Source of the DNA: Armatimonadota bacterium
GTDB taxonomy: Bacteria > Armatimonadota > Fimbriimonadia > Fimbriimonadales > Fimbriimonadaceae
Length of the DNA: 64,000 bases
Reading direction: 5' to 3'
NCBI GenBank assembly: GCA_016789105.1
Contig: JAEURN010000007.1
Location: 62,001 to 126,000, forward strand
In this document: one piece after another, positions 1-64,000 of the stretch
Position numbering within the stretch: the first letter of the stretch is position 1
How the letters are laid out: each line of letters begins with the position of its first letter
Translations under genes and position numbers: made by a program
The notes under the pieces: model-generated
Database searches by the model: none
Told to the model about the DNA's origin: nothing
What the model saw: only the letters and a program-made list of their open reading frames with translations

Positions 1-681
1 CTGGCGGGACACCACTTCGATATCATCGCCTGGGATGCAAGCCTGATGCAAATGATGGAAGTCGCCTATGAAGTCAGGAACTTTGCCGATTACGTGGTTG
101 GGAGCGAAGAAAGCCCGCCGGGCGAAGGGTATCCCTACCACCTGATCTTCGACAATTTTGCCGCCAACCCGACCGCCCCGACCGCGACCCTGGCGGATGC
201 CTTTGTCCAGGGGATGCAGGAGCAATCCCAACCCGGCGGGCTGTATGAATTCCGGAAGATCACGCAAAGCGTTTTGGAATCGAGCAAGCTTGGGGCGGTC
301 GCAACGGCCCTGGGAACTCTCTCCCAAGAACTCCAAAATGCTCAACCCGCCACCGCAGCGCAAATCCAGGCGATCCGGAACAACGCGCAGAGCTATTCAC
401 CGACCCCCAGCCGGGTCTATCGCGACATCGTCGACGTCTGCCTGCGCATCGAAGCGGATCTGACGTTCCCGTCTTCGGTGCGGACGGCTAGTGCCAATGT
501 CCGGGCGGCCATCGCGCAGGCGATAGTCAGCGAATACCACAACGGACAATCGCCCAACAGCCATGGGCTCGCCATCGATTTTTCGAGCGCGGGAGCCTTT
601 GCCGCCTACAAGACCGATTACCAGCAGCTGCACTTTTCCCAAGACACCGATTGGGACGACTGGCTGAGCGTCGCGCCATAA
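1..681 (+). CDS. Clostripain-like (peptidase C11 family) protein, 5' end outside window
   Basis: The reading frame is open from base 1 to the TAA at 679-681, so the N-terminus lies left of the window. The first visible residues contain WDASLMQMMEVAYEVR followed by FADYVVGSEE and PPGEGYPY. This matches the C11 core around the nucleophile, which is normally DACLM, then EVAYELR, ADY.VASEE and PG.GWPY. Here the nucleophilic Cys is replaced by Ser (codon agc, 43-45). The catalytic His would lie upstream and cannot be seen. The C-terminal NSHGLAIDF stretch resembles the end of the same fold. Members of this family are usually exported or surface peptidases. With Cys to Ser this copy may be inactive, or may have been recruited as a binding or scaffold protein. 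Family assignment is good; activity is uncertain. Confidence 0.75.
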   Translation: MAGHHFDIIAWDASLMQMMEVAYEVRNFADYVVGSEESPPGEGYPYHLIFDNFAANPTAPTATLADAFVQGMQEQSQPGGLYEFRKITQSVLESSKLGAVATALGTLSQELQNAQPATAAQIQAIRNNAQSYSPTPSRVYRDIVDVCLRIEADLTFPSSVRTASANVRAAIAQAIVSEYHNGQSPNSHGLAIDFSSAGAFAAYKTDYQQLHFSQDTDWDDWLSVAP

Positions 682-689
682 AAAATTCG

Positions 690-712
690 GGGCCGGCTGG
701 GAAGGCCGGCCC
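690..712 (+). terminator. Hairpin after the C11 gene
   Basis: GGGCCGGC (690-697) pairs perfectly with GCCGGCCC (705-712) across a 7-nt loop, starting 8 nt after the stop codon. There is no real T-run, so it is a strong hairpin but only a probable terminator. Confidence 0.55.
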
Positions 713-941
713 TTGGGCTGGAGGGTTGCTCTGACCAGAAGAGGAGGGCGTCTCCCTGGTCGTTGGGCTGTCTGGCTGCCCCTCCCTGCGGAGGGGTTAT
801 CTCTTGTATTCCCGGAGATCGCCAGCCGCAATGCCCTCACCAATGCGGGGGAAGCGCAATTCGGGGGATTTTGCCGGCGCATTCTTGCTGGCTGGCAATT
901 TGAACCGGCGGGTCCCGACCGGAAATTGCCGCCCGCTATGG

Positions 942-947
942 CATAAT
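942..947 (+). promoter_or_regulatory. Candidate -10 box for rpsR
   Basis: CATAAT lies about 43 nt upstream of the rpsR start. No good -35 hexamer is visible at 16-18 nt spacing, so this is tentative. Confidence 0.3.
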
Positions 948-989
948 AGGCGTTCGCCCCCCGCCATGTGGGGGAGAAAGACCAATCCC

Positions 990-1403
990 ATGAGTGAATT
1001 CGAACAGGACAATTTTGACGGCGCCGCAGACAAGATGGCTGTGGATATGTCGGAAGGCCGGAGTGACGGCCGCGCGCGCCCCCGCCGGCGCCGCAAGGTC
1101 AGCTACCTGACGCTGAACAAGATCGAATCGGTCGACTATAAAGACATCGCCACCCTGCAACGGTTTGTCAGCGAACGCGGCAAGATCCTGCCTTCGAGGC
1201 AAACCGGGAACACGGCCAAGCAACAACGCATGATCTCGAACGCAATCAAAAGCGCCCGAGAAATGGCGCTCCTGCCGTTCGTCGTGCGGGACGCAGTCGA
1301 CGCCGGGCCTCGCCGCCGGACCATGGGTGAGGGCCGGGAAGGGCGCGAGGGCCGGGAAGGCCGCGAAGATCGCGCACCGCGCAACGAAGAATCGGGCGAA
1401 TAA
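990..1403 (+). CDS. rpsR: Small-subunit ribosomal protein bS18, extended at both ends
   Basis: The core, about residues 36-100, carries the bS18 signature: [19 protein letters not shown], then [14 protein letters not shown] and [16 protein letters not shown]. The protein binds 16S rRNA in the platform of the 30S subunit with bS6. At 137 aa it is clearly longer than the usual 75-90 aa. It has an acidic then Arg-rich N-terminal extension of about 35 residues and a C-terminal tail with four GRE units (about residues 114-127). I chose ATG 990 because the open frame upstream (from 804) is low-quality sequence, and a GGGGAG lies at 971-976, somewhat far away. The gene stands alone, not in the usual rpsF-ssb-rpsR-rplI arrangement. 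The ribosomal identity is certain; the role of the tails is unknown. Confidence 0.95.
1329..1364 (+). repeat. Two 18-bp tandem repeats inside rpsR
   Basis: Bases 1329-1346 and 1347-1364 differ at one of 18 positions. Each unit encodes EGREGR-type residues of the bS18 tail. The arrangement points to recent slippage expansion within an essential gene. Confidence 0.85.
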
Positions 1404-1420
1404 TTCCGGTTGCGGCATGT

Positions 1421-1456
1421 GATGAGGGCAACCGGCCGGTTGCCCTCATCTTTTTT
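1421..1456. terminator. Bidirectional terminator between rpsR and the DUF3187-like gene
   Basis: A 15-bp inverted repeat with no loop in the sequence (1421-1435 with 1436-1450) is followed by TTTTTT (1451-1456). It ends rpsR. The opposing gene has its stop codon (tca at 1446-1448) inside the right arm, so the same element may serve both directions. Confidence 0.9.
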
Positions 1457-2375
1457 GGGTGAACCGGATGCCAATTGTGAAATCGGCCCCGACATTGACG
1501 TTTTGATTGAGGTTCAACTGGCCGATATCGCCGTCCTCGCTGACCCAGAACGTCCACACGCCCTCCTTGACCGCCTTTGAGTAGGCGAGCGTGATAATCC
1601 GGTTGGTTTGATCCAGATACGGCTGCCGGTTGTCGATTGGGGAGCCTTCGGCCGAGAGTTGCAGCACGAATGACTGGCGTTCCCACGGCTCATAGGCCAG
1701 AGCCAAGGTGTAAACCGGTGCCCATGGCCTTGTCCGGGACCACAGGGTGCTAGGAGACTGATAAACCACCCCGGCATGTGCGGTGAACGAATATGCTGGC
1801 CAAAAGCGCCATGTGTTTTCTGCACTCAAGGCCAGGTCAACGCCCCCGCTGCCAAAGAGGTAACTGGGATTCCCGGTCGGGAGTTTGAGGCTGAGCCGGG
1901 GTTGGCCCGGAACGCGGAAGGAATATTCGAACTTGAGGTCCCCGATCCCGGTGCCTGATGAGATTGGCGTGCCATCTGCAAGTCGGTAGAAAAACCTCCC
2001 TCGTGGAGCCGATTCCTGGCCCGGAACCGTGTGGTGGGCCACCGACCGGTGCCACCAGGCGATGAAGGGATCCATCACGCCCCCGCCGCTATTGATGAGG
2101 GGTAGCGTGACCGCCCACTCGCCGCCAGGCACCCCGAACCGGCGGGTGAACACCAACCGCCAGAACTCTGCGTCCTCTTGCGCTGTAAAGGCGGATCTGA
2201 ATTCGTTCTCTACCAAGAGGATCCATTCGCTGCGGGCGACGCCATCCCCAAGCAACGGCCCCGAGGGGGTGGGACGCAAGTAGGCTTGGTTGATCCCCCG
2301 GGTGTTCTGGATGGGCAGAACAAGATCCGGCCCGCCATCTTGCGGAATTGGTGCAACGGTTGCCGTGGGAAACAT
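1446..2375 (-). CDS. DUF3187-like protein, probably an outer-membrane beta-barrel
   Basis: This 309-aa protein is rich in alternating aromatic/polar strands (for example WTFWVSEDGDIGQ, NVGADFTIGIRF at the end). It contains FGSGGVDLALSAENTWRFWP, the type of stretch found in DUF3187 proteins, which are predicted outer-membrane barrels of unknown function. The C-terminus ends in RFTQKR rather than the classical terminal Phe. No signal peptide is visible from ATG 2375, and an in-frame stop lies 13 codons upstream, so either export uses an unusual signal or the true start differs. The gene is convergent with rpsR. Family call is moderate; function unknown. Confidence 0.55.
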   Translation of the reverse strand: MFPTATVAPIPQDGGPDLVLPIQNTRGINQAYLRPTPSGPLLGDGVARSEWILLVENEFRSAFTAQEDAEFWRLVFTRRFGVPGGEWAVTLPLINSGGGVMDPFIAWWHRSVAHHTVPGQESAPRGRFFYRLADGTPISSGTGIGDLKFEYSFRVPGQPRLSLKLPTGNPSYLFGSGGVDLALSAENTWRFWPAYSFTAHAGVVYQSPSTLWSRTRPWAPVYTLALAYEPWERQSFVLQLSAEGSPIDNRQPYLDQTNRIITLAYSKAVKEGVWTFWVSEDGDIGQLNLNQNVNVGADFTIGIRFTQKR

Positions 2376-2462
2376 CGTATTGCCATTGTAGTGGGCCCCG
2401 AGCTCAGGCTGCTACGGTTACGATAACATTATTTTCGACGGGAGGGCCTACTGTGTGAAAAA

Positions 2463-2472
2463 TATGATATAT
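2463..2472 (+). promoter_or_regulatory. AT-rich promoter-like segment upstream of the efflux operon
   Basis: TATGATATAT (2463-2472) offers overlapping -10 hexamers (TATGAT, TATATA) about 15-20 nt before the AbrB-type start. This is in the most AT-rich stretch between the divergent genes. No clear -35 is seen. Confidence 0.35.
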
Positions 2473-2486
2473 AGACTCCGCAAGCA

Positions 2487-2753
2487 ATGGGGGCGAACTT
2501 CGACGAGTGCTTTTATGGGTCGGTGACGGTTGGCGAACGCGGCCAAATTGTCATCCCGGCCGGAGCAAGGGCTGAATTGGGGATCCATCCTGGCGACAAA
2601 TTGTTGGTGATGCGTGACCCCGTCCACCCCGGGCTTGTGGTTTGCTCTTTTAGCGTGATGAACGAATTCCTTGAGGACATCAAGGTGAAATTGGCGCGGC
2701 TGGAATCGGAATCGGTACCGGTTGTCGCGCCGGAGGAAGGTGAGGAACGATGA
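2487..2753 (+). CDS. AbrB/SpoVT/MazE-type transcriptional regulator
   Basis: This 88-aa protein carries one swapped-hairpin AbrB domain at about residues 10-55: GSVTVGERGQIVIPAGARAE followed by LGIHPGDKLLVMRDP. The family binds DNA as a dimer or tetramer. The remainder, about residues 56-88, is a charged helix that could mediate oligomerisation. Its TGA overlaps the ATG of the tolC-like gene (ATGA, 2750-2753), so it is translationally coupled to the efflux genes and probably autoregulates the operon. The start at ATG 2487 has no strong Shine-Dalgarno, but an in-frame stop lies shortly upstream. There is no adjacent toxin gene, which argues against a MazE antitoxin role. Confidence 0.8.
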   Translation: MGANFDECFYGSVTVGERGQIVIPAGARAELGIHPGDKLLVMRDPVHPGLVVCSFSVMNEFLEDIKVKLARLESESVPVVAPEEGEER

Positions 2754-4072
2754 TCGGTCTGTATCTGGGAATCGCGGTCAGTTTGGCGGGTGCGCAACAA
2801 AAGCCCGAGCTGACCCTTGACGAAGCGCTCGCGATTGCCGGCCAAGACGCCTTTGCGATCCGGCTGGCCCAAAGCGACATTGCCGAAGCCAAGGCGAACA
2901 AGATGGTGGCCGACGCCGCGCTTGGTCCGACCGCCACATTGAGCGGAACTTCCTTTTGGTCGGAGGCCCACACGCCGGGCGGATTTGGCCAAAACGGCCA
3001 GAACACGTCCAACTCAATCAGCCTTTCGGTCAGGCAGATCATCGACATCTCGAAAGTCAACACCTTGCGCGCGGATGCCTCCGGAATCGGGGTGAAAATT
3101 AGCGAATACGCCAAGCAGACCGCTCTCAACGATCTGCGAGCCCAGGTGAAGTCCAAGTTCTTTGCCGCTTTGCAAGCCAAGGAATTGGTGCAGATCCGGA
3201 CTTCGGCAGTAGCGGCAGCAAAAGAAAGGTTGGACAAGGCGCAGATCCGATTCGACAACAAGGCCATCCCCAAATTCGATGTGTTGCGATTGCAGGCCGA
3301 CCTCAAAAAGGCAGAACAAGACCTGGTTCAGGCCAAGGGCGGGTTCGAAGTAGCGAAACAGGATCTCAACAATCTTCTGGCCCGGCCAGTCGACACCGAC
3401 TACGACCCGGTCGCCACGACCGAGTTTGAGAGCGGGCTCGAGGACATTTCTGTCTACGTGCGCGGTTCTCTGGCCAACCGGCCAGAATTGCTCCAGGCCG
3501 AGGCGGTCGTGATTTCGCTCACAAAGATCAGGGAGGCAGAACAACGGGCCGCCCTGCCAACACTCACGTTGCAGGCTGGGCACACGCAGACGATCGACCC
3601 CGGATTCGGCCAGCCGGAAAGCCAAACCACCGCGAGCGCGACCCTTTCCGTCCCCATCGTCACCGGGGGGGCCGTCCGAGCCAATACGCAAAGGGCTCGG
3701 GAGCAAGAAGAGCGGGCAAAAATCCTGCTCCAACAGGCGCAGCTCGGCGTGGCATTTGAAGTCCGCATCGCCGTGACCCAATTTGAAACGGCCCTTGCCG
3801 CTTATGCCACCGCGGTCGAAAACCGCAACTTGGCAGAAGAAGCCTTGCGGCTCGCCCAACTGAGGTACGACGAAGAAGTCGGCATCCTTTTGGATGTCAT
3901 CACCTCGCAGGCCGACCTGACGGCGGCCGAAGCCTCCCAAGCGACGGCGGCTTTCCAGCTCCGGGCGGCTTACGCTTCCCTGCAAAGGGCCGTTGGAACC
4001 GATGACTTGAAGAACCTGCCACCGCCACCGGCCAGCCCGGCCGCGCAACCTGCCGGGGAGGTGGGTCAATGA
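2750..4072 (+). CDS. TolC-family outer-membrane efflux protein
   Basis: At 440 aa it has the usual length for the family. A short signal peptide (MIGLYLGIAVSLAGAQQ) is followed by LTLDEALAIA, the standard start of the mature TolC fold. Two long heptad-rich helical halves follow (about 90-200 and 290-420), with AKQDLNNLLARP and LRLAQLRYDEEVGILLDVI as the family landmarks. TolC proteins form the trimeric outer-membrane exit duct of tripartite pumps. It overlaps the regulator upstream and the adaptor downstream by 4 nt each (ATGA), so all components are coupled. Substrate cannot be read from the sequence. Confidence 0.93.
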   Translation: MIGLYLGIAVSLAGAQQKPELTLDEALAIAGQDAFAIRLAQSDIAEAKANKMVADAALGPTATLSGTSFWSEAHTPGGFGQNGQNTSNSISLSVRQIIDISKVNTLRADASGIGVKISEYAKQTALNDLRAQVKSKFFAALQAKELVQIRTSAVAAAKERLDKAQIRFDNKAIPKFDVLRLQADLKKAEQDLVQAKGGFEVAKQDLNNLLARPVDTDYDPVATTEFESGLEDISVYVRGSLANRPELLQAEAVVISLTKIREAEQRAALPTLTLQAGHTQTIDPGFGQPESQTTASATLSVPIVTGGAVRANTQRAREQEERAKILLQQAQLGVAFEVRIAVTQFETALAAYATAVENRNLAEEALRLAQLRYDEEVGILLDVITSQADLTAAEASQATAAFQLRAAYASLQRAVGTDDLKNLPPPPASPAAQPAGEVGQ

Positions 4073-5574
4073 AAAAATCCCTTTTGATCGGATTTGCTTT
4101 CCTTGCCTTCCTCGCCATTGGCGGATGTGTGGACCGGCAAGGCCAGCAACAGGCCAAGAAGGTTGAAGAGATTGTCACCGACCCTTCGGTTCCGGTCGAG
4201 GTTTTGACGGTTGCGGAGACGACCGTTGCCCGCACCCTCGAACTCACGGGCCAGGTGGTGACCGACGACGACGTCCAGATTTCCGTCAAGGCTCCCGGGA
4301 GGCTTGCCGCGGTCTATGTTCGGGAAGGCTCAACAGTCTCTGCTGGGCAGGTTGTTGCCGTCCAGGAAGGTCGCGAAGCTCAAGCCCGGCTCAGCCAAGC
4401 CCTGGCCAACCAATCGGCGGCTTCCGCATCCCTCCGGCAAGCCCAGCGTGACGCCCAGGTGGCCCCCGAACGGAGCTCTGCCGCCGTCCGCGCCAGCGAG
4501 GCAAGGGTGCGGTCTGCCCAAGCTGCTTTGGACAAAGCGATCGCCGGAGCCAGGTCAGAAGAAAAGGCGCAAGCCAAATCTAACGTCGACCGGGCCAAAA
4601 GCGACTTGGAATTGGCCCGAAAAACCTTGGAGCGGTCCAAACGGCTGGAGAAAGAGGGGGCGATCTCGACCGCCCAGCTGGAAGCAGACCAGAACCGGTT
4701 CGACAATGCCCAGGCCGCCTACACCAATGCCGTTGAACAGTACAACTTGATTTTGGAGGCGACAAGGCCGGAAGACATCACCCAAGCCAAGGAAGCCCTC
4801 CGCCAGGCCCAGGAACAACTACGGCTAGACAAAGCCAACCAAAAGCTGGATCCTGCCTCCCAAGACCGGGTTGATGCGGCCCGCGCCCAACTCGATGCCG
4901 CCCGCGATTCCGTTCGGCTAGCGCAGATCGCCATCGAAGACCTCACCATCCGCGCTCCGATGTCCGGAAAAGTCAGTGGGAAGCCGCTCTTGGCCGGGAC
5001 GCTGGTTTCGCCCGGGGTGCCGATTGCAAGGTTGATCGGAACAAACGGCATATTCTTTGAAGCCGAGGTTCCCGAGCGCGACATCGCGCAGATCCAACCG
5101 GGGATGCCCGTCGCGGCGGCCATCGACGCGCTGGGGGATATCGCGCTCAGCGGGAAGGTCGTTTCGGTCAGCCCGCTGGCCAGCAATCTGGGCCGGCTCT
5201 TCACGGTTAGGGTTTCCATCGAAGAATCCGCCGGACGCGTTAAACCCGGGATGTTCGTCCGGGGAAGCCTGCAGCTCGGCATGATCAAAGACGTCGCCGT
5301 CTTGCCTTCCACGGTGCTTGTCCGGGACGGCGAATCCACGAGTGTCTATCTGGTCAAAGATGAAGTCAAGGATGGGAAGTCGGCGCTCGTCGCCCACAAA
5401 ACCCAAATTGAACTGGTGAAGATCGACAAGGGGTCGGCGGTCGTGACCGGCCTCAACACGGGAGACAGGGTTGTCTCGGTCGGGCTCGGCACCATTTTTA
5501 ACGGGGCCAATGTCGTTATTAACGAAAGCAGTCCCGTCAAGGAACCGGCAAGCGACAAACAAGAAGGCAGATAA
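4069..5574 (+). CDS. RND efflux periplasmic adaptor (membrane fusion lipoprotein)
   Basis: The N-terminus is a lipoprotein signal with lipobox AIGGC (Cys20). A beta-barrel/lipoyl half follows (VKAPGRLAAVYVREGSTVSA, about 70-90), then a very long coiled-coil hairpin (about 100-280, rich in Gln/Ala/Lys). The second lipoyl half (IRAPMSGKVSGKPLLAGTLV) and the beta-barrel/membrane-proximal domains (VKPGMFVRGSL, TGLNTGDRVVSVG) follow. At 501 aa it is longer than the usual 370-400 aa because of the extended hairpin. It links the RND pump to TolC. The ATG overlaps the tolC-like stop, and the pump gene starts 3 nt downstream. Confidence 0.93.
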   Translation: MKKSLLIGFAFLAFLAIGGCVDRQGQQQAKKVEEIVTDPSVPVEVLTVAETTVARTLELTGQVVTDDDVQISVKAPGRLAAVYVREGSTVSAGQVVAVQEGREAQARLSQALANQSAASASLRQAQRDAQVAPERSSAAVRASEARVRSAQAALDKAIAGARSEEKAQAKSNVDRAKSDLELARKTLERSKRLEKEGAISTAQLEADQNRFDNAQAAYTNAVEQYNLILEATRPEDITQAKEALRQAQEQLRLDKANQKLDPASQDRVDAARAQLDAARDSVRLAQIAIEDLTIRAPMSGKVSGKPLLAGTLVSPGVPIARLIGTNGIFFEAEVPERDIAQIQPGMPVAAAIDALGDIALSGKVVSVSPLASNLGRLFTVRVSIEESAGRVKPGMFVRGSLQLGMIKDVAVLPSTVLVRDGESTSVYLVKDEVKDGKSALVAHKTQIELVKIDKGSAVVTGLNTGDRVVSVGLGTIFNGANVVINESSPVKEPASDKQEGR

Positions 5575-5577
5575 CGG

Positions 5578-8500
5578 ATGGGCTTGACCAAGACCGCAAT
5601 CACGCGGCCGATCTTCATTTTCATGTTGATGCTGGCCGCGGTCATGATGGGATGGATCGCTTACAACAGCATGCGGGTCGAGCTCAACCCGGATGTCAAC
5701 TTTGGCGTGGTCACCATTTCCACGGTTTACCCGGGGGCGGGACCGGACGAAACGAACTCGCTCATCTCCAAGAAAATCGAGGATGCGGTCACCGGAATCG
5801 CCAACGTCAGGGAAGTGACCTCCTCCAGCCAAGAAGGGGTTTCGGTGGTCGTTGTTAACTTCGAGATCGGGTCCGATATGAACGTCGCGCTCAACGACGT
5901 TCGGACCAAGGTGGACTCGGTTTTGGGGGAATTGCCCCGGGATGCCGAGCGCCCCGTTGTCGACAAGCTTGACACGGGCAGCGACCCAGTCCTCACCTTG
6001 GCTCTCAAGAGCGACTCGCTCAGCAACCGCCAGCTCCGCGACCTTGCCGATAACACGCTGAAAGACCGACTCGCCCGGACAAAAGGGGTTGCGGCAATCA
6101 CGGTGCTTGGAGGTGAGGAACGGGAACTTCAAGTGCAATTAAAGCGCGATGCCCTCCTCCGCTATGGGGTCGGCGTGGCCGATGTCCAAGCGGCCGTGGC
6201 CGGGGCCGCCCTCAACATTCCGGCGGGGCGCATCCTCAGCGGCCAAGAGGAGTATTCCGTCCGCGTCCTTGGTGAGTTCAATTCGGTGGAAGAGCTCGCC
6301 GACATGTACCTGACGATCAGCGACCAGCAAGATCCCGGGAACAACAAAACTGTCCGTTTAGGCGACATCGCAACCGTCACCGACAGCAATATCGAGCGTC
6401 GACAAACGAGCCGGGTCGACGGCAAAGATTCGGTCGTCCTCATCATCCAAAAGTCGCAGCAAGGCAACGCGGTCGAAATCAGCAAGGCCATCGCCCGGCC
6501 CAACGACCTCTACCTGGACGCAAACAAAAAGCCAATCAGCCTGCTCGACCAACTTGGGAAGCAATACGGCGTCAGCTTCACCATTACCCAAGACACGTCC
6601 AAAACCATTGAAGAGAGCCTCCTCGACCTGAACATCGCCATCTTCTTCGGCATCTTTCTGGTTGGTGCGGTCATCTGGCTCTTTTTGCATAATTTGCGGG
6701 GAACCCTGATCGTTAGCATCGCGATCCCGGTGTGTTTGTTTGCAACCCTCATTGCGCTGTGGGTGTTCGGATTCACGATCAACAACCTCTCGATGCTGGC
6801 TTTGAGTTTGGCGATCGGGGTTTTGGTCGACGACTCGATCGTCGTCATCGAAAACGTGTACCGCCACCTCAAGATGGGAGAGAGCCCCGTCGAGGCGGCG
6901 ATCAACGGCCGCGCCGAAATCGGCTTGGCGGCCATCGCAATCACCATGGCCGACGTCGTTGTTTTCTTGCCCATCGGCTTCATGGGCGGGATCGTCGGGC
7001 AGTTCTTCCGCCCTCTCGGCATTGGCTATGCGATCGCGGTCATGTTCTCGCTGTTCGTCTCGTTCACCGTTACGCCGATGCTGGCCGCCCGCTGGTACCG
7101 GCAAGGCGAGAACTGGGAAGAACCGAACGGCCGGTTTGCCGCTTGGTTTGAGCATTCGTTCGAGCGGTTTGCGGAGTCTTACCGGCGGGTTCTCCGGTTC
7201 AGCCTCAACCACAAGTGGTACTTCTTTGGCGGTGGGTTCGCCGTACTGATCGCGACGTTCAATTTCATTGGCGGTGGGTTTGCCCCCACGCCGGCAGCGG
7301 CCTTCCAAAGTAGTACGCGCATCATCACCATGGTGTCGGTGCTTGGTTTGTTGATCTTCGCCGGGAACTGGGTTGCAACCAAGAAACCGAAATTCTCGAT
7401 ATTGCTCGGGATCGCCGGTTTTGTCGCCCTCTTCGTTGCCGCCCCGTTGATCGGCCAGGTGTTCGGAGCCTGGAAGAAGGAATCGGTCTTCAAGTTCCAA
7501 TTCGCACCGGAGAGCGATGGCGGCCAAGTGCAGATCAACGTCGAACTCCCGGCCGGGTCTTCGCTGGAGCGCACCCAGGAAAAGGTTGCCGAGATCGAAA
7601 AAATCGTTATGGCCCACCCTCAGGTTGAGTTCACGGTCAGCCAACTTGGCCGACAATCCTCAGGATTCGCCGCCGGGGTCAGCGGCACGCAATATGCGCA
7701 GATCACGGCGACGCTGAGGGAGAAAGAGGCGCTGCTGGACAAAATGATGCCTTGGGTCAAGCACGAGGGCAAACAACGCCCCATTTCGGTGACCGCCCAA
7801 GACGTTGTTGCCGACCTCATCCCCCAAGTCGGTCGGATCCCGGGGGCCAAGGTCAATGTGACGGCGGCGGGTGGGTTTGGGTTTGGTGCGGCCATCCAGC
7901 TGGCGCTCAAATCTAACGACCGGGTTCTGCTCCAGCAAACCGCGCAAAAGATCCGTGACGGCTTGGCGGGTGGGGCGATCCCCGGGGTCATCTCGCCAGA
8001 AACCTCCAGCAAGCCGGGTAAGCCCGAGCTCAGGGCGGTGCCCGACCGGGCCAGGATGGCTGCGGCCAACGTTTCTGTCCAGCAGCTCGGCGGGGCCATC
8101 CGCACCCTTTACGAAGGAGACAACACCGCCAAGTTCCGGGTGAACGGGCAGGAGTACGACATCCGCGTCATGCTTGACTTACAAGACCGGAACAACCCTG
8201 AACTCCTGGGATCCATTCCCGTGACCTTCAAGCAGGGCAACCCGATCTTCCTCAGCGAAGTCGCCAACATCACCGAAGGCAAGAGCGTCGACAAAGTCGA
8301 ACGGCGCGACCGGGAAGAGGTCATCCAGGTCAATGCCGAATTGCTCCCCGGATATGCGGCGGGATCCGTCCAAGCCCAGATCGATACCTGGATCGCCAAA
8401 GAAAAACTGCTCCCAGACGGCGTTTCCGTGCGCGCCTTGGGCCAGGCCGACGCCCAACAACGGGAAACCGTTTACCTGTTCGGTGCCCTCGGGCTCGGGC

Positions 8501-9048
8501 TCGTCTTGGTCTATATGATCTTGGCGTCCCTGTTCAACAACATCCTCTACCCGTTCATCATCCAGCTCGCTCAGCCGCAAGCGATGGTGGGGGCGTTGCT
8601 GGCCCTGGTCATCACGGATAAGGCATTGAACATCGTCGGGTTTATCGGGATCATCGCCCTGGTCGGGCTCGTCGGCAAAAACGCCATCCTTTTGGTGGAC
8701 TATGCCAATACGTTGCGCTCAAGGGGAGTGGATCGGTTTGAAGCCTTGGTGGAATCAGGCGGAACCCGTATCCGGCCGATCATGATGACGACGATCGCTT
8801 TGGTGGCAGGGATGCTGCCGGTAGCTTTGGCCATTGGGCGCGGATCCGAGTTCCGGGAGACCATTGGGATCACGATCATTGGGGGGACGCTGCTTTCAAC
8901 GTTCCTCACCCTTTTGGTTATCCCTTGCTCCTATTTGATCTTTGACGAATTCTCCGACCGGCTGGGCCGGTTCACCAACCGTTTGACGGGTCGAACCCAA
9001 TCCCCAGTTCCAGAAGATTTGGGGGGGTCGGAATTCGACCTCGGTTGA
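5578..9048 (+). CDS. RND-family efflux permease (AcrB/MexB-like) with extra membrane segments
   Basis: This 1156-aa protein has the two-fold RND layout. TM1 is at about 10-30, a large periplasmic domain follows, then a TM2-6 bundle with VDDSIVVIEN, where Asp418/Asp419 match the proton-relay Asp pair of AcrB. The second half ends with the TM8-12 bundle (MILASLFNNILYPFIIQLAQ, LVGKNAILLVDYAN). It exports substrates by proton antiport together with the adaptor and TolC. It is about 120 aa longer than AcrB. Most of the excess lies between about 565 and 640, where two additional hydrophobic segments (about 582-598 and 607-628) follow the normal TM7. The C-terminus is also about 20 residues beyond the last helix. 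Substrate class is not predictable. Confidence 0.94.
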   Translation: MGLTKTAITRPIFIFMLMLAAVMMGWIAYNSMRVELNPDVNFGVVTISTVYPGAGPDETNSLISKKIEDAVTGIANVREVTSSSQEGVSVVVVNFEIGSDMNVALNDVRTKVDSVLGELPRDAERPVVDKLDTGSDPVLTLALKSDSLSNRQLRDLADNTLKDRLARTKGVAAITVLGGEERELQVQLKRDALLRYGVGVADVQAAVAGAALNIPAGRILSGQEEYSVRVLGEFNSVEELADMYLTISDQQDPGNNKTVRLGDIATVTDSNIERRQTSRVDGKDSVVLIIQKSQQGNAVEISKAIARPNDLYLDANKKPISLLDQLGKQYGVSFTITQDTSKTIEESLLDLNIAIFFGIFLVGAVIWLFLHNLRGTLIVSIAIPVCLFATLIALWVFGFTINNLSMLALSLAIGVLVDDSIVVIENVYRHLKMGESPVEAAINGRAEIGLAAIAITMADVVVFLPIGFMGGIVGQFFRPLGIGYAIAVMFSLFVSFTVTPMLAARWYRQGENWEEPNGRFAAWFEHSFERFAESYRRVLRFSLNHKWYFFGGGFAVLIATFNFIGGGFAPTPAAAFQSSTRIITMVSVLGLLIFAGNWVATKKPKFSILLGIAGFVALFVAAPLIGQVFGAWKKESVFKFQFAPESDGGQVQINVELPAGSSLERTQEKVAEIEKIVMAHPQVEFTVSQLGRQSSGFAAGVSGTQYAQITATLREKEALLDKMMPWVKHEGKQRPISVTAQDVVADLIPQVGRIPGAKVNVTAAGGFGFGAAIQLALKSNDRVLLQQTAQKIRDGLAGGAIPGVISPETSSKPGKPELRAVPDRARMAAANVSVQQLGGAIRTLYEGDNTAKFRVNGQEYDIRVMLDLQDRNNPELLGSIPVTFKQGNPIFLSEVANITEGKSVDKVERRDREEVIQVNAELLPGYAAGSVQAQIDTWIAKEKLLPDGVSVRALGQADAQQRETVYLFGALGLGLVLVYMILASLFNNILYPFIIQLAQPQAMVGALLALVITDKALNIVGFIGIIALVGLVGKNAILLVDYANTLRSRGVDRFEALVESGGTRIRPIMMTTIALVAGMLPVALAIGRGSEFRETIGITIIGGTLLSTFLTLLVIPCSYLIFDEFSDRLGRFTNRLTGRTQSPVPEDLGGSEFDLG

Positions 9049-9069
9049 TCCGAACCCAACCGGATCAGG

Positions 9070-9708
9070 CTACTCAAATTTCAGGGTCAGAACTGGTTGG
9101 GTCGCTTTTTCACTGTTGCGGCTGTAGAACTTGTAGATCATGCTTTCCCCGGCCTCGTCGGGCGTGAGAGCAGTCGTGAAAGCAAGGCCGAGTTCGTGCT
9201 TGGGCGATTTGCGGGCTTGTTGCAGGGCCGCCATGAATTTGCCCTCTGAACCACCGAGGTCGATTTCGACTTTGACCGGCTCGGTGGCATTGGCATAGAA
9301 CTCGATGGGCTTTGTTGCGAGCAAAAACGCCTTATCGGCCTTGGGTCGGATTTTCTCGGCCCCTTCGAAGCTGAAATTCTCTTCCTCAAACTCAGCGGAG
9401 GTGCTCCTGACTTCAAGGGGATACTTCTTCCCGATTTCCGGGTCAATGTTGGGGTTGGGCACAAAGTAGAGGGTCAACGTCGTCCCGAGCAATTTGCCGG
9501 ACGGCAGCTTGGAAACATCAAACTTCATCGCCGACCATGACCCGGCGTCGCCGATGTTTGGATCGGCGGAGGAAAGCCCTTCGGCACCCCAACACCTCAG
9601 AAATGGATCGCTGGTTTGATCCGGGGCAAAGTGGTAGACCCAAACGTCGTCAGTCGGGGCCAATGTGGCGGTCTGCGCGGCAAACAGCAGGGCTAAGGCG
9701 GCGGTCAT
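9070..9708 (-). CDS. Secreted DNRLRE/CBM96-like beta-sandwich protein
   Basis: This 212-aa protein has a cleavable signal (MTAALALLFAAQTATLA). The mature part begins PTDDVWVYHF and contains WSAMKFDVSKLPSGKLLG and TTLTLYFVPNP. These are the typical features of DNRLRE-type domains, in which a Trp-x-x-x-Lys-Phe-Asp strand is followed by a loop and a long strand. Such domains are extracellular and often carbohydrate-binding. Here it is a single-domain protein with no attached enzyme. It is convergent with the pump gene, with only 21 nt between the stop codons. Confidence 0.6.
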   Translation of the reverse strand: MTAALALLFAAQTATLAPTDDVWVYHFAPDQTSDPFLRCWGAEGLSSADPNIGDAGSWSAMKFDVSKLPSGKLLGTTLTLYFVPNPNIDPEIGKKYPLEVRSTSAEFEEENFSFEGAEKIRPKADKAFLLATKPIEFYANATEPVKVEIDLGGSEGKFMAALQQARKSPKHELGLAFTTALTPDEAGESMIYKFYSRNSEKATQPVLTLKFE

Positions 9709-9825
9709 GCTTGAGATTGTGACGGATGGTGCCCGTGCACAGTTTTGCGGGCCTGGCGATCGCTTGCCCAGATTGGCGGAACCAGCCAGTCATGGCCGAA
9801 AGTTGGGGAAGGGCCACAATAGGGC

Positions 9826-12174
9826 ATGACCCACGCGCTTTTGGTGCTGGAATGGGAGAGAGTCCGCGGGCAACTTGCGGCCGAGTGCGAATCGCCGCTC
9901 GGTGCCGCCCTTGCCTTGGGGCTACTCCCCAGCCACGAACGCGGCGAGGTCGTATCTCGCCAAAGCCTCACTGCCGATGCCTTGAGGTTTTACGACACGG
10001 GATTCCCCGACATGTCCGGGCTCCACGATATCGGCGAAATGGCTTCGCTCGCCGCAAAGGGGGCCATATTGGATGGGGCAACCCTGGCCAAGATCGGCCA
10101 GAGCATGCGGGTGGCCGACCGAGCCCGCAAAGCCATCCTCGGGTTCGGTGGGGAAATCCCGCATCTGCGGGGCAATGCCGAGTTCATGCCCGACCTCGGA
10201 TCGTTGGGGGCCAAACTGGAGCGCTGTTTTGACCTAGATGGCGAAGTTTTGGACGAGGCCAGCCCCACCTTGGCGACCGCCCGGGGCAACAAGGCCAAGG
10301 CAAACAAGCGGATCCTGGAAAAAATCCAATCCTACGTCTCCGGCCCAAGCCGCGACTATTTGTCCGACACGGTTTACACACAGCGGAACGGCCGCTACGT
10401 CATCCCGCTCAAGGCCGAACACAAAGGCAAGATCAAAGGGATCGTCCACGACACCAGCGGGAGCGGCGGAACCGTCTATTTGGAGCCGGAGCCGGTTGTT
10501 GAGCTTGGGAACCAACTCCGGGCCGCGGAGGCGGCAGAAAAAGCCGAGATCCAACGGATTCTTAAAGAGATTTCCGGCGAAGTTGGATTGCGTTCCCAAG
10601 AATTTGGAATCGCCCTGGCCGAGGCGTCGCGATTCGACCTTCTGTTCGGGATGGTACGGCTTGGAACCGGCCAGAAAGGGTGCTTGGCCGAGATCGTCGA
10701 GGGCTGCGGGGTGCGGATCGTCCAAGGCCGACACCCGTTGTTGGATGCGGCCTCTGCCGTTCCGCTCAGCCTTAAGTTGGGTTTGGGCGAACCGAGCATC
10801 CTCATCACTGGGCCGAACACCGGCGGCAAGACGATAGCCATCAAGACCGTCGGATTGTTTGCCGCCATGGCCCAGAGCGGCATGATGCTCCCCGCCCAGG
10901 TTGCCCAAATCGGGCCGGTCACCCAGATATGGGCCGATATCGGCGATGAGCAATCCTTGGAGCAGAGCCTGTCCACATTCAGTGGACACATCAAAAACAT
11001 CTCCCGTGCTTTGGCCCAGGTGCGGCCGGGTGCCCTGGTGCTGATGGACGAAGTCGGTGCCGGCACCGACCCCGATGAAGGGGCCGCCTTGGCCATGGCC
11101 CTTTTGGATGCGTTTTTGGACAAGCAGGCAGTGGTCATGGCCAGCACGCACTATGGCGAACTCAAAATGTTTGCCAGCGATCACCCGAAACTCGTCAATG
11201 CGAGCATGGAGTTCGACCTCAAATCCCTAGCCCCGACCTACCGGTTCCTGGCGGGGACCCCGGGGAGCAGCCACGCCTTCAAGATCGCCGAGCGGTATGG
11301 CATCCCCAAAGAGGTGATCGCGGCGGCGGAAACCGGGTTTAGCGACCAAGAGCGCAACCTCAGCAAAATGATCGAGCAACTTGAGCAGGCCCAAAGGCGG
11401 GCACAAAAAGCCCAGAGCGAGGCCGACAAGCTCACCGCGCGACTCAAGCGGGTGGAGGAGGAGGCCGAACGGAAAATCGAACAGGCCGAGGCGGCCCGGC
11501 GGCGGGTCGGCGAAAGGGCCAGCCAGGAGCTGGACGAGTTGCTCCGCCAAATCCGGATCGAGGCCGAAAGCGTGTTTGAAGAAGTCAAACGGGACGGCAG
11601 CCAAGCCGGGATCGATCGCGCCCGCCAACGGCTCCGGGAACTTAACTCCGCGGCGGGGGAACTCAGCCGGGAAGTCCGTCCGGAGGAGAAGCACGAAGAC
11701 CGGGGGATCGCCCTGGCCAAAGGGGTCAAAGTCAAAGTCAAAAACCTGAACCTCACCGGGATCCTGCTTGAAGACCCCAAAGGAGGGAAAGTCAAAGTGC
11801 TTGCCGGGGCCCTGAAAATGGATGTGGACTTGAAGCAGATCGTGCCGCTGGAAAAACCGGTGCCCGCGCCGGTCAAAGCCAAGGGCCCCTCCCGGGCCAT
11901 CGGCCGGATGCGACTGGAAAAGGCCCAAACCCTGCGGCGAGAAATCCACCTGCGGCAAATGAGGGCGGAAGAAGCCCAAGAAGCCCTCGACAAGTTTTTG
12001 GACGACGCTTTGGTGGCCGGGATCGATGAAATCAGGATCGTCCACGGCAAAGGGGATGGCATCCTGCGCAAGCTCACCCGCGACCTGCTGCGTCGCCATT
12101 CGCAAGTGGTGGGGTTTGGGGATGCCGAGGATTCGGAAGGCGGCTACGGGGCGACAGTGGCTCGGCTAAAGTAG
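9826..12174 (+). CDS. mutS2: MutS2: ABC-type ATPase with C-terminal KOW and Smr domains
   Basis: At 782 aa it has the standard length. The order is: MutS2 core/lever helices (about 1-300), ATPase with Walker A GPNTGGKT (329-336), Walker B LVLMDEVGAGTDPDEG, and a signature-like STFSGHIKN. A charged coiled coil (about 500-600) follows, then a KOW-like domain (AKGVKVKVKNLNLTGILL) and an Smr domain (about 705-780, HGKGDG at 740-745). MutS2 proteins act on collided ribosomes (RqcU) and in suppression of recombination. In the Smr domain the usual LDLRG is IHLRQ (707-711), so the Asp implicated in nuclease activity is missing while HGKG is kept. The ribosome-splitting ATPase role should be unaffected. 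Start at ATG 9826 fits the family N-terminus. Confidence 0.95.
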   Translation: MTHALLVLEWERVRGQLAAECESPLGAALALGLLPSHERGEVVSRQSLTADALRFYDTGFPDMSGLHDIGEMASLAAKGAILDGATLAKIGQSMRVADRARKAILGFGGEIPHLRGNAEFMPDLGSLGAKLERCFDLDGEVLDEASPTLATARGNKAKANKRILEKIQSYVSGPSRDYLSDTVYTQRNGRYVIPLKAEHKGKIKGIVHDTSGSGGTVYLEPEPVVELGNQLRAAEAAEKAEIQRILKEISGEVGLRSQEFGIALAEASRFDLLFGMVRLGTGQKGCLAEIVEGCGVRIVQGRHPLLDAASAVPLSLKLGLGEPSILITGPNTGGKTIAIKTVGLFAAMAQSGMMLPAQVAQIGPVTQIWADIGDEQSLEQSLSTFSGHIKNISRALAQVRPGALVLMDEVGAGTDPDEGAALAMALLDAFLDKQAVVMASTHYGELKMFASDHPKLVNASMEFDLKSLAPTYRFLAGTPGSSHAFKIAERYGIPKEVIAAAETGFSDQERNLSKMIEQLEQAQRRAQKAQSEADKLTARLKRVEEEAERKIEQAEAARRRVGERASQELDELLRQIRIEAESVFEEVKRDGSQAGIDRARQRLRELNSAAGELSREVRPEEKHEDRGIALAKGVKVKVKNLNLTGILLEDPKGGKVKVLAGALKMDVDLKQIVPLEKPVPAPVKAKGPSRAIGRMRLEKAQTLRREIHLRQMRAEEAQEALDKFLDDALVAGIDEIRIVHGKGDGILRKLTRDLLRRHSQVVGFGDAEDSEGGYGATVARLK

Positions 12175-12195
12175 GTTAAGGATTTGTTAGTAGTT

Positions 12196-12224
12196 TTGTT
12201 TTCTTGTTCTGAAACACGTACACT
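12196..12224 (+). promoter_or_regulatory. Promoter of the RHS-core gene
   Basis: TTGTTT (12196-12201) and TACACT (12219-12224) are spaced by 17 nt. They lie 22 nt after the mutS2 stop. A strong Shine-Dalgarno AAGGAGGA (12243-12250) precedes ATG 12259. This shows the orphan RHS gene is expressed on its own and is not merely the tail of a larger RHS gene. Confidence 0.65.
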
Positions 12225-12258
12225 TACGGTGCGGACAACTTGAAGGAGGACTGTTGAG

Positions 12259-13080
12259 ATGGCGAGCGTTTTATACTCGAACTTCGGCGGCCAGATCGTC
12301 CAAGAAGACCGGAACGGTCAGGTTCGCACGTATGTGCACGACGATGTGGGCAACACTATGTTCCTGCTCGATGCCTCGGGCGTGACAGACAGCTACGAGT
12401 ACACGCCGTACGGCCAGCTTTCCTCGCACGTGGGCAGTTCGGTTACACCGTTCACCTTCGCCGGGGCCGTGGGCTACTACGCCACCGGGCTCGCCTTCTT
12501 CGCCTCCTATGTCCGCATGAGATGGCTTTCGGCCCTCTCTGGCAACTGGGGAGCCGTAGACCCGCTTTGGCCAGGGCAGAAGCCGTACCAATACGTCGAA
12601 GGCAGAGTCACCAATGCGGTGGATCCCAGCGGGACAGCGCCAAGTGCAAAGCAACATGGCAAATGTAAAATCACCACGTGTGTACGGCACGGTTTCGGAG
12701 GAAACATAATTGCTACCCATGCACTATTTTGTATTCAAACGGCAAATCCGAACAAATCATGTGACTCAGATATATACCCAGATCATGTTTACGCCACTGT
12801 AAACAATAACAGAGGCTGTGACGATTGGGCTTGTGCGATGAAAGCTGACCCTGGAACGACGTGCAGTTCAGAACAACTCGACTGCAGTGTAGCCAGCATG
12901 GCCTGCAATTGTATCGGTGATTGGGCCAGCCACATTAGAGAGCCAAATTATTTTGCAGGTGGCACGTGCTACGGGCATGGGCGCACAATAATACGCTGTG
13001 CCTGCGAAAAATTGCGTGTAGCGAGCATCGCGATGTGGCTGGACGCTGATTGTAGGATATTCACCCCAATCATCGCATGA
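12259..13080 (+). CDS. Orphan RHS-repeat core protein with Cys-rich variable C-terminus (candidate toxin)
   Basis: Residues 1-125 form the end of an RHS/YD-repeat shell: YVHDDVGNTMFLLDASG, YEYTPYGQLSS, then WGAVDPLW, PYQYVEG and VDPSG, the conserved RHS-associated core closing motif. After VDPSG a new domain of about 145 residues begins, with roughly 15 Cys and several His. I do not recognise this domain. In polymorphic toxin systems the segment after this motif is the cargo toxin. Here the gene lacks the N-terminal shell and any signal peptide, yet has its own promoter and a strong ribosome site. The base composition drops visibly after about 12650. The next gene overlaps by 4 nt. It could be a displaced toxin cassette or a remnant; function is inferred only. 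Confidence 0.6.
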   Translation: MASVLYSNFGGQIVQEDRNGQVRTYVHDDVGNTMFLLDASGVTDSYEYTPYGQLSSHVGSSVTPFTFAGAVGYYATGLAFFASYVRMRWLSALSGNWGAVDPLWPGQKPYQYVEGRVTNAVDPSGTAPSAKQHGKCKITTCVRHGFGGNIIATHALFCIQTANPNKSCDSDIYPDHVYATVNNNRGCDDWACAMKADPGTTCSSEQLDCSVASMACNCIGDWASHIREPNYFAGGTCYGHGRTIIRCACEKLRVASIAMWLDADCRIFTPIIA

Positions 13081-13409
13081 ATCTACAACAAAGAAGAATT
13101 TGGTTGACTTTGCTAGTTCTCGTCTTGTTGACTTGCTTCTGTGTATGGTATGGGCGCCGCTACGCCGCTTTGCGCGAAACTGCAACATTGCGAGTACAAA
13201 ATTTCTTAGCTAAATTGTCCAAAGACGATATGATGTTGGTGACTTTTAGTAGTGGCGTTTCGACAGCAGATTTTGCACCTCCTTGTACCATAGAATCTGT
13301 GCATCAACAGATTTTGGGAGTCCCAATTCTTTTTAAAGTGCGTTGCGGTATGAAAGAGCATAGCATCGAATATATCGACAGTTCTGGCCGACTGCTGGTA
13401 AGACGCTAG
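13077..13409 (+). CDS. Small membrane-anchored protein, possible immunity partner
   Basis: This 110-aa protein has one N-terminal transmembrane helix (about 9-24, LTLLVLVLLTCFCVWYG) and a soluble domain of about 80 residues. Its ATG overlaps the stop of the RHS-core gene (ATGA, 13077-13080). I recognise no family; the soluble part contains two Cys (CTIESVHQQ and VRCGMKE). It is AT-rich like the preceding toxin-like domain and unlike the flanking genes. Position, coupling and size are what is expected of an immunity protein, but there is no homology evidence. It might equally be an unrelated small lipo- or membrane protein acquired together with the RHS fragment. Confidence 0.5.
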   Translation: MNLQQRRIWLTLLVLVLLTCFCVWYGRRYAALRETATLRVQNFLAKLSKDDMMLVTFSSGVSTADFAPPCTIESVHQQILGVPILFKVRCGMKEHSIEYIDSSGRLLVRR

Positions 13410-13452
13410 TCGATGTAATGAGGAATTGATTCACCGATGGTCTTCGAGTTGC

Positions 13453-13458
13453 TACAAT
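13453..13458 (+). promoter_or_regulatory. -10 box of cdd, transcript probably leaderless
   Basis: TACAAT ends 8 nt before ATG 13467, and no Shine-Dalgarno is present. A start of transcription at or next to the ATG is therefore likely. Confidence 0.45.
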
Positions 13459-13466
13459 AGCCCCAC

Positions 13467-13883
13467 ATGCCCAAGACTGAATCCCTGATCGAAGCCGCCC
13501 AAACAGTCCGGACGAACGCCTACGCGCCCTACTCCGTCTATCCCGTGGGAGCGGCCGTGCTCGGCTCGGACGGAGCCATCTACACCGGGTGCAACGTGGA
13601 GAACATCAGTTTTGGACTCACGATGTGCGCGGAACGGGTGGCCATCGGAGCGATGATCGCAGCTGGGTGCCGAAAGGTCACCGAAGTGGCGATCGCCACC
13701 CGGGACGGCGGGTCGCCATGCGGAATGTGCCGGCAGACCCTGGCGGAATTCACCAGCCAGCCGGAACAAGTCACAATCTGGCTCGTCGATGAACAAGGAA
13801 ACCGGCGGAGCGCCACGCTGGCCGAGCTGATCCCCGACACATTCACCACAGATTTGCAATCAAACAACCAGGATAACCAGTGA
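13467..13883 (+). CDS. cdd: Cytidine deaminase
   Basis: This 138-aa protein is of the homotetrameric type. It has TGCNVENISFGLTMCAERVA, where Cys and Glu of CAE are zinc ligand and proton shuttle, and PCGMCRQ, which provides the other two Cys ligands. It hydrolyses cytidine and deoxycytidine to uridine forms in pyrimidine salvage. The last 15 residues (TDLQSNNQDNQ end) are a hydrophilic tail beyond the fold. Its TGA overlaps the GTG of the following lipoprotein gene (13880-13883), so the two are coupled, although no functional link is obvious. Confidence 0.95.
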   Translation: MPKTESLIEAAQTVRTNAYAPYSVYPVGAAVLGSDGAIYTGCNVENISFGLTMCAERVAIGAMIAAGCRKVTEVAIATRDGGSPCGMCRQTLAEFTSQPEQVTIWLVDEQGNRRSATLAELIPDTFTTDLQSNNQDNQ

Positions 13884-14674
13884 AAAAAGACACTCTTACG
13901 ACGATCAAATGGGTTTCGGCCTTTGTTGCTCTTGCCATCATCCTTGGATGCGGCGGGGGCGGGGGAGGGATCAGTTCCTCCGGCAGCACCAGCGGCGGTT
14001 TCGGCAATGGAACCCCTGCGCCCGGGCAATACCTTGAATTCTTCCGCGGCTTCACCCGGGTCGACCCGCTCAACCTCTCGGTCGGCGATTCCATTTCGGT
14101 TCAGTTCGTCAACTACGATGTTGTCGGCCGGCGCACGGTGATCACCGGGGCCGCGTGGTCGTTGACCAACGCCAACGGCCATGCAACGATTAATTCGGTT
14201 GGCGGGCTCTCGGTCACTAGCGACCCGCAAGGGTACGTCACCGTCACCGGCGTGGCCAATGTTTCCGGGCAAAGCAAAACCCTCAACCAAGATATCTATG
14301 TGTCGCCCTCGACGGGAACCCATGTGAAAGGCAAAATCTTGGCCAACAACTCCAATGTGCCGGTTGCGGGCATCCAAGTCGAATTCGTCGATAACGGCAA
14401 CAACCTGGTCGGTGCCGCGCTCACGGACAGCAACGGGAACTTTGACGGAACGGTGGGCAACGGCGCCAACCGCATCAAACTCAAGCCCAGTTCCGTGCCT
14501 GTCGCCTACTTTGCCGCAATCAAATACCAAGGGTCGAACTACGCCGTGACCGGGAATGCCTGCTTGCTGAGCCTGCCGACCCTCATTCCCGGCGGGACGG
14601 TCTCGTTCCCCAGCAACATCCTGCTGCCCCGGCAACAAGACGGGCCCCCGCCCCCGCCGACGTCCTGCCCATAA
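13880..14674 (+). CDS. Lipoprotein with Ig-like and carboxypeptidase-regulatory-like domains
   Basis: This 264-aa protein starts with GTG. It has a lipoprotein signal ending ILGC (Cys about 24) followed by a Gly/Ser linker. The middle (about 50-145) is a beta-sandwich of Ig or bacterial-repeat type (GDSISVQFVNYDVVGRR, GAAWSLTNANG). The part at about 150-215 (VKGKILANNSNVPVAGIQVE, TDSNGNFDG) is a carboxypeptidase-regulatory-like (transthyretin) fold. The C-terminus is Pro-rich. It probably sits on the periplasmic or outer face of the outer membrane. Role unknown; such proteins often act in adhesion or as scaffold. It overlaps cdd by 4 nt and ends in a clear terminator. Confidence 0.7.
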   Translation: MKKDTLTTIKWVSAFVALAIILGCGGGGGGISSSGSTSGGFGNGTPAPGQYLEFFRGFTRVDPLNLSVGDSISVQFVNYDVVGRRTVITGAAWSLTNANGHATINSVGGLSVTSDPQGYVTVTGVANVSGQSKTLNQDIYVSPSTGTHVKGKILANNSNVPVAGIQVEFVDNGNNLVGAALTDSNGNFDGTVGNGANRIKLKPSSVPVAYFAAIKYQGSNYAVTGNACLLSLPTLIPGGTVSFPSNILLPRQQDGPPPPPTSCP

Positions 14675-14700
14675 TCTGGGCCGGTACCAATCCGGATGGG

Positions 14701-14730
14701 CCTGGCGGGCAGATGTCCGCCAGGTTTTTT
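14701..14730 (+). terminator. Rho-independent terminator after the lipoprotein gene
   Basis: CCTGGCGG (14701-14708) pairs with CCGCCAGG (14717-14724) and is followed by TTTTTT (14725-14730). An upstream ATG for rtcB at 14713 would lie inside this hairpin loop, which supports ATG 14755 as the real rtcB start. Confidence 0.9.
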
Positions 14731-14754
14731 CACTTAATCCATCGCGAGAAAACC

Positions 14755-15912
14755 ATGCAAATCATTGAAAATATCCCTGTCTTCGGGCCTCCAGACCCGG
14801 GCGCAGTTGCGCAGATCAAAAACGCCCGCGAAACGGGCGCGGCCCATACCGCCTTGATGGGCGACCACCACGTGGGCTATGGCGTGCCTATCGGAGGGGT
14901 TGTGGCCTACCATGAACTTGTTTCACCCAGCGGGGTCGGATACGACATCGCCTGCGGAAACAAAGCGGTGCTCACCGACGCCCGGGCCGAAGATGTCCGG
15001 CAGAAGATCCGGTCGATCATGGACGACGTCTTCGCCAAAGTCAGCTTTGGAATGGGCCGGGCCAATAACGAAGAGGTCGACCACGAACTGTTCGACGACC
15101 CGCTTTGGGAGCGGAACTCGGTGGTCAAGTCCTTGAAGGACAAAGCCCGCCAGCAACTTGGCACCGTCGGGAGCGGGAACCACTATGTGAACATCATGGT
15201 GGATGAATCCGACCGGGTGTGGATTGGCGTGCACTTTGGGTCACGCGGCTTGGGCCATGGCATTGCCAGCTATTACATCGATCAAGCCAAACGCATCGGC
15301 AACGAACGCCACCAAATCACGTGGCTGCATGAGCATTCGCCTTTGGGTGAGGAATACATCGCCTGCATGGAACTCGCCGGCAAATACGCCTATGCGGGTC
15401 GCGACTGGGTTTGCCGGCGCGTGGCCAAAATCTTGGGGGCCAAGATTTTGGACGAGGTGCATAACCACCACAATTTTGCCTGGAAGGAGCGCCATGACGG
15501 CGAAAACCTCTGGGTCGTCCGCAAAGGGGCGACGCCCGCGTTCCCGGGTCAGCGGGGGTTTGTGGGGGCAACAATGGCCGAACCATCCGTCATCCTCGAA
15601 GGGGTGGAATCTGAACGGTCACCGGCAACACTTTATTCCACCGTGCATGGCGCGGGGCGGGTGATGAGCCGGACTCAGGCCAAGGGCAAGAAAGGTTCCG
15701 CAGGCCAAATCAGCCGGTCCAACATGGAGGCCTGGGTGAACCGGGCTAAAGTTGAACTCCGAGGCGCCGACGTCGATGAAGCCCCGCAATGTTACAAGCG
15801 CTTGGACGACGTCTTGCGCCACCACGAAGGGACAATCCGCGTGATCCACCGGTTGACCCCGGTCGGCGTGGCCATGGCGGGCAAGGATGTGTTCGACCCT
15901 TATAAAGACTGA
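14755..15912 (+). CDS. rtcB: RtcB-family RNA ligase
   Basis: This 385-aa protein carries the RtcB active site: GDHHVGYGVPIGG, GVGYDIACGN (Asp64 and Cys67, metal ligands), GSGNHY (His143), HFGSRGLGH (His160), HNHHN (His239) and HGAGR (His298, the guanylylated His). RtcB joins 2',3'-cyclic phosphate (or 3'-phosphate) and 5'-OH RNA ends using GTP and Mn2+, in RNA repair or tRNA restoration. It is somewhat shorter than E. coli RtcB (about 408 aa), as is common for the second bacterial type. No rtcA or rtcR neighbour is present. All catalytic residues I can check are intact. Confidence 0.93.
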   Translation: MQIIENIPVFGPPDPGAVAQIKNARETGAAHTALMGDHHVGYGVPIGGVVAYHELVSPSGVGYDIACGNKAVLTDARAEDVRQKIRSIMDDVFAKVSFGMGRANNEEVDHELFDDPLWERNSVVKSLKDKARQQLGTVGSGNHYVNIMVDESDRVWIGVHFGSRGLGHGIASYYIDQAKRIGNERHQITWLHEHSPLGEEYIACMELAGKYAYAGRDWVCRRVAKILGAKILDEVHNHHNFAWKERHDGENLWVVRKGATPAFPGQRGFVGATMAEPSVILEGVESERSPATLYSTVHGAGRVMSRTQAKGKKGSAGQISRSNMEAWVNRAKVELRGADVDEAPQCYKRLDDVLRHHEGTIRVIHRLTPVGVAMAGKDVFDPYKD

Positions 15913-15970
15913 GCGGAAGGCTCAACCATGCAACCGGATAGGGCCAGCCAAGTAGAATCCCGGTGAGGGC

Positions 15971-17239
15971 GTGGACGAGAAGGAATTAACCGCAACCCCC
16001 CGGGCTGACGCCGGGGATTATTTGACCGAAGAGGACATCCAGCAGATGATCCTTTTGGCCAGCCGTTTGCGCGAGCAGGCGGGCGGTGAGCTGGATGATG
16101 ATGCGCTGATCGCGGTGAGCGAGGCAACCGGCGCGCCGCTTGACTACATCCGGTTGGCCGTCCGGAGCACTCCGGTGCAAAATCGGAGACAACGGTTCTT
16201 TGAACGGCTGAAGTCATCATTTTTGGCATTTGACCCTGATATGAGGCGGTTTGCCATGGCGGGGGTTTTGGCCCTGGGGGCAGGGTTTGCGCAATGGCTT
16301 GGCGGTGCCTTCACGGGTGGCGACCAGAGCGGCTTTTTCACCATTGTCTCCTTCATGATGTGGATGGGGGGGCTTTACAACGCCTCGGTTAGCCGCAACG
16401 TCCGAACGGCCATCGCCTCGGGCGCTATCCTCGGGTTGGCCAGCCAATTGGTGGCCTCATTCTTTTCCATGCTCGATGGGATGTTCACTTTGGAAGCCCA
16501 CGGAGGGTCAAACCTGCCGCTCGCCATTTTCCTCACCGTCCTTGGCTCTGTCCTCGGGGGCACAGGTTTTGAGCTGCTTTCCAAGAACAGGAAGAAATTG
16601 GGTCTCGGCGACCCCGCCGCCGAGCGGCACCTCCTGCTCACCCAACTCCTGGAAATCCAGAACAAACTCAAGCAAGATGAGAAGCACGTGACATTCGTGA
16701 GCGTTGATGTTGTCGGTTCGACGAAGATCAAAACGGAAAACGATGAAATCGCCGTCGAATACACGTTCAACGAATACCACCGGTATATCGAGCAAGCCAC
16801 TCTCAAACATGGCGGCAAGATCCACTCGACGGCCGGGGATGGCGTGACCTGTGTTTTTGAAGACCCGGCGGCCGCAGTCGCTGCAGGAAAGTCCATGCAA
16901 GCCGGGCTTTTTGAATTCAACGCCTACAAGAACCAGTTGAAGACGCCGCTCGCCATGCGGGCAGCTGTACACACCGGCAGCGTTTTGGCCCCGGGCCAAC
17001 AGGCCACCGCCGTCAACTTCGCCCATGTCATCGATGTGGCGGCCCACTTGCAAAAGGTCGCCGAGCCGGGGACTTTGGCCGTCAGCCAAGCCACGGCCAT
17101 CTATCTGGGAGGGTTGGATGCGATCGGTGCTGAACGGGTCAGTGCTGAAAAGGTCGAGGCGGCCGTCTGGAGGCCCCGTTTGGCCCTCAATGCCCGGCAG
17201 GTCGCTGCCATGGTGCCGCCGCTCCCCCGGCAAGGTTAG
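15971..17239 (+). CDS. Membrane protein with degenerate class III nucleotide cyclase domain
   Basis: This 422-aa protein starts with GTG. The N-terminal soluble part (about 1-90) has an acidic helix pair. Four probable membrane helices follow (about 94-112, 122-140, 145-168, 182-200), then a class III cyclase homology domain (about 238-375). The two metal-binding Asp are present (VSVDVVGST, Asp246; STAGDGV, Asp290). The transition-state Asn and Arg of the usual VNxAARL are replaced in VIDVAAHLQ (Asp355, His359). Catalysis is therefore doubtful, and it may be a nucleotide sensor or pseudo-enzyme. Its TAG overlaps by 3 nt the stop codon of the opposing lipoprotein gene. Confidence 0.8.
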   Translation: MDEKELTATPRADAGDYLTEEDIQQMILLASRLREQAGGELDDDALIAVSEATGAPLDYIRLAVRSTPVQNRRQRFFERLKSSFLAFDPDMRRFAMAGVLALGAGFAQWLGGAFTGGDQSGFFTIVSFMMWMGGLYNASVSRNVRTAIASGAILGLASQLVASFFSMLDGMFTLEAHGGSNLPLAIFLTVLGSVLGGTGFELLSKNRKKLGLGDPAAERHLLLTQLLEIQNKLKQDEKHVTFVSVDVVGSTKIKTENDEIAVEYTFNEYHRYIEQATLKHGGKIHSTAGDGVTCVFEDPAAAVAAGKSMQAGLFEFNAYKNQLKTPLAMRAAVHTGSVLAPGQQATAVNFAHVIDVAAHLQKVAEPGTLAVSQATAIYLGGLDAIGAERVSAEKVEAAVWRPRLALNARQVAAMVPPLPRQG

Positions 17240-18483
17240 TTTTCGGCAGGGGGTTCTATGGTGAGGTCTGGGGCGAGCCCCCGGCCCTTGGTCTCGCCCC
17301 CATCATCGCGCCCATCAGCGCCGACGCTGTAGATTTGGAACTCCCGCTCCGCCCGGTGGTAGGGGAATGGCCGGCCCGAATAAGGATCCGTCGTCGAACC
17401 TTCGGGCAATCCCACGAATTCCGCCGGGGCTTTGCCGGTCGCCTTGCCTTCGGCCATAGCGAGGCAGGTGAGTGCGAACAACCGGCTCCGGGCGATATGG
17501 AGGTCGCGGGCTTCGACAAAGGCTGTCAGCGGGGTGAAAAGATGCATGGAGAATCGGCGCCATGGCCGCTCGCCGGTCAGGGAGAGGTCGATGGGCTTCC
17601 GCTCCGATGCCGGCACGGCTAGTGCGGCTAGTGCCCAATCCACATAGGCTTTGGCTTCCCCGGCAAAGCCTTTGAAGTAAGCGGGGCGGTCGGATGGTCG
17701 CAAGCCTTCCAAGTGTTCGATGGCGGGGTCGGCCTGGTGGTAAAAGGCCTCCCTGAGCAGCGGATAATCCTTTGACCGGTAGGCGTTTTGCACGAATTGG
17801 ACTCCCAAGAGCATGTTTTTGTATTCGTTTTCAACCGTTTGGTTAGGCGGCGGCGAACCGGCTAGGGAAGCGAGGATGGCATTGCCCATATTCCGGAGCG
17901 TTTGGGCATCCATGCGCTGAAGGAGTTCGGCGGCTTGGGCGCGGGCGTTGGATGCGATCCAATAGCCCACCAAGGCGTCGTCGGCATCGCCCTGGGCTAG
18001 GTGGTCGGCCATGCGTTGGGCCGTGATCAGGGGCTGGGCCGCCCCGTTGGCATTGTCCCCTTCCTTGGCTTGTTTGACCTGAATGCCGAGGGCGCGGCCG
18101 ATTGCCGTGAGGCCGATCCCCGATGGGCGGGGGAGGAACGGGTCTTGCGGCCGGAACTCCGCGTGACACGGCAAGGTACTGGCCCGCATGGCGACCGAAA
18201 CCGAGTTTTGTAGCCGGCGGGCAAATTGCGGTTCTTCGTTTGGTTTGAGGTCACCCTTCTTGTTCATCGGCCCCGCCGCCGCCGAAGCCAGGTTGGCAGC
18301 CAGCATATATCCGTCCCAGGCATTGCCCGAGTTGGCTTGCGGCTTATAAGCTTCGGCCGGCTGGGCAAACGTCTCCCAAGGGGCATCGTCGGCATGGTGG
18401 CATCCCGCGAGGCTCGTGCAAAGGGCAACTGTGACGGCCCATCCTGGGCCAAACCGACCGATTGAAATCCTTTTCATCGCCAT
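17236..18483 (-). CDS. Lipoprotein of unknown function with pseudopilin-like C-terminal motif
   Basis: This 415-aa protein has a lipoprotein signal (lipobox SLAGC, Cys28 from the first ATG; ATG 18477 is an alternative). The body is mostly helical and I do not recognise it. The last 60 residues contain TDPYSGRPFPYHR, then FQIYSVGADGRDDGG. This resembles the C-terminal motif of type II secretion major pseudopilins (DPWGxPY, SLGaDGxxGG), where the motif binds calcium. No prepilin signal is present, so the motif has been transferred to a lipoprotein. The gene is divergent from the nucleotidyltransferase and tail-to-tail with the cyclase. Confidence 0.6.
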   Translation of the reverse strand: MAMKRISIGRFGPGWAVTVALCTSLAGCHHADDAPWETFAQPAEAYKPQANSGNAWDGYMLAANLASAAAGPMNKKGDLKPNEEPQFARRLQNSVSVAMRASTLPCHAEFRPQDPFLPRPSGIGLTAIGRALGIQVKQAKEGDNANGAAQPLITAQRMADHLAQGDADDALVGYWIASNARAQAAELLQRMDAQTLRNMGNAILASLAGSPPPNQTVENEYKNMLLGVQFVQNAYRSKDYPLLREAFYHQADPAIEHLEGLRPSDRPAYFKGFAGEAKAYVDWALAALAVPASERKPIDLSLTGERPWRRFSMHLFTPLTAFVEARDLHIARSRLFALTCLAMAEGKATGKAPAEFVGLPEGSTTDPYSGRPFPYHRAEREFQIYSVGADGRDDGGETKGRGLAPDLTIEPPAEN

Positions 18484-18522
18484 GAGTTTACTGCCGTGCT
18501 AAATTCAAGACGGAAAAGGCAT

Positions 18523-19452
18523 ATGAAGGGAGTGATTTTGGCGGCCGGCAAAGGGACCCGGCTTTACCCGGTGACCAAGGCGATCCCCAAGCCATTGCTG
18601 CCGATTGCAAACAAACCGACCCTCGAATATGCCTTTGATCAACTCAAGGGTTGCGGGATCAGCCAAGTTTGCGTCGTCGTGGGAGAAAACGAAGGCGTGA
18701 TGCGCGAGCACCTCGGCGACGGGTCAGCCTATGGTTTGGATCTTTCGTTCGTCCGCCAAAACGACCCCAAAGGGTTGGCCCATGCCGTCGGGTTTGCCCG
18801 GGATTTCGTTGCTGAGGATGATTTTGTCCTGTACCTGGGAGATGCGATTTACGACCAACCATTGGCCCCGTTTATTGAGCAGTTCAAATCGGCAGGGGCG
18901 GCAAACCTCAACCTGGTCAAGGAAGTCGAAGACCCTCGGCGGTTTGGTGTGGCCAACGTGGAAGGCGGCCGGATCGTCAAACTGGTCGAAAAGCCGGCCG
19001 AACCCGAATCGAACCTCGCCATGGCCGGCATGTACGTATTTGGCCCGCAGATCTGGGATGTGTTGCCAGGGCTGGCCCCCAGCGCCCGGGGCGAATATGA
19101 AATCACCGATGCGATCCAAATCCTTGTCGACCAGGGCCACTTGGTGATCCCAGGGATTTATGGCGGTAACTGGTTCGATACCGGGACATTGGATTCGTTC
19201 TTGGCTACGAGCCGTTTCTTGACTGACGGCGGCCAGCTTGTGGACCCTTCGGCCGATGTCGATGCCGAACTTGCCGGCCATGTCGTCATCGGGGCGGGGG
19301 CAAAGGTTAAAGCGGCACGGGTCGAAGATTCCGTGATCCTCCCGGGAACTTCTATTTCGACACAGGGGGTGATCGCCGGGTCTATCCTTGGCGGCGCAAT
19401 CGTTGCCGAAGGCGACCTTGTGGATGCAATACGATTCGCGGATCTCGACTGA
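18523..19452 (+). CDS. Sugar-1-phosphate nucleotidyltransferase (glucose-1-phosphate thymidylyltransferase type)
   Basis: This 309-aa protein opens with MKGVILAAGKGTRLYPVT, the nucleotide-binding signature, then PKPLLPIANKPTLEYAFDQL. Other family landmarks are YLGDAIYD (Asp for metal), EKPAEPESNLAMAGMYVF and GNWFDTGTLDSFL. The C-terminal 70 residues are a short left-handed beta-helix (VVIGAGAKVKAARVEDSVIL), as in the long RmlA or archaeal-type enzymes. It makes an NDP-sugar for surface polysaccharide, most likely dTDP-glucose. ATG 18523 is chosen because MKGVILAAG is the family start and GGAAAAGG precedes it. No other rml genes are nearby, so nucleotide specificity is not certain. Confidence 0.85.
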   Translation: MKGVILAAGKGTRLYPVTKAIPKPLLPIANKPTLEYAFDQLKGCGISQVCVVVGENEGVMREHLGDGSAYGLDLSFVRQNDPKGLAHAVGFARDFVAEDDFVLYLGDAIYDQPLAPFIEQFKSAGAANLNLVKEVEDPRRFGVANVEGGRIVKLVEKPAEPESNLAMAGMYVFGPQIWDVLPGLAPSARGEYEITDAIQILVDQGHLVIPGIYGGNWFDTGTLDSFLATSRFLTDGGQLVDPSADVDAELAGHVVIGAGAKVKAARVEDSVILPGTSISTQGVIAGSILGGAIVAEGDLVDAIRFADLD

Positions 19453-19453
19453 C

Positions 19454-19476
19454 AATCCCGATTGTTTGGGATTTTT
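19454..19476 (+). terminator. Weak terminator after the nucleotidyltransferase gene
   Basis: AATCCC (19454-19459) pairs with GGGATT (19468-19473), followed by TTT. The stem has only 6 bp. Confidence 0.45.
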
Positions 19477-19536
19477 GTAAATTTTCCCAACAAGCCGAAA
19501 CCGATAAACGCAAGGAAAGGTTTAATCGGTGAGAGC

Positions 19537-21375
19537 ATGGTTTTTCTTAGGCGGCTTGTGATAGGGGTGTGTGCCGCTGTGCTGGTCACCGCACCCTCCA
19601 ACGCCCAAGCCCCCGATCCTGTCAGCATCAGTTATGAACCGGTTTGGCAGGGGCTCGGCGGGGAACTCACAACCGTTCCCATCAGGCTGAGTTTGGAAAA
19701 CACGGGAAAGCCGGAAACGATCGGGATCCGATGGATGGATGGCGACACGGAAACCGCCACGGTCATCGATCTCCCGAGCGGTGCCAAAAAGGAACGTGTC
19801 CTCTACATCACCAAAACAAACGGATACAACCCGTTGCAACTGTTGATCCGCCGGGGGATATTGGAGACCCCGCTTTCCGTTGAACCCACTTCCACCGGCA
19901 ATTTCGAGGCGACCAAAATCGGGATCATTTCGGACTCGCTCGGCGACGCCGCATTGGTCAAACCAGACAAGGAGAAGCAGTTTGAAAACAAGCGGTGGTC
20001 CAACGGCTTTGCCGCCGGGGTTGCCAAACCGGGGATGGCCCCAACCAGGACAAGCGGTTACGACGATCTGGGTTTGTTGATTTTGGGGGAAGGGGCAGAA
20101 AGGCTGACCGATGCCGAAGTCGCCGCCATCCAACTCTCGGTTCTCAGAGGCCTCCACCTCGTGTTCGTCGGTGGGCCGATCCGGCCGGTGCTCAGCGACC
20201 CGCGTTGGCAAGGTTTCTTGCCGGTTTCCCCCGGGGGGTCATCTAAGGATGTCGCCCCTCCAAGCGCCTACGGAGTGCATTCCAACGTCGCCCCCCCGAC
20301 GGGGCCGATGCTCGACCTGAAGCCCAAGCCGGGGGCCGCCACCATCATGGCAGGACAAGTGGCGGTGCAAAGCACGCTGCCCGTTGGCGCGGGGAATGTG
20401 ACTTGGCTCGCCTACGATCTTTTTTCCACCCCATGGCGCACATGGAATGGCCGATTTTCACTGATCTACTCTTTGGCCTGGGAACCGTGCGCCGAAGGTT
20501 GGCAACCATTCCTGCAGACCCTTAATCAGCCGGCGGAAGAGTATTACGGATCCCCTGCCATGTCCGTCTCCACGGCCTCTGGTGGGACCGCCAAAGGGTT
20601 GTTCGGGATCAAAGTCCCCGATGCCGGAAGGATATCGCTCCTGCTGATCGGCTATCTGGTCTTGGTAGTCCCCGTTAATTTTGTGTTGCTGCGCAAGTTG
20701 CGGAAAGGGGAACTGGCGTGGGTCACCGCCCCGGTGATTGCGCTTGGAGCGGCCGGCGTTTTGTTCGGATTCGCCGGGCAGCTCTATTCCAGCGCCGCTT
20801 CGAGGCAAACCACGGGGTTTCTGGTGGGCTCGGATGCCGGCGACGGGGCCCTATTTGTCGGATCCCAGCAGATCTTTTTCCCGGGGAACGGGCGCTACGA
20901 CCTCAAACTTGAGAATGTCCAAAAGGTCGGAACCTCCAGCTACCGGGATTACAATATGTTCGGTCAAGCCCAAACGCAAAACCATTTTGTCGACATGGGC
21001 TCCATCACCGCGCCATCGTTCACCGTGGACAACCTAAGCTTCAGGGAGTTCCATTTTGAACAGGCGACAACTTTGCCAAAAGGGTGGCTGACCGTATCTG
21101 AATCGGGTGGGGAAACCCAAGTGCAGCTAAGGAACCCGATGGCAACCGACCTTCACGACGTCACCGTGGAGATTGGGGGCCTGAAGCAGAGAGTGCCGAA
21201 AATCGGCCCGGGCGAATCGGTCACGGTTCGGTTGAAGGTGCCGGCGGGCGGAAGGCGGGTTGGTTTGGCTTCCGCTCAGGTTGACCCTTCCATGTATGGG
21301 GGCCGTTTCGGCGAAGAAGTCGGCAAGGACACCGTCCGGCTCCTTTACTCATTCACAGCGGGAGACAGCAGATGA
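19537..21375 (+). CDS. Large exported/membrane protein opening the ABC-MoxR-VWA operon
   Basis: This 612-aa protein starts at ATG 19537 (MVFLRRLVIGVCAAVLV), which gives a proper signal peptide; an upstream ATG (19462) would hide it. Residues about 30-370 are a periplasmic beta-rich region with an Ig-like first domain (LENTGKPETIGIRWMDG) and a domain resembling a glutamine-amidotransferase/ThuA-like fold (LGLLILGEGAERLTDAEVAA). Two adjacent membrane helices follow (about 375-400 and 410-430), with a short basic loop between them (LRKLRKGELAW). The C-terminal Ig-like domain is at about 480-610. I do not recognise a named family. It is the first gene of the nine-gene run and overlaps the next by ATGA. 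It may be the periplasmic partner of the ABC transporter. Confidence 0.6.
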   Translation: MVFLRRLVIGVCAAVLVTAPSNAQAPDPVSISYEPVWQGLGGELTTVPIRLSLENTGKPETIGIRWMDGDTETATVIDLPSGAKKERVLYITKTNGYNPLQLLIRRGILETPLSVEPTSTGNFEATKIGIISDSLGDAALVKPDKEKQFENKRWSNGFAAGVAKPGMAPTRTSGYDDLGLLILGEGAERLTDAEVAAIQLSVLRGLHLVFVGGPIRPVLSDPRWQGFLPVSPGGSSKDVAPPSAYGVHSNVAPPTGPMLDLKPKPGAATIMAGQVAVQSTLPVGAGNVTWLAYDLFSTPWRTWNGRFSLIYSLAWEPCAEGWQPFLQTLNQPAEEYYGSPAMSVSTASGGTAKGLFGIKVPDAGRISLLLIGYLVLVVPVNFVLLRKLRKGELAWVTAPVIALGAAGVLFGFAGQLYSSAASRQTTGFLVGSDAGDGALFVGSQQIFFPGNGRYDLKLENVQKVGTSSYRDYNMFGQAQTQNHFVDMGSITAPSFTVDNLSFREFHFEQATTLPKGWLTVSESGGETQVQLRNPMATDLHDVTVEIGGLKQRVPKIGPGESVTVRLKVPAGGRRVGLASAQVDPSMYGGRFGEEVGKDTVRLLYSFTAGDSR

Positions 21376-22217
21376 GGGCCTTGATCGACCGGATCCCGGA
21401 CAAGCCGGTTTACTTCGAGCTCCGCAACCAATTGCGGAGGTTTGTCAGCGGGTCTCTCAAAGGCAACCAAGTGGCCTCGTTGGTTGTCATCCTCATCTTC
21501 TTTTCGATGATTGCCTATTCGTCTTTGAGCGCGGCCAAATACATCCCCCTATCTGTCGTCATGTTCATTTTGCCGGGCTTGGCCTGGCTGACCATCCCGG
21601 GAGCTGTGAGTGGCCTGATTTCGGGCGAGCTGCAAAAGCGTAGCTTGGATCCGCTCCTTGCGTCTCCGCTCCGGCCGCACCAACTGGTGACGGCCAAGGC
21701 CTTGCGGGCTCTGCCGATGGCGGTCGTCATCTATGGTTCCGGGCTTGGACTCATCGTGCTGCTTGCCATTGGCAAACTGTTCCAAGGCGACCAAGTCGGA
21801 AGCGAAGTTTTGCCCGCCCCTATTTCCATCGTGGCGGGAACAATCATTTTCTTGGCCACCGCCTACTCGTCGACCGGCCTCAGCCTGGCCGTCTCCTCCG
21901 TGACGCGGACCACTGTTGCCTCGCTCTTGACGTGTTTTGGCGCGATGCTGTGCCTCTATGCCCTTTTGCCGGCGGTCGTGGTGCCGATCATCGCCGCCAT
22001 CGACAGCCAGGCAGTCCCCTACGTCATGGCCCTGCACCCTTACGGCGCCCTTTCACTTTGCGTGTTCACACTGCCCTATTCGAATGTGAATATGGTGGCC
22101 GCCATGGGCTTGGCGGCATTCGGAACTTGCATCCAATTCGCCATCGGCTGGTTGGGGTTTGCCTTTGCAGCCACCCGGATCGGCCACTACACCAAAAAGG
22201 GGACGGGGGTCTCCTGA
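21372..22217 (+). CDS. ABC-2 type transporter permease
   Basis: This 281-aa protein has six predicted helices. A long cytoplasmic N-terminus (about 1-35) is followed by paired segments (VVILIFFSMIAYSSLSA, SVVMFILPGLAWLTIPG). The characteristic stretch LISGELQKRSLDPLLASPL matches the ABC-2 permease loop (E..rGTl..ll..P). It overlaps the preceding gene by ATGA and is followed by the ATPase after 9 nt. With the second permease it probably forms a heteromeric exporter. Substrate unknown. Confidence 0.85.
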   Translation: MRALIDRIPDKPVYFELRNQLRRFVSGSLKGNQVASLVVILIFFSMIAYSSLSAAKYIPLSVVMFILPGLAWLTIPGAVSGLISGELQKRSLDPLLASPLRPHQLVTAKALRALPMAVVIYGSGLGLIVLLAIGKLFQGDQVGSEVLPAPISIVAGTIIFLATAYSSTGLSLAVSSVTRTTVASLLTCFGAMLCLYALLPAVVVPIIAAIDSQAVPYVMALHPYGALSLCVFTLPYSNVNMVAAMGLAAFGTCIQFAIGWLGFAFAATRIGHYTKKGTGVS

Positions 22218-22226
22218 CTCGAATCC

Positions 22227-23156
22227 ATGCTATCCGTCCAAAACCTCGATAAACGGTACGGCCAGTTCCAAGCCGTCAACAATGTCAGTTTCGAACTCGA
22301 GCCTGGCCAGATCATGGGGTTCATCGGTTCCAACGGCGCGGGCAAAACCACGACGATCAAAATGCTGGCCACGCTTTTGGAGCCAACCTCAGGTTGCGCC
22401 AAGCTGCTGGGCAAAACCTTGGACGGCAACGATATCTCGATCCGCAAAGAGATCGGCTATATGCCCGACTTTTTTGGCCTTTACGAAGACATCAAAGTTT
22501 GGGAATACCTGGACATGTTTGCCAGCCTTTACGGTGTCCCGGCGGGAGACCGCCCCCGCGTCATCGACGAAGTCCTGGAACTTACCGATTTGGGATTCAA
22601 GCGGGACGCCTTTGCCCAATCCCTGAGCCGGGGGATGCAACAACGGCTCTGTTTGGCCCGCTGTTTGGTGCACAACCCGACTTTGTTGCTGTTGGACGAG
22701 CCGGCCAGCGGCCTAGACCCCCGAGCCCGGGCGGAACTCAAAGACCTCATCGGCGAACTCGGAAGGATGGGGAAAATCGTCATCGTCAGCTCCCACATCT
22801 TGCCGGAACTCGCCGATTTTTCGACTGTCGTCGGCATCATCGAACGGGGCGAGATGCTCGCCTTCGGAAAAGTCAAAGACGTCGTCCGTGCCCTCACCCC
22901 GGCCAAGAAAATCCAGGTTCGCTTGCTGGAAAAAGGGGCCGAGGCCAGCATGTGGCTCCACGGCCGGCCGCATATCAGCTCGACCGAATTCGTCAATGAG
23001 AACGAATTCCGGTTCGATTTCACTGGTGAGCCTCAAGAACAGGCCGAACTCCTCCGCGCCCTCATCCAATCCGGGTTCCCGATTGTGGAATTCCTCGACG
23101 AGGAAGCCAACCTCGAGGATCTGTTCATGAAAGTGACGAAAGGAGCGTTAAATTGA
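22227..23156 (+). CDS. ABC transporter ATP-binding protein
   Basis: This 309-aa protein carries Walker A GSNGAGKTTTIK (about 34-45), Q-loop region GYMPDFFGLYEDIKVWEYL, signature LSRGMQQRL, Walker B LLLLDEPASGLDP and switch His in VSSHIL. The C-terminal 80 residues are the regulatory extension typical of ABC-2 ATPases, including those related to GldA. It powers the two adjacent permeases. It ends in a TTGA overlap with the next gene. Confidence 0.93.
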   Translation: MLSVQNLDKRYGQFQAVNNVSFELEPGQIMGFIGSNGAGKTTTIKMLATLLEPTSGCAKLLGKTLDGNDISIRKEIGYMPDFFGLYEDIKVWEYLDMFASLYGVPAGDRPRVIDEVLELTDLGFKRDAFAQSLSRGMQQRLCLARCLVHNPTLLLLDEPASGLDPRARAELKDLIGELGRMGKIVIVSSHILPELADFSTVVGIIERGEMLAFGKVKDVVRALTPAKKIQVRLLEKGAEASMWLHGRPHISSTEFVNENEFRFDFTGEPQEQAELLRALIQSGFPIVEFLDEEANLEDLFMKVTKGALN

Positions 23157-24721
23157 CGGCGGATTGGATCGCCGAGCAAAGGCGGGTCTATTTCGGGAAC
23201 GCCAATTCCGTCAAGGATTACCGGATCCAGTTGAGGAGCACCAAAACGGTTTGGTATTGGTCGCTCTACCTAGGCATTTTGGTTTTGGTCGCACTGGCCA
23301 ACTACGGTTCGATCACCCAACAGACTCAGTTCGGGGGTCCGGCGGCCGTGCAAGCCGCCCTGACGGGCTATTACCAAATGGTCGTCGGGTTCGTCCACGC
23401 GGGGATCCTTATTATCGCGCCGATGATCGCGGCGTCCTCCGTTGTCAGCGAATATGAGTTGCGATCCATTGAATTGGTCCAGTGTTCGCCAACCACCGCC
23501 AAATACCTGTTTGTCGGCAAGTTCATTGCCTGCCTGCGTCAAATCCTGCTTCTGCTCTTCCTCGCTCTGCCGATCGCCGCGGTGGGGGTCACCTTGGGCG
23601 GGGCGACTTGGCGGCAGATCTTGGAGCAGTTCGGTTATATCGCCATGCAGGGATCCATGGCAGCGGCCTTGGCTTTCCCGATCGCCATTGCCACAAAATC
23701 GATTCTGCGGACTGTTGGCGGGGTTGCGGGGTCAATCTTCTTGTTCACGATGGTCGGGATGGCCTTGGGCACTTCCATGGTCGCGACGACAGGGATGTCG
23801 ACGGTGCCTCCGTTCGCAGGGATCATCCCATTTGCCTCGGCCCTTGCGGTGGGGCAGTCGTTTGATTTCTTCGGCGTGGCCATCCCTCATTGGCTGACGG
23901 CCCTCGCCCTCACGGGGCTCATCATCAAGGTGCTGCTCTTGGGGGCAGGGTCGGCTTTGACCCGGGTGGGGTCGGCGGAAACCGTCAGTCTGAGGATCCA
24001 CGGCCTGTTCTTAACTCTCTTGTTTGCCGGCGCGGTGTTTTTGCTCATCAGGTCTTCGGTAGCCATGGCCGCCACGGGTTCCAGTCAACTTGTGGAGACC
24101 ACGTTCATGTGGATGGGGTTCCCGATGTTTGCCGTGTTCGTGGTCGGTTTGGCTGTTGCCGCCCATGGGCGCATGGAAGAGCGCAAGTTCTTTGCCGACC
24201 GAATGTTCGTCCCGGCCGATACGTTCCGCGGCCGTCCCAGCGGTGCCTTGGGTTACATCGGGCTCACGACGGCCATCGTCACTATCCTGCCTGCTATCGC
24301 GGTGACGCTGAACGGTTCCTTTCCGGCCACGGCGATCGCCGCCGCTGCCGCATGGAATTTTGCATTTGCGTTCATGGTCTTTGGCACGGTGTGGTGGGTC
24401 AGCACCTTTTTCGACAGTGCGGTCGGTGCGCGGCGGATGTCTTTTGGTGCAGTCTTTGGCGTGGGGGCCGTTTTGCACTTTTTGGGCGCGGCGATTGACG
24501 CCAGCCTCCAAAACTATCAGATGACCAACATGCTCGGACTCAACATCTTTTTGCCGTTTGGAACCAATGAGGGCATGATTCTGGCAAAGGCGGCGGCTTT
24601 GGGGATCCTGGGGGCCGTTCTGCTCATTGCCGGGGAACGCCGCAGGGCGTCGAACCTCAATATCTTGCGGCACAACGGCTATATCGTGGATAGAGATGAA
24701 CTCACTGCACAGACAACTTGA
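23153..24721 (+). CDS. Second ABC-2 type permease, 12 predicted helices
   Basis: This 522-aa protein begins with TTG (23153) preceded by AAAGGAGCG and overlaps the ATPase stop. It is a polytopic protein with about twelve hydrophobic segments. SVVSEYELRSIELVQCSPTT near residue 100 is the ABC-2 permease loop (SxxxExEx.T.E.L..sP). About half of the protein beyond residue 300 has no obvious counterpart in simple ABC-2 permeases and looks like a fused second membrane domain. Its stop lies 26 nt inside the next gene. Substrate unknown. Confidence 0.85.
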   Translation: MTADWIAEQRRVYFGNANSVKDYRIQLRSTKTVWYWSLYLGILVLVALANYGSITQQTQFGGPAAVQAALTGYYQMVVGFVHAGILIIAPMIAASSVVSEYELRSIELVQCSPTTAKYLFVGKFIACLRQILLLLFLALPIAAVGVTLGGATWRQILEQFGYIAMQGSMAAALAFPIAIATKSILRTVGGVAGSIFLFTMVGMALGTSMVATTGMSTVPPFAGIIPFASALAVGQSFDFFGVAIPHWLTALALTGLIIKVLLLGAGSALTRVGSAETVSLRIHGLFLTLLFAGAVFLLIRSSVAMAATGSSQLVETTFMWMGFPMFAVFVVGLAVAAHGRMEERKFFADRMFVPADTFRGRPSGALGYIGLTTAIVTILPAIAVTLNGSFPATAIAAAAAWNFAFAFMVFGTVWWVSTFFDSAVGARRMSFGAVFGVGAVLHFLGAAIDASLQNYQMTNMLGLNIFLPFGTNEGMILAKAAALGILGAVLLIAGERRRASNLNILRHNGYIVDRDELTAQTT

Positions 24722-26426
24722 CCGGTTTGGGCGCCGGGTTCGCCTGGCCAGGCTTTGGCGCGGCCTTTGGGGCGGGCTCCTCATTGGCGCGTGCCTGGCG
24801 TCGGTTCTGGTGGTCTTGGATGTGATGCGGGCCATCGAATTCCCGCCCAATTGGGGGATCGGATTGGCCGGCGCCTTCGCCTTGATCGGAGCCAGTGCGG
24901 GGTTTTTGTGGCGGGTGGATGAGCTTGCGGTGGCCCGCAGTGTCGACCGCCGCGCCGGTCTGGAAGACCGCGCTTCTACCGCCATCCATAAAGAGGGGAG
25001 CGGCGAGCTTTTTGCCCCCGCTTTGGAATCCGATGCGCAAAGCCGGTTAGCTGCAATACAACCCAAATCTGTTTATCCCTTGCGGTTTGGCACCCAGCAG
25101 GCCTCGGCGTGCCTGGCCCTGGCTTTGCTCGCTGTCGCCGTCACCGTCAACGACCGCGGCCTGCTGCTCAGCCCCTCTCAAAAGGCGGCCCAAAAGGAAC
25201 TCCAATCGACAGCCGCCCAAGTCCAACGGATCGTCAAAGATCTGGAAAGCGGCGATGGTGCCAAAGACAGGGAGGCCGAGCGCAAACTGGCGGCCGAACT
25301 CCGGAAATTCGGCCGAGATCTGGAACGAGGCAAATACGACCGGGAAGACGCCCTCCAACAGGCGGAAAAACTGGCCCAAGACGCCAAAAAACTCACCGAA
25401 CAGCGGTTGGAAAAGGCCGGCGAAAAAATGGAGCAGGTCACAGCCAAAGCGTTGCAAGAAAAGTTCGAGGAAGCCGGCGGCGACCTTGGCAAACTGGCCG
25501 ACCTCAAACTCGACACGATGGAACAGGAGCAGCTCCGTGACCTGATGCAAAAATCTGGGGCTGACCAACTCCCCAGCGACCAGATCGATGAGCAAACCCT
25601 GGCCAAATTGGGGGCCGACAACACCGCCAGCCAAATGATGAGGATGTCCGAAGCCCAAAAGCAAAAGCTGGCCCAAGAAATGGCCAAAGCCCAACAAGAC
25701 ATCCAACAAAAGCTCGAGCAAGGCAACCTGAGCCAAGAAGAAAGGCAAAAACTGGAACAGCAGGCCAAGACCATGCAAGAACTCATGAAGAAAATGGAGC
25801 TCTCAGACGATGTCAAAAAGGCGTTGCAAGAACTTCAGAACATGAAGGAGTACAAGGAAATGCAAGAGCTGATGCAAAAAATGCAGCAGGCCCAGCAACA
25901 AATGGAACAGGGCAAACCCCTTTCCGATGAGCAAATTGCCGAAATGCAAAAGCAAGCCGAACAGCTTGCGGAAATGATGAAGGATCCGCAAGCCAAAGCC
26001 GCCATGAAGCAGGCGATTTCCGAAATGGTCGAGCAACTGAAGCAGGGCAATGTCGATATGAAATCAATGCAACAAATGATGGCGGCCATGGGGATGGATC
26101 CCGGCGACCAAACCGGAGGGAACAACCAGGGTGGCAGCTATCAAGGGGAAGGTGAGAACCCGAAAGGCGACCCCATGGAACTGGAGGGCAAAGGCAACAT
26201 CACCGCCGTCCGGGGAGAGCGAAACGAACAGAAAGGCACCGACGCCTACACCGAAATCAAAGCCCCGACCATGGTGGGCAGCAGGACCAGCGTCCCCTAT
26301 GGCCAGGTCTTGCCGGGATACCGCAAAACCGCCGAATCCGCAGTGAACAACAATAAGGTCAAAGGGAAACACAAAGAGCGGGTCAAGGAGTATTTCGAAC
26401 AGCTTTCGGGAGGCAAAGGCAAATGA
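24696..26426 (+). CDS. Membrane-anchored Gln/Met/Lys-rich coiled-coil protein
   Basis: This 576-aa protein starts at ATG 24696. Two membrane segments lie near the N-terminus (about 22-45 and 50-68) with a third at about 135-155. Residues about 165-480 form an almost uninterrupted coiled coil rich in Q, M, K and E (KMQQAQQQMEQGKPLSDEQI is typical). The C-terminus has a conserved-looking ending (VPYGQVLPGYRKTAE, then KERVKEYFEQLSGGK). Proteins of this build sit beside MoxR-DUF58-VWA genes in several bacterial phyla and have no known function. It overlaps the permease by 26 nt and moxR by ATGA. It could act as a membrane scaffold for the MoxR/VWA complex. Confidence 0.65.
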   Translation: MNSLHRQLDRFGRRVRLARLWRGLWGGLLIGACLASVLVVLDVMRAIEFPPNWGIGLAGAFALIGASAGFLWRVDELAVARSVDRRAGLEDRASTAIHKEGSGELFAPALESDAQSRLAAIQPKSVYPLRFGTQQASACLALALLAVAVTVNDRGLLLSPSQKAAQKELQSTAAQVQRIVKDLESGDGAKDREAERKLAAELRKFGRDLERGKYDREDALQQAEKLAQDAKKLTEQRLEKAGEKMEQVTAKALQEKFEEAGGDLGKLADLKLDTMEQEQLRDLMQKSGADQLPSDQIDEQTLAKLGADNTASQMMRMSEAQKQKLAQEMAKAQQDIQQKLEQGNLSQEERQKLEQQAKTMQELMKKMELSDDVKKALQELQNMKEYKEMQELMQKMQQAQQQMEQGKPLSDEQIAEMQKQAEQLAEMMKDPQAKAAMKQAISEMVEQLKQGNVDMKSMQQMMAAMGMDPGDQTGGNNQGGSYQGEGENPKGDPMELEGKGNITAVRGERNEQKGTDAYTEIKAPTMVGSRTSVPYGQVLPGYRKTAESAVNNNKVKGKHKERVKEYFEQLSGGKGK

Positions 26427-27415
26427 GTGGACTCGAATCGGCGGAGTGGTTCCGCAAAACATGGGCCGGGATCCGGTCGGAAATCGGCAAGGCTGTCGTT
26501 GGCCAAGATGACGTCGTCGAGGGCGTGTTGGTCGCTTTGGCGGCCAACGGCCATGTGCTGTTGGAAGGCATGCCCGGGCTTGGGAAAACCTTGCTAATCC
26601 GGAGCCTGAGCCAGGCGGTCGATCTTGATTTCTCACGGATCCAATTCACCCCGGACATGATGCCGGCCGACGTCACCGGCACAAACGTTTTTTCTCAATC
26701 GGGAGGGTTCGAGTTCCGGCCCGGGCCGATCTTCGCTCACTTTGTTTTGGCGGACGAAATCAACCGGGCGACGCCCAAAACCCAAAGCTCGCTGTTGGAG
26801 GCGATGCAAGAACGGCAAGTCACCGTTGGCGGGAAAGTCCACCATTTGGAGGAACCATTCATGGTGATGGCAACTCAAAACCCGGTGGAGCAGGAAGGAA
26901 CATACCCCTTGCCAGAAGCCCAGCTCGACCGCTTCTTCTTCAAACTGCTCGTGCCGACACCGAGCAAGTCCGTTTTGGCCGAAGTGGTCAACCGGACGAC
27001 CCAAGGTGAAATGGAGCCGATCACCATGGTTGCCTCTGCCGCAGACCTCATCCGGGCCCGCCAGGTGACGCGGGAGGTCGCAGTCGGGCCGGAAGTGCTG
27101 GATTATGCGCTTTCCGTGATCGTGGCCACCCATCCCGAGGGCGAAGGGGCAAGCGAGGTCGCCCGCAAATACGTCCGGTACGGGTCATCTCCCCGGGGTG
27201 CCCAGGCATTGGTGACCGCGGCCAAGGTCTATTCCATGTTGGAAGGCCGGTTCAATGTCAGTAAAGAAAGCATTCAAAAGGCAGCCAAGCCGGTGCTGCG
27301 GCACCGGATTATCTTGAACTATGAGGCCGAGGCCGACGGGATGGCGGCGGATGCAGTGATCGACAGCATCGTCGCCTCGGTCAACGCCGGAGACAAAGAC
27401 CCCATCCGAGTGTGA
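26423..27415 (+). CDS. MoxR-type AAA+ ATPase
   Basis: This 330-aa protein carries Walker A GMPGLGKT, Walker B VLADEINRA, and the MoxR signature TPKTQSSLLEAMQERQVTVGG. Sensor 1 MATQNPVEQEGTYPLPEAQ and the arginine-finger region DRFFFKLLVP follow. The C-terminal lid is helical. MoxR proteins act as chaperones that remodel or load cofactors into VWA-protein complexes. Here it is coupled by 4-nt overlaps to the coiled-coil gene upstream (ATGA) and the DUF58 gene downstream (GTGA). Confidence 0.95.
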   Translation: MSGLESAEWFRKTWAGIRSEIGKAVVGQDDVVEGVLVALAANGHVLLEGMPGLGKTLLIRSLSQAVDLDFSRIQFTPDMMPADVTGTNVFSQSGGFEFRPGPIFAHFVLADEINRATPKTQSSLLEAMQERQVTVGGKVHHLEEPFMVMATQNPVEQEGTYPLPEAQLDRFFFKLLVPTPSKSVLAEVVNRTTQGEMEPITMVASAADLIRARQVTREVAVGPEVLDYALSVIVATHPEGEGASEVARKYVRYGSSPRGAQALVTAAKVYSMLEGRFNVSKESIQKAAKPVLRHRIILNYEAEADGMAADAVIDSIVASVNAGDKDPIRV

Positions 27416-28299
27416 GCCTTTCCGCCCCGAGCCCGCACCTGGACACCCGCGACGTGCGGGTGCTGGAACGGTTGCGCCTCAAACCCCGCAAGGCATTCTC
27501 GGGCCGGGTGCGTGGCGAAAGGCTGGCGCGGGAAAAGGGTGTTTCGCTCGAATTCAAAGACTACCGGGAGTACAGCGACGGCGACGACCTGCGCCACATC
27601 GATTGGAATGTGCTGGCCCGCTTGGGTACCCCGATCGTCAAAACCTACCAAGACGAAGAAGACCTCCCGGTCACCCTTTTGGTGGATGCTTCTGAGAGCA
27701 TGGATTTCGGCGAGCCCAACAAGTTCGGCACAGCCTGCCAGTTGGCCGCGGCTTTCGGAGTCGTGGCGGCGCGAGGAGGGGATTCCGTTCAGGGGGTCGC
27801 CCTTGCTGACACGCCGAACCGCACCCGATTCTTGCGGGGACGACGGGGAACCATTTCTTTAACCTCTTGGTTGGAATCCTTGCGCCCGAACGGCAAGCGG
27901 GCGCTGGCGTTCCATTTGAAGCAGGCAGCCCGGCACATGTCGCGGCCCGGATTGGCCATCCTTATCACCGATGGGATGGATCCATCGCTCGCCCAAGCAT
28001 TTGCCCACGTCACGGTGGCGGGGCACGAACTCTGGGTCGTCCAAGTCCTTTCGCCATTCGAGCTCGACCCGGGCATTGAAGGCGACCTGAGGATGATCGA
28101 CGCCGAAACTAACCAAGTGGTGGAGATCACGGCCAACGGGCCAACCCTTGACGCTTACCGGCGGAACTTGGCCAACCACAATTCTGCCATCGAACAAGCG
28201 GCACTAAAGCACGGCGGCCGATATGCCCTGATCGAATCTGGCAAGCCCCTGGCAGAGGTTTTCGGCAAAACCTTCCAAAAGGCCGGGTGGGTCGGGTGA
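27412..28299 (+). CDS. DUF58 protein (VWA-like fold)
   Basis: This 295-aa protein starts with GTG. The DUF58 hallmark is present: FKDYREYSDGDDLRHIDWNV, then ARLGTPIVKTYQDEEDLPVT. It is followed by LLVDASESMDFG, which keeps a MIDAS-like DxSxS and marks a VWA-like fold. DUF58 proteins almost always accompany MoxR and are thought to be its clients. No membrane helix is evident, so it is cytoplasmic. Overlaps of 4 nt are seen on both sides. Confidence 0.92.
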   Translation: MSLSAPSPHLDTRDVRVLERLRLKPRKAFSGRVRGERLAREKGVSLEFKDYREYSDGDDLRHIDWNVLARLGTPIVKTYQDEEDLPVTLLVDASESMDFGEPNKFGTACQLAAAFGVVAARGGDSVQGVALADTPNRTRFLRGRRGTISLTSWLESLRPNGKRALAFHLKQAARHMSRPGLAILITDGMDPSLAQAFAHVTVAGHELWVVQVLSPFELDPGIEGDLRMIDAETNQVVEITANGPTLDAYRRNLANHNSAIEQAALKHGGRYALIESGKPLAEVFGKTFQKAGWVG

Positions 28300-30122
28300 G
28301 TTTCCAGGCGCCGTTTGCGCTGCTCTGGTTCCTACCGGTGGGCGGGTTCATCCTGGCCCTCTACCTACTCCGTTTGCGGCGCCGGGATTTCCGGGTTCCG
28401 GCCAGCTTCCTTTGGCCAGAACGGCAGGACGAAGTCCGGGCCAACTCGTTGTTTCAGCGGCTCAAGTTCAACTGGTTGTGGGTTTTGCAACTCTTGGCCC
28501 TCGCTTTTTTGGTTTTGGGTTTGGCGAGGTGGCAGGTCCGGCAGGAAAACGTCTCCGGCCTCACGACGGTTCTCATCGTCGATGCCAGTGCCAGCATGGG
28601 CGCGAGGGATGTCGCCCCAGACCGTTTTGGCGTAGCCGTCAAGCGGGCCGAGTCACTGGTCGCCGCGATGAAGCCCGGCGACCGAATGGCTGTCATCGAA
28701 TCCGGAGCATCCCCCCGCGTGGCCACCGGGCTTAGCCAGGATCAAGCCAAGCTCCGGCAAGGGTTGGGCAGCCTCCGCCGGAGCGACGCCCCCAGCGACG
28801 TCGGCGAGGCATTGAGGCTGGCGATGGCATTGGTCGGCCGGGATGGTGAATCCCGGATCATCCTGCTCAGCGACGGTTGTTTCGATCCCGTCGGTTCCGT
28901 CAGCCGGGGCAAATCGCAGATCATTTTCGAGCCGTTCGGGACCTCGTCGGAGAATTTGGGCATCCAGGCGTTAGGTACGGCGGAAACACCGCAGGGCCTC
29001 CAAGCTTATGTCGGGGTCAAAAACTATGGGCGCGCGCAAGCCTCCACTTCCATTACGGTCTATGCCGATGGCAAAGCGGTGTCCTCGCACAGGGCAGATA
29101 TTGCCCCGGGCCAAACCATCGGCAAAACGGTGAGTCTGCCACCAGGAACCGAGCGGGTCTCGGCCAAGCTCGGCCAGGGAGGGGCACTGGCTTGCGACGA
29201 CCAACGCACCGTGCCCGGGAACCCAACCGGGTCGGTCAAAGTGTTGCTGGTCAGCAAGGGGAACCTGTTCCTGGAAACCGGCTTGAACCTGGATGCCCGG
29301 GTTGTCCTTGATAAAGCGACTCAAGTGCCCGCCTCCGAACTGGCGTCCAGCCCCGGACAAGGAGCGTATGATCTGGTGGTCTTCGACAGCGAACCGGAAA
29401 TCGCGGTGAAGGCCCCGATGACGGTTTCTTTCGGCAAAGGCGGGGGCGCGTCTCCGGCAGAGGTCGGCGGAAAGTTGCCGACTCCCCAAGTCCTCTCCGT
29501 CCGGGACGACGGGCTCATGGACGGTGTTTCGTTTGATGGCGTTTACTTGGCCTCGGTTTACGCTGCCAAGCCACGAGCCGGGGCGCAAGCACTGGCCGAA
29601 GCGGCAAGCGGCCCCATCGCCGTGTTCCGCGCCACACCCAAGATCCAAGCCTATTTTGCATTTGACTTGTTGGATGGGGATTTCCCGCTTTCGGTCAGCT
29701 TCCCAATCCTCCTCGGGAACATCCTGGATAAGGCCGCGGGGTCAGAGCGGCAAGGCTTGACGGCAATTGCGACCGGCCAAGTGGTGGGGTTGCCCGGCAA
29801 GGACGGGGAATCTGTCGATGTGAAAGATCCGACAGGCGAGGTCAGCCAGACGACTGCCCTGAACGGCCGGTTCACCTTCCGGAACCTGGATCGGGTTGGC
29901 GAATATGCGGTTGGATCGGGTACTGCCGCCAAGAGGTACCTGGCCAACATGGTCGCGGAACGGGAATCCGATATCGCTCCGGTCAAGGAGTTTGCCATCG
30001 CCGGCGGCGAGCCGGTCAAATCCAAACCCGCCGAGCAGTTCGCCGACCTCTGGAAGCCGCTTGTCGCCCTCATGATGGGGGTGCTCGCCCTGGAATGGTT
30101 TGTTTTCATGAGGCGGTCATGA
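28296..30122 (+). CDS. BatA-type membrane protein with VWA domain
   Basis: I place the start at GTG 28296 (a GTGA overlap with DUF58), giving MSFQAPFALLWFLPVGG, the standard BatA N-terminal helix. A GTG three codons upstream is possible. The length is 608 aa. A basic cytoplasmic segment (LRLRRRDFRVPASFLWP) follows the first helix, a second helix lies at about 60-78, and a VWA domain has MIDAS VDASASMGARD (DxSxS). The rest is periplasmic beta-rich sequence, with a final helix near the C-terminus (LMMGVLALEWFVFM). It probably forms a complex with the 918-aa VWA protein under MoxR control. Confidence 0.85.
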   Translation: MSFQAPFALLWFLPVGGFILALYLLRLRRRDFRVPASFLWPERQDEVRANSLFQRLKFNWLWVLQLLALAFLVLGLARWQVRQENVSGLTTVLIVDASASMGARDVAPDRFGVAVKRAESLVAAMKPGDRMAVIESGASPRVATGLSQDQAKLRQGLGSLRRSDAPSDVGEALRLAMALVGRDGESRIILLSDGCFDPVGSVSRGKSQIIFEPFGTSSENLGIQALGTAETPQGLQAYVGVKNYGRAQASTSITVYADGKAVSSHRADIAPGQTIGKTVSLPPGTERVSAKLGQGGALACDDQRTVPGNPTGSVKVLLVSKGNLFLETGLNLDARVVLDKATQVPASELASSPGQGAYDLVVFDSEPEIAVKAPMTVSFGKGGGASPAEVGGKLPTPQVLSVRDDGLMDGVSFDGVYLASVYAAKPRAGAQALAEAASGPIAVFRATPKIQAYFAFDLLDGDFPLSVSFPILLGNILDKAAGSERQGLTAIATGQVVGLPGKDGESVDVKDPTGEVSQTTALNGRFTFRNLDRVGEYAVGSGTAAKRYLANMVAERESDIAPVKEFAIAGGEPVKSKPAEQFADLWKPLVALMMGVLALEWFVFMRRS

Positions 30123-30123
30123 A

Positions 30124-32880
30124 ATGAGGTTCACAGATCCGGTCTGGGGACTGCTGTTCATCCCGCTTGCCGTCGGGTTGGCCCTCAGCTGGCACCGGGT
30201 TCATGGGATGGCCAAGGCGCGCAAAGCGGTTTCATTCGGGCTCCGGTTCCTCCTCCTCGGTTCATTGATCGGGGCCCTGATGGGTCCCCAAGGTGTCCAG
30301 CCGGATCGCGGGACGACAACGATTTTTGTGTTGGATCGGTCGGACAGCATCTCCGAGCGTGACCGAAAGGCGCAAGTTGAATTCGTTGAAGGTGCCATGG
30401 GCAGCCTGGGGGAAGACGACAAAGTCGGCATCGTCGCATTCGGCAAATCTCCGGCGATGGAAGCCTCGCCAGGCGGGCGCAGGCCCTTTGGAGCCGTCGA
30501 GTCGGTTGTCGACGCCTCGGCAAGCGACATCGCCTCGGCGTTGCGGTTGGCCATGGCCAGCTTTCCCAGCGGCAAGGGCCGGCGCATTGTTTTGGTCAGC
30601 GACGGCAATGAAACAAAAGGGGATGCCCTGGGTGCCGTCGAAAGCATTGCCGCCGAAGGGGTTGCCATCGATTTCGTCCCGCTCGGGCTTTCAAAAGGCA
30701 AGGACGAGGCTGCCGTGACCGACCTCCAAGCACCTAGCGAGCAATCCGCTGAACAGCCTTTTGAAATCAAAGCCGTCGTCGAGTCCACAATAGCCCAGAC
30801 GGGGCAATTGGTGATCGAAAGGAACGGGGAACCAGTTTCGCAAACCAAAGTCAGCATCCCCGCCGGCACCTCAACCATCGTCATCCCCCAAAATCTTGCC
30901 GAGGCGGGCTTTTACCGTTACCGCGCCTATTTGAAGGTCCCCAACGACAGCGACAACCGAAACAACCTCGGCGCGGCCTTCGTATCGGTCAAAGGGCGGC
31001 CCAAAGTTTTGTTGGCCCAAGGTGACACCGGCAAATTGGAACTTGCCACCGCGCTCAGCCAGCAAGGGATCTCGGTGCAGGTCGCTGGTCCAAGTGGCGT
31101 GCCGACCAGGCCAGAGGATTTCCAGCAATACGATGCGGTCATCTTGAACGACCTGAATGCGGCCAACACGACCGAGCCGCAAATGAAAATGATCCGGAAC
31201 GCCATCCGCGATTCCGGGGTCGGGTTTATGATGGTGGGGGGGGAGGACAGCTTTTTGCCCGGCGGTTGGTATGGCACGCCGGTGGCGGAGGCGTTGCCGG
31301 TCGACCTCAACATCCGCCAGCGAAAGGTTTTCCCCAGCACGGCCGTGCTCATCGTCGTCGACACCAGCGGCAGCATGTCGATGAGCATCGGGGGAATGAC
31401 GAAACTGCAATTGGCGGCGAGCGCAGCAGTCCTCAGTGCCAACCTGCTGGGGCCGACAGACCGGCTCGGTGTGGCCGGCAGCGGGAGCCGTATCGATTAC
31501 GTCGCGCCGATCGCCGAGCTTAAAGAAAAAGACGCCGTGATCGCCAAAATTAGGACCCTGAAAGATGGCGGTGGCGGGATCTTTGCCGAGCCCTCAGTGA
31601 GATTTGCCAGTGAAAAGCTGGCGGCAGAGAACACCCGGGTAAAGCACTTCATCTTGGTCGCCGACGGCAGTGATTGCGATGCCCACGGTTCGAGCCTTGC
31701 CATTGCCGCGGCCATGAAGGCCGCCAAGACAACTGTCTCAACCATTGCCATCGGCGATGGCAAAGATGTCGACTTCCTGAAAGGGGTCGCTGCCGTTGGG
31801 GGTGGTCGATTCTATTTGGTGGAGGATGCCAAGAAACTCCCGCAAATCTTCACCCAGGATGTCAGCCTGATGTCGCGGTCGGCAATTGAAGAAGGGGCGT
31901 TTTTGCCCAAAGTCTTGGGTGTGGACGATTCGACCAGGGGGATCGATGGGTTTCCCGCCTTGATGGCCTACTGCCTCACCGATGCGCGCCCCTTGGCGCG
32001 GGTATCGATGAAGACCCAGAAGGACGACCCCTTGCTCGCCAGTTGGCAGTTCGGACTCGGCAAATCAACGGCGTTCACCAGCGATGCGCAGAACCGGTGG
32101 GCAAAGGAATGGATCGGCTGGGAAGGCTACGGAAAATTCTGGGCCCAAACCGTCCGAGCCCTCACCCGACGCGCCGCCCTCAACAACTATGACCTCCAAG
32201 TGACGCCGGAGGGCGGGCGCGGCAAGATCTCGCTGGCCGCCCGCGACCGGGCCGGCAACCCGTTGCCAATGGGGACGATCGACGTCAGGATCAGCAATCC
32301 CGATGGAAGTTCCCAAAAGGCAACGCTGACGCAAGAAGCCCCCGGCGTCTTTTCTGGCGATTTTGAGGCGAGCGAGGTCGGCAGCTACATCGTTAGCGTC
32401 GTCGAACCCAGCGCAACCGGCCAAGCTCGCGTCGCCTCCAACGGGTTTTCGATCCCGTATCCTCCGGAATACCGGAGCTCCCGCGCCAACCTGCCCCTGT
32501 TGGAAGGGGTTGCCGGCCAAACCGGCGGCAAAAAGCTCACCGCGCCAAAAGAGGCCATGCGGCCCCTGGCGCACCGGGGCGAAAGCGTCACCGACCTTTG
32601 GCGGATGTTCCTCTTTGCCGCTTTGGCGCTCCTCCCTCTCGACGTTCTCGTCCGCAGGGTCGTGGTGCCTCTCCCCCGGTTTGAGCGGCATTCGCCCGAG
32701 CCCATCTCGCCTACCAAACGGGCTTCAACCAGCCCAACGCCCGGCACCCCCGTGGTACCGAAATCGAAGAGCCTGGACCGGGCCCGGAAAAAGGATCGGC
32801 CCGATGCGCCGATCTCGGCCGCCGGAAGTTTGCTCGCCGCAAAGAAAAAACGGAAGGACGGCGACTCTAAAGACCCGTAA
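30124..32880 (+). CDS. Large membrane protein with two VWA domains and a glutamine-amidotransferase-like domain
   Basis: This 918-aa protein has two N-terminal helices (about 8-22, 38-55). The first VWA domain has MIDAS VLDRSDSIS and SDGNETKGD. An Ig-like segment follows, then a GATase1-like domain (YDAVILNDLNAAN, GFMMVGGEDSFLPGGWYG) without a visible catalytic Cys. The second VWA domain has MIDAS VVDTSGSMSMS. An Ig-like segment, a helix near 835 and a basic cytoplasmic tail follow. The GATase-plus-VWA arrangement is a known architecture in planctomycete-like bacteria. The large exposed part is predicted periplasmic. It is the last gene of the coupled run. Function unknown; a cell-envelope or surface-assembly role is inferred from MoxR and ABC neighbours. 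Confidence 0.85.
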   Translation: MRFTDPVWGLLFIPLAVGLALSWHRVHGMAKARKAVSFGLRFLLLGSLIGALMGPQGVQPDRGTTTIFVLDRSDSISERDRKAQVEFVEGAMGSLGEDDKVGIVAFGKSPAMEASPGGRRPFGAVESVVDASASDIASALRLAMASFPSGKGRRIVLVSDGNETKGDALGAVESIAAEGVAIDFVPLGLSKGKDEAAVTDLQAPSEQSAEQPFEIKAVVESTIAQTGQLVIERNGEPVSQTKVSIPAGTSTIVIPQNLAEAGFYRYRAYLKVPNDSDNRNNLGAAFVSVKGRPKVLLAQGDTGKLELATALSQQGISVQVAGPSGVPTRPEDFQQYDAVILNDLNAANTTEPQMKMIRNAIRDSGVGFMMVGGEDSFLPGGWYGTPVAEALPVDLNIRQRKVFPSTAVLIVVDTSGSMSMSIGGMTKLQLAASAAVLSANLLGPTDRLGVAGSGSRIDYVAPIAELKEKDAVIAKIRTLKDGGGGIFAEPSVRFASEKLAAENTRVKHFILVADGSDCDAHGSSLAIAAAMKAAKTTVSTIAIGDGKDVDFLKGVAAVGGGRFYLVEDAKKLPQIFTQDVSLMSRSAIEEGAFLPKVLGVDDSTRGIDGFPALMAYCLTDARPLARVSMKTQKDDPLLASWQFGLGKSTAFTSDAQNRWAKEWIGWEGYGKFWAQTVRALTRRAALNNYDLQVTPEGGRGKISLAARDRAGNPLPMGTIDVRISNPDGSSQKATLTQEAPGVFSGDFEASEVGSYIVSVVEPSATGQARVASNGFSIPYPPEYRSSRANLPLLEGVAGQTGGKKLTAPKEAMRPLAHRGESVTDLWRMFLFAALALLPLDVLVRRVVVPLPRFERHSPEPISPTKRASTSPTPGTPVVPKSKSLDRARKKDRPDAPISAAGSLLAAKKKRKDGDSKDP

Positions 32881-32927
32881 ACCTGCCGAATATCCCAATA
32901 GGGCGAGGTCTGCCGAACCCACTTGCT

Positions 32928-34487
32928 ATGGCGGCACGGAAGAAGAAGGAACCGGAAACGGTGGTTTCCCAGCAAGAACCGGTTGTGGTTCCGGCTGAGA
33001 TGTTGGCGCAATTGATGGCGCAGATCCAAACCCTGGCCCAGGAGGTTGGGGATCTTCGTGCGCAGGCGGCAAAGGGCAGCCCGGCCAACAACCCCACAGA
33101 TCCGCCCACACACAATGCGGCACCTGCCGACCTGACGCCACTCGGCGAGGTCACCCAAGAGGAGATCGACTCTGCCGTCGCCTCACCGGAAGTGATGCCC
33201 GAAGGATTCTTTGCTGAAGAGATCACCGAGGAGCCGGTCGACCGGGAAACAGAAGTTGTCGACTTGGAGGCGCTAGAAGAACAATGCCCGGGATTGTTGG
33301 AGGATATCGAAGCTTACAACGGCAGTTCGGCATCGGATGACGAGGAGGTTTCGGCTGAAGAAGCAGCTGCCCTCTTGCAAGGGTTTGACGCGGCCATGGC
33401 TGACGACGGGCTCGGCAGTGAACCAGAGGTTTTCGCGTTAGGCGAAGATTCCCAAGCGGCAAGCGACCTTTCGCCAGATGATATCGCGGCCCTGTTCGCG
33501 CAAGCGGAGTCCTCTTCCCAGAACCCCGCCTCCGCCCAGCCGCAAACCCCGGAAGCAGACGAAGCCCGTGCCGACCTTTCTGCCGATGACATCGCGGCCT
33601 TGTTCGCGCAAGCGGAGTCGGGACAGTCCGCCGGATCGACAGAACCAGATTTGACCGGCCAAGGCATGGATGGGGTCGATTCTCCCACCCATGCCCCATC
33701 GGGAGAGGTGGAGGAACCGGTCGTCGCCAGCCTGACCGACGAGGAAATCGCCATGCAGGTCGCACAAGGCGCAGGGGCAGATTTGGCAGAAGAGGACGAT
33801 TTTGACCTGGACGAACTCGGTGAAGAGGGACTGGCCGCCTTAGTCCGTCAAAGCATCGAAGCCCAAGCCGAAGAGCGGGCCCTGGCTGAACAATCCGCCC
33901 CGGACGTCGAAGAGGAAACCGGTGCATCGGAAGGCGACTTGATGTCGGCGGCGGAGATTGCGGCCCTGCTCAACACCCCGGACGACGACTCCGATTCAAT
34001 TCCTGCTTCCTCGACGGCGATGAGCGACGAGGAACTCCGGGCCTTGCTGGCCGAGGCAACGGCGGACTCGAGCGAGCCGATTCCCGAGCCCGACGACCTT
34101 CCGGATCAAGAGCCGGACCAAGCCGCGAGCTCGAAGCCAGCAGCCAATGTCAAGAAGCCAACGGGCACCCCAGAACTCGGCGCGGTCAGGGCGGTGCCGG
34201 CCCACTTCGCCGTCCGAGCATTGGCACTCCCCATCCGCTTTGAAGATGGCAAGCTTGTTTGCCAGGTTGCCGAACCGGTAGACCAAGCGGCATTGGACCG
34301 CTTGAGCCAAGCAGCTGGGTTCGGGTTGATCATTGAAAAGGCGCCCATCGATTCAGTTGTCCAGGGCATCCGGGAAGCCTATGCCGAAATCCAAGACACC
34401 CATGCTCGGTTTGCCGTCATGGCCAATTCCCAAAACCGTCCCGGGCTGATGGAAAAAATCGCCGCTATGTGGAAGAAATCCGCATAG
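32928..34487 (+). CDS. Acidic multi-motif protein: EIDALL-like array plus C-terminal GspE N-terminal-type domain
   Basis: This 519-aa protein opens with a basic start (MAARKKKEPE) and a short coiled coil (20-46). A long acidic disordered region (60-415) contains repeated short motifs resembling the FliM/FliN N-terminal peptide LSQDEIDALL: at 75-84, 141-152, 181-194 (LSPDDIAALFAQAE), 217-230 (LSADDIAALFAQAE), 269-280, 297-308, 339-350 (MSAAEIAALLNT) and 365-377 (MSDEELRALLAEA). Residues 420-487 form a folded domain like the second half of the type II secretion/T4P ATPase N-terminal domain (VAEPVDQAALDRLSQAAGF, then a terminal IREAY). The extreme C-terminus is an amphipathic helix (LMEKIAAMWKKSA). 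The MinD/FlhG-like gene follows after 3 nt. I know of no named family; see findings. Confidence 0.75.
   Translation: MAARKKKEPETVVSQQEPVVVPAEMLAQLMAQIQTLAQEVGDLRAQAAKGSPANNPTDPPTHNAAPADLTPLGEVTQEEIDSAVASPEVMPEGFFAEEITEEPVDRETEVVDLEALEEQCPGLLEDIEAYNGSSASDDEEVSAEEAAALLQGFDAAMADDGLGSEPEVFALGEDSQAASDLSPDDIAALFAQAESSSQNPASAQPQTPEADEARADLSADDIAALFAQAESGQSAGSTEPDLTGQGMDGVDSPTHAPSGEVEEPVVASLTDEEIAMQVAQGAGADLAEEDDFDLDELGEEGLAALVRQSIEAQAEERALAEQSAPDVEEETGASEGDLMSAAEIAALLNTPDDDSDSIPASSTAMSDEELRALLAEATADSSEPIPEPDDLPDQEPDQAASSKPAANVKKPTGTPELGAVRAVPAHFAVRALALPIRFEDGKLVCQVAEPVDQAALDRLSQAAGFGLIIEKAPIDSVVQGIREAYAEIQDTHARFAVMANSQNRPGLMEKIAAMWKKSA
33465..33619 (+). repeat. Direct DNA repeat encoding two DDIAALFAQAE motifs
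   Basis: Bases 33465-33511 and 33573-33619 agree at about 42 of 47 positions at a 108-bp period. This indicates a recent internal duplication that added motif copies. Confidence 0.8.
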
Positions 34488-34490
34488 GGT

Positions 34491-35309
34491 ATGAAAGTCG
34501 TTGCGGTCGTGAGCGGGAAGGGTGGCGTCGGGAAATCGGCGTTGGCCTGCAGCATGGCGGGGATCATTGCCCGCGACGGCAAAAAGTGCCTGCTCTTTGA
34601 CGCCAACATCGGACTTCCCAATTGCGATCTGTATTGCGGCGTGGAGCCGGGATGCACCCTCGGGCACATCGTTCGGGACAACCGCGACCTCCGGGATGCC
34701 GTCGTTCCGTTGGCTTCGGGCGCTCATCTGATTTCCGGTGGCAGCGGCTGGAATGAATTGGCGGAACTGGGCCCCAAAGAGATTGAAGGGCTGGCCGTGG
34801 CCGCCTTGGAATTGGGGAAAGAATACGACCATATCATTTTGGATTGCGGCCCGGGGTTCGGTTCGCGAGTTGCCCCGTTCCTTTCCATCGCCGATGCCGT
34901 CCTTGTCGTGACCAGTGCCGACCCGGCCAGTTTGACCGACGCTTACGCCATGCTCAAGTTCGTCTGGGGGCACAACCCCAACGCAAACTCCGGGTTTGCC
35001 GTGAACTTTGCTCCGACAGCCGCCCAAGGGCGATCGGCGGCCGACCAATTCAAAATGGTGGTCGGTCAGTTTTTGAGCCGGGAAGCAGAACTTTGGGGGG
35101 TCATCCGGACCGACCCCCACGTCGCGCGGGCCTGCGCCGAACGCAAACCGTACGCCGAAGCCTTTCCCCTCGCCCCGGCCAGTCAAGACACCATCGATGT
35201 GGCCAACTGGGTCATGGGGATCAAAGCCGTTGATGAACCCGAAACTTCGATGCTCGAAAGGCTCAAGAGCGCCTTCGGCAAAAAACAGGAGTCGCAAGAA
35301 GCGGCTTAA
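34491..35309 (+). CDS. FlhG/MinD-like P-loop ATPase
   Basis: This 272-aa protein begins MKVVAVVSGKGGVGKSALA, the deviant Walker A with signature Lys10. FDANIGLPNCDLYCGV takes the place of the usual DADLGLANLD, so the second Asp is Asn39. LDCGPGFGSRV (Asp118) is the next motif, and TSADPASLTDAYAMLK follows, as in FlhG. The C-terminus (MLERLKSAFGKK) is an amphipathic helix like the MinD membrane-targeting sequence. Such ATPases position or count machines at the membrane. It starts 3 nt after the EIDALL-array gene and surely works with it. The Asp to Asn change may slow ATP hydrolysis. Its TAA overlaps the opposing PAS gene stop by 3 nt. Confidence 0.88.
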   Translation: MKVVAVVSGKGGVGKSALACSMAGIIARDGKKCLLFDANIGLPNCDLYCGVEPGCTLGHIVRDNRDLRDAVVPLASGAHLISGGSGWNELAELGPKEIEGLAVAALELGKEYDHIILDCGPGFGSRVAPFLSIADAVLVVTSADPASLTDAYAMLKFVWGHNPNANSGFAVNFAPTAAQGRSAADQFKMVVGQFLSREAELWGVIRTDPHVARACAERKPYAEAFPLAPASQDTIDVANWVMGIKAVDEPETSMLERLKSAFGKKQESQEAA

Positions 35310-35872
35310 TCTCCGGGGATTTCAAACTCGGGCAGAACGCCCAATGTGTTAAGGGCGCCAACCACCAGGCCATCGCGATCCTTGATGGGGCTGGCGTGCC
35401 ACTTGACCGTCCGTTTGCGCCCTTCGACAAAGAGGTCGATGGCGATAGGGGCGGGGTGCAACCCCATGAACACCATATAGATCATCCCTTCGGCATCGTT
35501 CCTAAAGATGCCGGTGCCGAGAATCTCGGTGATCGGGCGGTCGACCGCTTCGTGTTCGGGCCGGAAGAAGAATGCCTCGCAGGCCCGGTTCCATTCCATG
35601 ACGTGCCCGCGTCCGTCGACGGTGAAACACGGCAGGGGCAGTTCGTAAAACGTCGTTTGAAATCGGGTCAGCGTCGCGTTTTGGACGCCCTTGAACTGGC
35701 TGAGTTCGGTCTTGAGGGCTTCGTTCTCCCGTTCCAATTCCTCGATTCGTGGGTTTACGGCCAGGGGCAGGTGAGAATCCGCCCGGGCGCGCTTGGCCCG
35801 TCCAAAAAACGGGATGGCTGAGGCAAGCGCCGCAACCGGCCAAACGCCCAGGATCCCGCTCCAGTCCATCAT
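35306..35872 (-). CDS. Membrane-anchored PAS-domain protein without output domain
   Basis: This 188-aa protein starts at 35872; the much longer open frame upstream is antisense to glpX. It has an N-terminal hydrophobic segment (about 5-22), a basic stretch (RAKRARAD), and a coiled coil (IEELERENEALKTELSQF, about 43-60). A PAS domain follows at about 70-180 (LPLPCFTVDGRGHVMEWNRA, then ITEILGTGIF and WHASPIKDRDG). No kinase, GGDEF or cyclase domain follows, so it must signal by protein contact. It is convergent with the MinD-like gene (stop codons overlap) and divergent from glpX. Confidence 0.8.
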   Translation of the reverse strand: MMDWSGILGVWPVAALASAIPFFGRAKRARADSHLPLAVNPRIEELERENEALKTELSQFKGVQNATLTRFQTTFYELPLPCFTVDGRGHVMEWNRACEAFFFRPEHEAVDRPITEILGTGIFRNDAEGMIYMVFMGLHPAPIAIDLFVEGRKRTVKWHASPIKDRDGLVVGALNTLGVLPEFEIPGD

Positions 35873-36013
35873 TACTACAAATCGTTGGCCACTCCCCGCA
35901 AAAAGAACAGGTCTGCAGTGCAGGAGTTCTGCAATATGGCATACCGATTGCCTCAGCCAGTTGGCATGGCGATTTTGCCCCAAAAGGCTAAACTGCACAC
36001 CGTGGAGGTCAAT

Positions 36014-36988
36014 GTGGATCAATACCGGCACCTGGACTTTTTGAGAGTCACCGAAAGCGCGGCGATGGCCGCCTCGCGATGGGTTGGCAAAGGAAAACGG
36101 GACGAAGCCGACCAAGCCGCTTGCGAAGCGATGCGGGGCGAGCTGAACAGCATGGAGATGGACGCCACCATCGTGATCGGCGAAGGCGAGCGCGACGAAG
36201 CCCCCATGCTCTATATCGGGGAAAAGCTCGGCCGGCCGGGGGGCCCGGAGATCCAAATCGCCGTCGACCCCCTGGAAGGGACGAATCTCTGCGCCAACGG
36301 TACACCCAATGCCATCGCAGTCCTTGCCGCGGCAGTCGAAGGAGAGGGCTATCTGATGCACGCCCCCGACTGCTACATGGAGAAATTGGTCGTCGGACCG
36401 GAATGCGCCGGCGTTGTCGACATCACCGTCCCGCCCCGGATCAATGTCCGGCTCATGGCCAAGGCATTGGGCAAGGATGTGGACGAGTGCATCATCGGGG
36501 TACTGGATCGGCCCCGCCACGAGCAATTGATCGCCGAATTGCGCGATGCGGGTTGCCGGGTTCACCTCGTCCCGGATGGCGACCTCTCCGTTGCCATCGC
36601 CGCCCTGGATCCCGATAGCGGGGTGGATGGCCTGATGGGGATCGGCGGCGCGCCCGAGGGCGTCATCACGGCCGCCGCCGTCCTGTGCACGGGCGGAGAA
36701 ATGCAGGCCAGGCTCAAATTCACGATCGAGGGTCAACGGGAGCGGGCAGAGGCGATGCTGGATGGCGACATCGACCGCGTGTTCCGGACAGAAGACCTCG
36801 CCCGAGGGAATGTCACGTTCGCAGCAACCGGGATCACAACGGGGGATTTGCTCAAAGGTGTGCGCTACCGGCATGGGCGGGCTTACACCGAATCCATCGT
36901 CATGCGGAGCGCAAACCAGATCATCCGCCGAATTGAAACAACCCACCGCACCGGATTCGGCATTGCCGAACGCCGGAAGTCCAAGTAA
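36014..36988 (+). CDS. glpX: Fructose-1,6-bisphosphatase, class II (GlpX)
   Basis: It contains DATIVIGEGERDEAPMLYIG and IAVDPLEGTNLCANG (metal-binding Asp/Glu motifs), then HAPDCYMEKL and GIGGAPEGVITAAAV. These are the GlpX landmarks. The enzyme hydrolyses fructose 1,6-bisphosphate in gluconeogenesis and may also accept sedoheptulose bisphosphate. From GTG 36014 the protein is 324 aa and begins MDQYRHLDFLRVTESA, which fits the family; GGAGG at 36004-36008 lies 5 nt before it. The alternative ATG 35936 with AGGAG at 35922-35926 would add 26 residues without family match. A terminator follows directly. Confidence 0.93.
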   Translation: MDQYRHLDFLRVTESAAMAASRWVGKGKRDEADQAACEAMRGELNSMEMDATIVIGEGERDEAPMLYIGEKLGRPGGPEIQIAVDPLEGTNLCANGTPNAIAVLAAAVEGEGYLMHAPDCYMEKLVVGPECAGVVDITVPPRINVRLMAKALGKDVDECIIGVLDRPRHEQLIAELRDAGCRVHLVPDGDLSVAIAALDPDSGVDGLMGIGGAPEGVITAAAVLCTGGEMQARLKFTIEGQRERAEAMLDGDIDRVFRTEDLARGNVTFAATGITTGDLLKGVRYRHGRAYTESIVMRSANQIIRRIETTHRTGFGIAERRKSK

Positions 36989-36993
36989 GGCCG

Positions 36994-37022
36994 GGGCCCA
37001 AGCCGAACCGGCTGGGCCCTTT
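36994..37022 (+). terminator. Terminator after glpX
   Basis: GGGCCC (36994-36999) and AGCCG pair with CGGCTGGGCCC (37009-37019), with one bulged A, followed by TTT. Confidence 0.8.
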
Positions 37023-37066
37023 CTCCTGATTTCAAAGATGCACAAAAAACGATAATTGTGCAATTG

Positions 37067-37072
37067 TATACT
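37067..37072 (+). promoter_or_regulatory. -10 box of the TetR-type gene, probably leaderless
   Basis: TATACT ends 6 nt before GTG 37079. Two direct AATTGT copies (37054-37067) and CGATA/TATCG half-sites flank it and could form the autoregulatory operator. No Shine-Dalgarno is seen. Confidence 0.4.
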
Positions 37073-37078
37073 ATCGGA

Positions 37079-37687
37079 GTGCTGGTTGCCGAAAACCTGA
37101 CAAGCCAAGAGGCGATCTTGGACGCATGCGACGCCTTGATGGTTCGCTACGGGTTCCGGAAGATGTCGATGGATGACGTCGCCAAAAAGGCGGGGGTGAG
37201 CCGCCGGACGATCTACAACCTGTTCCGCAGCAAGGAAGACCTCGGGTTGAGCTCGATCGGCCGGGTTGTCAGCCAAGTCTTTGCCGAAATGGAGGAGATT
37301 GCTGGATCGGGTGCCCCGTCAGCCGAAAGGCTCCAGGCATGCCTGCACCAAAGGGTTCTTGGCCGGCTCCGGCGGGTCCGCGACTACGCTAGTAGCCTGG
37401 ATGAACTCTTTGAAGCCGTCCGCCCCGCCTACTTGGCCCGGCGGCGGGAAATGTTCGAGCGGGAGTCTGCGCTCTTGCGCCGCATCCTCGCCGAAGGGAT
37501 CGAGAGTGGCGAATTCCGCCCCGGCACAACCGGCTTTGCCGATTCGATGATCCTGGCGACCAATGCGTTCATCCCGTATTCGCTGAGCCCGGCCGAACTT
37601 GGCGACGAAATCGAGGTCGTCGCCCGTTTGGACCGCATGACCGAGCTGCTGATAAGCAGCGTTGCCAAAACTGCATCAGAGGACTGA
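37079..37687 (+). CDS. TetR/AcrR-family transcriptional regulator
   Basis: From GTG 37079 the protein is 202 aa (GTG 37058 would add seven residues and run into the promoter-like box). The N-terminal helix-turn-helix is typical: AILDACDALMVRYGFRKMSM, DVAKKAGVSRRTIYNLFRSK. The C-terminal ligand-binding part is all helical with many Arg and Leu. The S41 peptidase gene begins 4 nt after its stop, so they form an operon, and the regulator probably controls both. Ligand unknown. Confidence 0.88.
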   Translation: MLVAENLTSQEAILDACDALMVRYGFRKMSMDDVAKKAGVSRRTIYNLFRSKEDLGLSSIGRVVSQVFAEMEEIAGSGAPSAERLQACLHQRVLGRLRRVRDYASSLDELFEAVRPAYLARRREMFERESALLRRILAEGIESGEFRPGTTGFADSMILATNAFIPYSLSPAELGDEIEVVARLDRMTELLISSVAKTASED

Positions 37688-37691
37688 AACC

Positions 37692-38780
37692 ATGTTGACC
37701 ACCATCATCGCCTTCTCCGCTTTGACCAATACACTGCTTGGACAGCCGACGGGTAGCCGGACTTGGAACTATATGCGAGAAGATTTCTACTCGCAAGACT
37801 CCTCGGCCGAGCGGGAAAAAACTCTGCTGGCCCTCATCAAAGCTTTAAACGAACGGTATGTCATCCCGGAAGTTGCCAAGAAGATTGAAGGCGAGCTCAC
37901 TAAATGGATGAAGACCCCGGAGTTTGCCCAACTCGACGATCCGGAGGCATTTGCTCAACGCGTCAACGAGATCTTGGCTGCCAACGTCACCGATGCCCAT
38001 CTCCGTTTCCGCTATTCCGCCCAGGTGTTGCCCGAGCGAAAGCAAGCGGAAGAGCCTTCACCGGAGGAGATTGAGCGGTTCAACAGATATGTGCGGCGCC
38101 AAAATGCCAACTTCCGCGCCGTCGAGCGGCTTGAAGGAAATATTGGCTACCTCGCTTTTGACGGGTTCACCGAGCCGGAGGATTTGGCTCGGCCGATGGC
38201 GGCCGCCATGGAGTTTTTGCAAAACACCGACGCCATGATCATCGACCTGCGCTCCAACGGTGGCGGCAGCCCAAGCGGAGTCCAAGTCGTGTGCAGTTAC
38301 TTCTTCCCGCCTGAACCGGTCTTGCTCAACCGGATCTACTTCCGTCGGGGTGACAAGTCCGAAACATTTGAATCATGGACTTTGAAGGACCTCCCGGCTC
38401 CCAGATTCTTGGATAAGCCCCTCTATATCTTGGTGGGCAAGCGGACTGGGTCAGGGGCCGAAGAGTGCGCGTACAATTTCCAACAACTCCACCGGGGAAC
38501 CATTATCGGCGAACCCACTTGGGGTGGAGCAAACCCCGGTGGCACAGTCCGGATCGACGACCACCACCTCTGCTTCATTCCGGTCGGGCGGGCCGAAAAC
38601 CCCTACACCAAAACCAATTGGGAAGGCACGGGCGTCATCCCCGATATCCGGGTCAATGCGGAAAAAGCCAAGACCACGGCCCAGATCCTGATCCTCAAGG
38701 AGTTGGCCGGCAAAGAAACTGATCCGGATTACAAAAGTGATCTCGAATCGCTTATTCAGCGGCTTGAATCTGGGAATTGA
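37692..38780 (+). CDS. S41-family (tail-specific/IRBP-type) peptidase, exported
   Basis: From ATG 37692 the protein is 362 aa with a short signal (MLTTIIAFSALTNTLLGQ). Residues about 40-115 are the helical N-terminal domain of the TSP/IRBP group (ALNERYVIPEVAKKI, VTDAHLRFRY). The catalytic domain has IGYLAFDGF, MIIDLRSNGGGSPSG and the nucleophile region KRTGSGAEECAYNFQ (Ser254), then GEPTWGGANPGG. No PDZ domain is evident. Such enzymes degrade peptides or proteins in the periplasm. Its coupling to a TetR-type regulator is unusual and suggests induction by a small molecule. Confidence 0.88.
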   Translation: MLTTIIAFSALTNTLLGQPTGSRTWNYMREDFYSQDSSAEREKTLLALIKALNERYVIPEVAKKIEGELTKWMKTPEFAQLDDPEAFAQRVNEILAANVTDAHLRFRYSAQVLPERKQAEEPSPEEIERFNRYVRRQNANFRAVERLEGNIGYLAFDGFTEPEDLARPMAAAMEFLQNTDAMIIDLRSNGGGSPSGVQVVCSYFFPPEPVLLNRIYFRRGDKSETFESWTLKDLPAPRFLDKPLYILVGKRTGSGAEECAYNFQQLHRGTIIGEPTWGGANPGGTVRIDDHHLCFIPVGRAENPYTKTNWEGTGVIPDIRVNAEKAKTTAQILILKELAGKETDPDYKSDLESLIQRLESGN

Positions 38781-38788
38781 CAGGGGGC

Positions 38789-38812
38789 GGCCCGGGAGGT
38801 GACTCCCGGGCC
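38789..38812. terminator. Strong hairpin between convergent genes
   Basis: GGCCCGGGAG (38789-38798) pairs perfectly with CTCCCGGGCC (38803-38812) over a 4-nt loop. It follows the S41 stop by 8 nt and precedes the AhpD-like stop codon, so it can serve as a barrier to both. No T-run on the plus strand. Confidence 0.6.
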
Positions 38813-38821
38813 GAAGTTGCA

Positions 38822-39373
38822 TTAGGCGTTAACCGGGATTTCCAAGTCCACCACCGGCCAGTCGATGGGGGTTCCCATGACGTGGTTCATGTAGTTTGTA
38901 AAGATGTCTTTGACCACGGCAGTGCCGATGGCCCCGATTTCTGAATCCGAATAGCCCGCAGACCGCACGGCTGCGATGTCTTCATCGGAGACCCGCCCCC
39001 GCGATTGCACGATTTTGAGAGCAAAGGCGAGTCCAGCCGCTTCTTTTGCGTCGGAGGCCGTGCCGGATCGTGCTTTGAGGATGTCGGCATCGGAAACACC
39101 TTGCATTTTGGCAATGGCCGTGTGGGCAGACAAGCAATATTGGCACTGGTTTTCTTGGGCCACCGTGATGGCGACCTGTTCCAAGAATGCAGGCGAAAGT
39201 CCGCTGGATTCCAATGCGCCAGAAATGCTCAGAAAAGCTTGGAGGCCGGCGGGCGAATTGGCCAAGCTGCCCAAAAGGTTGGGGACTTTGCCAAACTTTT
39301 GCTGGACGGCTTCCAGCAGCGGGCGGCTTTCGGTTGGTGCGGTTTCGGTGGTCAGGGTTTGGAATCGTTGCAT
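38822..39373 (-). CDS. AhpD-like/carboxymuconolactone decarboxylase-family protein
   Basis: From ATG 39373 the protein is 183 aa (an earlier start would read into unconserved sequence; GGAAAA precedes this ATG). It has the AhpD-like core: QVAITVAQENQCQYCLSAHT, where CxxC plus His form the peroxidase-type active site, and a helical surround. KFGKVPNLLGSLANSPAGLQ near the N-terminus is typical of the YciW/CMD group. Likely role is peroxide or alkyl-hydroperoxide detoxification. It is divergent from the sigma-factor gene, with a perfect inverted repeat in between. Confidence 0.88.
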   Translation of the reverse strand: MQRFQTLTTETAPTESRPLLEAVQQKFGKVPNLLGSLANSPAGLQAFLSISGALESSGLSPAFLEQVAITVAQENQCQYCLSAHTAIAKMQGVSDADILKARSGTASDAKEAAGLAFALKIVQSRGRVSDEDIAAVRSAGYSDSEIGAIGTAVVKDIFTNYMNHVMGTPIDWPVVDLEIPVNA

Positions 39374-39471
39374 GATGTTTTCCGCGAAGATCGGCGCCAG
39401 GCCGACCTGCGAATTGAAAAAGCCCGGGCACCTATGGCACCGTTCCCCTGATCGGGACCATAATGGGCATA

Positions 39472-39494
39472 AATCGAAACTAATCGTTTCGATT
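39472..39494. promoter_or_regulatory. Operator-like inverted repeat between AhpD-like and ECF sigma genes
   Basis: AATCGAAAC (39472-39480) and GTTTCGATT (39486-39494) form a perfect 9-bp inverted repeat with a 5-nt centre (TAATC). It lies 17 nt upstream of the sigma gene start and 99 nt upstream of the AhpD-like start. It suits a dimeric regulator, which is not identified here. Confidence 0.55.
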
Positions 39495-39510
39495 AATCTT
39501 TGAGACAAGG

Positions 39511-40077
39511 ATGAACCGGGAGCAATTCGAGACAGAATTGGGGAAGATCTTGGATGGGGCCTTTGGCTATGCTGTCCGGCTCAGCAATGGGGATCGCAAC
39601 GATGCCGAAGACCTGCTGCAAGATGCGACGGTCGCCGCTTGGCGCGGAAAGGACACCTTTCAGCCGGGAACCCATTTCAAAGCTTGGTTCTTTAGGATAC
39701 TGACCAACACGCTTTACCGGAAAGCTGGCAAGAAACAAGTGGAGACTGTTCCCATTGATGAAGGTTCTTTCCCTTACTTGTTCCTGGAGGCCACAAATGC
39801 GGGGGCCCCGCTTGACAGTGACCCGGAAGCCGTGTTGTTCGACAAGCTGGACACGGAAGCCGTCCTCAGCGCCCTCGACGGGTTGCCGGACGAATTCCGC
39901 GACGTGAGCGCGCTTTATTTCACCGCCGACATGAGTTACGAAGACATCGCCGAATCATTGGGGATCCCAGTGGGGACAGTGCGGAGCCGGTTGCATCGGG
40001 GCCGCAAACTCCTCCAGGAGTCCCTGTGGGACGTGGCCCAATCGCGGGGGCTCGCCAGGGGGCCGGCCGGTGCCTGA
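39511..40077 (+). CDS. ECF-type RNA polymerase sigma factor
   Basis: This 188-aa protein has region 2 (NGDRNDAEDLLQDATVAAW, then FKAWFFRILTNTLYRKAGKK) and region 4 (DGLPDEFRDVSALYFTADMS, then EDIAESLGIPVGTVRSRLHR). SD-like ACAAGG precedes ATG 39511. The anti-sigma gene overlaps its end by 8 nt, so the pair is co-translated. It probably directs a small stress or surface regulon; the exported protease gene 83 nt beyond the anti-sigma gene is a candidate target. Confidence 0.93.
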   Translation: MNREQFETELGKILDGAFGYAVRLSNGDRNDAEDLLQDATVAAWRGKDTFQPGTHFKAWFFRILTNTLYRKAGKKQVETVPIDEGSFPYLFLEATNAGAPLDSDPEAVLFDKLDTEAVLSALDGLPDEFRDVSALYFTADMSYEDIAESLGIPVGTVRSRLHRGRKLLQESLWDVAQSRGLARGPAGA

Positions 40078-40300
40078 GATGGACTGCCAAGACGTCATCA
40101 AGCGGATGGGCTCCTATCTCGACCGGGAGCTCGACGAACGCGAAGTCGCCGCGGTGAGGGCCCACTTGGGGCATTGCGCTTGGTGTGAAGGCGCCTTTCG
40201 GTGGGAAGGGTCGATCCTCCGGCTTGTCAAGGAATCTGCCCATGCCGAAGCACCAAAGGGGTTGCTGGGCAAACTGATGCAAAATTGCGACCAGGAATAA
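40070..40300 (+). CDS. Zinc-binding anti-sigma factor (ZAS type)
   Basis: This 76-aa soluble protein has YLDRELDEREVAAVRAHLGH followed by CAWC. The ligand set His32-x3-Cys36-x2-Cys39 with Cys6 near the N-terminus is the ZAS zinc motif. The start may be GTG 40070 or ATG 40079. There is no membrane helix, so the sensor is cytoplasmic, possibly redox, as in the RsrA type. It overlaps the sigma gene and should sequester that sigma factor. Confidence 0.88.
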   Translation: MPEMDCQDVIKRMGSYLDRELDEREVAAVRAHLGHCAWCEGAFRWEGSILRLVKESAHAEAPKGLLGKLMQNCDQE

Positions 40301-40383
40301 TTGCCAGGTCATTTCAGGCCGGATTCTGAGTATTCTCCACCTATCTGCGCCGCACATGGCTGCGCGATGACTTTAGGAGAAAC

Positions 40384-41205
40384 ATGAAACGCAGTCTGCT
40401 GTTTGCGCTTGCCGCTTTTGCGGCCCTGCCGCCCGTTGCCCAGGCCATTGTGTGGCGGCACGACATCCCGGAGAGCGATGTGCTCAATTACGGCAACACC
40501 ACCCGGCTCCAAGGGGTCGGCAAGGTCAACCTTCCCGGTTGGTTCGGCACGGGCCAATTTTTGGGGATCGGGACAGGTGGACAGGCGTGGGGGATCAGCG
40601 CCAAACACGTGATTACCACGGGGCAGACCGGCACGTTCACGTTTGAAGATGGTGGGAGCTACTCGATCACACAGGCGATCGGGTTTGCCGGCACGGACAT
40701 TGCCGTTTTCAAAATTGCAGGTTGGAATCGTAACGTCTTTGCGCCGACGTTGCACGACGACGGCGTTTACACGGTGGGGACCAACTTCGATTCGGCCGGG
40801 TTCGGCGGGCACGGCGCCCAAGGCACCCTCGGTGGCAACTGGCTCTACGACAACAAACGGCGGGGGATGCAAACCAAACTCACCACCACCCGCACCGCAT
40901 CGTTCAACGGTGAAAACCAATTCCAATTGATCGACACGTTCGACGCCCCCGGATCGGCAAACGTCCGCCCGGTCGAAGGCTTTGGCGCATCGGGGGATAG
41001 CGGATCCATGTTGCTTGACGACAGCGGCAAGATCTGGGGCGTCTTGAGCGGCGGCCAATTCGAAACTTACGGCAACATCAACTACTACGCGGCCATCACC
41101 CCGCAAATCGCCCAGCAAATCGTTCAAACAACCGGCGTTCCTGAACCCGGCACCATGATCCTGTTGGCCGGTTTGGCCGCCGTTGCAGCACGCCGGCGCA
41201 AGTGA
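40384..41205 (+). CDS. Exported trypsin-like serine protease with PEP-CTERM anchor
   Basis: This 273-aa protein has a signal peptide (MKRSLLFALAAFAALPPVAQA) and AGGAG 6 nt before the ATG. The trypsin-fold triad is visible as SAKHVITT (His75), GTDIAVFKI (Asp105) and GASGDSGSML (Ser206). The C-terminus (VPEPGTMILLAGLAAVAARR then RK) is a classic PEP-CTERM signal: motif, helix and Arg/Lys cluster. It is sorted by an exosortase to the cell surface. It follows the sigma/anti-sigma genes by 83 nt and has its own terminator. It is not close to a known named protease. Confidence 0.88.
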   Translation: MKRSLLFALAAFAALPPVAQAIVWRHDIPESDVLNYGNTTRLQGVGKVNLPGWFGTGQFLGIGTGGQAWGISAKHVITTGQTGTFTFEDGGSYSITQAIGFAGTDIAVFKIAGWNRNVFAPTLHDDGVYTVGTNFDSAGFGGHGAQGTLGGNWLYDNKRRGMQTKLTTTRTASFNGENQFQLIDTFDAPGSANVRPVEGFGASGDSGSMLLDDSGKIWGVLSGGQFETYGNINYYAAITPQIAQQIVQTTGVPEPGTMILLAGLAAVAARRRK

Positions 41206-41220
41206 GCTGACCCAAAGCGC

Positions 41221-41262
41221 GGACATCCTGAGCTGCTCGCCCGTTCAGGATGTTCCTCTTTT
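41221..41262 (+). terminator. Terminator after the PEP-CTERM protease gene
   Basis: ACATCCTGA (41223-41231) pairs with TCAGGATGT (41245-41253), followed by a T-rich stretch (TCTTTT). It separates the protease gene from the tRNA. Confidence 0.75.
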
Positions 41263-41351
41263 GGGCCCGCCGGCGGGGTGCCCTCCTCCCGGCTTACCGG
41301 GCAATTTGTATCGCCCTGGAGATCCGCCGGGGTATCCTCCCGGCCTGGCCT

Positions 41352-41426
<75 letters not shown>

Positions 41427-41435
41427 TTCTCCCCG

Positions 41436-42683
41436 TTACGGTTTTTCAACCCGAATCGGCACGTTGGCTACAGCGGCACCGCCATGGTCGTCGTACACAT
41501 AGGCAAAGATCCGGAACGCTCCGCCTTCGGGCGGCATCTTGAACTTCGCTGATTTCAGATTGCCGGAAACCAAGGCCCCCGGATGCTTTGGCGGTACTTT
41601 TTCATCTCGGCCCGCGGTTAGGTATTCCTCCGTCTCCCCAACCAGCACCCAGTTCACAAGCAGAATGTCGCGTTCAGGGTCAGAGGATTCTAGCGTTGCG
41701 GTCACGACCTGGCCCGGCTTGAGCCCGTCGGTTTGGGAAACGGACAACGATCCGATCTCTGGGCAAAGGTTGTCGGGTTTTTTGCCTGTCCACATTTCGG
41801 TCATCACGTCCACGGCCCCCGTCCGGGTTCCATCGGGCAGGAGCATCCCGAACCATGTCGAGGTGCCCTCTTGCTTGTTCCCCCACAAAAACGCGAACGA
41901 GCCCAGGCATTGGCCAGGGTTGCCCGATACCGAAGTCCGATACGCTTGCCGATAGGTGGCGGCTTTTTCCGTCGAAGTCGGTTCGATGGGGGCCTGCCAT
42001 GCCGTCTTGTTCACTTCCCACGTCCCCATCGGTCCGAATTCGGTGAGCAGATAGGGCTTGTTGCCGCCGGCATCTTTGTACCGCTTGGGGATCGACAGGG
42101 CGCCGCCATAGCTGTTGATCCCGTGAATGTCGATGTCGGGGCAATACTTGTTAATTCCGGGGATCCGGCCCGCCCCGATGTCGGCGGTCACCGTCATGGT
42201 GGGGTGGTTCGGGTCAATCTCCTTGGCGGCCTTGGCAATGTCGTTGATGGCTTTCCACAGCGCCGGGTCGTCGGCATTGCCATACGCTTCCATTTCGTTC
42301 CCAAAGGCCCACATGAGCAGAGCTGGATGATCCTTGAACTTGCGGACGACGGCAACAGCTTCGTCAAACTGCTTTTTGACCTTGGTCGGGTCATGGTAAT
42401 CGAACCCGTCCGAATGCTGCAGCCAGATTCCCGCACACACCATGAGCCCGTGTTTTTGGGCTTCGTCCAAATCGTGTTGGAGGTTTTCCGCCCCCCAGGT
42501 CCGGAAAGTGTTGGCTCCGCTCTTGGCCAGCAAATCCAAATGCGATCCTCCACCGACCCCCTTGACGAAATAGGGCTTGCCGTCAACTGTCATCGAATAG
42601 CCATCAGCAGATCGGGTGACCTGGACGTGGCGGGGGGCGGCGGCAACGGCTAGAGCGAAGGCAGCGGTCAAAGTCGTCAACAT
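41436..42683 (-). CDS. Exported glycoside hydrolase with TIM-barrel fold (GH2/GH5-like)
   Basis: From ATG 42683 the protein is 415 aa with a signal peptide (MLTTLTAAFALAVAAA). It has VDGKPYFVKGVGGG, then NTFRTWGAENLQHDLDEAQK, the entry to a clan A TIM barrel. The acid/base is in MWAFGNEMEAYG (Glu130) and the nucleophile in YLLTEFGPMGTWE (Glu215). The C-terminal 100 residues form an Ig-like sandwich. Clan A retaining glycosidase or transglycosidase activity on a beta-linked polysaccharide is likely; the substrate is not clear. A perfect 18-bp palindrome covers its transcription start, matching the operator in front of the adjacent LacI-type gene, so it is very probably under LacI control. Confidence 0.8.
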   Translation of the reverse strand: MLTTLTAAFALAVAAAPRHVQVTRSADGYSMTVDGKPYFVKGVGGGSHLDLLAKSGANTFRTWGAENLQHDLDEAQKHGLMVCAGIWLQHSDGFDYHDPTKVKKQFDEAVAVVRKFKDHPALLMWAFGNEMEAYGNADDPALWKAINDIAKAAKEIDPNHPTMTVTADIGAGRIPGINKYCPDIDIHGINSYGGALSIPKRYKDAGGNKPYLLTEFGPMGTWEVNKTAWQAPIEPTSTEKAATYRQAYRTSVSGNPGQCLGSFAFLWGNKQEGTSTWFGMLLPDGTRTGAVDVMTEMWTGKKPDNLCPEIGSLSVSQTDGLKPGQVVTATLESSDPERDILLVNWVLVGETEEYLTAGRDEKVPPKHPGALVSGNLKSAKFKMPPEGGAFRIFAYVYDDHGGAAVANVPIRVEKP

Positions 42684-42690
42684 CGGTAAT

Positions 42691-42708
42691 CTCCGAAACG
42701 TTTCGGAG
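42691..42708. promoter_or_regulatory. LacI-family operator in front of the glycosidase gene
   Basis: CTCCGAAACGTTTCGGAG is a perfect 18-bp palindrome. It lies from 8 nt upstream of the glycosidase start to the -10 box and shares the core GAAACGTTTC with the site before the regulator gene. Confidence 0.85.
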
Positions 42709-42711
42709 CAT

Positions 42712-42740
42712 ATGATACGACAAATCTGGCGTCCGGACAA
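42712..42740 (-). promoter_or_regulatory. Promoter of the glycosidase gene
   Basis: On the minus strand, TTGTCC (42740-42735) and TATCAT (42717-42712) are spaced by 17 nt. The transcription start would fall inside the operator, a classical arrangement for repression. Confidence 0.7.
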
Positions 42741-42822
42741 GCGAATATGCCGTGAAAAATGAAATCTGAGCGGGCTTTTCAAGTTCAAACACCAGGTTCT
42801 TGAGAAAAAACTAAAAATATTC

Positions 42823-42851
42823 TTGCAACGACGGACATCCCTCTGTATAAT
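42823..42851 (+). promoter_or_regulatory. Promoter of the LacI-type regulator gene
   Basis: TTGCAA (42823-42828) and a perfect TATAAT (42846-42851) are spaced by 17 nt. Confidence 0.85.
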
Positions 42852-42871
42852 GCGACCATCTTCAACGTTGA

Positions 42872-42881
42872 GAAACGTTTC
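42872..42881. promoter_or_regulatory. LacI-family operator downstream of the regulator's own promoter
   Basis: GAAACGTTTC lies about 15-24 nt after the predicted transcription start and 11 nt before the ATG. It should give autorepression by roadblock. Confidence 0.8.
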
Positions 42882-42892
42882 GGAAGAAGGCC

Positions 42893-43918
42893 ATGGCCGC
42901 CACCATCAAGGACATTGCGAGAACGCTCAATATCTCAGTCAGTACGGTGAGTTACGCTCTCAACGGTGGGCCTCGGTCGGTTCCCGAAGAGGTCAAAGAA
43001 CGCATTTTCCGCGTGGCCAGGGAGCTCAATTACCGTCCAAACCGCTTGGCTAAGTCGATGGTCACCGGCCGTAGCGACACCATCGGCGTCGTCCCCCCGC
43101 ACTTTGCCGAAAACGTTTTCCTCAGCCCCTATCTCCACATCGCCCTTAACGGCATTGCCAACCAGTGCGGAATCCAAGGCCAAGACGTGTTGCTTTTCAC
43201 CCGCTACAGCGAAACCGAGCGTGAGGAAATGGTCTCTCTGCTTGTGGATGGCCGGGTGGATGGCGTGGTTTTCATTGCGCCCCACTTCAACCACAAAACA
43301 GTGGAGCTGGCAACCAGTCTGCACATGCCGTGCGTCACCGTTTCGGGGACTTCAGTGCCAGGAACGTGCAGTTTTGCATCGGACAGCCGCCTTGGCATCC
43401 GTCAGGCGATGCAACACCTTTTTGACCTCGGGCACCGCAAAATCGCCCATGTTGCGGGCCGGCTCGATATGCCCGACGCGGTGGAACGTTTGCAGGCCTA
43501 CCAAGGATTCCTCCTTGACAACGGCCTTGAATACCGCGAGGATTGGGTGGCCATGGGCCAATTCGTGATCGATGGGGGCCGGCGCGCCCTCCACCAATTC
43601 CTGCAACTCAAGGATCGCCCGACGGCAATTGTTTGCGCCAATGACGAAATGGCCATCGGTGTCCTCGTAGAAGCCCTCAACAGCGGGATAAAGATCCCCC
43701 ACGAGGTCAGCGTCGTCGGATTCGACGACAGCCCGCGAAGTGCCCAGGTTTATCCCGCTTTGACCACCATTCGGCAACCCATCGGAGAGATGGGGGCCGC
43801 CGCCGCCATTGCCCTCCACGACCTGATCGAAGGTCGGGAGCCCGACCCGGAAAATCTTTTCCCAACCGAACTCGTCGTCCGAGATTCAACCGCCCGTCCA
43901 AGGGAGGACAAACCATGA
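42893..43918 (+). CDS. LacI-family transcriptional regulator
   Basis: This 341-aa protein has an N-terminal helix-turn-helix [20 protein letters not shown] (residues 5-24) and hinge helix [13 protein letters not shown] periplasmic-binding-protein-like sugar domain follows, with [36 protein letters not shown] and [20 protein letters not shown]. It should bind the GAAACGTTTC sites flanking it and release them with a sugar from the polysaccharide attacked by the divergent glycosidase. Its TGA overlaps the ATG of the prepilin-like gene (ATGA, 43915-43918), so both are made together. Confidence 0.95.
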
Positions 43919-44781
43919 CTCATCGAAGAACCAATGCCTTTACATTGATCGAACTGCTTGTCGTGATCGCGATCATCGCCATCCTGGCAGCCATCCTGTT
44001 CCCCGTGTTCGCCCAAGCCAAATCGGCTGCCAAGAACACCAAGACCGTCAGCAACCTCAAGCAAGTGGGCACCGCTCAACAGCTTTATCTGGCTGACTAC
44101 GACGACACCTACCAACAAGCCGGGACCATGAACGGCAATGGCGCAAGCTGGGCAACCGGGGCTTGCAATCCTAGCATCGGATGCCCGAGCTGGGATAGCC
44201 TCTTGATGCCTTACATGAAGTCGTTTGAATTGTTCACCAGCGACTTTGACCTCGCCCCCCGGACTTTTTCGCCCTGGGGCGACCAAAAGCGCAGCTTCCG
44301 CGTGGCGGCCAACGTCATCCGCGGATGGGCCGGGGTCAACACATGGGATGGCCAAGACTATGGCTGGCAAACGATCAGCCAAACGGCTATTCCGGCGGTC
44401 GGGAGCACCGTTGTCATCACCGAGCAAAGGAATGCCCAATCGGCAAACTGCACCTGGTGGGTTGGCGCGGCGTTTTGGGAGTGCGGCGTTTGGGATGCCC
44501 GCAGCGCCAACACCCTTTCCAACGACGACCCCGTTGCCTATGGCGCGCTGACCGGCTTGGCCAAGTACGCAAGCGGAATCGACTTTAGCCGGGCCAATCG
44601 GGCCAACTATGGCTTTGCCGATACGCACGTCCGCAGCCTCGGCAAGGGCTACATCCTCCCTGGTTATGAGCAAAGGAAGGGTGCCGGCCAGCCGATCGAC
44701 ACCACTCTGAAAGGCGTTTGCCTTGATGCCGACCCGTTCCGCATCACGCCCGCAACAGACTGCAAACTCCCCGAACAATAA
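43915..44781 (+). CDS. Prepilin-like (type II secretion/T4P-type) exported protein coupled to LacI
   Basis: This 288-aa protein has a type III signal ([19 protein letters not shown]), the cleavage site before Phe with Glu5 conserved, and [20 protein letters not shown] continuing the helix. The C-terminal part has [15 protein letters not shown], which resembles the H-x-x-DG ending motif of DUF1559-type prepilin-like proteins. Members are numerous in Armatimonadota and Planctomycetota and their function is largely unknown. It overlaps the LacI gene and is followed by a hairpin and then a small membrane protein gene. The linkage suggests a sugar-responsive surface structure. Confidence 0.88.
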
Positions 44782-44796
44782 GCACGTGACCATTTC

Positions 44797-44839
44797 GGGG
44801 TGTGTCCGGGACGAATGCCACCGGACACACCCCGGTTTT
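44797..44839 (+). terminator. Hairpin between the prepilin-like gene and the small membrane gene
   Basis: GGGGTGTGTCCGG (44797-44809) pairs perfectly with CCGGACACACCCC (44821-44833), followed by GG then TTTT. It may attenuate expression of the downstream gene rather than end the operon. Confidence 0.75.
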
Positions 44840-44850
44840 CCGAGAACGAG

Positions 44851-45123
44851 ATGAAAAAGCAACTCCCCCTTCCGGCTGTCATTGCCGCCATCGTCGTCGC
44901 TGCCGGAATCGGCATCTTCTTCTTGATACAATCCGGTCAATCAGGCCCCGAATTCAAGCCGGCACCTCCAACCGGAAAAACGCCGGACTATGTCCTGCAA
45001 CAGATGTCCCCGGAACAACAATCGAAGATCAAAGAGGCCGAAGCAAAGGCGGGGATCACTGACGACAAACTCGAAGCGCAAAAGGCCGCCCAACCCGGCG
45101 GCAATCCCTACGGCCAAAAATAG
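44851..45123 (+). CDS. Small single-pass membrane protein
   Basis: This 90-aa protein starts at ATG 44851, after the hairpin. It has one helix at about 8-26 (VIAAIVVAAGIGIFFLI) and a charged soluble tail of about 60 residues (YVLQQMSPEQQSKIKEAEAK). I recognise no family. Its position behind a LacI-prepilin pair suggests it accompanies the prepilin, but nothing in the sequence proves this. Confidence 0.65.
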   Translation: MKKQLPLPAVIAAIVVAAGIGIFFLIQSGQSGPEFKPAPPTGKTPDYVLQQMSPEQQSKIKEAEAKAGITDDKLEAQKAAQPGGNPYGQK

Positions 45124-45237
45124 GGATCAATCCAGTTATCGGGGGGTGCGCTGCGGCGCCCCGCCATAACAGTTCTACTCGCCCTTCCTGCCTGACCAGG
45201 GTTTCCAGACGGGTATTGGGCTGTGACCGGCAAAAGT

Positions 45238-46992
45238 TCAGCCCAAATGAGCGATGGCAAACGCCTCGACTTCGCCGTCGATGCCCTTGAGTTGGAACCG
45301 GCCTAAGGATTCAATGGGCTCCGATTCTTTGAGCACCCGGGCCGAGATCGGCCCGATGACAATCGCGCGGCCCACGTCGCCCGCCAAGGTTTGGAGGCGC
45401 TTGGCCATGTTGACCGTTGTGCCCGATGAGCTCCAAACCCGGCGACCCGCTTCGGACAAGTATCCCCCCGAAACCGGCCCGGATTCAAAGCCAAATGTGA
45501 CTTCGAACCCCCCGGGCTCCATCTCGACCAATATGCGCTGGCAAGCTTCCAGGCAGCCAGGGGCCGAAGTGACCGCACCAGCAGGGAAGACGGCGATAAA
45601 GCCGTCGCCGGTCGTTCTTTCGATTTCCCCACCCTTGCGTCGGATGTGTTTTTCGCACAGGTCGAGCCAAGCGATGTATCGGCGCTGGTATTCAACGGCC
45701 CCGATTTTTTGCACCCATCCGGTGGAATCAGTGAAGTCGCTGAAGAGCACGGTTGCCTCAGTGAGCTCTCCAGCCAGGCGGGGATCGTGGCGCGGGGCCC
45801 GCAGGGCCCGCAAGCCCAATGCGCCAGCCACGGAAAGGGCGACGCCGAGGAATGGCCAAACAGTGGCGAGGATCAATCGGAATTGAGTCGCCGCCACCCA
45901 GGGCACGCCGGCCCCAAAGGCAAAGGGCAGGGCCAGGGCCACAGCGATTAGCCAGCGGTTTCGGGCTCCAACAAGCCAAGCCGCGAGCCAGGATGCCCCC
46001 ACGACAAAGACCTGGAAAAGGTCAAAGTCCATCCACCGGATCCGCTGGGAGGAGGGCACCAAAAGGGTGTTGACCATTTGCCCAACCACCGTTGAACCCT
46101 TGACCGGCCCGACGCTATGAACGTATCGGTCATCTTTGCCCTTGCGCACATCGCAAACAATGACGATCTTGTCGCGGAACTGGCCGGCGTCGCCCCGATC
46201 GAGGGCTTTGATCGCTTGCCGCAACGGCATGGAGGCAAGATTTTGGCCCCTTGGAGTCCATAGCAGCGGCAGTTCTCCGTTGGGCCCAAGCTGCGCATCC
46301 CACGAGCCGACGCTCAGCCGGTCTTGTTCCACCTTGAGGTCTGCCGGGTTCTGGCGGAGGTGCCTGAGAGCGGCCAGGAGTGCGGTGTGGAAATAGGTGC
46401 GCCCCGATTCGATGTCGACCTTTTTGGCCACCAGGCCGATGACTTCGCCGTCGGGTTCAAAGGGCAACGCCATGCCGATGTCGGCTTGGCCATCCAGTTC
46501 GAGGATCGCCGGAAGGCAAAGGAACGTATAGCCGTATTGGTCGGGCTCTGAAGGGTCTTCAAACGCATCGCCGTCTTGCGCCAAAAAAACGAACGAAGAA
46601 TCCTTTGCCGCGACCCCCCGCCGCAGTGATGCCAGGAACTCGGGATCCGATTCGGGATTTTCGGACACAAAGAACAGATCGCTGACAATGACCGATGCCT
46701 TGGCTTTGGCTAGCGATTCGAAAAGCTGGCCGATGATCCTCCGATCCAAACTCTCATTGGGGCGGCTAGGGGAAAAAAACGCTCCGTCATCGTCGGTAAT
46801 TTGAATGAGGAAGATATCTGGGTTCACCGGAAGTGGCTTGGCAGAAAACTGCAGGTTTGTGAGCGTTTCCCCTTCGATGCGATTGAAAAACGGGTTCTGC
46901 TCAACAAGCCATTTTGCAAAAAACGATCCCGCCAACGCGACCGCCAAACTGGCGAACGCCCACTGATACCGTCGGATGGGGAACTGCTTCAT
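45238..46992 (-). CDS. CHASE2-domain class III adenylate/guanylate cyclase
   Basis: From ATG 46992 the protein is 584 aa; a GTG at 47025 would add 11 residues. A first helix lies at about 10-28. An extracellular CHASE2 domain (about 30-300) follows, with NPDIFLIQITDDD, RRIIGQLFESLAKAKASVIV and IVIVCDVRKGKDD. Three further helices (about 325-395) precede a cyclase catalytic domain (about 410-580). Both metal-binding Asp are kept (VLFSDFTDSTG, Asp419; RTTGDGF, Asp463), and Asn and Arg in TTVNMAKRLQ are intact, so it should be active. Substrate specificity (ATP or GTP) is not obvious. It is a single gene in a run of minus-strand exported-protein genes. Confidence 0.92.
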   Translation of the reverse strand: MKQFPIRRYQWAFASLAVALAGSFFAKWLVEQNPFFNRIEGETLTNLQFSAKPLPVNPDIFLIQITDDDGAFFSPSRPNESLDRRIIGQLFESLAKAKASVIVSDLFFVSENPESDPEFLASLRRGVAAKDSSFVFLAQDGDAFEDPSEPDQYGYTFLCLPAILELDGQADIGMALPFEPDGEVIGLVAKKVDIESGRTYFHTALLAALRHLRQNPADLKVEQDRLSVGSWDAQLGPNGELPLLWTPRGQNLASMPLRQAIKALDRGDAGQFRDKIVIVCDVRKGKDDRYVHSVGPVKGSTVVGQMVNTLLVPSSQRIRWMDFDLFQVFVVGASWLAAWLVGARNRWLIAVALALPFAFGAGVPWVAATQFRLILATVWPFLGVALSVAGALGLRALRAPRHDPRLAGELTEATVLFSDFTDSTGWVQKIGAVEYQRRYIAWLDLCEKHIRRKGGEIERTTGDGFIAVFPAGAVTSAPGCLEACQRILVEMEPGGFEVTFGFESGPVSGGYLSEAGRRVWSSSGTTVNMAKRLQTLAGDVGRAIVIGPISARVLKESEPIESLGRFQLKGIDGEVEAFAIAHLG

Positions 46993-47118
46993 GAGATGCC
47001 ACGACTCCGATATGCCGGGATGCACGCAACCACCACGATTCTAACACCGGTGGCGCACTTTTGGCCCCGAGTGGCGTCTAGCCTGGCGCCAAGGGGGTTT
47101 GTCAAACCTTGGGGGATG

Positions 47119-47739
47119 CTACATCCCGCCAGACCCCAGCGTTCGGCCATGCCGTCTTGATGTACGCTGATAGCCTCCCGATGCGGTTGGAGTGTTAGGA
47201 ACCATCGGGATCTTGTCTTCAAAAGTCTTTGTTTCACCGGCAGGTATCCGGATATCGGGATTTCCCGCAACGACCGCGTACCCTTCAACGACGGCAACCA
47301 CGGTGACAGTTTTGAGCGTGTTTAGGTTGTTCGAGACGGTCACCGTGAAGTCCGTACCCCCGGATCCGATCGTCCTTGATCGTGTTTTGACGATGCGACG
47401 GAAAATGTTGGGATCGAGGCCCCGTGTGGGGGTGTGGACGTATCGGAAAGACCCCGAAAGAACCTGGAGTTCAGCGTCGTCTGAAGGCCCCAAATACACC
47501 ATTTGGGTTCGGGGGCCGATTGTGATGTCCGCGCCATAGAACTCCGTGAATGTTGCCGAAATGATCCCGGATCTGATGACATCCCCTGGGTTCAGGTCGA
47601 TAGTCGCCCCCCATGGTGTGTCGTTGGGTGCGCGGTTGTTCCCATTGGCATCGGTCACCGTGACTTGGTTGGGAACCGAAATGGTTATCGAAAAGGGCGC
47701 GGTTGCCAATGCCGCCGCCGCTATGGCAAGAGTCAACAT
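47119..47739 (-). CDS. Exported FecR-domain-like protein
   Basis: This 206-aa protein has a signal peptide (MLTLAIAAAALATAPFS). The body resembles the FecR fold: GDVIRSGIISATFTEFYGAD, then ITIGPRTQMVYLG and LQVLSGSFRYV, followed by strands ending VVAVVEGYAVVAG. FecR domains outside sigma/anti-sigma systems are usually surface or periplasmic proteins of unknown role. No sigma gene is adjacent. The C-terminus is basic and disordered (QRTSRRHGRTLG). Confidence 0.65.
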   Translation of the reverse strand: MLTLAIAAAALATAPFSITISVPNQVTVTDANGNNRAPNDTPWGATIDLNPGDVIRSGIISATFTEFYGADITIGPRTQMVYLGPSDDAELQVLSGSFRYVHTPTRGLDPNIFRRIVKTRSRTIGSGGTDFTVTVSNNLNTLKTVTVVAVVEGYAVVAGNPDIRIPAGETKTFEDKIPMVPNTPTASGGYQRTSRRHGRTLGSGGM

Positions 47740-47797
47740 GCCGACAATTTAGCACCCAATCTGTTCAGCAGTCAATCATCGGGCAGACCAACAAAAA

Positions 47798-47826
47798 CCG
47801 CCCCCGCAGGTTCTCTGCGGGGGCGG
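47798..47826 (-). terminator. Terminator after the subtilase gene
   Basis: CCGCCCCCGCAG (47798-47809) pairs perfectly with CTGCGGGGGCGG (47815-47826). On the minus strand it is followed by TTTTTGTT. Confidence 0.9.
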
Positions 47827-47847
47827 TGTGGGGCCAGCGGCCGGTTG

Positions 47848-49659
47848 TTACTTGATGACGACGGCGACGTTATCCGTGGAATAGGAGAACGCGACCGGGA
47901 ATGCGCCCCGGCGCTTCAGCGGCGCATATGCCATGAACCGGAGCTTGACGTGTTGGTCGGCATCGACATAATCCCGAAGCGACCGCTTGGCCACGTCAAA
48001 GGTGATGTCGTTGTCGGTTGTTCCGAGTTTGGTGCTGCTGAGCAGATCCCATGCGCCGGTGCGGTTGTTGTAGGCAGTGACATATTGGACAGCGCTATTG
48101 TCGCTGGCCATCGATTCCACCGTGACCTTCATGGACGCGACGTCGGTCGATGCCTTGGGCGAGCTAACTGTGACCTGGAAGGCCGCATACTGACCGCGTC
48201 CGGGAACCGACTCAGTGTTTATGACCACTTTGGCGTCGTCAGAGTCGAGGAGCTCGGGGAGCCCGCCGCCTTGGAGGGTTCCCATGACCAGAGTGAAGTC
48301 CAACAACCCAGTAGGCGCCGGCGGTCCGGTCAAGGCGTTTGCCAAGTTAACCCGCGCACCATTCGCAATGAAGTTCGTGAGGGCGGGGACTTGGTCGCAC
48401 GTGCTGATCAGGGTGTCCAGCGCTTCACGGGCGGTCAAGGCAGGGAATGCACCCCGGATGACACCCACGATGCCGGCGGCAAGCGGGGTCGCCATGGAAG
48501 TGCCCGAAATGGTGGCGTAGGTGTTGTTCGGGAATGTCGAAAGGATGTTGCTACCCGGCGACCCGACTTCGATCAGGGTGCCCCAGTTGGAGAAGCCCGA
48601 TTTGGTGTCGTTGTGATCTGTTGATGCGACAAAAATCACGTTGTCGGCCAAAGCCCGGATTTGCTGCCGGGGCGGGTTTTGTTGGCCGTTGTTTCCGGCC
48701 GAGTTGCAATAGACCACATCGGCGGCCCCTGCGCGCTGGATGGCTTGCAGCAGCGTTTGGTTCCAGCCGTCAATGTTGTAGCTGACGGTGATGACTTGAG
48801 CGCCGTTTTGCCAAGCGTAGTCGATGGCGCTGGCAAGGTCGGAGATCCACGAGGCTTGGCCTTTGTAGTGGCGCATGCACATCAGCTTGACGTTGGGGGC
48901 CACACCCGAAACGCCTTTGCCGTTGTTCTGTTCGGCGGCGACGATCCCGGCGACGTGGGTTCCGTGGCTATCACCGTTGTTCGGCCGCGGGTTGTTGTCG
49001 TTGTCGGCGGTGTCCCACCCAAAAATGTCGTCGATGAACCCGTTGTTGTCATCGTCGATGCCGTTGCCCGGTGTCTCGTTCGGGTTGACCCAAACGCGGT
49101 TGCGCAGGTCTTCGTGGTCGATGTCGACCCCGTCATCGCACACGGCGACGACGACTTCTTGGACGCCGGCCATGTTGTCCCAACCTTCGACGGCGTCGAC
49201 GTCGGCATCAGGGGAGCCGCCCGTTTGGCCGGTGTTGTTGTGGTGCCATTGCTGGGCGAACTGCGGGTCGTTGGGAACGAAGTCGGGCGTGATTTGGACG
49301 TCCAATTCAGCGTACTGGACAGCCGGGTTCGTCTGAAGGCTCCTCACAAAGTCAGCCGGTTGGATTCCCACGGCCATATGGTGGGAACTCAGATCCAGCC
49401 GCATGAAATACCGGTTGCCGTGATCGACGTTGATCAACAAGCCGTACTTTTTGATCAAGTCGTTCCGGAGCGAATCAGGCGTGCCGGGTTTGAAGGCCAC
49501 CAAGAGGTGGTCGCTTGCAGTGACAGTCCCCGGCGGCAGGTTTTGCCCTTGAGGGGATCCCCCAAGCGCGGTTTGGGCGAATGATAGCGAAGCCAAGGTC
49601 AAAAGGCCGGCGGCGGCCAGCGCTTTGCCCCAGACGGTGCGGATGGTCAGGTGTCGCAT
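47848..49659 (-). CDS. Exported subtilisin-like serine protease (S8)
   Basis: This 603-aa protein has a signal peptide (about 1-29), an inhibitor-like propeptide (about 45-125, HLLVAFKPGT) and a subtilase domain. The triad is VVAVCDDGVDIDH (Asp175), GDSHGTHVAGIV (His232) and ISGTSMATPLAAG (Ser388). The oxyanion Asn323 is in CNSAGNNG. The C-terminal 170 residues form a beta-sandwich with a strand set of about 40 residues repeating (DNDITFDVAKRSLRDY). The catalytic machinery is complete. The gene is followed by a strong terminator. Confidence 0.94.
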   Translation of the reverse strand: MRHLTIRTVWGKALAAAGLLTLASLSFAQTALGGSPQGQNLPPGTVTASDHLLVAFKPGTPDSLRNDLIKKYGLLINVDHGNRYFMRLDLSSHHMAVGIQPADFVRSLQTNPAVQYAELDVQITPDFVPNDPQFAQQWHHNNTGQTGGSPDADVDAVEGWDNMAGVQEVVVAVCDDGVDIDHEDLRNRVWVNPNETPGNGIDDDNNGFIDDIFGWDTADNDNNPRPNNGDSHGTHVAGIVAAEQNNGKGVSGVAPNVKLMCMRHYKGQASWISDLASAIDYAWQNGAQVITVSYNIDGWNQTLLQAIQRAGAADVVYCNSAGNNGQQNPPRQQIRALADNVIFVASTDHNDTKSGFSNWGTLIEVGSPGSNILSTFPNNTYATISGTSMATPLAAGIVGVIRGAFPALTAREALDTLISTCDQVPALTNFIANGARVNLANALTGPPAPTGLLDFTLVMGTLQGGGLPELLDSDDAKVVINTESVPGRGQYAAFQVTVSSPKASTDVASMKVTVESMASDNSAVQYVTAYNNRTGAWDLLSSTKLGTTDNDITFDVAKRSLRDYVDADQHVKLRFMAYAPLKRRGAFPVAFSYSTDNVAVVIK

Positions 49660-49786
49660 AGCGTCTCTCGTCGGTCAATGACGGTTCCTTTAGGATGACA
49701 CAAGTCGACCTGCTAAAGTTCGAATCTTTTGATCCCGGGTTAGAGTCTGAGGGCGTGCCCCTGGCCGCGCCACCCGAATCCAGTAA

Positions 49787-50641
49787 TTATCCGGGGCCTA
49801 ACTGCCGCAAAATCTCAGCCAAGTGGCGCGGGTGCGTCATGTGGGCCATGGCGTCGTCGCCCGCATAGCTCCACACATGCCACCCCGCTTTGTCGAAAAC
49901 CCGCAGCAGAGGGTATCGCGGATCGGCAGCGGCATCGTAGCCTGGTTGGGCGGGCTCCATCTGCATCCCATAGCTGGCCACGAGGGCGGAGACGACCTCC
50001 CATGAACCGGCATAAGTCTCGGGAGTGATTTGCGATGTGGTCATCACCACCGTCGATGTTCCGGCCAAGGCCCGGTCGGTCAATGATTTCCAGGCTCGGA
50101 CATGTTCGGCCAGCACCCGCCGGCTCCCAGGCTCCCCGGGATCGAGGCTTCCATAGATCGAATCGCTCTGCACGACCTTGCCGATCATGCTGAGGATCGC
50201 GGGGTCGTGGATTAACTCCCGCACTGCCCCATAGCCGGCAGAAAACGACGTAATGTTGACCCGGTCGATCCCTGCCCCCAGAATGTGGCCTGCATCGGAT
50301 AGGAAAGGTTGCAAAGAACCGTTGGCCACGAACGGCTTGGCATAGGTGGAAGACCCCTGGCCCAGATTGAAGACTAGGATCGGGACTTTGAATCCGGCCC
50401 GTTGGTATTCGGAGACGACGAACCAAGCCGCGGTGTGGAAGTGGATCCAGATATGGGTCGACAGTCCAGGGCGGTAGCCATCCGGCACAAACAGTTCGGC
50501 TTTGGTGTCCCCGACCACGACACCGGTCATAGTGCCCCCGGTCACCGGAACTTCGGGGCCGATTTCGCGGATGGACATGGCGGGCGGGGTGATTTCGGTT
50601 TTCATTGCCAAAAGGGCCAGCAGGGTGGAGGCGATAGGCAT
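49787..50641 (-). CDS. Exported alpha/beta-hydrolase-like protein
   Basis: From ATG 50641 the protein is 284 aa (MPIASTLLALLAM). The longer open frame upstream is antisense to the peroxidase gene. NITSFSAGYGAVRELIHDPA carries the nucleophile elbow (G/S-x-S-x-G form SFSAGYG) of an alpha/beta hydrolase. WIHFHTAAWF may be the oxyanion strand region and AHMTHPRHLAEIL supplies the likely catalytic His. I cannot name the substrate. Its start is 5 nt from the stop of the di-heme peroxidase gene and both lie on the minus strand, so they are probably co-transcribed. Confidence 0.6.
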   Translation of the reverse strand: MPIASTLLALLAMKTEITPPAMSIREIGPEVPVTGGTMTGVVVGDTKAELFVPDGYRPGLSTHIWIHFHTAAWFVVSEYQRAGFKVPILVFNLGQGSSTYAKPFVANGSLQPFLSDAGHILGAGIDRVNITSFSAGYGAVRELIHDPAILSMIGKVVQSDSIYGSLDPGEPGSRRVLAEHVRAWKSLTDRALAGTSTVVMTTSQITPETYAGSWEVVSALVASYGMQMEPAQPGYDAAADPRYPLLRVFDKAGWHVWSYAGDDAMAHMTHPRHLAEILRQLGPG

Positions 50642-50646
50642 GGGGG

Positions 50647-51975
50647 TCACGGGTCGTTGTTTGGGAAGGGATGCCCGCTCAATGTCGAAGAAGGCACGTA
50701 ACGCAGAAGTTCCGGGTCGCGCAAGGCATTTTGAAGAAACTCCGCGATGGCGTCCACTTCCTGGACTGAGAGCCCAAGCGGGTGGAACAGAGGGTCGGGG
50801 CCGCCAGGGGGGAGCAAAGGGCTTTGCGGGATACCCAGATTTTTGTATTGGATCAATTCCGCTAATTTGGTGAACGATGCCCCGTGCCCATAATAAGAGG
50901 TGTCGGCCAAATTGTACAACTGAGGCGTTTTGAATTGGTACAAAGCAGTGACGTTTTTCGTGAATCCGCCACGGCCAAGATTCTCCGGGGCGGCCGGGCC
51001 AGCATTGTTGGCGATCCCGATCTTGTCGAGCCCATTGAGGCCGATCGCGTGGAACTTGCCATCCGTCAATGCGGGGCCCGAGTGACACTTCCAACATTCG
51101 GCTTTGCCAAAGAAGAGTCCGGCACCCCGCTTTTGGACTTCCGTCATGGCGGAAAAGTCGCCTCTGAGCCACCGTTGCCATGGCGAGCGGGTGGCCAGCA
51201 AGGTTCGCTCGTAAGCTGCGAGGGCGAGCCCCACCGTGAGGTCGGAATACCGGTCGATGGGCGGCACCGTCGGGAACGCCGCATCGAACAAAGCCGTGTA
51301 CCCGAGCGAATCGGAAAGGGGCTTGCCGAACCCCATCCGGTGGATGCGGAGGGCGGCTATGGCTTGGGTTTCTACCCCCTGGTAGCCCAAGTTGTTTAAC
51401 TCCGTCGGCGTCCCGGGCATCCACTGGCCTTGAGTCCCTGCATTGAGGCCGCCGGAACCGAGCTCCCCGTTCCAATGCAGATTGGGCTGGTACGCCGAGT
51501 TGAGCGTGCTTGGCGATTTGACCGGCTGGCTATCCACTTCAGTTGGGGCATAGGCGGGGTCTTCGTGCCGGGCTTCGCCGGAAAACCCGAATCCCCGGCC
51601 ACCTTCCCCAAGCCCTTGGAACCGCCCGGCCGAGAATCCTCCCTGGGCGTTGTGGCAAGAGGCGCAGCTGGCCGATCCCAGGCCTTGCGGCTTGATCGGA
51701 TTGGTTAGGAGGGCGGTTTCGTGATAAAGGAGCCGACCGAGGGCCACTTTTTCGGCCGTCAACGGGTTGTTCGGATCTTGCGGGATTGCGGGCAGATCCG
51801 ATGGGTCGGGCATGGTGAGTCCGGCAACGCCGCCGGGGATGTTGAGGGCGATTTGATCCAAAAGCGCCTGGTCGGCGGATGATGGGGAGGAGCTGCCGCC
51901 GCCGCCCCCGCCGCACCCGGCCGCAAGCAACACAAGCGAGGCGGCGAGGAACCAGACCGGTGCCGTTTTGCCCAT
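50647..51975 (-). CDS. Di-heme cytochrome c peroxidase family lipoprotein
   Basis: This 442-aa protein has a lipoprotein signal (lipobox LAAGC, Cys21) and a poly-Gly linker. LTAEKVALGRLLYHETALL is the typical entry, then heme 1 at CASCH (Cys104-His108) and heme 2 at CWKCH (Cys294-His298). YGHGASFTKLAELIQYKN and LSVQEVDAIAEFLQNAL complete the peroxidase/MauG-type fold. It reduces hydrogen peroxide in the periplasm with electrons from a c-type cytochrome, or has a MauG-like oxidation role. The hydrolase gene follows 5 nt downstream. Confidence 0.93.
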   Translation of the reverse strand: MGKTAPVWFLAASLVLLAAGCGGGGGGSSSPSSADQALLDQIALNIPGGVAGLTMPDPSDLPAIPQDPNNPLTAEKVALGRLLYHETALLTNPIKPQGLGSASCASCHNAQGGFSAGRFQGLGEGGRGFGFSGEARHEDPAYAPTEVDSQPVKSPSTLNSAYQPNLHWNGELGSGGLNAGTQGQWMPGTPTELNNLGYQGVETQAIAALRIHRMGFGKPLSDSLGYTALFDAAFPTVPPIDRYSDLTVGLALAAYERTLLATRSPWQRWLRGDFSAMTEVQKRGAGLFFGKAECWKCHSGPALTDGKFHAIGLNGLDKIGIANNAGPAAPENLGRGGFTKNVTALYQFKTPQLYNLADTSYYGHGASFTKLAELIQYKNLGIPQSPLLPPGGPDPLFHPLGLSVQEVDAIAEFLQNALRDPELLRYVPSSTLSGHPFPNNDP

Positions 51976-52016
51976 GTCCTCACTTTACACGCTTGCCGGG
52001 CGCAGGGCAACACCGG

Positions 52017-53090
52017 CTACGGCCGAGAAGGGGCCGGCATCATCAGTTCAAGGAGGGGGGTCGCCGCCGGGACATCGGACGGGACTGCCGAGTTGTATTG
52101 CTCGGGAGCCGGCCGGAAACAGGGCACAAAACCCACATCACCATTCCCGTAAACCCGGAAATAGCCGAAACCGAATGTCCGGCCCGCCGCCGGGTGCCAA
52201 TCGTCTTCCAGTTTGCTGCCCCCATTGCCGAGGACAACCTGGTAGGCGCCAGTACCGGGAATCGGTGTGAAGTCAAAGGCATGCACGTGGGCACAGACAT
52301 AAGCGCGCACCTTTGGGGATTTGGCGATGGCGGCAACCATCGCTTTGGCGCAATCGGGATCGATTGGCGAATCCCCGTGGGAGGATGCCGGTTCCACTAG
52401 GTTCCGGTGCCCTAGGATGACGGTGGCTTTGATTGATGGGTTCCGCTCGGCATCGGACAGGTCAGCGGCAAGCCAAAGAGTTGCGACCAAGGCGACTTTG
52501 GTATCCCCAGTCTTAGCATCGGGGATCGCTTGCCGGGAATCGGTGTCGACCACCACGTAGTGCACCGGTCCCCGTTCGAAGGAAAAGTTGAGTTTGCCTT
52601 GGTCGGTGATCAGGCGGTCGGCTTTGGCCAGGGCGGCGTCTGGCGCATGGATCCCATGCGGAACCATGCCGGCCGATTCGATGATCCGGCTAAAAATCCC
52701 GTCGGCCAGGGGGTTCGGCACCTTCCCGGCGGCAGTTTTGCGGTTCAACTCATGGTTTCCAGAAATCGCCACGTAGGCTGTTTCCTGGGCTTTGGGCGCA
52801 GAACCGACCACCGCAACCCAAGCCTCGAGTTGGCTGGTCAACGATCGTCCGTCGTCGTCCCCGTAGCCAAGGACTTCGTCACCCCCAAAGAATGCGAAAT
52901 CCGGCTTCAACTTTGCGATGTCGGCGAGGTTCTGTATCAGTTGGGGGAGATTTGCACTGCTGGGGTTTTGCAACTTTCCGGCGTTGAAATCCTCAGCTTC
53001 GACCCGGTTGCAGCCGAAAAACGCAAATGTTCCGACGACTTCGCGGGATTGGTTGGCGACGAGGGCAGCCAGGGTCAGGGTGGCAATCAT
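52017..53090 (-). CDS. Exported calcineurin-like metallophosphoesterase
   Basis: This 357-aa protein has a short signal (MIATLTLAALVANQS). FAFFGCNRVEAEDFN takes the place of the usual D-x-H strand; FFGGDEVLGYGDD (GD motif), YVAISGNHELN, VILGHRNL and VCAHVHAFD supply the other metal ligands. A GCNR variant of the first motif is, as far as I recall, seen in a subgroup of these phosphoesterases, so it is probably not a defect. Substrate unknown (phosphodiester, phosphomonoester or nucleotide). It lies downstream of the prepilin-like gene with a hairpin in between. Confidence 0.85.
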   Translation of the reverse strand: MIATLTLAALVANQSREVVGTFAFFGCNRVEAEDFNAGKLQNPSSANLPQLIQNLADIAKLKPDFAFFGGDEVLGYGDDDGRSLTSQLEAWVAVVGSAPKAQETAYVAISGNHELNRKTAAGKVPNPLADGIFSRIIESAGMVPHGIHAPDAALAKADRLITDQGKLNFSFERGPVHYVVVDTDSRQAIPDAKTGDTKVALVATLWLAADLSDAERNPSIKATVILGHRNLVEPASSHGDSPIDPDCAKAMVAAIAKSPKVRAYVCAHVHAFDFTPIPGTGAYQVVLGNGGSKLEDDWHPAAGRTFGFGYFRVYGNGDVGFVPCFRPAPEQYNSAVPSDVPAATPLLELMMPAPSRP

Positions 53091-53107
53091 GGTTTGCGAT
53101 GAATAGA

Positions 53108-53138
53108 GCGGGCCTGCCCACGTGATGAACAGGCCCGC
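53108..53138 (-). terminator. Hairpin between the prepilin-like and phosphoesterase genes
   Basis: GCGGGCCTG (53108-53116) pairs with CAGGCCCGC (53130-53138). It follows the prepilin stop codon on the minus strand. No T-run. Confidence 0.55.
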
Positions 53139-53159
53139 GGTTGGAACCCTAGAGTCGGA

Positions 53160-54047
53160 TCAGTTGACGCACGGCGTGCCGTTGACGACGGCCGGCAGAT
53201 AGGCTGGCAAGAACTTGTCTCCGAACTGGTAGGCGTTAGGGTTCAAGATCTGGTCGAGCTTTTGATATTTGGCATGCCCGTCGACATAGGAATAGGTAGC
53301 CCCGTCGCTGTGGCGCTCCCACATGACGCGGGTGATGTCCGCCTTGTCGTTGACGTCGGTGTTGTAGTGTTGGACGGCAAAGTCCTTGGTCCAGAACGCA
53401 TAGTTCAGCGTCGTGATGATCGCGTATTGGGGAGGCACCTGGACAGAACCCGGGCACGGTTGGCTCGGGTTGAATCCGGAAGTGCCCTTTTGCTGGCCGA
53501 TCACAAAGCCGTTCTTTTCGGCATAACGGCGTTCGGCCAAAGCAATCGTTTGGGCCGGGTAATCCAGGGCCGTCAGGCTGACCGGCAGCCAGTCGTGCGC
53601 GGGCATCACGTTGTAGTTGGGGATGTAGCTGTAAAGCGGGGCCTGCCAGTCGCAGTACATTTGTCCAGAGGCGTTCAGCTTCCCAAAGTCAGCGGTGCCG
53701 TTGGGGCACGGGGTTTTGGGAGGAACGGGTTTGGTATCGCTGGGGCAGACAAAAATGTTCCAATTCTTGATGTACGGCTGCATCAGGTACGTCCAGTGGA
53801 TTTGCCGACCAGCCGTGTTCCAGGGTTGGGGGGTGACCGAAGTTTCCCAGCTGGTTTGGCACAGGGTGTCGTCGTAGTCTTGGGCGTAAATCTGGATAGC
53901 AGTCGCCATCTGCTTGTTGTTGCTCAAGCAGGTCGTCTTCTTCGCCGCTTCTTTGGCTTGGGCAAAAACAGGGAAGAGGATCGCAGCGAGGATCGCGATG
54001 ATTGCAATGACAACCAAGAGTTCGATGAGGGTAAACGCTCTTTTCAT
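53160..54047 (-). CDS. Prepilin-like (DUF1559-type) exported protein
   Basis: This 295-aa protein starts [20 protein letters not shown], with cleavage before Phe and Glu5, continuing as the helix [20 protein letters not shown]. The body has [11 protein letters not shown], and near the end [15 protein letters not shown] resembles the H-x9-DG-type ending of DUF1559 proteins. It is a paralogue of the LacI-linked prepilin at 43.9 kb. The type IV-like N-terminus is surely processed by a prepilin peptidase not seen here. Function unknown. Confidence 0.88.
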
Positions 54048-54078
54048 GGCGGCTCCGGAACCCGCATAGTCTGCCCAT

Positions 54079-54086
54079 GAAACGTT
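54079..54086. promoter_or_regulatory. Partial GAAACGTT site upstream of the second prepilin-like gene
   Basis: GAAACGTT matches eight of the ten core bases of the LacI-type operator and lies 32 nt upstream of the start. It is a half-site only and could be chance. Confidence 0.2.
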
Positions 54087-54151
54087 AAGAGATTGTTAAA
54101 AGAATGATTTTGTTTACGGGGGCCATCCGGTGGACAGTGCAATTGGGCTTG

Positions 54152-55078
54152 CTACTTGATCCATGCGTCCAGGATTTTGGCCAGGCGATACCCTCCCAGG
54201 GCGGCCTGTTTCAAACTCAAATCGATCCGCTTTTGGCGGTATTCGGGCGATTCGGCGGTGCCTTGCTGGATGCCCGCATAGACGGTTGTTTCCGCCAGTT
54301 TGGCCCCCTCATCGGCCCAGTGGTCGGGGTTGAGGTCATCTAGTTGGGCGGAAAACTCTTTGGGGGGGTGCATCTCGGAGATTTTTGCCGCCTTCTCGAT
54401 CAGGCCGCCCCGCCAACCTTCCCGGCTGACCGCATCTTTGATCCCGCTATCCCACAGGTAGTGGAGGTTGCTTGGATCCCCCAGGAGCTTAAAGAAATTG
54501 CCGCCGGCGTCGCCACGGCCATCTTCGGCGCAACTGGCGGCGCAGTGCAGGGGTTGGTGCAAATCCCCGACGATGTGGCTCATAAAGTAGATCCAAAATG
54601 CCCGCATCCGGGGCTCCGATTCCTTGGCATATTGCCCATTGATGAAATTGACCGCCTTCACCGCATCGAACGGGGCGCTTTGGATCTGGTTGCCAAACTT
54701 TTCGGTGAACAGGGGCCGGTTAATGTAATGCCAGCACTTCATGCGAACCCCCTCGTTGTTCTTGGGATCGCGCAATGCCGGGGGCCAGGCCCAATCGTTG
54801 TAGTAACTGATTTCCTTTTCGTACTTCTCCGATTGATTGCGTTTGATGAAATCGGGGAAGGTTGTGGCGGCGGCCAGCCACATGGCGGGGGAGTCGTTGT
54901 TGTAGGCAAACGAGGGTTCGCCGAGCTTGAGGATGCTGTTCAGCTTCTCCTGTTTTTCCGGGGAGAGCTGGTTGTAAGCGATGAGGCCGACGATGCGGTG
55001 GCCGGTGTCGTCCCAGGCCGATGCCGGCAGGGTGGAAAGGGCCAAGGCGGCAACGGTGAGCGTCCGGACGAGTCGCAT
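54152..55078 (-). CDS. S1/P1-type zinc nuclease, exported
   Basis: From ATG 55078 the protein is 308 aa. The signal peptide ends ASA-WDDTGHRIVG, so the mature N-terminus is Trp22, whose amino group binds zinc in this family. Further ligands are His27, KCWHYINRP, and HIVGDLHQPLHC (the HxxxD motif). LGDPSNLHYLWDSGI is the last conserved block. The enzyme cleaves single-stranded RNA and DNA outside the cytoplasm, likely for nutrient scavenging. All zinc ligands I can check are intact. Confidence 0.93.
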   Translation of the reverse strand: MRLVRTLTVAALALSTLPASAWDDTGHRIVGLIAYNQLSPEKQEKLNSILKLGEPSFAYNNDSPAMWLAAATTFPDFIKRNQSEKYEKEISYYNDWAWPPALRDPKNNEGVRMKCWHYINRPLFTEKFGNQIQSAPFDAVKAVNFINGQYAKESEPRMRAFWIYFMSHIVGDLHQPLHCAASCAEDGRGDAGGNFFKLLGDPSNLHYLWDSGIKDAVSREGWRGGLIEKAAKISEMHPPKEFSAQLDDLNPDHWADEGAKLAETTVYAGIQQGTAESPEYRQKRIDLSLKQAALGGYRLAKILDAWIK

Positions 55079-55133
55079 ACGTCCATTTTGGACGCTTTTG
55101 CCGCCGCTTGGTTCTTGGAGTCCCGAACGGGCC

Positions 55134-55892
55134 TTAAGCTGATTGCTTGAGGGTTTGATCCCCGAATTGCCGCACTGATTGGGCCAGGGCTCGGACATCC
55201 TGGGCCGCCTTGCACCCGGCGTTGGCAACCACGTAGAGCTCACGCTTCCGGGTGGCCAATGCCGCGGCTTGGTCGAATCGGACCGAGCCGAGGTAACCAA
55301 CCCGCTTTTTGAGGTACTGCCAACAAATTTTTTCGAACATTGCAAACAGCTTTGCCCCCTCGTGCGGGCTTGCCATGTTGAACACCACGTGGACGCGGGC
55401 ATCCGGTTTGCGGCGGAACAATGTTTTCGCCGTCGCATAGGCATCGGTGATGCTGGTGGGGTCGGGGCTTGCGACCAAGATGATGTCGTCGGCGAACTTT
55501 AAGAAGTGCAGCACGCGGTTATCCAACCCGGCGGCACAATCGAACAAAAGGGTGTCGGTGGTTTTGGCTAGGGCCCCAAACTGTTCAAAGAACAGGGCCA
55601 GCTTTTTGGGCCCGGCCCGCATCAGCAACGGAACCGCCGATGCGCCGGTGATGGCCTTGAACCCGCCCGGTGCCTCGACCAGCACATCGGAGAGTGTTTT
55701 TTCCCCGGCAACCACATGTTGGAGGTTGAACTCGGGTGAGACACCCAGGACGATGTCCAAATTGGCAAGTTGCAAATCAGCGTCGAAAACCGTGGTGCGC
55801 GCCCCGGTTTCGGCAAGTGCGGCGGCAAGGTTGGCAGAAAACGAGGTCTTTCCAACCCCGCCTTTGCCGCTGGTGATCGCGATGGTCGTCAT
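55134..55892 (-). CDS. FlhG/MinD-like P-loop ATPase (second copy)
   Basis: From ATG 55892 the protein is 252 aa: MTTIAITSGKGGVGKTSFSA is the deviant Walker A, VFDADLQLANLDIVLGVS keeps both Asp residues, and LLFDCAAGLDNRVLHFLKFA is the FlhG-like third motif. PDPTSITDAYATAK matches the ATPase at 34.5 kb. No clear membrane-targeting helix is seen at the C-terminus. It starts 4 nt after the MshEN-type gene stop, so they are one operon. It should be active in ATP hydrolysis, in contrast to its paralogue with Asn39. Confidence 0.9.
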   Translation of the reverse strand: MTTIAITSGKGGVGKTSFSANLAAALAETGARTTVFDADLQLANLDIVLGVSPEFNLQHVVAGEKTLSDVLVEAPGGFKAITGASAVPLLMRAGPKKLALFFEQFGALAKTTDTLLFDCAAGLDNRVLHFLKFADDIILVASPDPTSITDAYATAKTLFRRKPDARVHVVFNMASPHEGAKLFAMFEKICWQYLKKRVGYLGSVRFDQAAALATRKRELYVVANAGCKAAQDVRALAQSVRQFGDQTLKQSA

Positions 55893-55896
55893 GGCT

Positions 55897-56541
55897 TTAC
55901 ACGGCCTCCGAGAAGGCATCCCAGAGCGAGTCGGTTCCAGTACCGGAAATGGCGGCCAACAAATCTTGGCGATCTGGCTGGCCGTGGACCTTGGGTTTGC
56001 GCGGCGCGGGTGCCCGCTTTGACTTGGCCGACTTTGCCGGCACAGGTTCATTGGTTTTTTGAGATTCAATCTGGGCGACCAACTCCTCGCTGGATTTGGT
56101 CACCGACATGGGCATTGAATAGCTCCGGGCGATGGCTTCAAAAATCTCTTGCGGGCCGGCGATGAATATGACCAGGCGCTTGCCAATGGCTTTGGAGAGG
56201 TAGTCGGTGCCTTCGATGTCGAGTGGGTCGCAAATCGCACAGTGGAATTCGGTTGGGCTGACCGAAAGCGGAAGGATCAGCCGGCTAAGGGCGAACGTCG
56301 GGCTGACCAGGCGTAAGGCCGCCTCGGACGGGTTCACCTCGCTTAGATCGCAAACGGGCAAGTCATATTGGCGGGCAAGGCAATCGACGATCACCCGTTC
56401 GGGGACAAACCCGAGGGTGATCAACACCTCTCCGAACCGCTGCTTGGATTCCTGTTGGATCCGCAGCGCTTCGTCCCGCTGTTCGATGGTGATGATCTTA
56501 TTTTCGACCAGCCAGTCTCCGACTCGTTGATACCGACTCAT
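55897..56541 (-). CDS. MshEN/GspE N-terminal-domain protein, candidate c-di-GMP sensor
   Basis: From ATG 56541 the protein is 214 aa. Residues 6-58 contain the two-fold MshEN repeat: RVGDWLVENKIITIEQRDEA with following Leu (R-x-G-x2-L ... A-L), then FGEVLITLGFVPERVIVDCL followed by ARQ. This closely follows the RLGxxL...LxxALxxQ pattern of c-di-GMP-binding MshE-type domains. Residues 70-141 continue the GspE N-terminal fold (CDPLDIEGTDYLSK, IFEAIARSY). No ATPase domain follows; the remaining 70 residues are a disordered basic/Pro-rich tail ending LLAAISGTGTDSLWDAFSEA. It is upstream of the MinD-like ATPase. c-di-GMP binding is likely but untested. Confidence 0.8.
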   Translation of the reverse strand: MSRYQRVGDWLVENKIITIEQRDEALRIQQESKQRFGEVLITLGFVPERVIVDCLARQYDLPVCDLSEVNPSEAALRLVSPTFALSRLILPLSVSPTEFHCAICDPLDIEGTDYLSKAIGKRLVIFIAGPQEIFEAIARSYSMPMSVTKSSEELVAQIESQKTNEPVPAKSAKSKRAPAPRKPKVHGQPDRQDLLAAISGTGTDSLWDAFSEAV

Positions 56542-56699
56542 GGTATGTGCCCACAGGAAAGAGGGTTTAGCCGTGCTTTTGCCGCTCTCCAGCAAAAATC
56601 ATCGGCTTTTCCACCCCAAAACCTCACATGGCGGATCCAATTTTCAATCAGCTTGCCCAATGCCGCCAACATGCACACCTTGGAGGCGTTTGCCACTCG

Positions 56700-57530
56700 C
56701 TAGGCGGCCAGCAACCCCGGTTGGGCCAACGCCGACTTGAGGAGTCCGGAGACTTCGCCTTCTTCAATCGGGAGTGCTGTCTTGTTCAGGGGGACCGGCC
56801 AATCCCCCAGGCCGAATCGGCCCGCTTCGGCGACCGCCTTGGCCGTGGTCAGGCAGGCTTGGCCGACATCTTGGGAATCGACGGGGAGGCTGGAAGCCGA
56901 AACCGTCTGGACGAACATCGCCGGCAATCCCAGGGTGGCGGCCGCTTGGGGCGCGAGGTGGGCAATCGGGATCCCGTAGTGCTCCTCAAAGAGCCAATCC
57001 ACGGTCGAGCCATTTGACCGAGCTTCCAAATAGATCTGGTCGTAAGTGGTGCCATCCACGTAGCTCAACAAGCCGAACATGACATTGTGGAGCGTCCCGG
57101 CCGCCAACAACTCCTCTTGGTTCCACGGGCTTTTGACAACTCTTTCCCGAGCAAGCGAAGCGGCGAGATTGGCAACGGCATTGCCATTTTGGGCAAACCG
57201 CAGGGGGGTCAGGTGTTGGCTCTTGCCCCGGATTTGCCCCAAGGCGTTCGTCCAGCAGGCAATGGCGAGGGCGCGCAACGAACGATGCCCCAACACGGCA
57301 ACCGCTTCTCGGACTGTGGTCACCGGTTTTGCCCGGGCAAAAAGGGCACTGTTGGCGCTTTTGATGAGGCCGGCGGTCAAAGCCGGGTCGGCCAGGATCA
57401 GGCTTTCGATCTGAGAAGGGTTCGGGTCGCCTGATTCAATCAGCTGGGCCAGCTTCAAAGGGGTGTCAGGCAACTGCGGCAAGGTTTCCGCGTGGCCCAA
57501 CGTAAACATCAATTCATCCAGTGACAGCAT
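56700..57530 (-). CDS. HDOD-domain protein
   Basis: The start is taken as ATG 57530 (TTG 57578 and ATG 57509 are alternatives), giving 276 aa. LPQLPDTPLKLAQLIESG, LADPALTAGLIKSANSAL and TVREAVAVLGHRSLRALAIA are the HDOD landmarks. In a classical HD domain a His-Asp pair would follow; none is seen. HDOD proteins act as non-catalytic signalling or scaffold modules, frequently near pili, motility or c-di-GMP genes. It lies 158 nt upstream (in transcription order) of the MshEN-MinD pair on the same strand. Confidence 0.88.
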   Translation of the reverse strand: MLSLDELMFTLGHAETLPQLPDTPLKLAQLIESGDPNPSQIESLILADPALTAGLIKSANSALFARAKPVTTVREAVAVLGHRSLRALAIACWTNALGQIRGKSQHLTPLRFAQNGNAVANLAASLARERVVKSPWNQEELLAAGTLHNVMFGLLSYVDGTTYDQIYLEARSNGSTVDWLFEEHYGIPIAHLAPQAAATLGLPAMFVQTVSASSLPVDSQDVGQACLTTAKAVAEAGRFGLGDWPVPLNKTALPIEEGEVSGLLKSALAQPGLLAA

Positions 57531-57607
57531 GGAACCCAACCAACGGCATTGATCCGCATCGGCTGGGTTTTGAGCCAAGGTTCCTTGCCAGGTTTTTTGC
57601 AGAGCAA

Positions 57608-58012
57608 CTATTTTTTGAGCAGATCCCGGATTTCCGCCAAGAGTTCTTCTTGGGTCGGCCCCGCCGGGGCGGCTTCGGGTTCTGGCCCCTTCAATTTGTT
57701 CACGGCCTTAACGATGAGGAACACGACGAACGCCAGGATGAGGAACGAGATGACCTGGTTGAGGAACATCCCGACATTGATCGCCACGGCTGGGGTTTGT
57801 TTGCCTGTGGCATCGACGGCCGCCTCCTTGAGCGGGATTGAGATTTTGGAGAAATCGACGCCGCCGATGGCCAGGCCGATCGGGGGCATGAGGACGTCGT
57901 TGACCAGCGAATCGACGATTTTGCCGAATGCCGCCCCGATGATCACCCCGACCGCCAAATCCATGACGTTCCCGCGGGCAATGAACTCTTTGAATTCCGA
58001 TACCATCGACAT
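57608..58012 (-). CDS. mscL: Large-conductance mechanosensitive channel
   Basis: This 134-aa protein has [20 protein letters not shown], the universal MscL N-terminal and TM1 sequence, and [18 protein letters not shown]. The second helix is [20 protein letters not shown], and the C-terminal helix bundle ends [13 protein letters not shown]. It opens on membrane tension to release solutes during hypo-osmotic shock. Length and motifs are normal. Confidence 0.97.
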
Positions 58013-58045
58013 TTCTGTGAACCTTCTTTGTTTTTTCTGCGCGAG

Positions 58046-58234
58046 TTACTCGGGTTTGTCCCCGAACATCCCTTTAGCCGCATCCATCAAGCCGCCCATC
58101 ATGTCTCCTCCGCCATTGCCGGCCAGCATTTGGGGGATATCGGCCATATGCTGTTGGATGAAGTCAACGACCTTCTTGGCTGTTGCCTCATCAATCCCGG
58201 TTTTCTCACGCAAGAGAGCGGTCAGCTGTTCCAT
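58046..58234 (-). CDS. Small helical protein of unknown function
   Basis: This 62-aa protein has LLREKTGIDEATAKKVVDFI, a three-helix bundle start, and a Gly/Met-rich second half (GNGGGDMMGGLMDAAKGMFG). It is reminiscent of DUF937/DUF2267-like helical proteins but too short for a firm call. It sits between mscL and the DUF4332 gene on the same strand. Confidence 0.6.
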   Translation of the reverse strand: MEQLTALLREKTGIDEATAKKVVDFIQQHMADIPQMLAGNGGGDMMGGLMDAAKGMFGDKPE

Positions 58235-58270
58235 TTGAACCGCATGATACGCGATCTACATAAAGAAAAG

Positions 58271-58305
58271 GTGCCTGCCTGATGAGAAGTCTATCAGGCA
58301 GGCAC
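58271..58305 (-). terminator. Strong terminator after the DUF4332 gene
   Basis: GTGCCTGCCTGAT (58271-58283) pairs perfectly with ATCAGGCAGGCAC (58293-58305). On the minus strand it is followed by CTTTTCTTT. Confidence 0.9.
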
Positions 58306-58327
58306 ATCGTTGATTGTTGAAAGATTG

Positions 58328-58732
58328 TTAGTGGGTAACGATCCGGTCGAGTCCCTTTGCCTGTTCCACCCAATCCGCAACCTGGCTCTCGCTCGGCATG
58401 GCCCGGACGAGCTTTTTGGCCTCGTTGACTTCAGCCATCTTTGCGTGGAGGTTGGCCGCGTTGCGCTGGGCCAGTTCGGGCACGGAATCGACTCCGCTGG
58501 CTTCCAGCAGGTCGGCATATTCAGAACCAACACCCTTGATACGCGCCAGGTCGGCCCGGTTCACCCATTCCAAGATCATCTTTTCACTGATCCCCGTCGA
58601 TTCGGCGATCCCTTCGCGGCCCTTTTTTGTTGCTCCTTGTTCGAGGAGAGCGGTATCTGTCTTGATGCCGGCTGCCTCCAGTTTTTCGCCATAAGCGGGG
58701 CCGATGCCTTCGATGTCCTTGATGTTTGCCAT
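58328..58732 (-). CDS. DUF4332 helix-hairpin-helix protein
   Basis: From ATG 58732 the protein is 134 aa, with GAGGAA 6 nt upstream (an earlier ATG lacks one). It has two helix-hairpin-helix units: IKDIEGIGPAYGEKLEAAGI and ARIKGVGSEYADLLEASGV. These are typical of DUF4332, a DNA-binding-like fold of unknown role. A strong terminator follows. Confidence 0.85.
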   Translation of the reverse strand: MANIKDIEGIGPAYGEKLEAAGIKTDTALLEQGATKKGREGIAESTGISEKMILEWVNRADLARIKGVGSEYADLLEASGVDSVPELAQRNAANLHAKMAEVNEAKKLVRAMPSESQVADWVEQAKGLDRIVTH

Positions 58733-58768
58733 TGCTGTTTCCTCAACGATCAACTCGTCGCATTGAGT

Positions 58769-59911
58769 TTAACACGGGGGCCCGGCAGAAACGACTGCCG
58801 TCTCGAGATAGTTGCCGAGGAAACGGTGGTAGACGGAGGTCAGAAGTTCGAGGTCGGCGACTGGGATGTTCTCGTTTGCAGCGTGGATGGTGGCATTTAG
58901 CGGGCCGAATTCGATGACCGGAATCCCGGCAAGGGCAAAGAACCGGGCATCCGAAGAGCCGCCAGATGTCGAAGGGTGGCCCGGCTTGCCAACGACCTCG
59001 GAAATTGAGCGCACAAGGGCCTCTTGCAGATGTGCGTTGTCCGTCAGGAATGGGCGGGCCGAGTCGTCCCAGGCGATCGAGGGATCCAAACCATGCTTCT
59101 TCAAAAGTTCTTGGACCGTTTCAACAATCTCTTCGAGCGGGGTTGCAGGGTTATTGCGGACGTTGAACTGGACAGTGAGTTCCCCCGGTGTGACATTGGA
59201 AGCCCCCACCCCGGCATTGATGTTGGCGATCTGTAAAGTGGTCGGGGGGAACGGCCCATGCCCCGCGTCCCAGTGGTGGGCCGCCAACTCGGCCAAAAAC
59301 GGAAGCGCCTCGTGGACCGGATTTCGCGCAAGGTGGGCGTAGGCGGTGTGACCCTGTCGGCCCTTGAACGTGAGGAACCCGTTCAGCGATCCACGGCGCC
59401 CGACTTTGAATTCATCCCCCAAATGGTTGATGCTTGTGGGTTCGCCGACTAGTGCGGCGGTGGGCCCCGAGTCGATGTGGGCAAGGCAGTAGGGGGCGCC
59501 GTGACGTGACGAGTCTTCCTCGTCACTGGTGAACAGCAGGCTGACCGTACCGGGATGCCCCGGGTTTTGCCGGACGAACTCCACCGCCGCCGACACCATG
59601 GCCGCGACGCCAGATTTCATATCCGCTGCCCCGCGCCCATACAAGACCCCATCTTTAACCGTTGGGTGGAACGGGTCAGTGTCCCAGGCGTCAAGCGGCC
59701 CCGGCGGGACGACATCCACGTGGCCCGAAAGGCAGATGTTCGGAACCCCGTCTCCATGGTAGGCATAAAGCGACAGGAGGCCGTTCGATTCAAAGATCTG
59801 GGTTTGGAACCCTTCCCGACTCAAAAGGCCACGCAGGAGGTCGATGCATCCGGCGTCGCCCGGGGTCACCGAAGGGAGGGCGATGAGGGATTCAAGCAGG
59901 TTCTGTGTCAT
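58769..59911 (-). CDS. dapE: Succinyl-diaminopimelate desuccinylase
   Basis: From ATG 59911 (overlapping the dapD TGA as ATGA) the protein is 380 aa, the DapE length. M20 family motifs are [10 protein letters not shown] (metal His and Asp), [15 protein letters not shown] (Asp), [11 protein letters not shown] (catalytic Glu) and GEPTSINH. It hydrolyses N-succinyl-LL-2,6-diaminopimelate in lysine and peptidoglycan synthesis. The family also contains ArgE, but the coupling to dapD makes DapE the best call. Confidence 0.9.
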
Positions 59912-60732
59912 TCCGCCGACCGCAAGAGTTCGTTGATTGATGTTTTGGCGCGGGTCTGGGCATCCACTTGCTTGACGATGACCGCGCACGCCAATGAGTA
60001 AGTGCCATCGACAGAAGGCAGCGAGCCGGGAACGACAACCGACCCCGCCGGAACCCGGCCATAAGAAACTTCCCCCGTCAAACGGTTGAAGATCTTTGTG
60101 GACTGGCCGATGAATACGCCCATCGAGACCACAGAACCCTCTTCGACAACAACCCCCTCCACAATCTCTGAGCGGGCGCCGATGAAGCAGTTGTCTTCGA
60201 TGACTGTCGGGCTGGCTTGGATCGGTTCCAGCACGCCGCCGATCCCGACCCCGCCGCTAAGATGGACGTTTTTCCCAATCTGGGCACAGGATCCCACCGT
60301 TGCCCAAGTGTCCACCATGGTTCCGCTATCTACATACGCCCCCAAGTTCACATAACTTGGCATCAGCACAACATCCGGGCCGATGAACGCCCCTTTGCGG
60401 ACCACCGCGTTCGGCACAACTCGGAACCCCGCACTGCGGAAATCCTGATCTGTGTAACCCTCGAACTTCAGCGGTACTTTATCGAAGTATTTGAACGGCC
60501 CATTTTCAACCAAATGGTTTTCTTGCAAGCGGAAGGAAAGCAAAACGGCCTTTTTCACCCACTCGTTGGTGACCCAGACCCCGCCGACCTTTTCGGCCAC
60601 ACGGATTTCGCCTCGATCCAATTGGTCTAGCGTCACACCGACCGCACCGGCCACGTCCGCTGGATGGCTGCCAGGCGAAAATTCGGTACGGCGTTCCCAG
60701 GCTTCTTCGATCAGCGATTGGTAGGGCATCAA
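59908..60732 (-). CDS. dapD: Tetrahydrodipicolinate N-succinyltransferase
   Basis: This 274-aa protein has the E. coli DapD length. The start is [20 protein letters not shown]. The helical N-domain is followed by a left-handed beta-helix of hexapeptide repeats ([59 protein letters not shown]). It transfers succinate from succinyl-CoA to tetrahydrodipicolinate. The stop codon overlaps the dapE start. Together with dapE it shows that this organism uses the succinylase branch of the lysine pathway. Confidence 0.96.
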
Positions 60733-60793
60733 CGATTCAGTTTGCCCGAGTCGAAGCTAAGGGTCGGACCAATGCGGGGTATGTCGCATAAAT

Positions 60794-60823
60794 TTGTGAC
60801 CGGATCCGCAGGCCGGGGATACT
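60794..60823 (+). promoter_or_regulatory. Promoter of the BtrH-like gene, transcript probably leaderless
   Basis: TTGTGA (60794-60799) and GATACT (60818-60823) are 18 nt apart. The ATG at 60831 begins 7 nt after the -10 box, so no 5' leader is expected. Confidence 0.6.
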
Positions 60824-60830
60824 TCGGGCT

Positions 60831-62003
60831 ATGACTGCGATGCAGGAATACAACGGGCGCCATTACGAAACGGGCACGATTGCCAATTGGCTGCGGGCAA
60901 GCGGGCATGGCATCGGCGAAGAAATGGCGTTTGGGGCGAGTGGCGGGATCGCGTTCGGCTGCTTCGTGTTCGAATACACGGGGCAACTGCCCCATGTGGC
61001 CCTGTTGCCCCGCAACACCTTTTCTCCGTTCGAGCGTGCGTTGGACAACCTCGGCATCCGCAGAACCAGCATGGAAACCGTCAAGGCGGACAAAGGAGAA
61101 GAGAACTTGCGCCGGGAACTCGATCTTGGGCACGCGGTCGTGGTTTGGGGGGATATCTTCTCCGCTAGTTGGATTGGCCTTCCAAAAACAGGTATGTGGG
61201 CGATGGTTCCGATGTTGGTTGTCGGGTTCGAGGGTGGAGACTATTTGGTCGTCGACCAGTGCCGGCAACCCATCAAAGTAGCGGCCGCAGAACTTTTGGC
61301 CATGCGGGCCAAAGTCAAGAAGGACCGGTTCCGGATCATGATCCTCGATGGGGTGGAAGCAGGGCGGCAAAAGGAGGGTTTCCGGTCCGGGATAGAAACG
61401 TGCTTGGCGCTCTACCTGGACAAGCCGCCAGCGGGCTCGGCAAAGAATTGGGGGGCCATCGGCCTGGAAGCCTTGGCTAAGTCGGTCTTGGACGATAAAT
61501 CCGCAGCTGGTTGGGGCCAACGGTTCGGTTCTGGAGACAATTTCAAACAAGCAGTGGCTGGGAAGCTTGGGCAACCAGGCGTGTGGGATTGGATCGAAGG
61601 GTGGGGGACTGGCCCCGGGGCCGACCGGGGCACCTTTGCCTCGTTTTTGCGCCAAGCCGGGCCGGAGATCGGCAAGGATCTCGGCTCTGTGGCTCAACTC
61701 TTCGACGCGTGTGCCCCGCTTTGGTCGGCGGTTGCCGAGGCCGCGCTGCCCGATTCCGTCCCGCCCCTCAAGCGGCTCAAGGAGATCAAGCAGGAGCGGG
61801 CGCGGCTCCGATTTGCGGACACCACAGGCTCAGCTCCTCGTAGGGCTGAACTTGCCGAGGAATACAAAGAAATTTGGTCGGGTTGTGGCGATTTAGCGGC
61901 CGAAGCGCCAAGTATCCGATCCGCCATGGCGGGGGCCCTCAACGCCGTTCAAAAGGTTGAACGCGAAGCCATCTTGGCATTGCGATCCGCAATGGGCCGA
62001 TAA
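60831..62003 (+). CDS. BtrH N-terminal domain/DUF4872-type protein
   Basis: This 390-aa protein opens EYNGRHYETGTIANWLRASG and EEMAFGASGGIAFGCFVFEY, which matches the start of BtrH-type proteins (normally GRHCETxAL...LSExMxFGxGxGxxF). The Cys that precedes ETG is Tyr here. The middle (VVVWGDIFSASWIGLP, YLVVDQCRQP) and the helical C-terminal DUF4872-like part (about 220-390) follow. BtrH transfers an acyl group between an acyl carrier protein and an aminoglycoside. Loss of the Cys suggests altered or absent transferase activity. No antibiotic genes are nearby. The gene is divergent from dapD. Confidence 0.7.
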   Translation: MTAMQEYNGRHYETGTIANWLRASGHGIGEEMAFGASGGIAFGCFVFEYTGQLPHVALLPRNTFSPFERALDNLGIRRTSMETVKADKGEENLRRELDLGHAVVVWGDIFSASWIGLPKTGMWAMVPMLVVGFEGGDYLVVDQCRQPIKVAAAELLAMRAKVKKDRFRIMILDGVEAGRQKEGFRSGIETCLALYLDKPPAGSAKNWGAIGLEALAKSVLDDKSAAGWGQRFGSGDNFKQAVAGKLGQPGVWDWIEGWGTGPGADRGTFASFLRQAGPEIGKDLGSVAQLFDACAPLWSAVAEAALPDSVPPLKRLKEIKQERARLRFADTTGSAPRRAELAEEYKEIWSGCGDLAAEAPSIRSAMAGALNAVQKVEREAILALRSAMGR

Positions 62004-62010
62004 CAAAAAA

Positions 62011-62087
62011 TGGTCGGGATGAGAGGATTCGAACCTCCGACCTCCTCGTCCCGAACGAGGCGCTCTACCAAGCTGAGCCACATCCCG
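62011..62087 (-). tRNA. tRNA-Pro (anticodon CGG), CCA encoded
   Basis: On the minus strand the acceptor CGGGATG (62087-62081) pairs with CATCCCG (62021-62015), discriminator A and CCA (62013-62011). D-arm GCTC/GAGC, anticodon stem CCTCG/CGAGG with loop TTCGGGA, and T-arm GGAGG-TTCGAAT-CCTCT are consistent. C1 and anticodon CGG fit tRNA-Pro. Confidence 0.95.
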
Positions 62088-62131
62088 ACTCGCCGCAGAT
62101 GATACCTCGGCAGACCGGGGACCCAATCCGG

Positions 62132-62851
62132 TCAGCCCCTCGGGCCTCCGGATCCGGGCTGCCCGGCCGACATGGCGGGAATGCTTGAAATGATCCGGCC
62201 CAAGATGACCAAAGAGAATACGAAGCTGACCAAGGACTGCACCATTGCTACCGACTTGGCCAGGGTGTCTTGCGGCGTGAGGTCGCCATAGCCCACTGTG
62301 AGCGCGCTCTTGACCGAAAAGTAGAACGGATCGATCCATTCTTGAGGATCACCGGAGCCATGGATGTTCAAATGCGAATAGATGTAACCAAAGGCAAAAA
62401 TGTTTGCGCAAAATGACGCCATGTTGATCATCAGGGCGCGGCTCAGGTCGGCCACCTGGGCAACGCGCCGCCCGCTATGAGGCAACACGTATGCGAACGA
62501 GACGAAGAACGTGTTGACGATCACGAACCCGTTGAAGGCCATCAAAGCCCCGGTCAAGAACGGGGAGGGATAGGCGCCATCGGCCCAGTGGCTCAACCAA
62601 GGAATCGCGCAAAACGCCACTACAACCGATTCGATCCGGAGCTGCCGCCGGGTGTAGTGCCGGTATCGGCACTCTTCGGGAGAGAGGTTCCGTTTTGCCG
62701 CGAGTTCGGCGATCTCTTCTGGGGTCGCATCCTTTCCCCTCACCAATAGGTTGACAGGATACGCGGCGACCTCAGAAAGGGCGATTAGTCCGCTAAGGAG
62801 ACACCCCGGGTGGGGTTCAAGGGGAGTCGGATCCGTTGGTTGCTGGCCCAT
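62132..62851 (-). CDS. Ion channel protein with K+-type pore (TVGYGDL)
   Basis: From ATG 62851 the protein is 239 aa. Four hydrophobic segments are seen: about 71-91, 94-122, 137-160 and a last one at about 199-220. FYFSVKSALTVGYGDLTPQD (about 173-192) is the pore helix and selectivity filter. This fits the potassium-channel superfamily, with additional N-terminal helices in place of a voltage sensor. The start overlaps the preceding two-helix membrane gene by 35 nt, so they may form a functional pair. Confidence 0.9.
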   Translation of the reverse strand: MGQQPTDPTPLEPHPGCLLSGLIALSEVAAYPVNLLVRGKDATPEEIAELAAKRNLSPEECRYRHYTRRQLRIESVVVAFCAIPWLSHWADGAYPSPFLTGALMAFNGFVIVNTFFVSFAYVLPHSGRRVAQVADLSRALMINMASFCANIFAFGYIYSHLNIHGSGDPQEWIDPFYFSVKSALTVGYGDLTPQDTLAKSVAMVQSLVSFVFSLVILGRIISSIPAMSAGQPGSGGPRG

Positions 62852-63176
62852 CTCCGGCCCTCCCGGGCTTTGCTTTTTTGGTCCGTTCAGAATTCGACGC
62901 GTAAAGTTTGACGCCCCGGTTGGCGACCATCGAACCGAACCCGGCCATGGCCACGAGCACGATGATCTTGACAAAGACTGCAACCAACGATTCCGTGGCG
63001 TTGCCGATGTCGACCGGCTTGCCCGGGACGGCATCCATCCGGATGCTGGGCGGCACTTGGAAGATTTGGAACGCCAGATAAAAGGCGAACAAGATCATCG
63101 CAATGCCCACCAAGAAGGAAACAAGCCCGACCGGGGCCGAGCCACGCAATCGCACCATTCCTCCTTTGGACGCCAT
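62817..63176 (-). CDS. Two-helix membrane protein of unknown function
   Basis: This 119-aa protein has two helices (VGLVSFLVGIAMILFAFYLA at about 17-36 and VAVFVKIIVLVAMAGFGSMV at about 65-84). The charged C-terminus (SERTKKAKPG) overlaps the channel gene. No family recognised. The gene lies 7 nt downstream of the MFS gene on the same strand, and the channel gene follows, so all three may be one transcript. Confidence 0.7.
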   Translation of the reverse strand: MASKGGMVRLRGSAPVGLVSFLVGIAMILFAFYLAFQIFQVPPSIRMDAVPGKPVDIGNATESLVAVFVKIIVLVAMAGFGSMVANRGVKLYASNSERTKKAKPGRAGDGPATNGSDSP

Positions 63177-63183
63177 GGATGGG

Positions 63184-64000
63184 CTAGGATACCGCTTCGC
63201 CGGGCGTTTGGAACTTGAATGTCAGAAAGCCCAAAGTCGGGATGAGCATGATTGCCGCAGCAAGCAGGTACGGGGCAGCGGGCGACTTGGCATAGGCGAC
63301 ATTCGCCGAAAACGGCCCGATGATGCGGGCCAGCGATCCCAACGATTGGTTCACACCAAAGATGCCGCCACGCATCGCTTCTGGGGCGGCCTTGCTAACC
63401 AGACTCGAAAGAGAGGGTTGGGCCAATCCGCTGCCGGTTCCCAACAATATGGCGCCCACGATTACGGGGATCCAAGGCATAACAAACGGCATGGAAGCCA
63501 AAATGGGGGCCTGCAAGATGTATCCGAATCGCAGGAGATTTCGTTCGCCGACTACCGGCTCGACGACTCGGATCAGACCACCTTGGACGACGGCTGCCAC
63601 GATCCCGACCGTCACCAAGACCATCGATGTCTGCATCCGGTCGAACAGGTAAACGTCGTGGGCCAGCCGGTAATACGTCGTCTCCAAATGCGTAAACGCG
63701 AAGGAGGCGACGAAGAAGAGCCCGAGCAGCAGCCCCAAAGTGGGTTCCCGGAAAGCCTGGGCCATGGCTTTGAACCGGTTCTCAGCTGGCAGGGCCGACC
63801 CTTTGGCTCGGGACTCTGGCAAGAGGAAGTACACGAACGCCAGGTTTGTCAGGGCAAAAAACGCCGAGACCAACCCCAGGTAGACGGGTTGACCTCCGTT
63901 GAACTGGATCAACCATGAACCCAAGGGCGGGCCAAAAATGAACCCCAATCCAAAGGCCGCGCCGAGCAAACCCATCGACGAGGCCCGGTCTTTCTCATCG
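63184..64000 (-). CDS. Major facilitator superfamily transporter, 5' end outside window
   Basis: The frame is open to the right edge; the first visible residues are DEKDRASSMGLLGAAFGLGF followed by IFGPPLG, which is MFS motif A/C-like (TetA/DHA1 type). Some 272 residues are seen with about nine helices, among them PEAMRGGIFGVNQSLGSLAR, the second-half signature. It probably exports a drug or metabolite by proton antiport. The N-terminal 130 or so residues are beyond the window. Substrate unknown. Confidence 0.88.
   Translation of the reverse strand, partial: DEKDRASSMGLLGAAFGLGFIFGPPLGSWLIQFNGGQPVYLGLVSAFFALTNLAFVYFLLPESRAKGSALPAENRFKAMAQAFREPTLGLLLGLFFVASFAFTHLETTYYRLAHDVYLFDRMQTSMVLVTVGIVAAVVQGGLIRVVEPVVGERNLLRFGYILQAPILASMPFVMPWIPVIVGAILLGTGSGLAQPSLSSLVSKAAPEAMRGGIFGVNQSLGSLARIIGPFSANVAYAKSPAAPYLLAAAIMLIPTLGFLTFKFQTPGEAVS

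Follow-up and report, generated by a model that had tools for sequence, protein, structure and literature searches.

Results

The array gene and its neighborhood

The window analyzed here is a 64,000-nucleotide stretch of the genome of an Armatimonadota bacterium (family Fimbriimonadaceae); features lie on the forward strand unless stated otherwise. At 32928..34487 it carries an open reading frame for a 519-aa protein, referred to as the array protein (TAG stop at 34485-34487), and after a gap of 3 nt follows the gene of a 272-aa FlhG-like ATPase of the MinD type (34491..35309, ATG at 34491). These coordinates and the gap are as given in the original prediction. The gene pair is kept in all eight genomes of the genus. 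Immediately upstream of the array gene, in conserved synteny, are genes for MoxR, DUF58, a BatA-like VWA protein and a second VWA protein (26423..32880). Downstream, the gene of a coiled-coil/PAS protein (35306..35893, reverse strand) is convergent to the ATPase gene and adjoins the pair throughout the genus, in which the order MoxR-DUF58-VWA-VWA-array-ATPase-PAS-glpX is retained. The four upstream genes run in the same direction as the array gene and stop 47 bp before it, and possibly form one operon with it. The coiled-coil/PAS neighbor in one genome (G001) likely has membrane segments. Prepilin-like N_methyl proteins are also encoded in the window. Flagellar Pfam families were absent from the approximately 50 larger open reading frames of the window that were scanned, and to that extent the earlier statement that the window has no flagellar gene holds.

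Architecture and motifs of the array protein

The array protein is composed of a basic start, a coiled coil, an acidic disordered region with FliM-like motifs, a half-MshEN domain and a C-terminal amphipathic helix. Its short basic N-terminus, MAARKKK (32928..32948), resembles the N-terminal extensions by which partner proteins activate ATPases (PMC7993993). The first 30 residues are net basic in six of nine array-type proteins, which are otherwise strongly acidic (net charge +4 to +8 in six relatives, -1 in two and 0 in the array protein studied here). AlphaFold2 predicts a helix or coiled coil at residues 23-49 (32994..33074), a folded domain at approximately residues 408-487, a terminal amphipathic helix at residues 507-518 (34446..34481) that may act as a membrane anchor, and a short isolated helix on each motif copy, the rest being disordered. 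The acidic middle region consists of 24% D+E and 18% A.

The FliM-like motif [LM]S..[DE]I.AL[LF] is present in four strict copies, or five if matched loosely. The strict copies are LSPDDIAALF (residues 181-190, 33468..33497), LSADDIAALF (residues 217-226, 33576..33605), MSAAEIAALL (residues 339-348, 33942..33971), which is the best match to FliM, and MSDEELRALL (residues 365-374, 34020..34049); the loose copy is VTQEEIDSAV (residues 75-84, 33150..33179). Three further copies are degenerate, namely VSAEEAAALL (residues 141-150, 33348..33377), LTDEEIAMQV (residues 269-278, 33732..33761) and LGEEGLAALV (residues 297-306, 33816..33845, inside a helix at 299-322). The original prediction counted about eight motifs; there are indeed eight sites, each on a predicted helix, but only four to five of them are good.

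In 1000 composition shuffles of the protein the mean number of copies was 0.00 (strict) and 0.02 (loose), with a maximum of 1. A FliM profile was made from 18 distinct N-termini of the order's FliM proteins and from nothing else. Scanned against 665 proteins, array proteins included, it placed windows of array proteins at ranks 1, 2, 3, 5 and 6 among 224,576. In the genome as a whole (2.75 Mb), 12 occurrences of the core [DE]I[DEA]A[LF][LF] were counted, compared with 0 in the reversed control. A convincing LSxxEIxALL in a disordered context was found only in FliM (one copy) and in the array protein (three copies), the remaining genomic copies of the core lying inside enzymes or in doubtful frames. 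The array motifs are without the conserved Q of FliM at position 3 and mostly without its acidic residue at position 7. Peptides of the LSxxEIDALL type that marks FliM and FliN are thus present in several copies, internally and not at the N-terminus, and a Pfam scan detected neither the FliM core nor a SpoA domain in the array protein, MshEN being the sole domain found. The likeness to FliM and the multivalency proposed from the sequence are borne out by the shuffles, by the profile ranks and by the recurrence of the motifs in relatives.

Conservation of the motif array

By direct reading, arrays of one to six motif copies were found in 18 genomes from eight Fimbriimonadaceae genera (eight genomes of g1, two each of g5, g16 and g17, and one each of g2, g4, g8 and g11). 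Conservation among orthologues, on which the original prediction had been staked, is therefore seen well beyond the genus. Conservation within the genus is higher for motif columns than for linker columns (0.68 versus 0.50, p=7e-9). The number of copies differs between arrays, and some copies arose by recent duplication (G005). One homologue has no motif (G029); FliM is undetected in its genome, FlhA is present and the genome is 72% complete, so this homologue says little. Four genomes (G014, G023, G262 and G274) retain motifs next to an ATPase that is degenerate or has diverged strongly; in one of them the Walker A motif reads GKGGVGQS (G014), and in another the usual switch region is missing (G262). 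The motifs may therefore not serve the ATPase alone. In another genome (G006, L042, contig C1, about 2224818-2226592) the repeat region of the array gene is spread over several frames, through a genuine frameshift or an error in the assembly.

The half-MshEN domain and related gene pairs

Residues 408-487 (34149..34388) correspond to the C-terminal subdomain of MshEN only, with no RLGxxL c-di-GMP motif. The match to PF05157 (MshEN/GspE-N; 1.1e-6) spans only profile positions 18-68 of 90, and in structure comparison residues 409-485 align with residues 65-145 of MshE (Z 10.9, 2.0 Å over 77 residues). The fusion to a GspE N-terminal-type domain described in the original prediction is thus genuine, but just the C-terminal half of MshEN is there. 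The c-di-GMP site of MshEN is its N-terminal 53-residue part, which has two RLG motifs (PMC5013675). The two RLGxx(L/V/I)2xxG...LxxxLxxQ motifs are absent from the MshEN region of the array protein, and because they are missing we rejected binding of c-di-GMP by this protein.

The GspE-N-type domain is not specific to pili here, since the family pairs it with, or fuses it to, MinD/FlhG-type ATPases. Elsewhere in the order, in other genera and families, the gene for the ATPase is preceded by that of a full-MshEN protein, which is either short or equipped with a kinase-like domain. The window itself has a second pair on the reverse strand, consisting of a full-MshEN partner with the tail motif DRQDLLAAI (55897..56595) and an ATPase of the short-type clade (55134..55892); an HDOD gene (56700-57578) lies beside it. 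Several genomes encode a fusion of the half-MshEN domain with a MinD-type ATPase; in G000, G003, G004, G005 and G006 the fusion gene is near flagellin. On contig C6 of G000 (about 16.1-19.6 kb; L209 6140-9580) genes for a cNMP-binding protein, the fusion and flagellin stand in a row.

G019, G038, G040, G044 and G050 have a divergent DivIVA-like gene in convergent orientation beside their kinase-type pair. This arrangement beside the MshEN-kinase-MinD pair (L046, L049, L051, L150 and L151), spread over three families, recalls FlhG-GpsB of Bacillus. Nearly all full-MshEN partners of the order have a conserved tail motif, DRxxLLx[AS][ILV]. We considered this tail as an ancestral, single-copy form of the array motif; tail windows are mostly weak against the FliM profile and several were scored out of register, so homology is not claimed.

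The ATPase is probably derived from FlhG

As predicted from the sequence, the ATPase resembles FlhG. A phmmer search of PDB sequences returned FleN (1.4e-33) and Geobacillus FlhG (2e-30) ahead of archaeal MinD (1e-16) and Escherichia coli MinD (8e-10), and structure comparison gave Z 34.1 for FleN/FlhG and 30.7 or less for MinD. The ATPase is without the DQAxxLR activator helix and starts at MKVVAVVSGKGG. Among homologues in other Armatimonadota classes this helix is found at 12 loci, three of them immediately after flhF. No protein of the genome matched FlhF over the cut-off of 174, the best matches (74 and 56 bits) resembling FtsY and Ffh. With no DQAxxLR helix and no FlhF, membership in FlhG proper was rejected. 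In the tree, the MshEN-associated ATPases group together (98/95) next to the DQAxxLR-bearing FlhGs; array-type ATPases are a subclade of this group (92/78), and kinase- and short-type ATPases make up the remainder. The array-linked ATPase is probably derived from FlhG, a descent that is likely and not proven because the tree has a midpoint root, does not resolve the FlhG rows and contains two long rows on the array side. The amphipathic C-terminus of the ATPase, SMLERLKSAFGKK (35247..35285), may be a membrane-targeting sequence like that of MinD.

FlhG binds the N-terminus of FliM/FliY, for which K177, R207 and F215 are required (PMC12826062, PMC12327844); in Geobacillus FlhG, R207E abolishes binding of FliY (PMC12327844, which gives the position of this arginine as 207 in one place and as 277 in another). 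To number the PDB chain we relied on how K177, R207 and F215 are spaced, so the contact sites named below are inferred positions. Among 11 array-type ATPases, those corresponding to K177 and F215 are kept in all 11, and the position of R207 is E in five, R in three, Q in two and K in one. The evidence for a FlhG-like pocket is therefore mixed, with two of the three mapped contact residues kept and the third often reversed in charge. AlphaFold2 was also run on the array protein and ATPase as a single read-through chain (the TAG read as Q, a modeling device). No motif helix reached clearly docked confidence in this result, which comprises confidence values without coordinates or contact scores. 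The motif helices rose slightly (for example from 69 to 79 in block 181-190), a rise expected from the larger alignment.

Flagellar genes in the genome and family

In many bacteria FlhG and FlhF set the number and place of flagella. The original prediction had asked for a check of the genome for fli genes, and they are present: it encodes FliM (with MSDILSQDEIEALL), FliN/Y, FliO, FliP and FliQ, together with flagellin, FlhA and CheA/CheW. The true FliM and FliN/Y are on another contig than the array pair. Complete flagellum biosynthesis has been reported for the congener Uphvl-Ar1 (PMC5629041). FliM was detected in 68 of 85 genomes of the family, including all 18 with arrays, and none of the 17 genomes without detected FliM has a known motif array. 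The hypergeometric p for this co-occurrence is about 0.01 by genome and 0.36 by genus, and given the latter value the co-occurrence speaks only weakly for a link with FliM.

Discussion

The array system is a variant of the known arrangement in which a MinD/ParA ATPase works with an adaptor. It shares with ParA/MinD ATPases and their activating adaptors (ParB, MinE, PomX, McdB, TlpT) an adjacent adaptor gene, a coiled coil, a disordered modular build and, in most array-type relatives, a basic start; unlike in those pairs, the adaptor here carries a FliM-like array and a half-MshEN domain, and activation of the ATPase is only putative. The closest match in sequence and structure is to FlhG/FleN (YlxH, MinD2) acting on the FliM/FliY peptide, with which the system has in common the ATPase fold, a clade adjoining true FlhG, the K177 and F215 positions of the FliY-binding site and the peptide core [LM]S..[DE]I.AL[LF]. 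It differs from FlhG/FleN in that the DQAxxLR helix is missing, FlhF was not found in the genome and R207 is not kept, and in that many peptides sit on a dedicated partner whereas FlhG/FleN meets one peptide on a C-ring protein. With the MshEN c-di-GMP receptors (the N-terminal domains of MshE, PilF, PilB and GspE) the array protein shares the fold of the C-terminal subdomain, but not the c-di-GMP-binding four-helix part. FlhG-GpsB of Bacillus subtilis (PMC12327844) likewise joins an FlhG-type ATPase to a polarity/division scaffold, comparable to the DivIVA-like gene beside the kinase-type pairs of relatives; unlike there, no DivIVA/GpsB gene is present at the array locus and none was detected in the genome.

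The combination of a motif array with an FlhG-like ATPase suggests a previously undescribed control of flagella or of another envelope machine, and multivalent docking linked to FlhG is plausible. The reading that we tentatively prefer, at somewhat less than an even chance, is that the array gene and the ATPase gene together encode an ATPase-adaptor system of FlhG descent, in which the array of FliM-mimic peptides competes with FliM. In such a scheme, the FlhG of Fimbriimonadaceae would have lost its FlhF partner together with the FlhF-activating helix and then become tied to proteins with an MshEN domain. The partner seen in this branch has no c-di-GMP-binding half and bears a disordered stretch of peptides resembling the FliM N-terminus. 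The array protein may be held at the membrane through its C-terminal helix and may self-associate via its coiled coil, and its peptides, for example MSAAEIAALLNTP and DLSADDIAALFAQAE, would dock and gather many ATPase molecules at once. Competition of these peptides with FliM for the same pocket on the ATPase could then set the location or number of flagellar switch complexes. It is possible, and to us rather doubtful, that Fimbriimonadaceae have exchanged FlhF-FlhG for a system independent of FlhF, in which a dedicated multivalent mimic of the FliM N-terminus governs an FlhG-derived ATPase; by buffering the pocket or competing for it, the mimic would set how many flagella form, or where.

The FliM peptide has apparently been put to a second use here, as a short linear motif in multivalent form. 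The pairing of this array with an FlhG-like ATPase also gives a defined, peptide-sized system in which to ask whether FlhF can be replaced by peptide competition. Halves of MshEN serve, in addition, as parts of MinD-type ATPase systems.

The pair could instead be a general ParA/MinD adaptor system whose likeness to FliM is convergent. The basic N-terminus would stimulate the ATPase, the half-MshEN domain and coiled coil would hold the complex, and the cargo of the acidic helices could be a type IV pilus, the MoxR-VWA machine (via MIDAS sites) or other array proteins through self-association. A net basic start, as in the six array-type proteins, is a hallmark of ATPase-activating partners (PMC7993993), but it is weak in the array protein itself. 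The conserved MoxR-DUF58-VWA-VWA genes immediately upstream, the DivIVA-like gene of five genomes and the fold shared with the GspE-N domains of pilus and secretion ATPases fit an adaptor of this kind. Since the motif matches FliM and not a generic amphipathic helix, and every motif-bearing genome is FliM-positive, we consider this explanation somewhat unlikely.

Phosphorylated CheY is the main rival ligand, because CheY binds the same peptide, the EIDAL motif of FliM (PMC6946799). The array would then be a multivalent sink or platform for CheY-P that links chemotaxis to the MinD-type ATPase, and the half-MshEN domain, fused to such ATPases elsewhere, would possibly make the contact with the ATPase. 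CheA/CheW genes in the genome and the persistence of motifs where the ATPase is degenerate are in keeping with this alternative, which we nevertheless judge unlikely: no chemotaxis gene was seen near the pair, Q3 of FliM and mostly its acidic residue 7 are missing from the motifs, and the ATPase is still FlhG-like with K177 and F215 kept.

The original prediction favored a platform through which the ATPase controls a pilus or secretion machine, flagella being uninvolved. MshEN domains are known from the ATPases of pili and type II secretion systems, and the prepilin-like proteins of the window could be seen in the same light. However, in the relatives whose surroundings were compared no pilus ATPase or assembly gene was seen beside the pair. 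The genome encodes a flagellar switch/export cluster as well as flagellin, FlhA and chemotaxis proteins, its congener reportedly makes a complete flagellum (PMC5629041), and a second half-MshEN/MinD-type ATPase gene of the genome adjoins flagellin. With no linked pilus gene seen, we rejected pilus control as the default reading and regard the platform as quite improbable. The least probable explanation, chance repeats of a low-complexity region rich in acidic residues and alanine with variable copy number and recent duplications, is strongly disfavored, chance being rejected as the source of the motifs on account of the shuffles (0.02 or fewer copies against four to five observed) and of conservation (motif columns above linkers, eight genera).

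A stretch resembling FliM also occurs in the ATPase, at residue 93 (LGPKEIEGLAVAA), in the helix that follows the SGGSG loop, and the G005 ATPase (L041 8847-9680) has one, LEGAEIDALVGDL, at the corresponding helix; these stretches may be a coincidence or an internal mimic.
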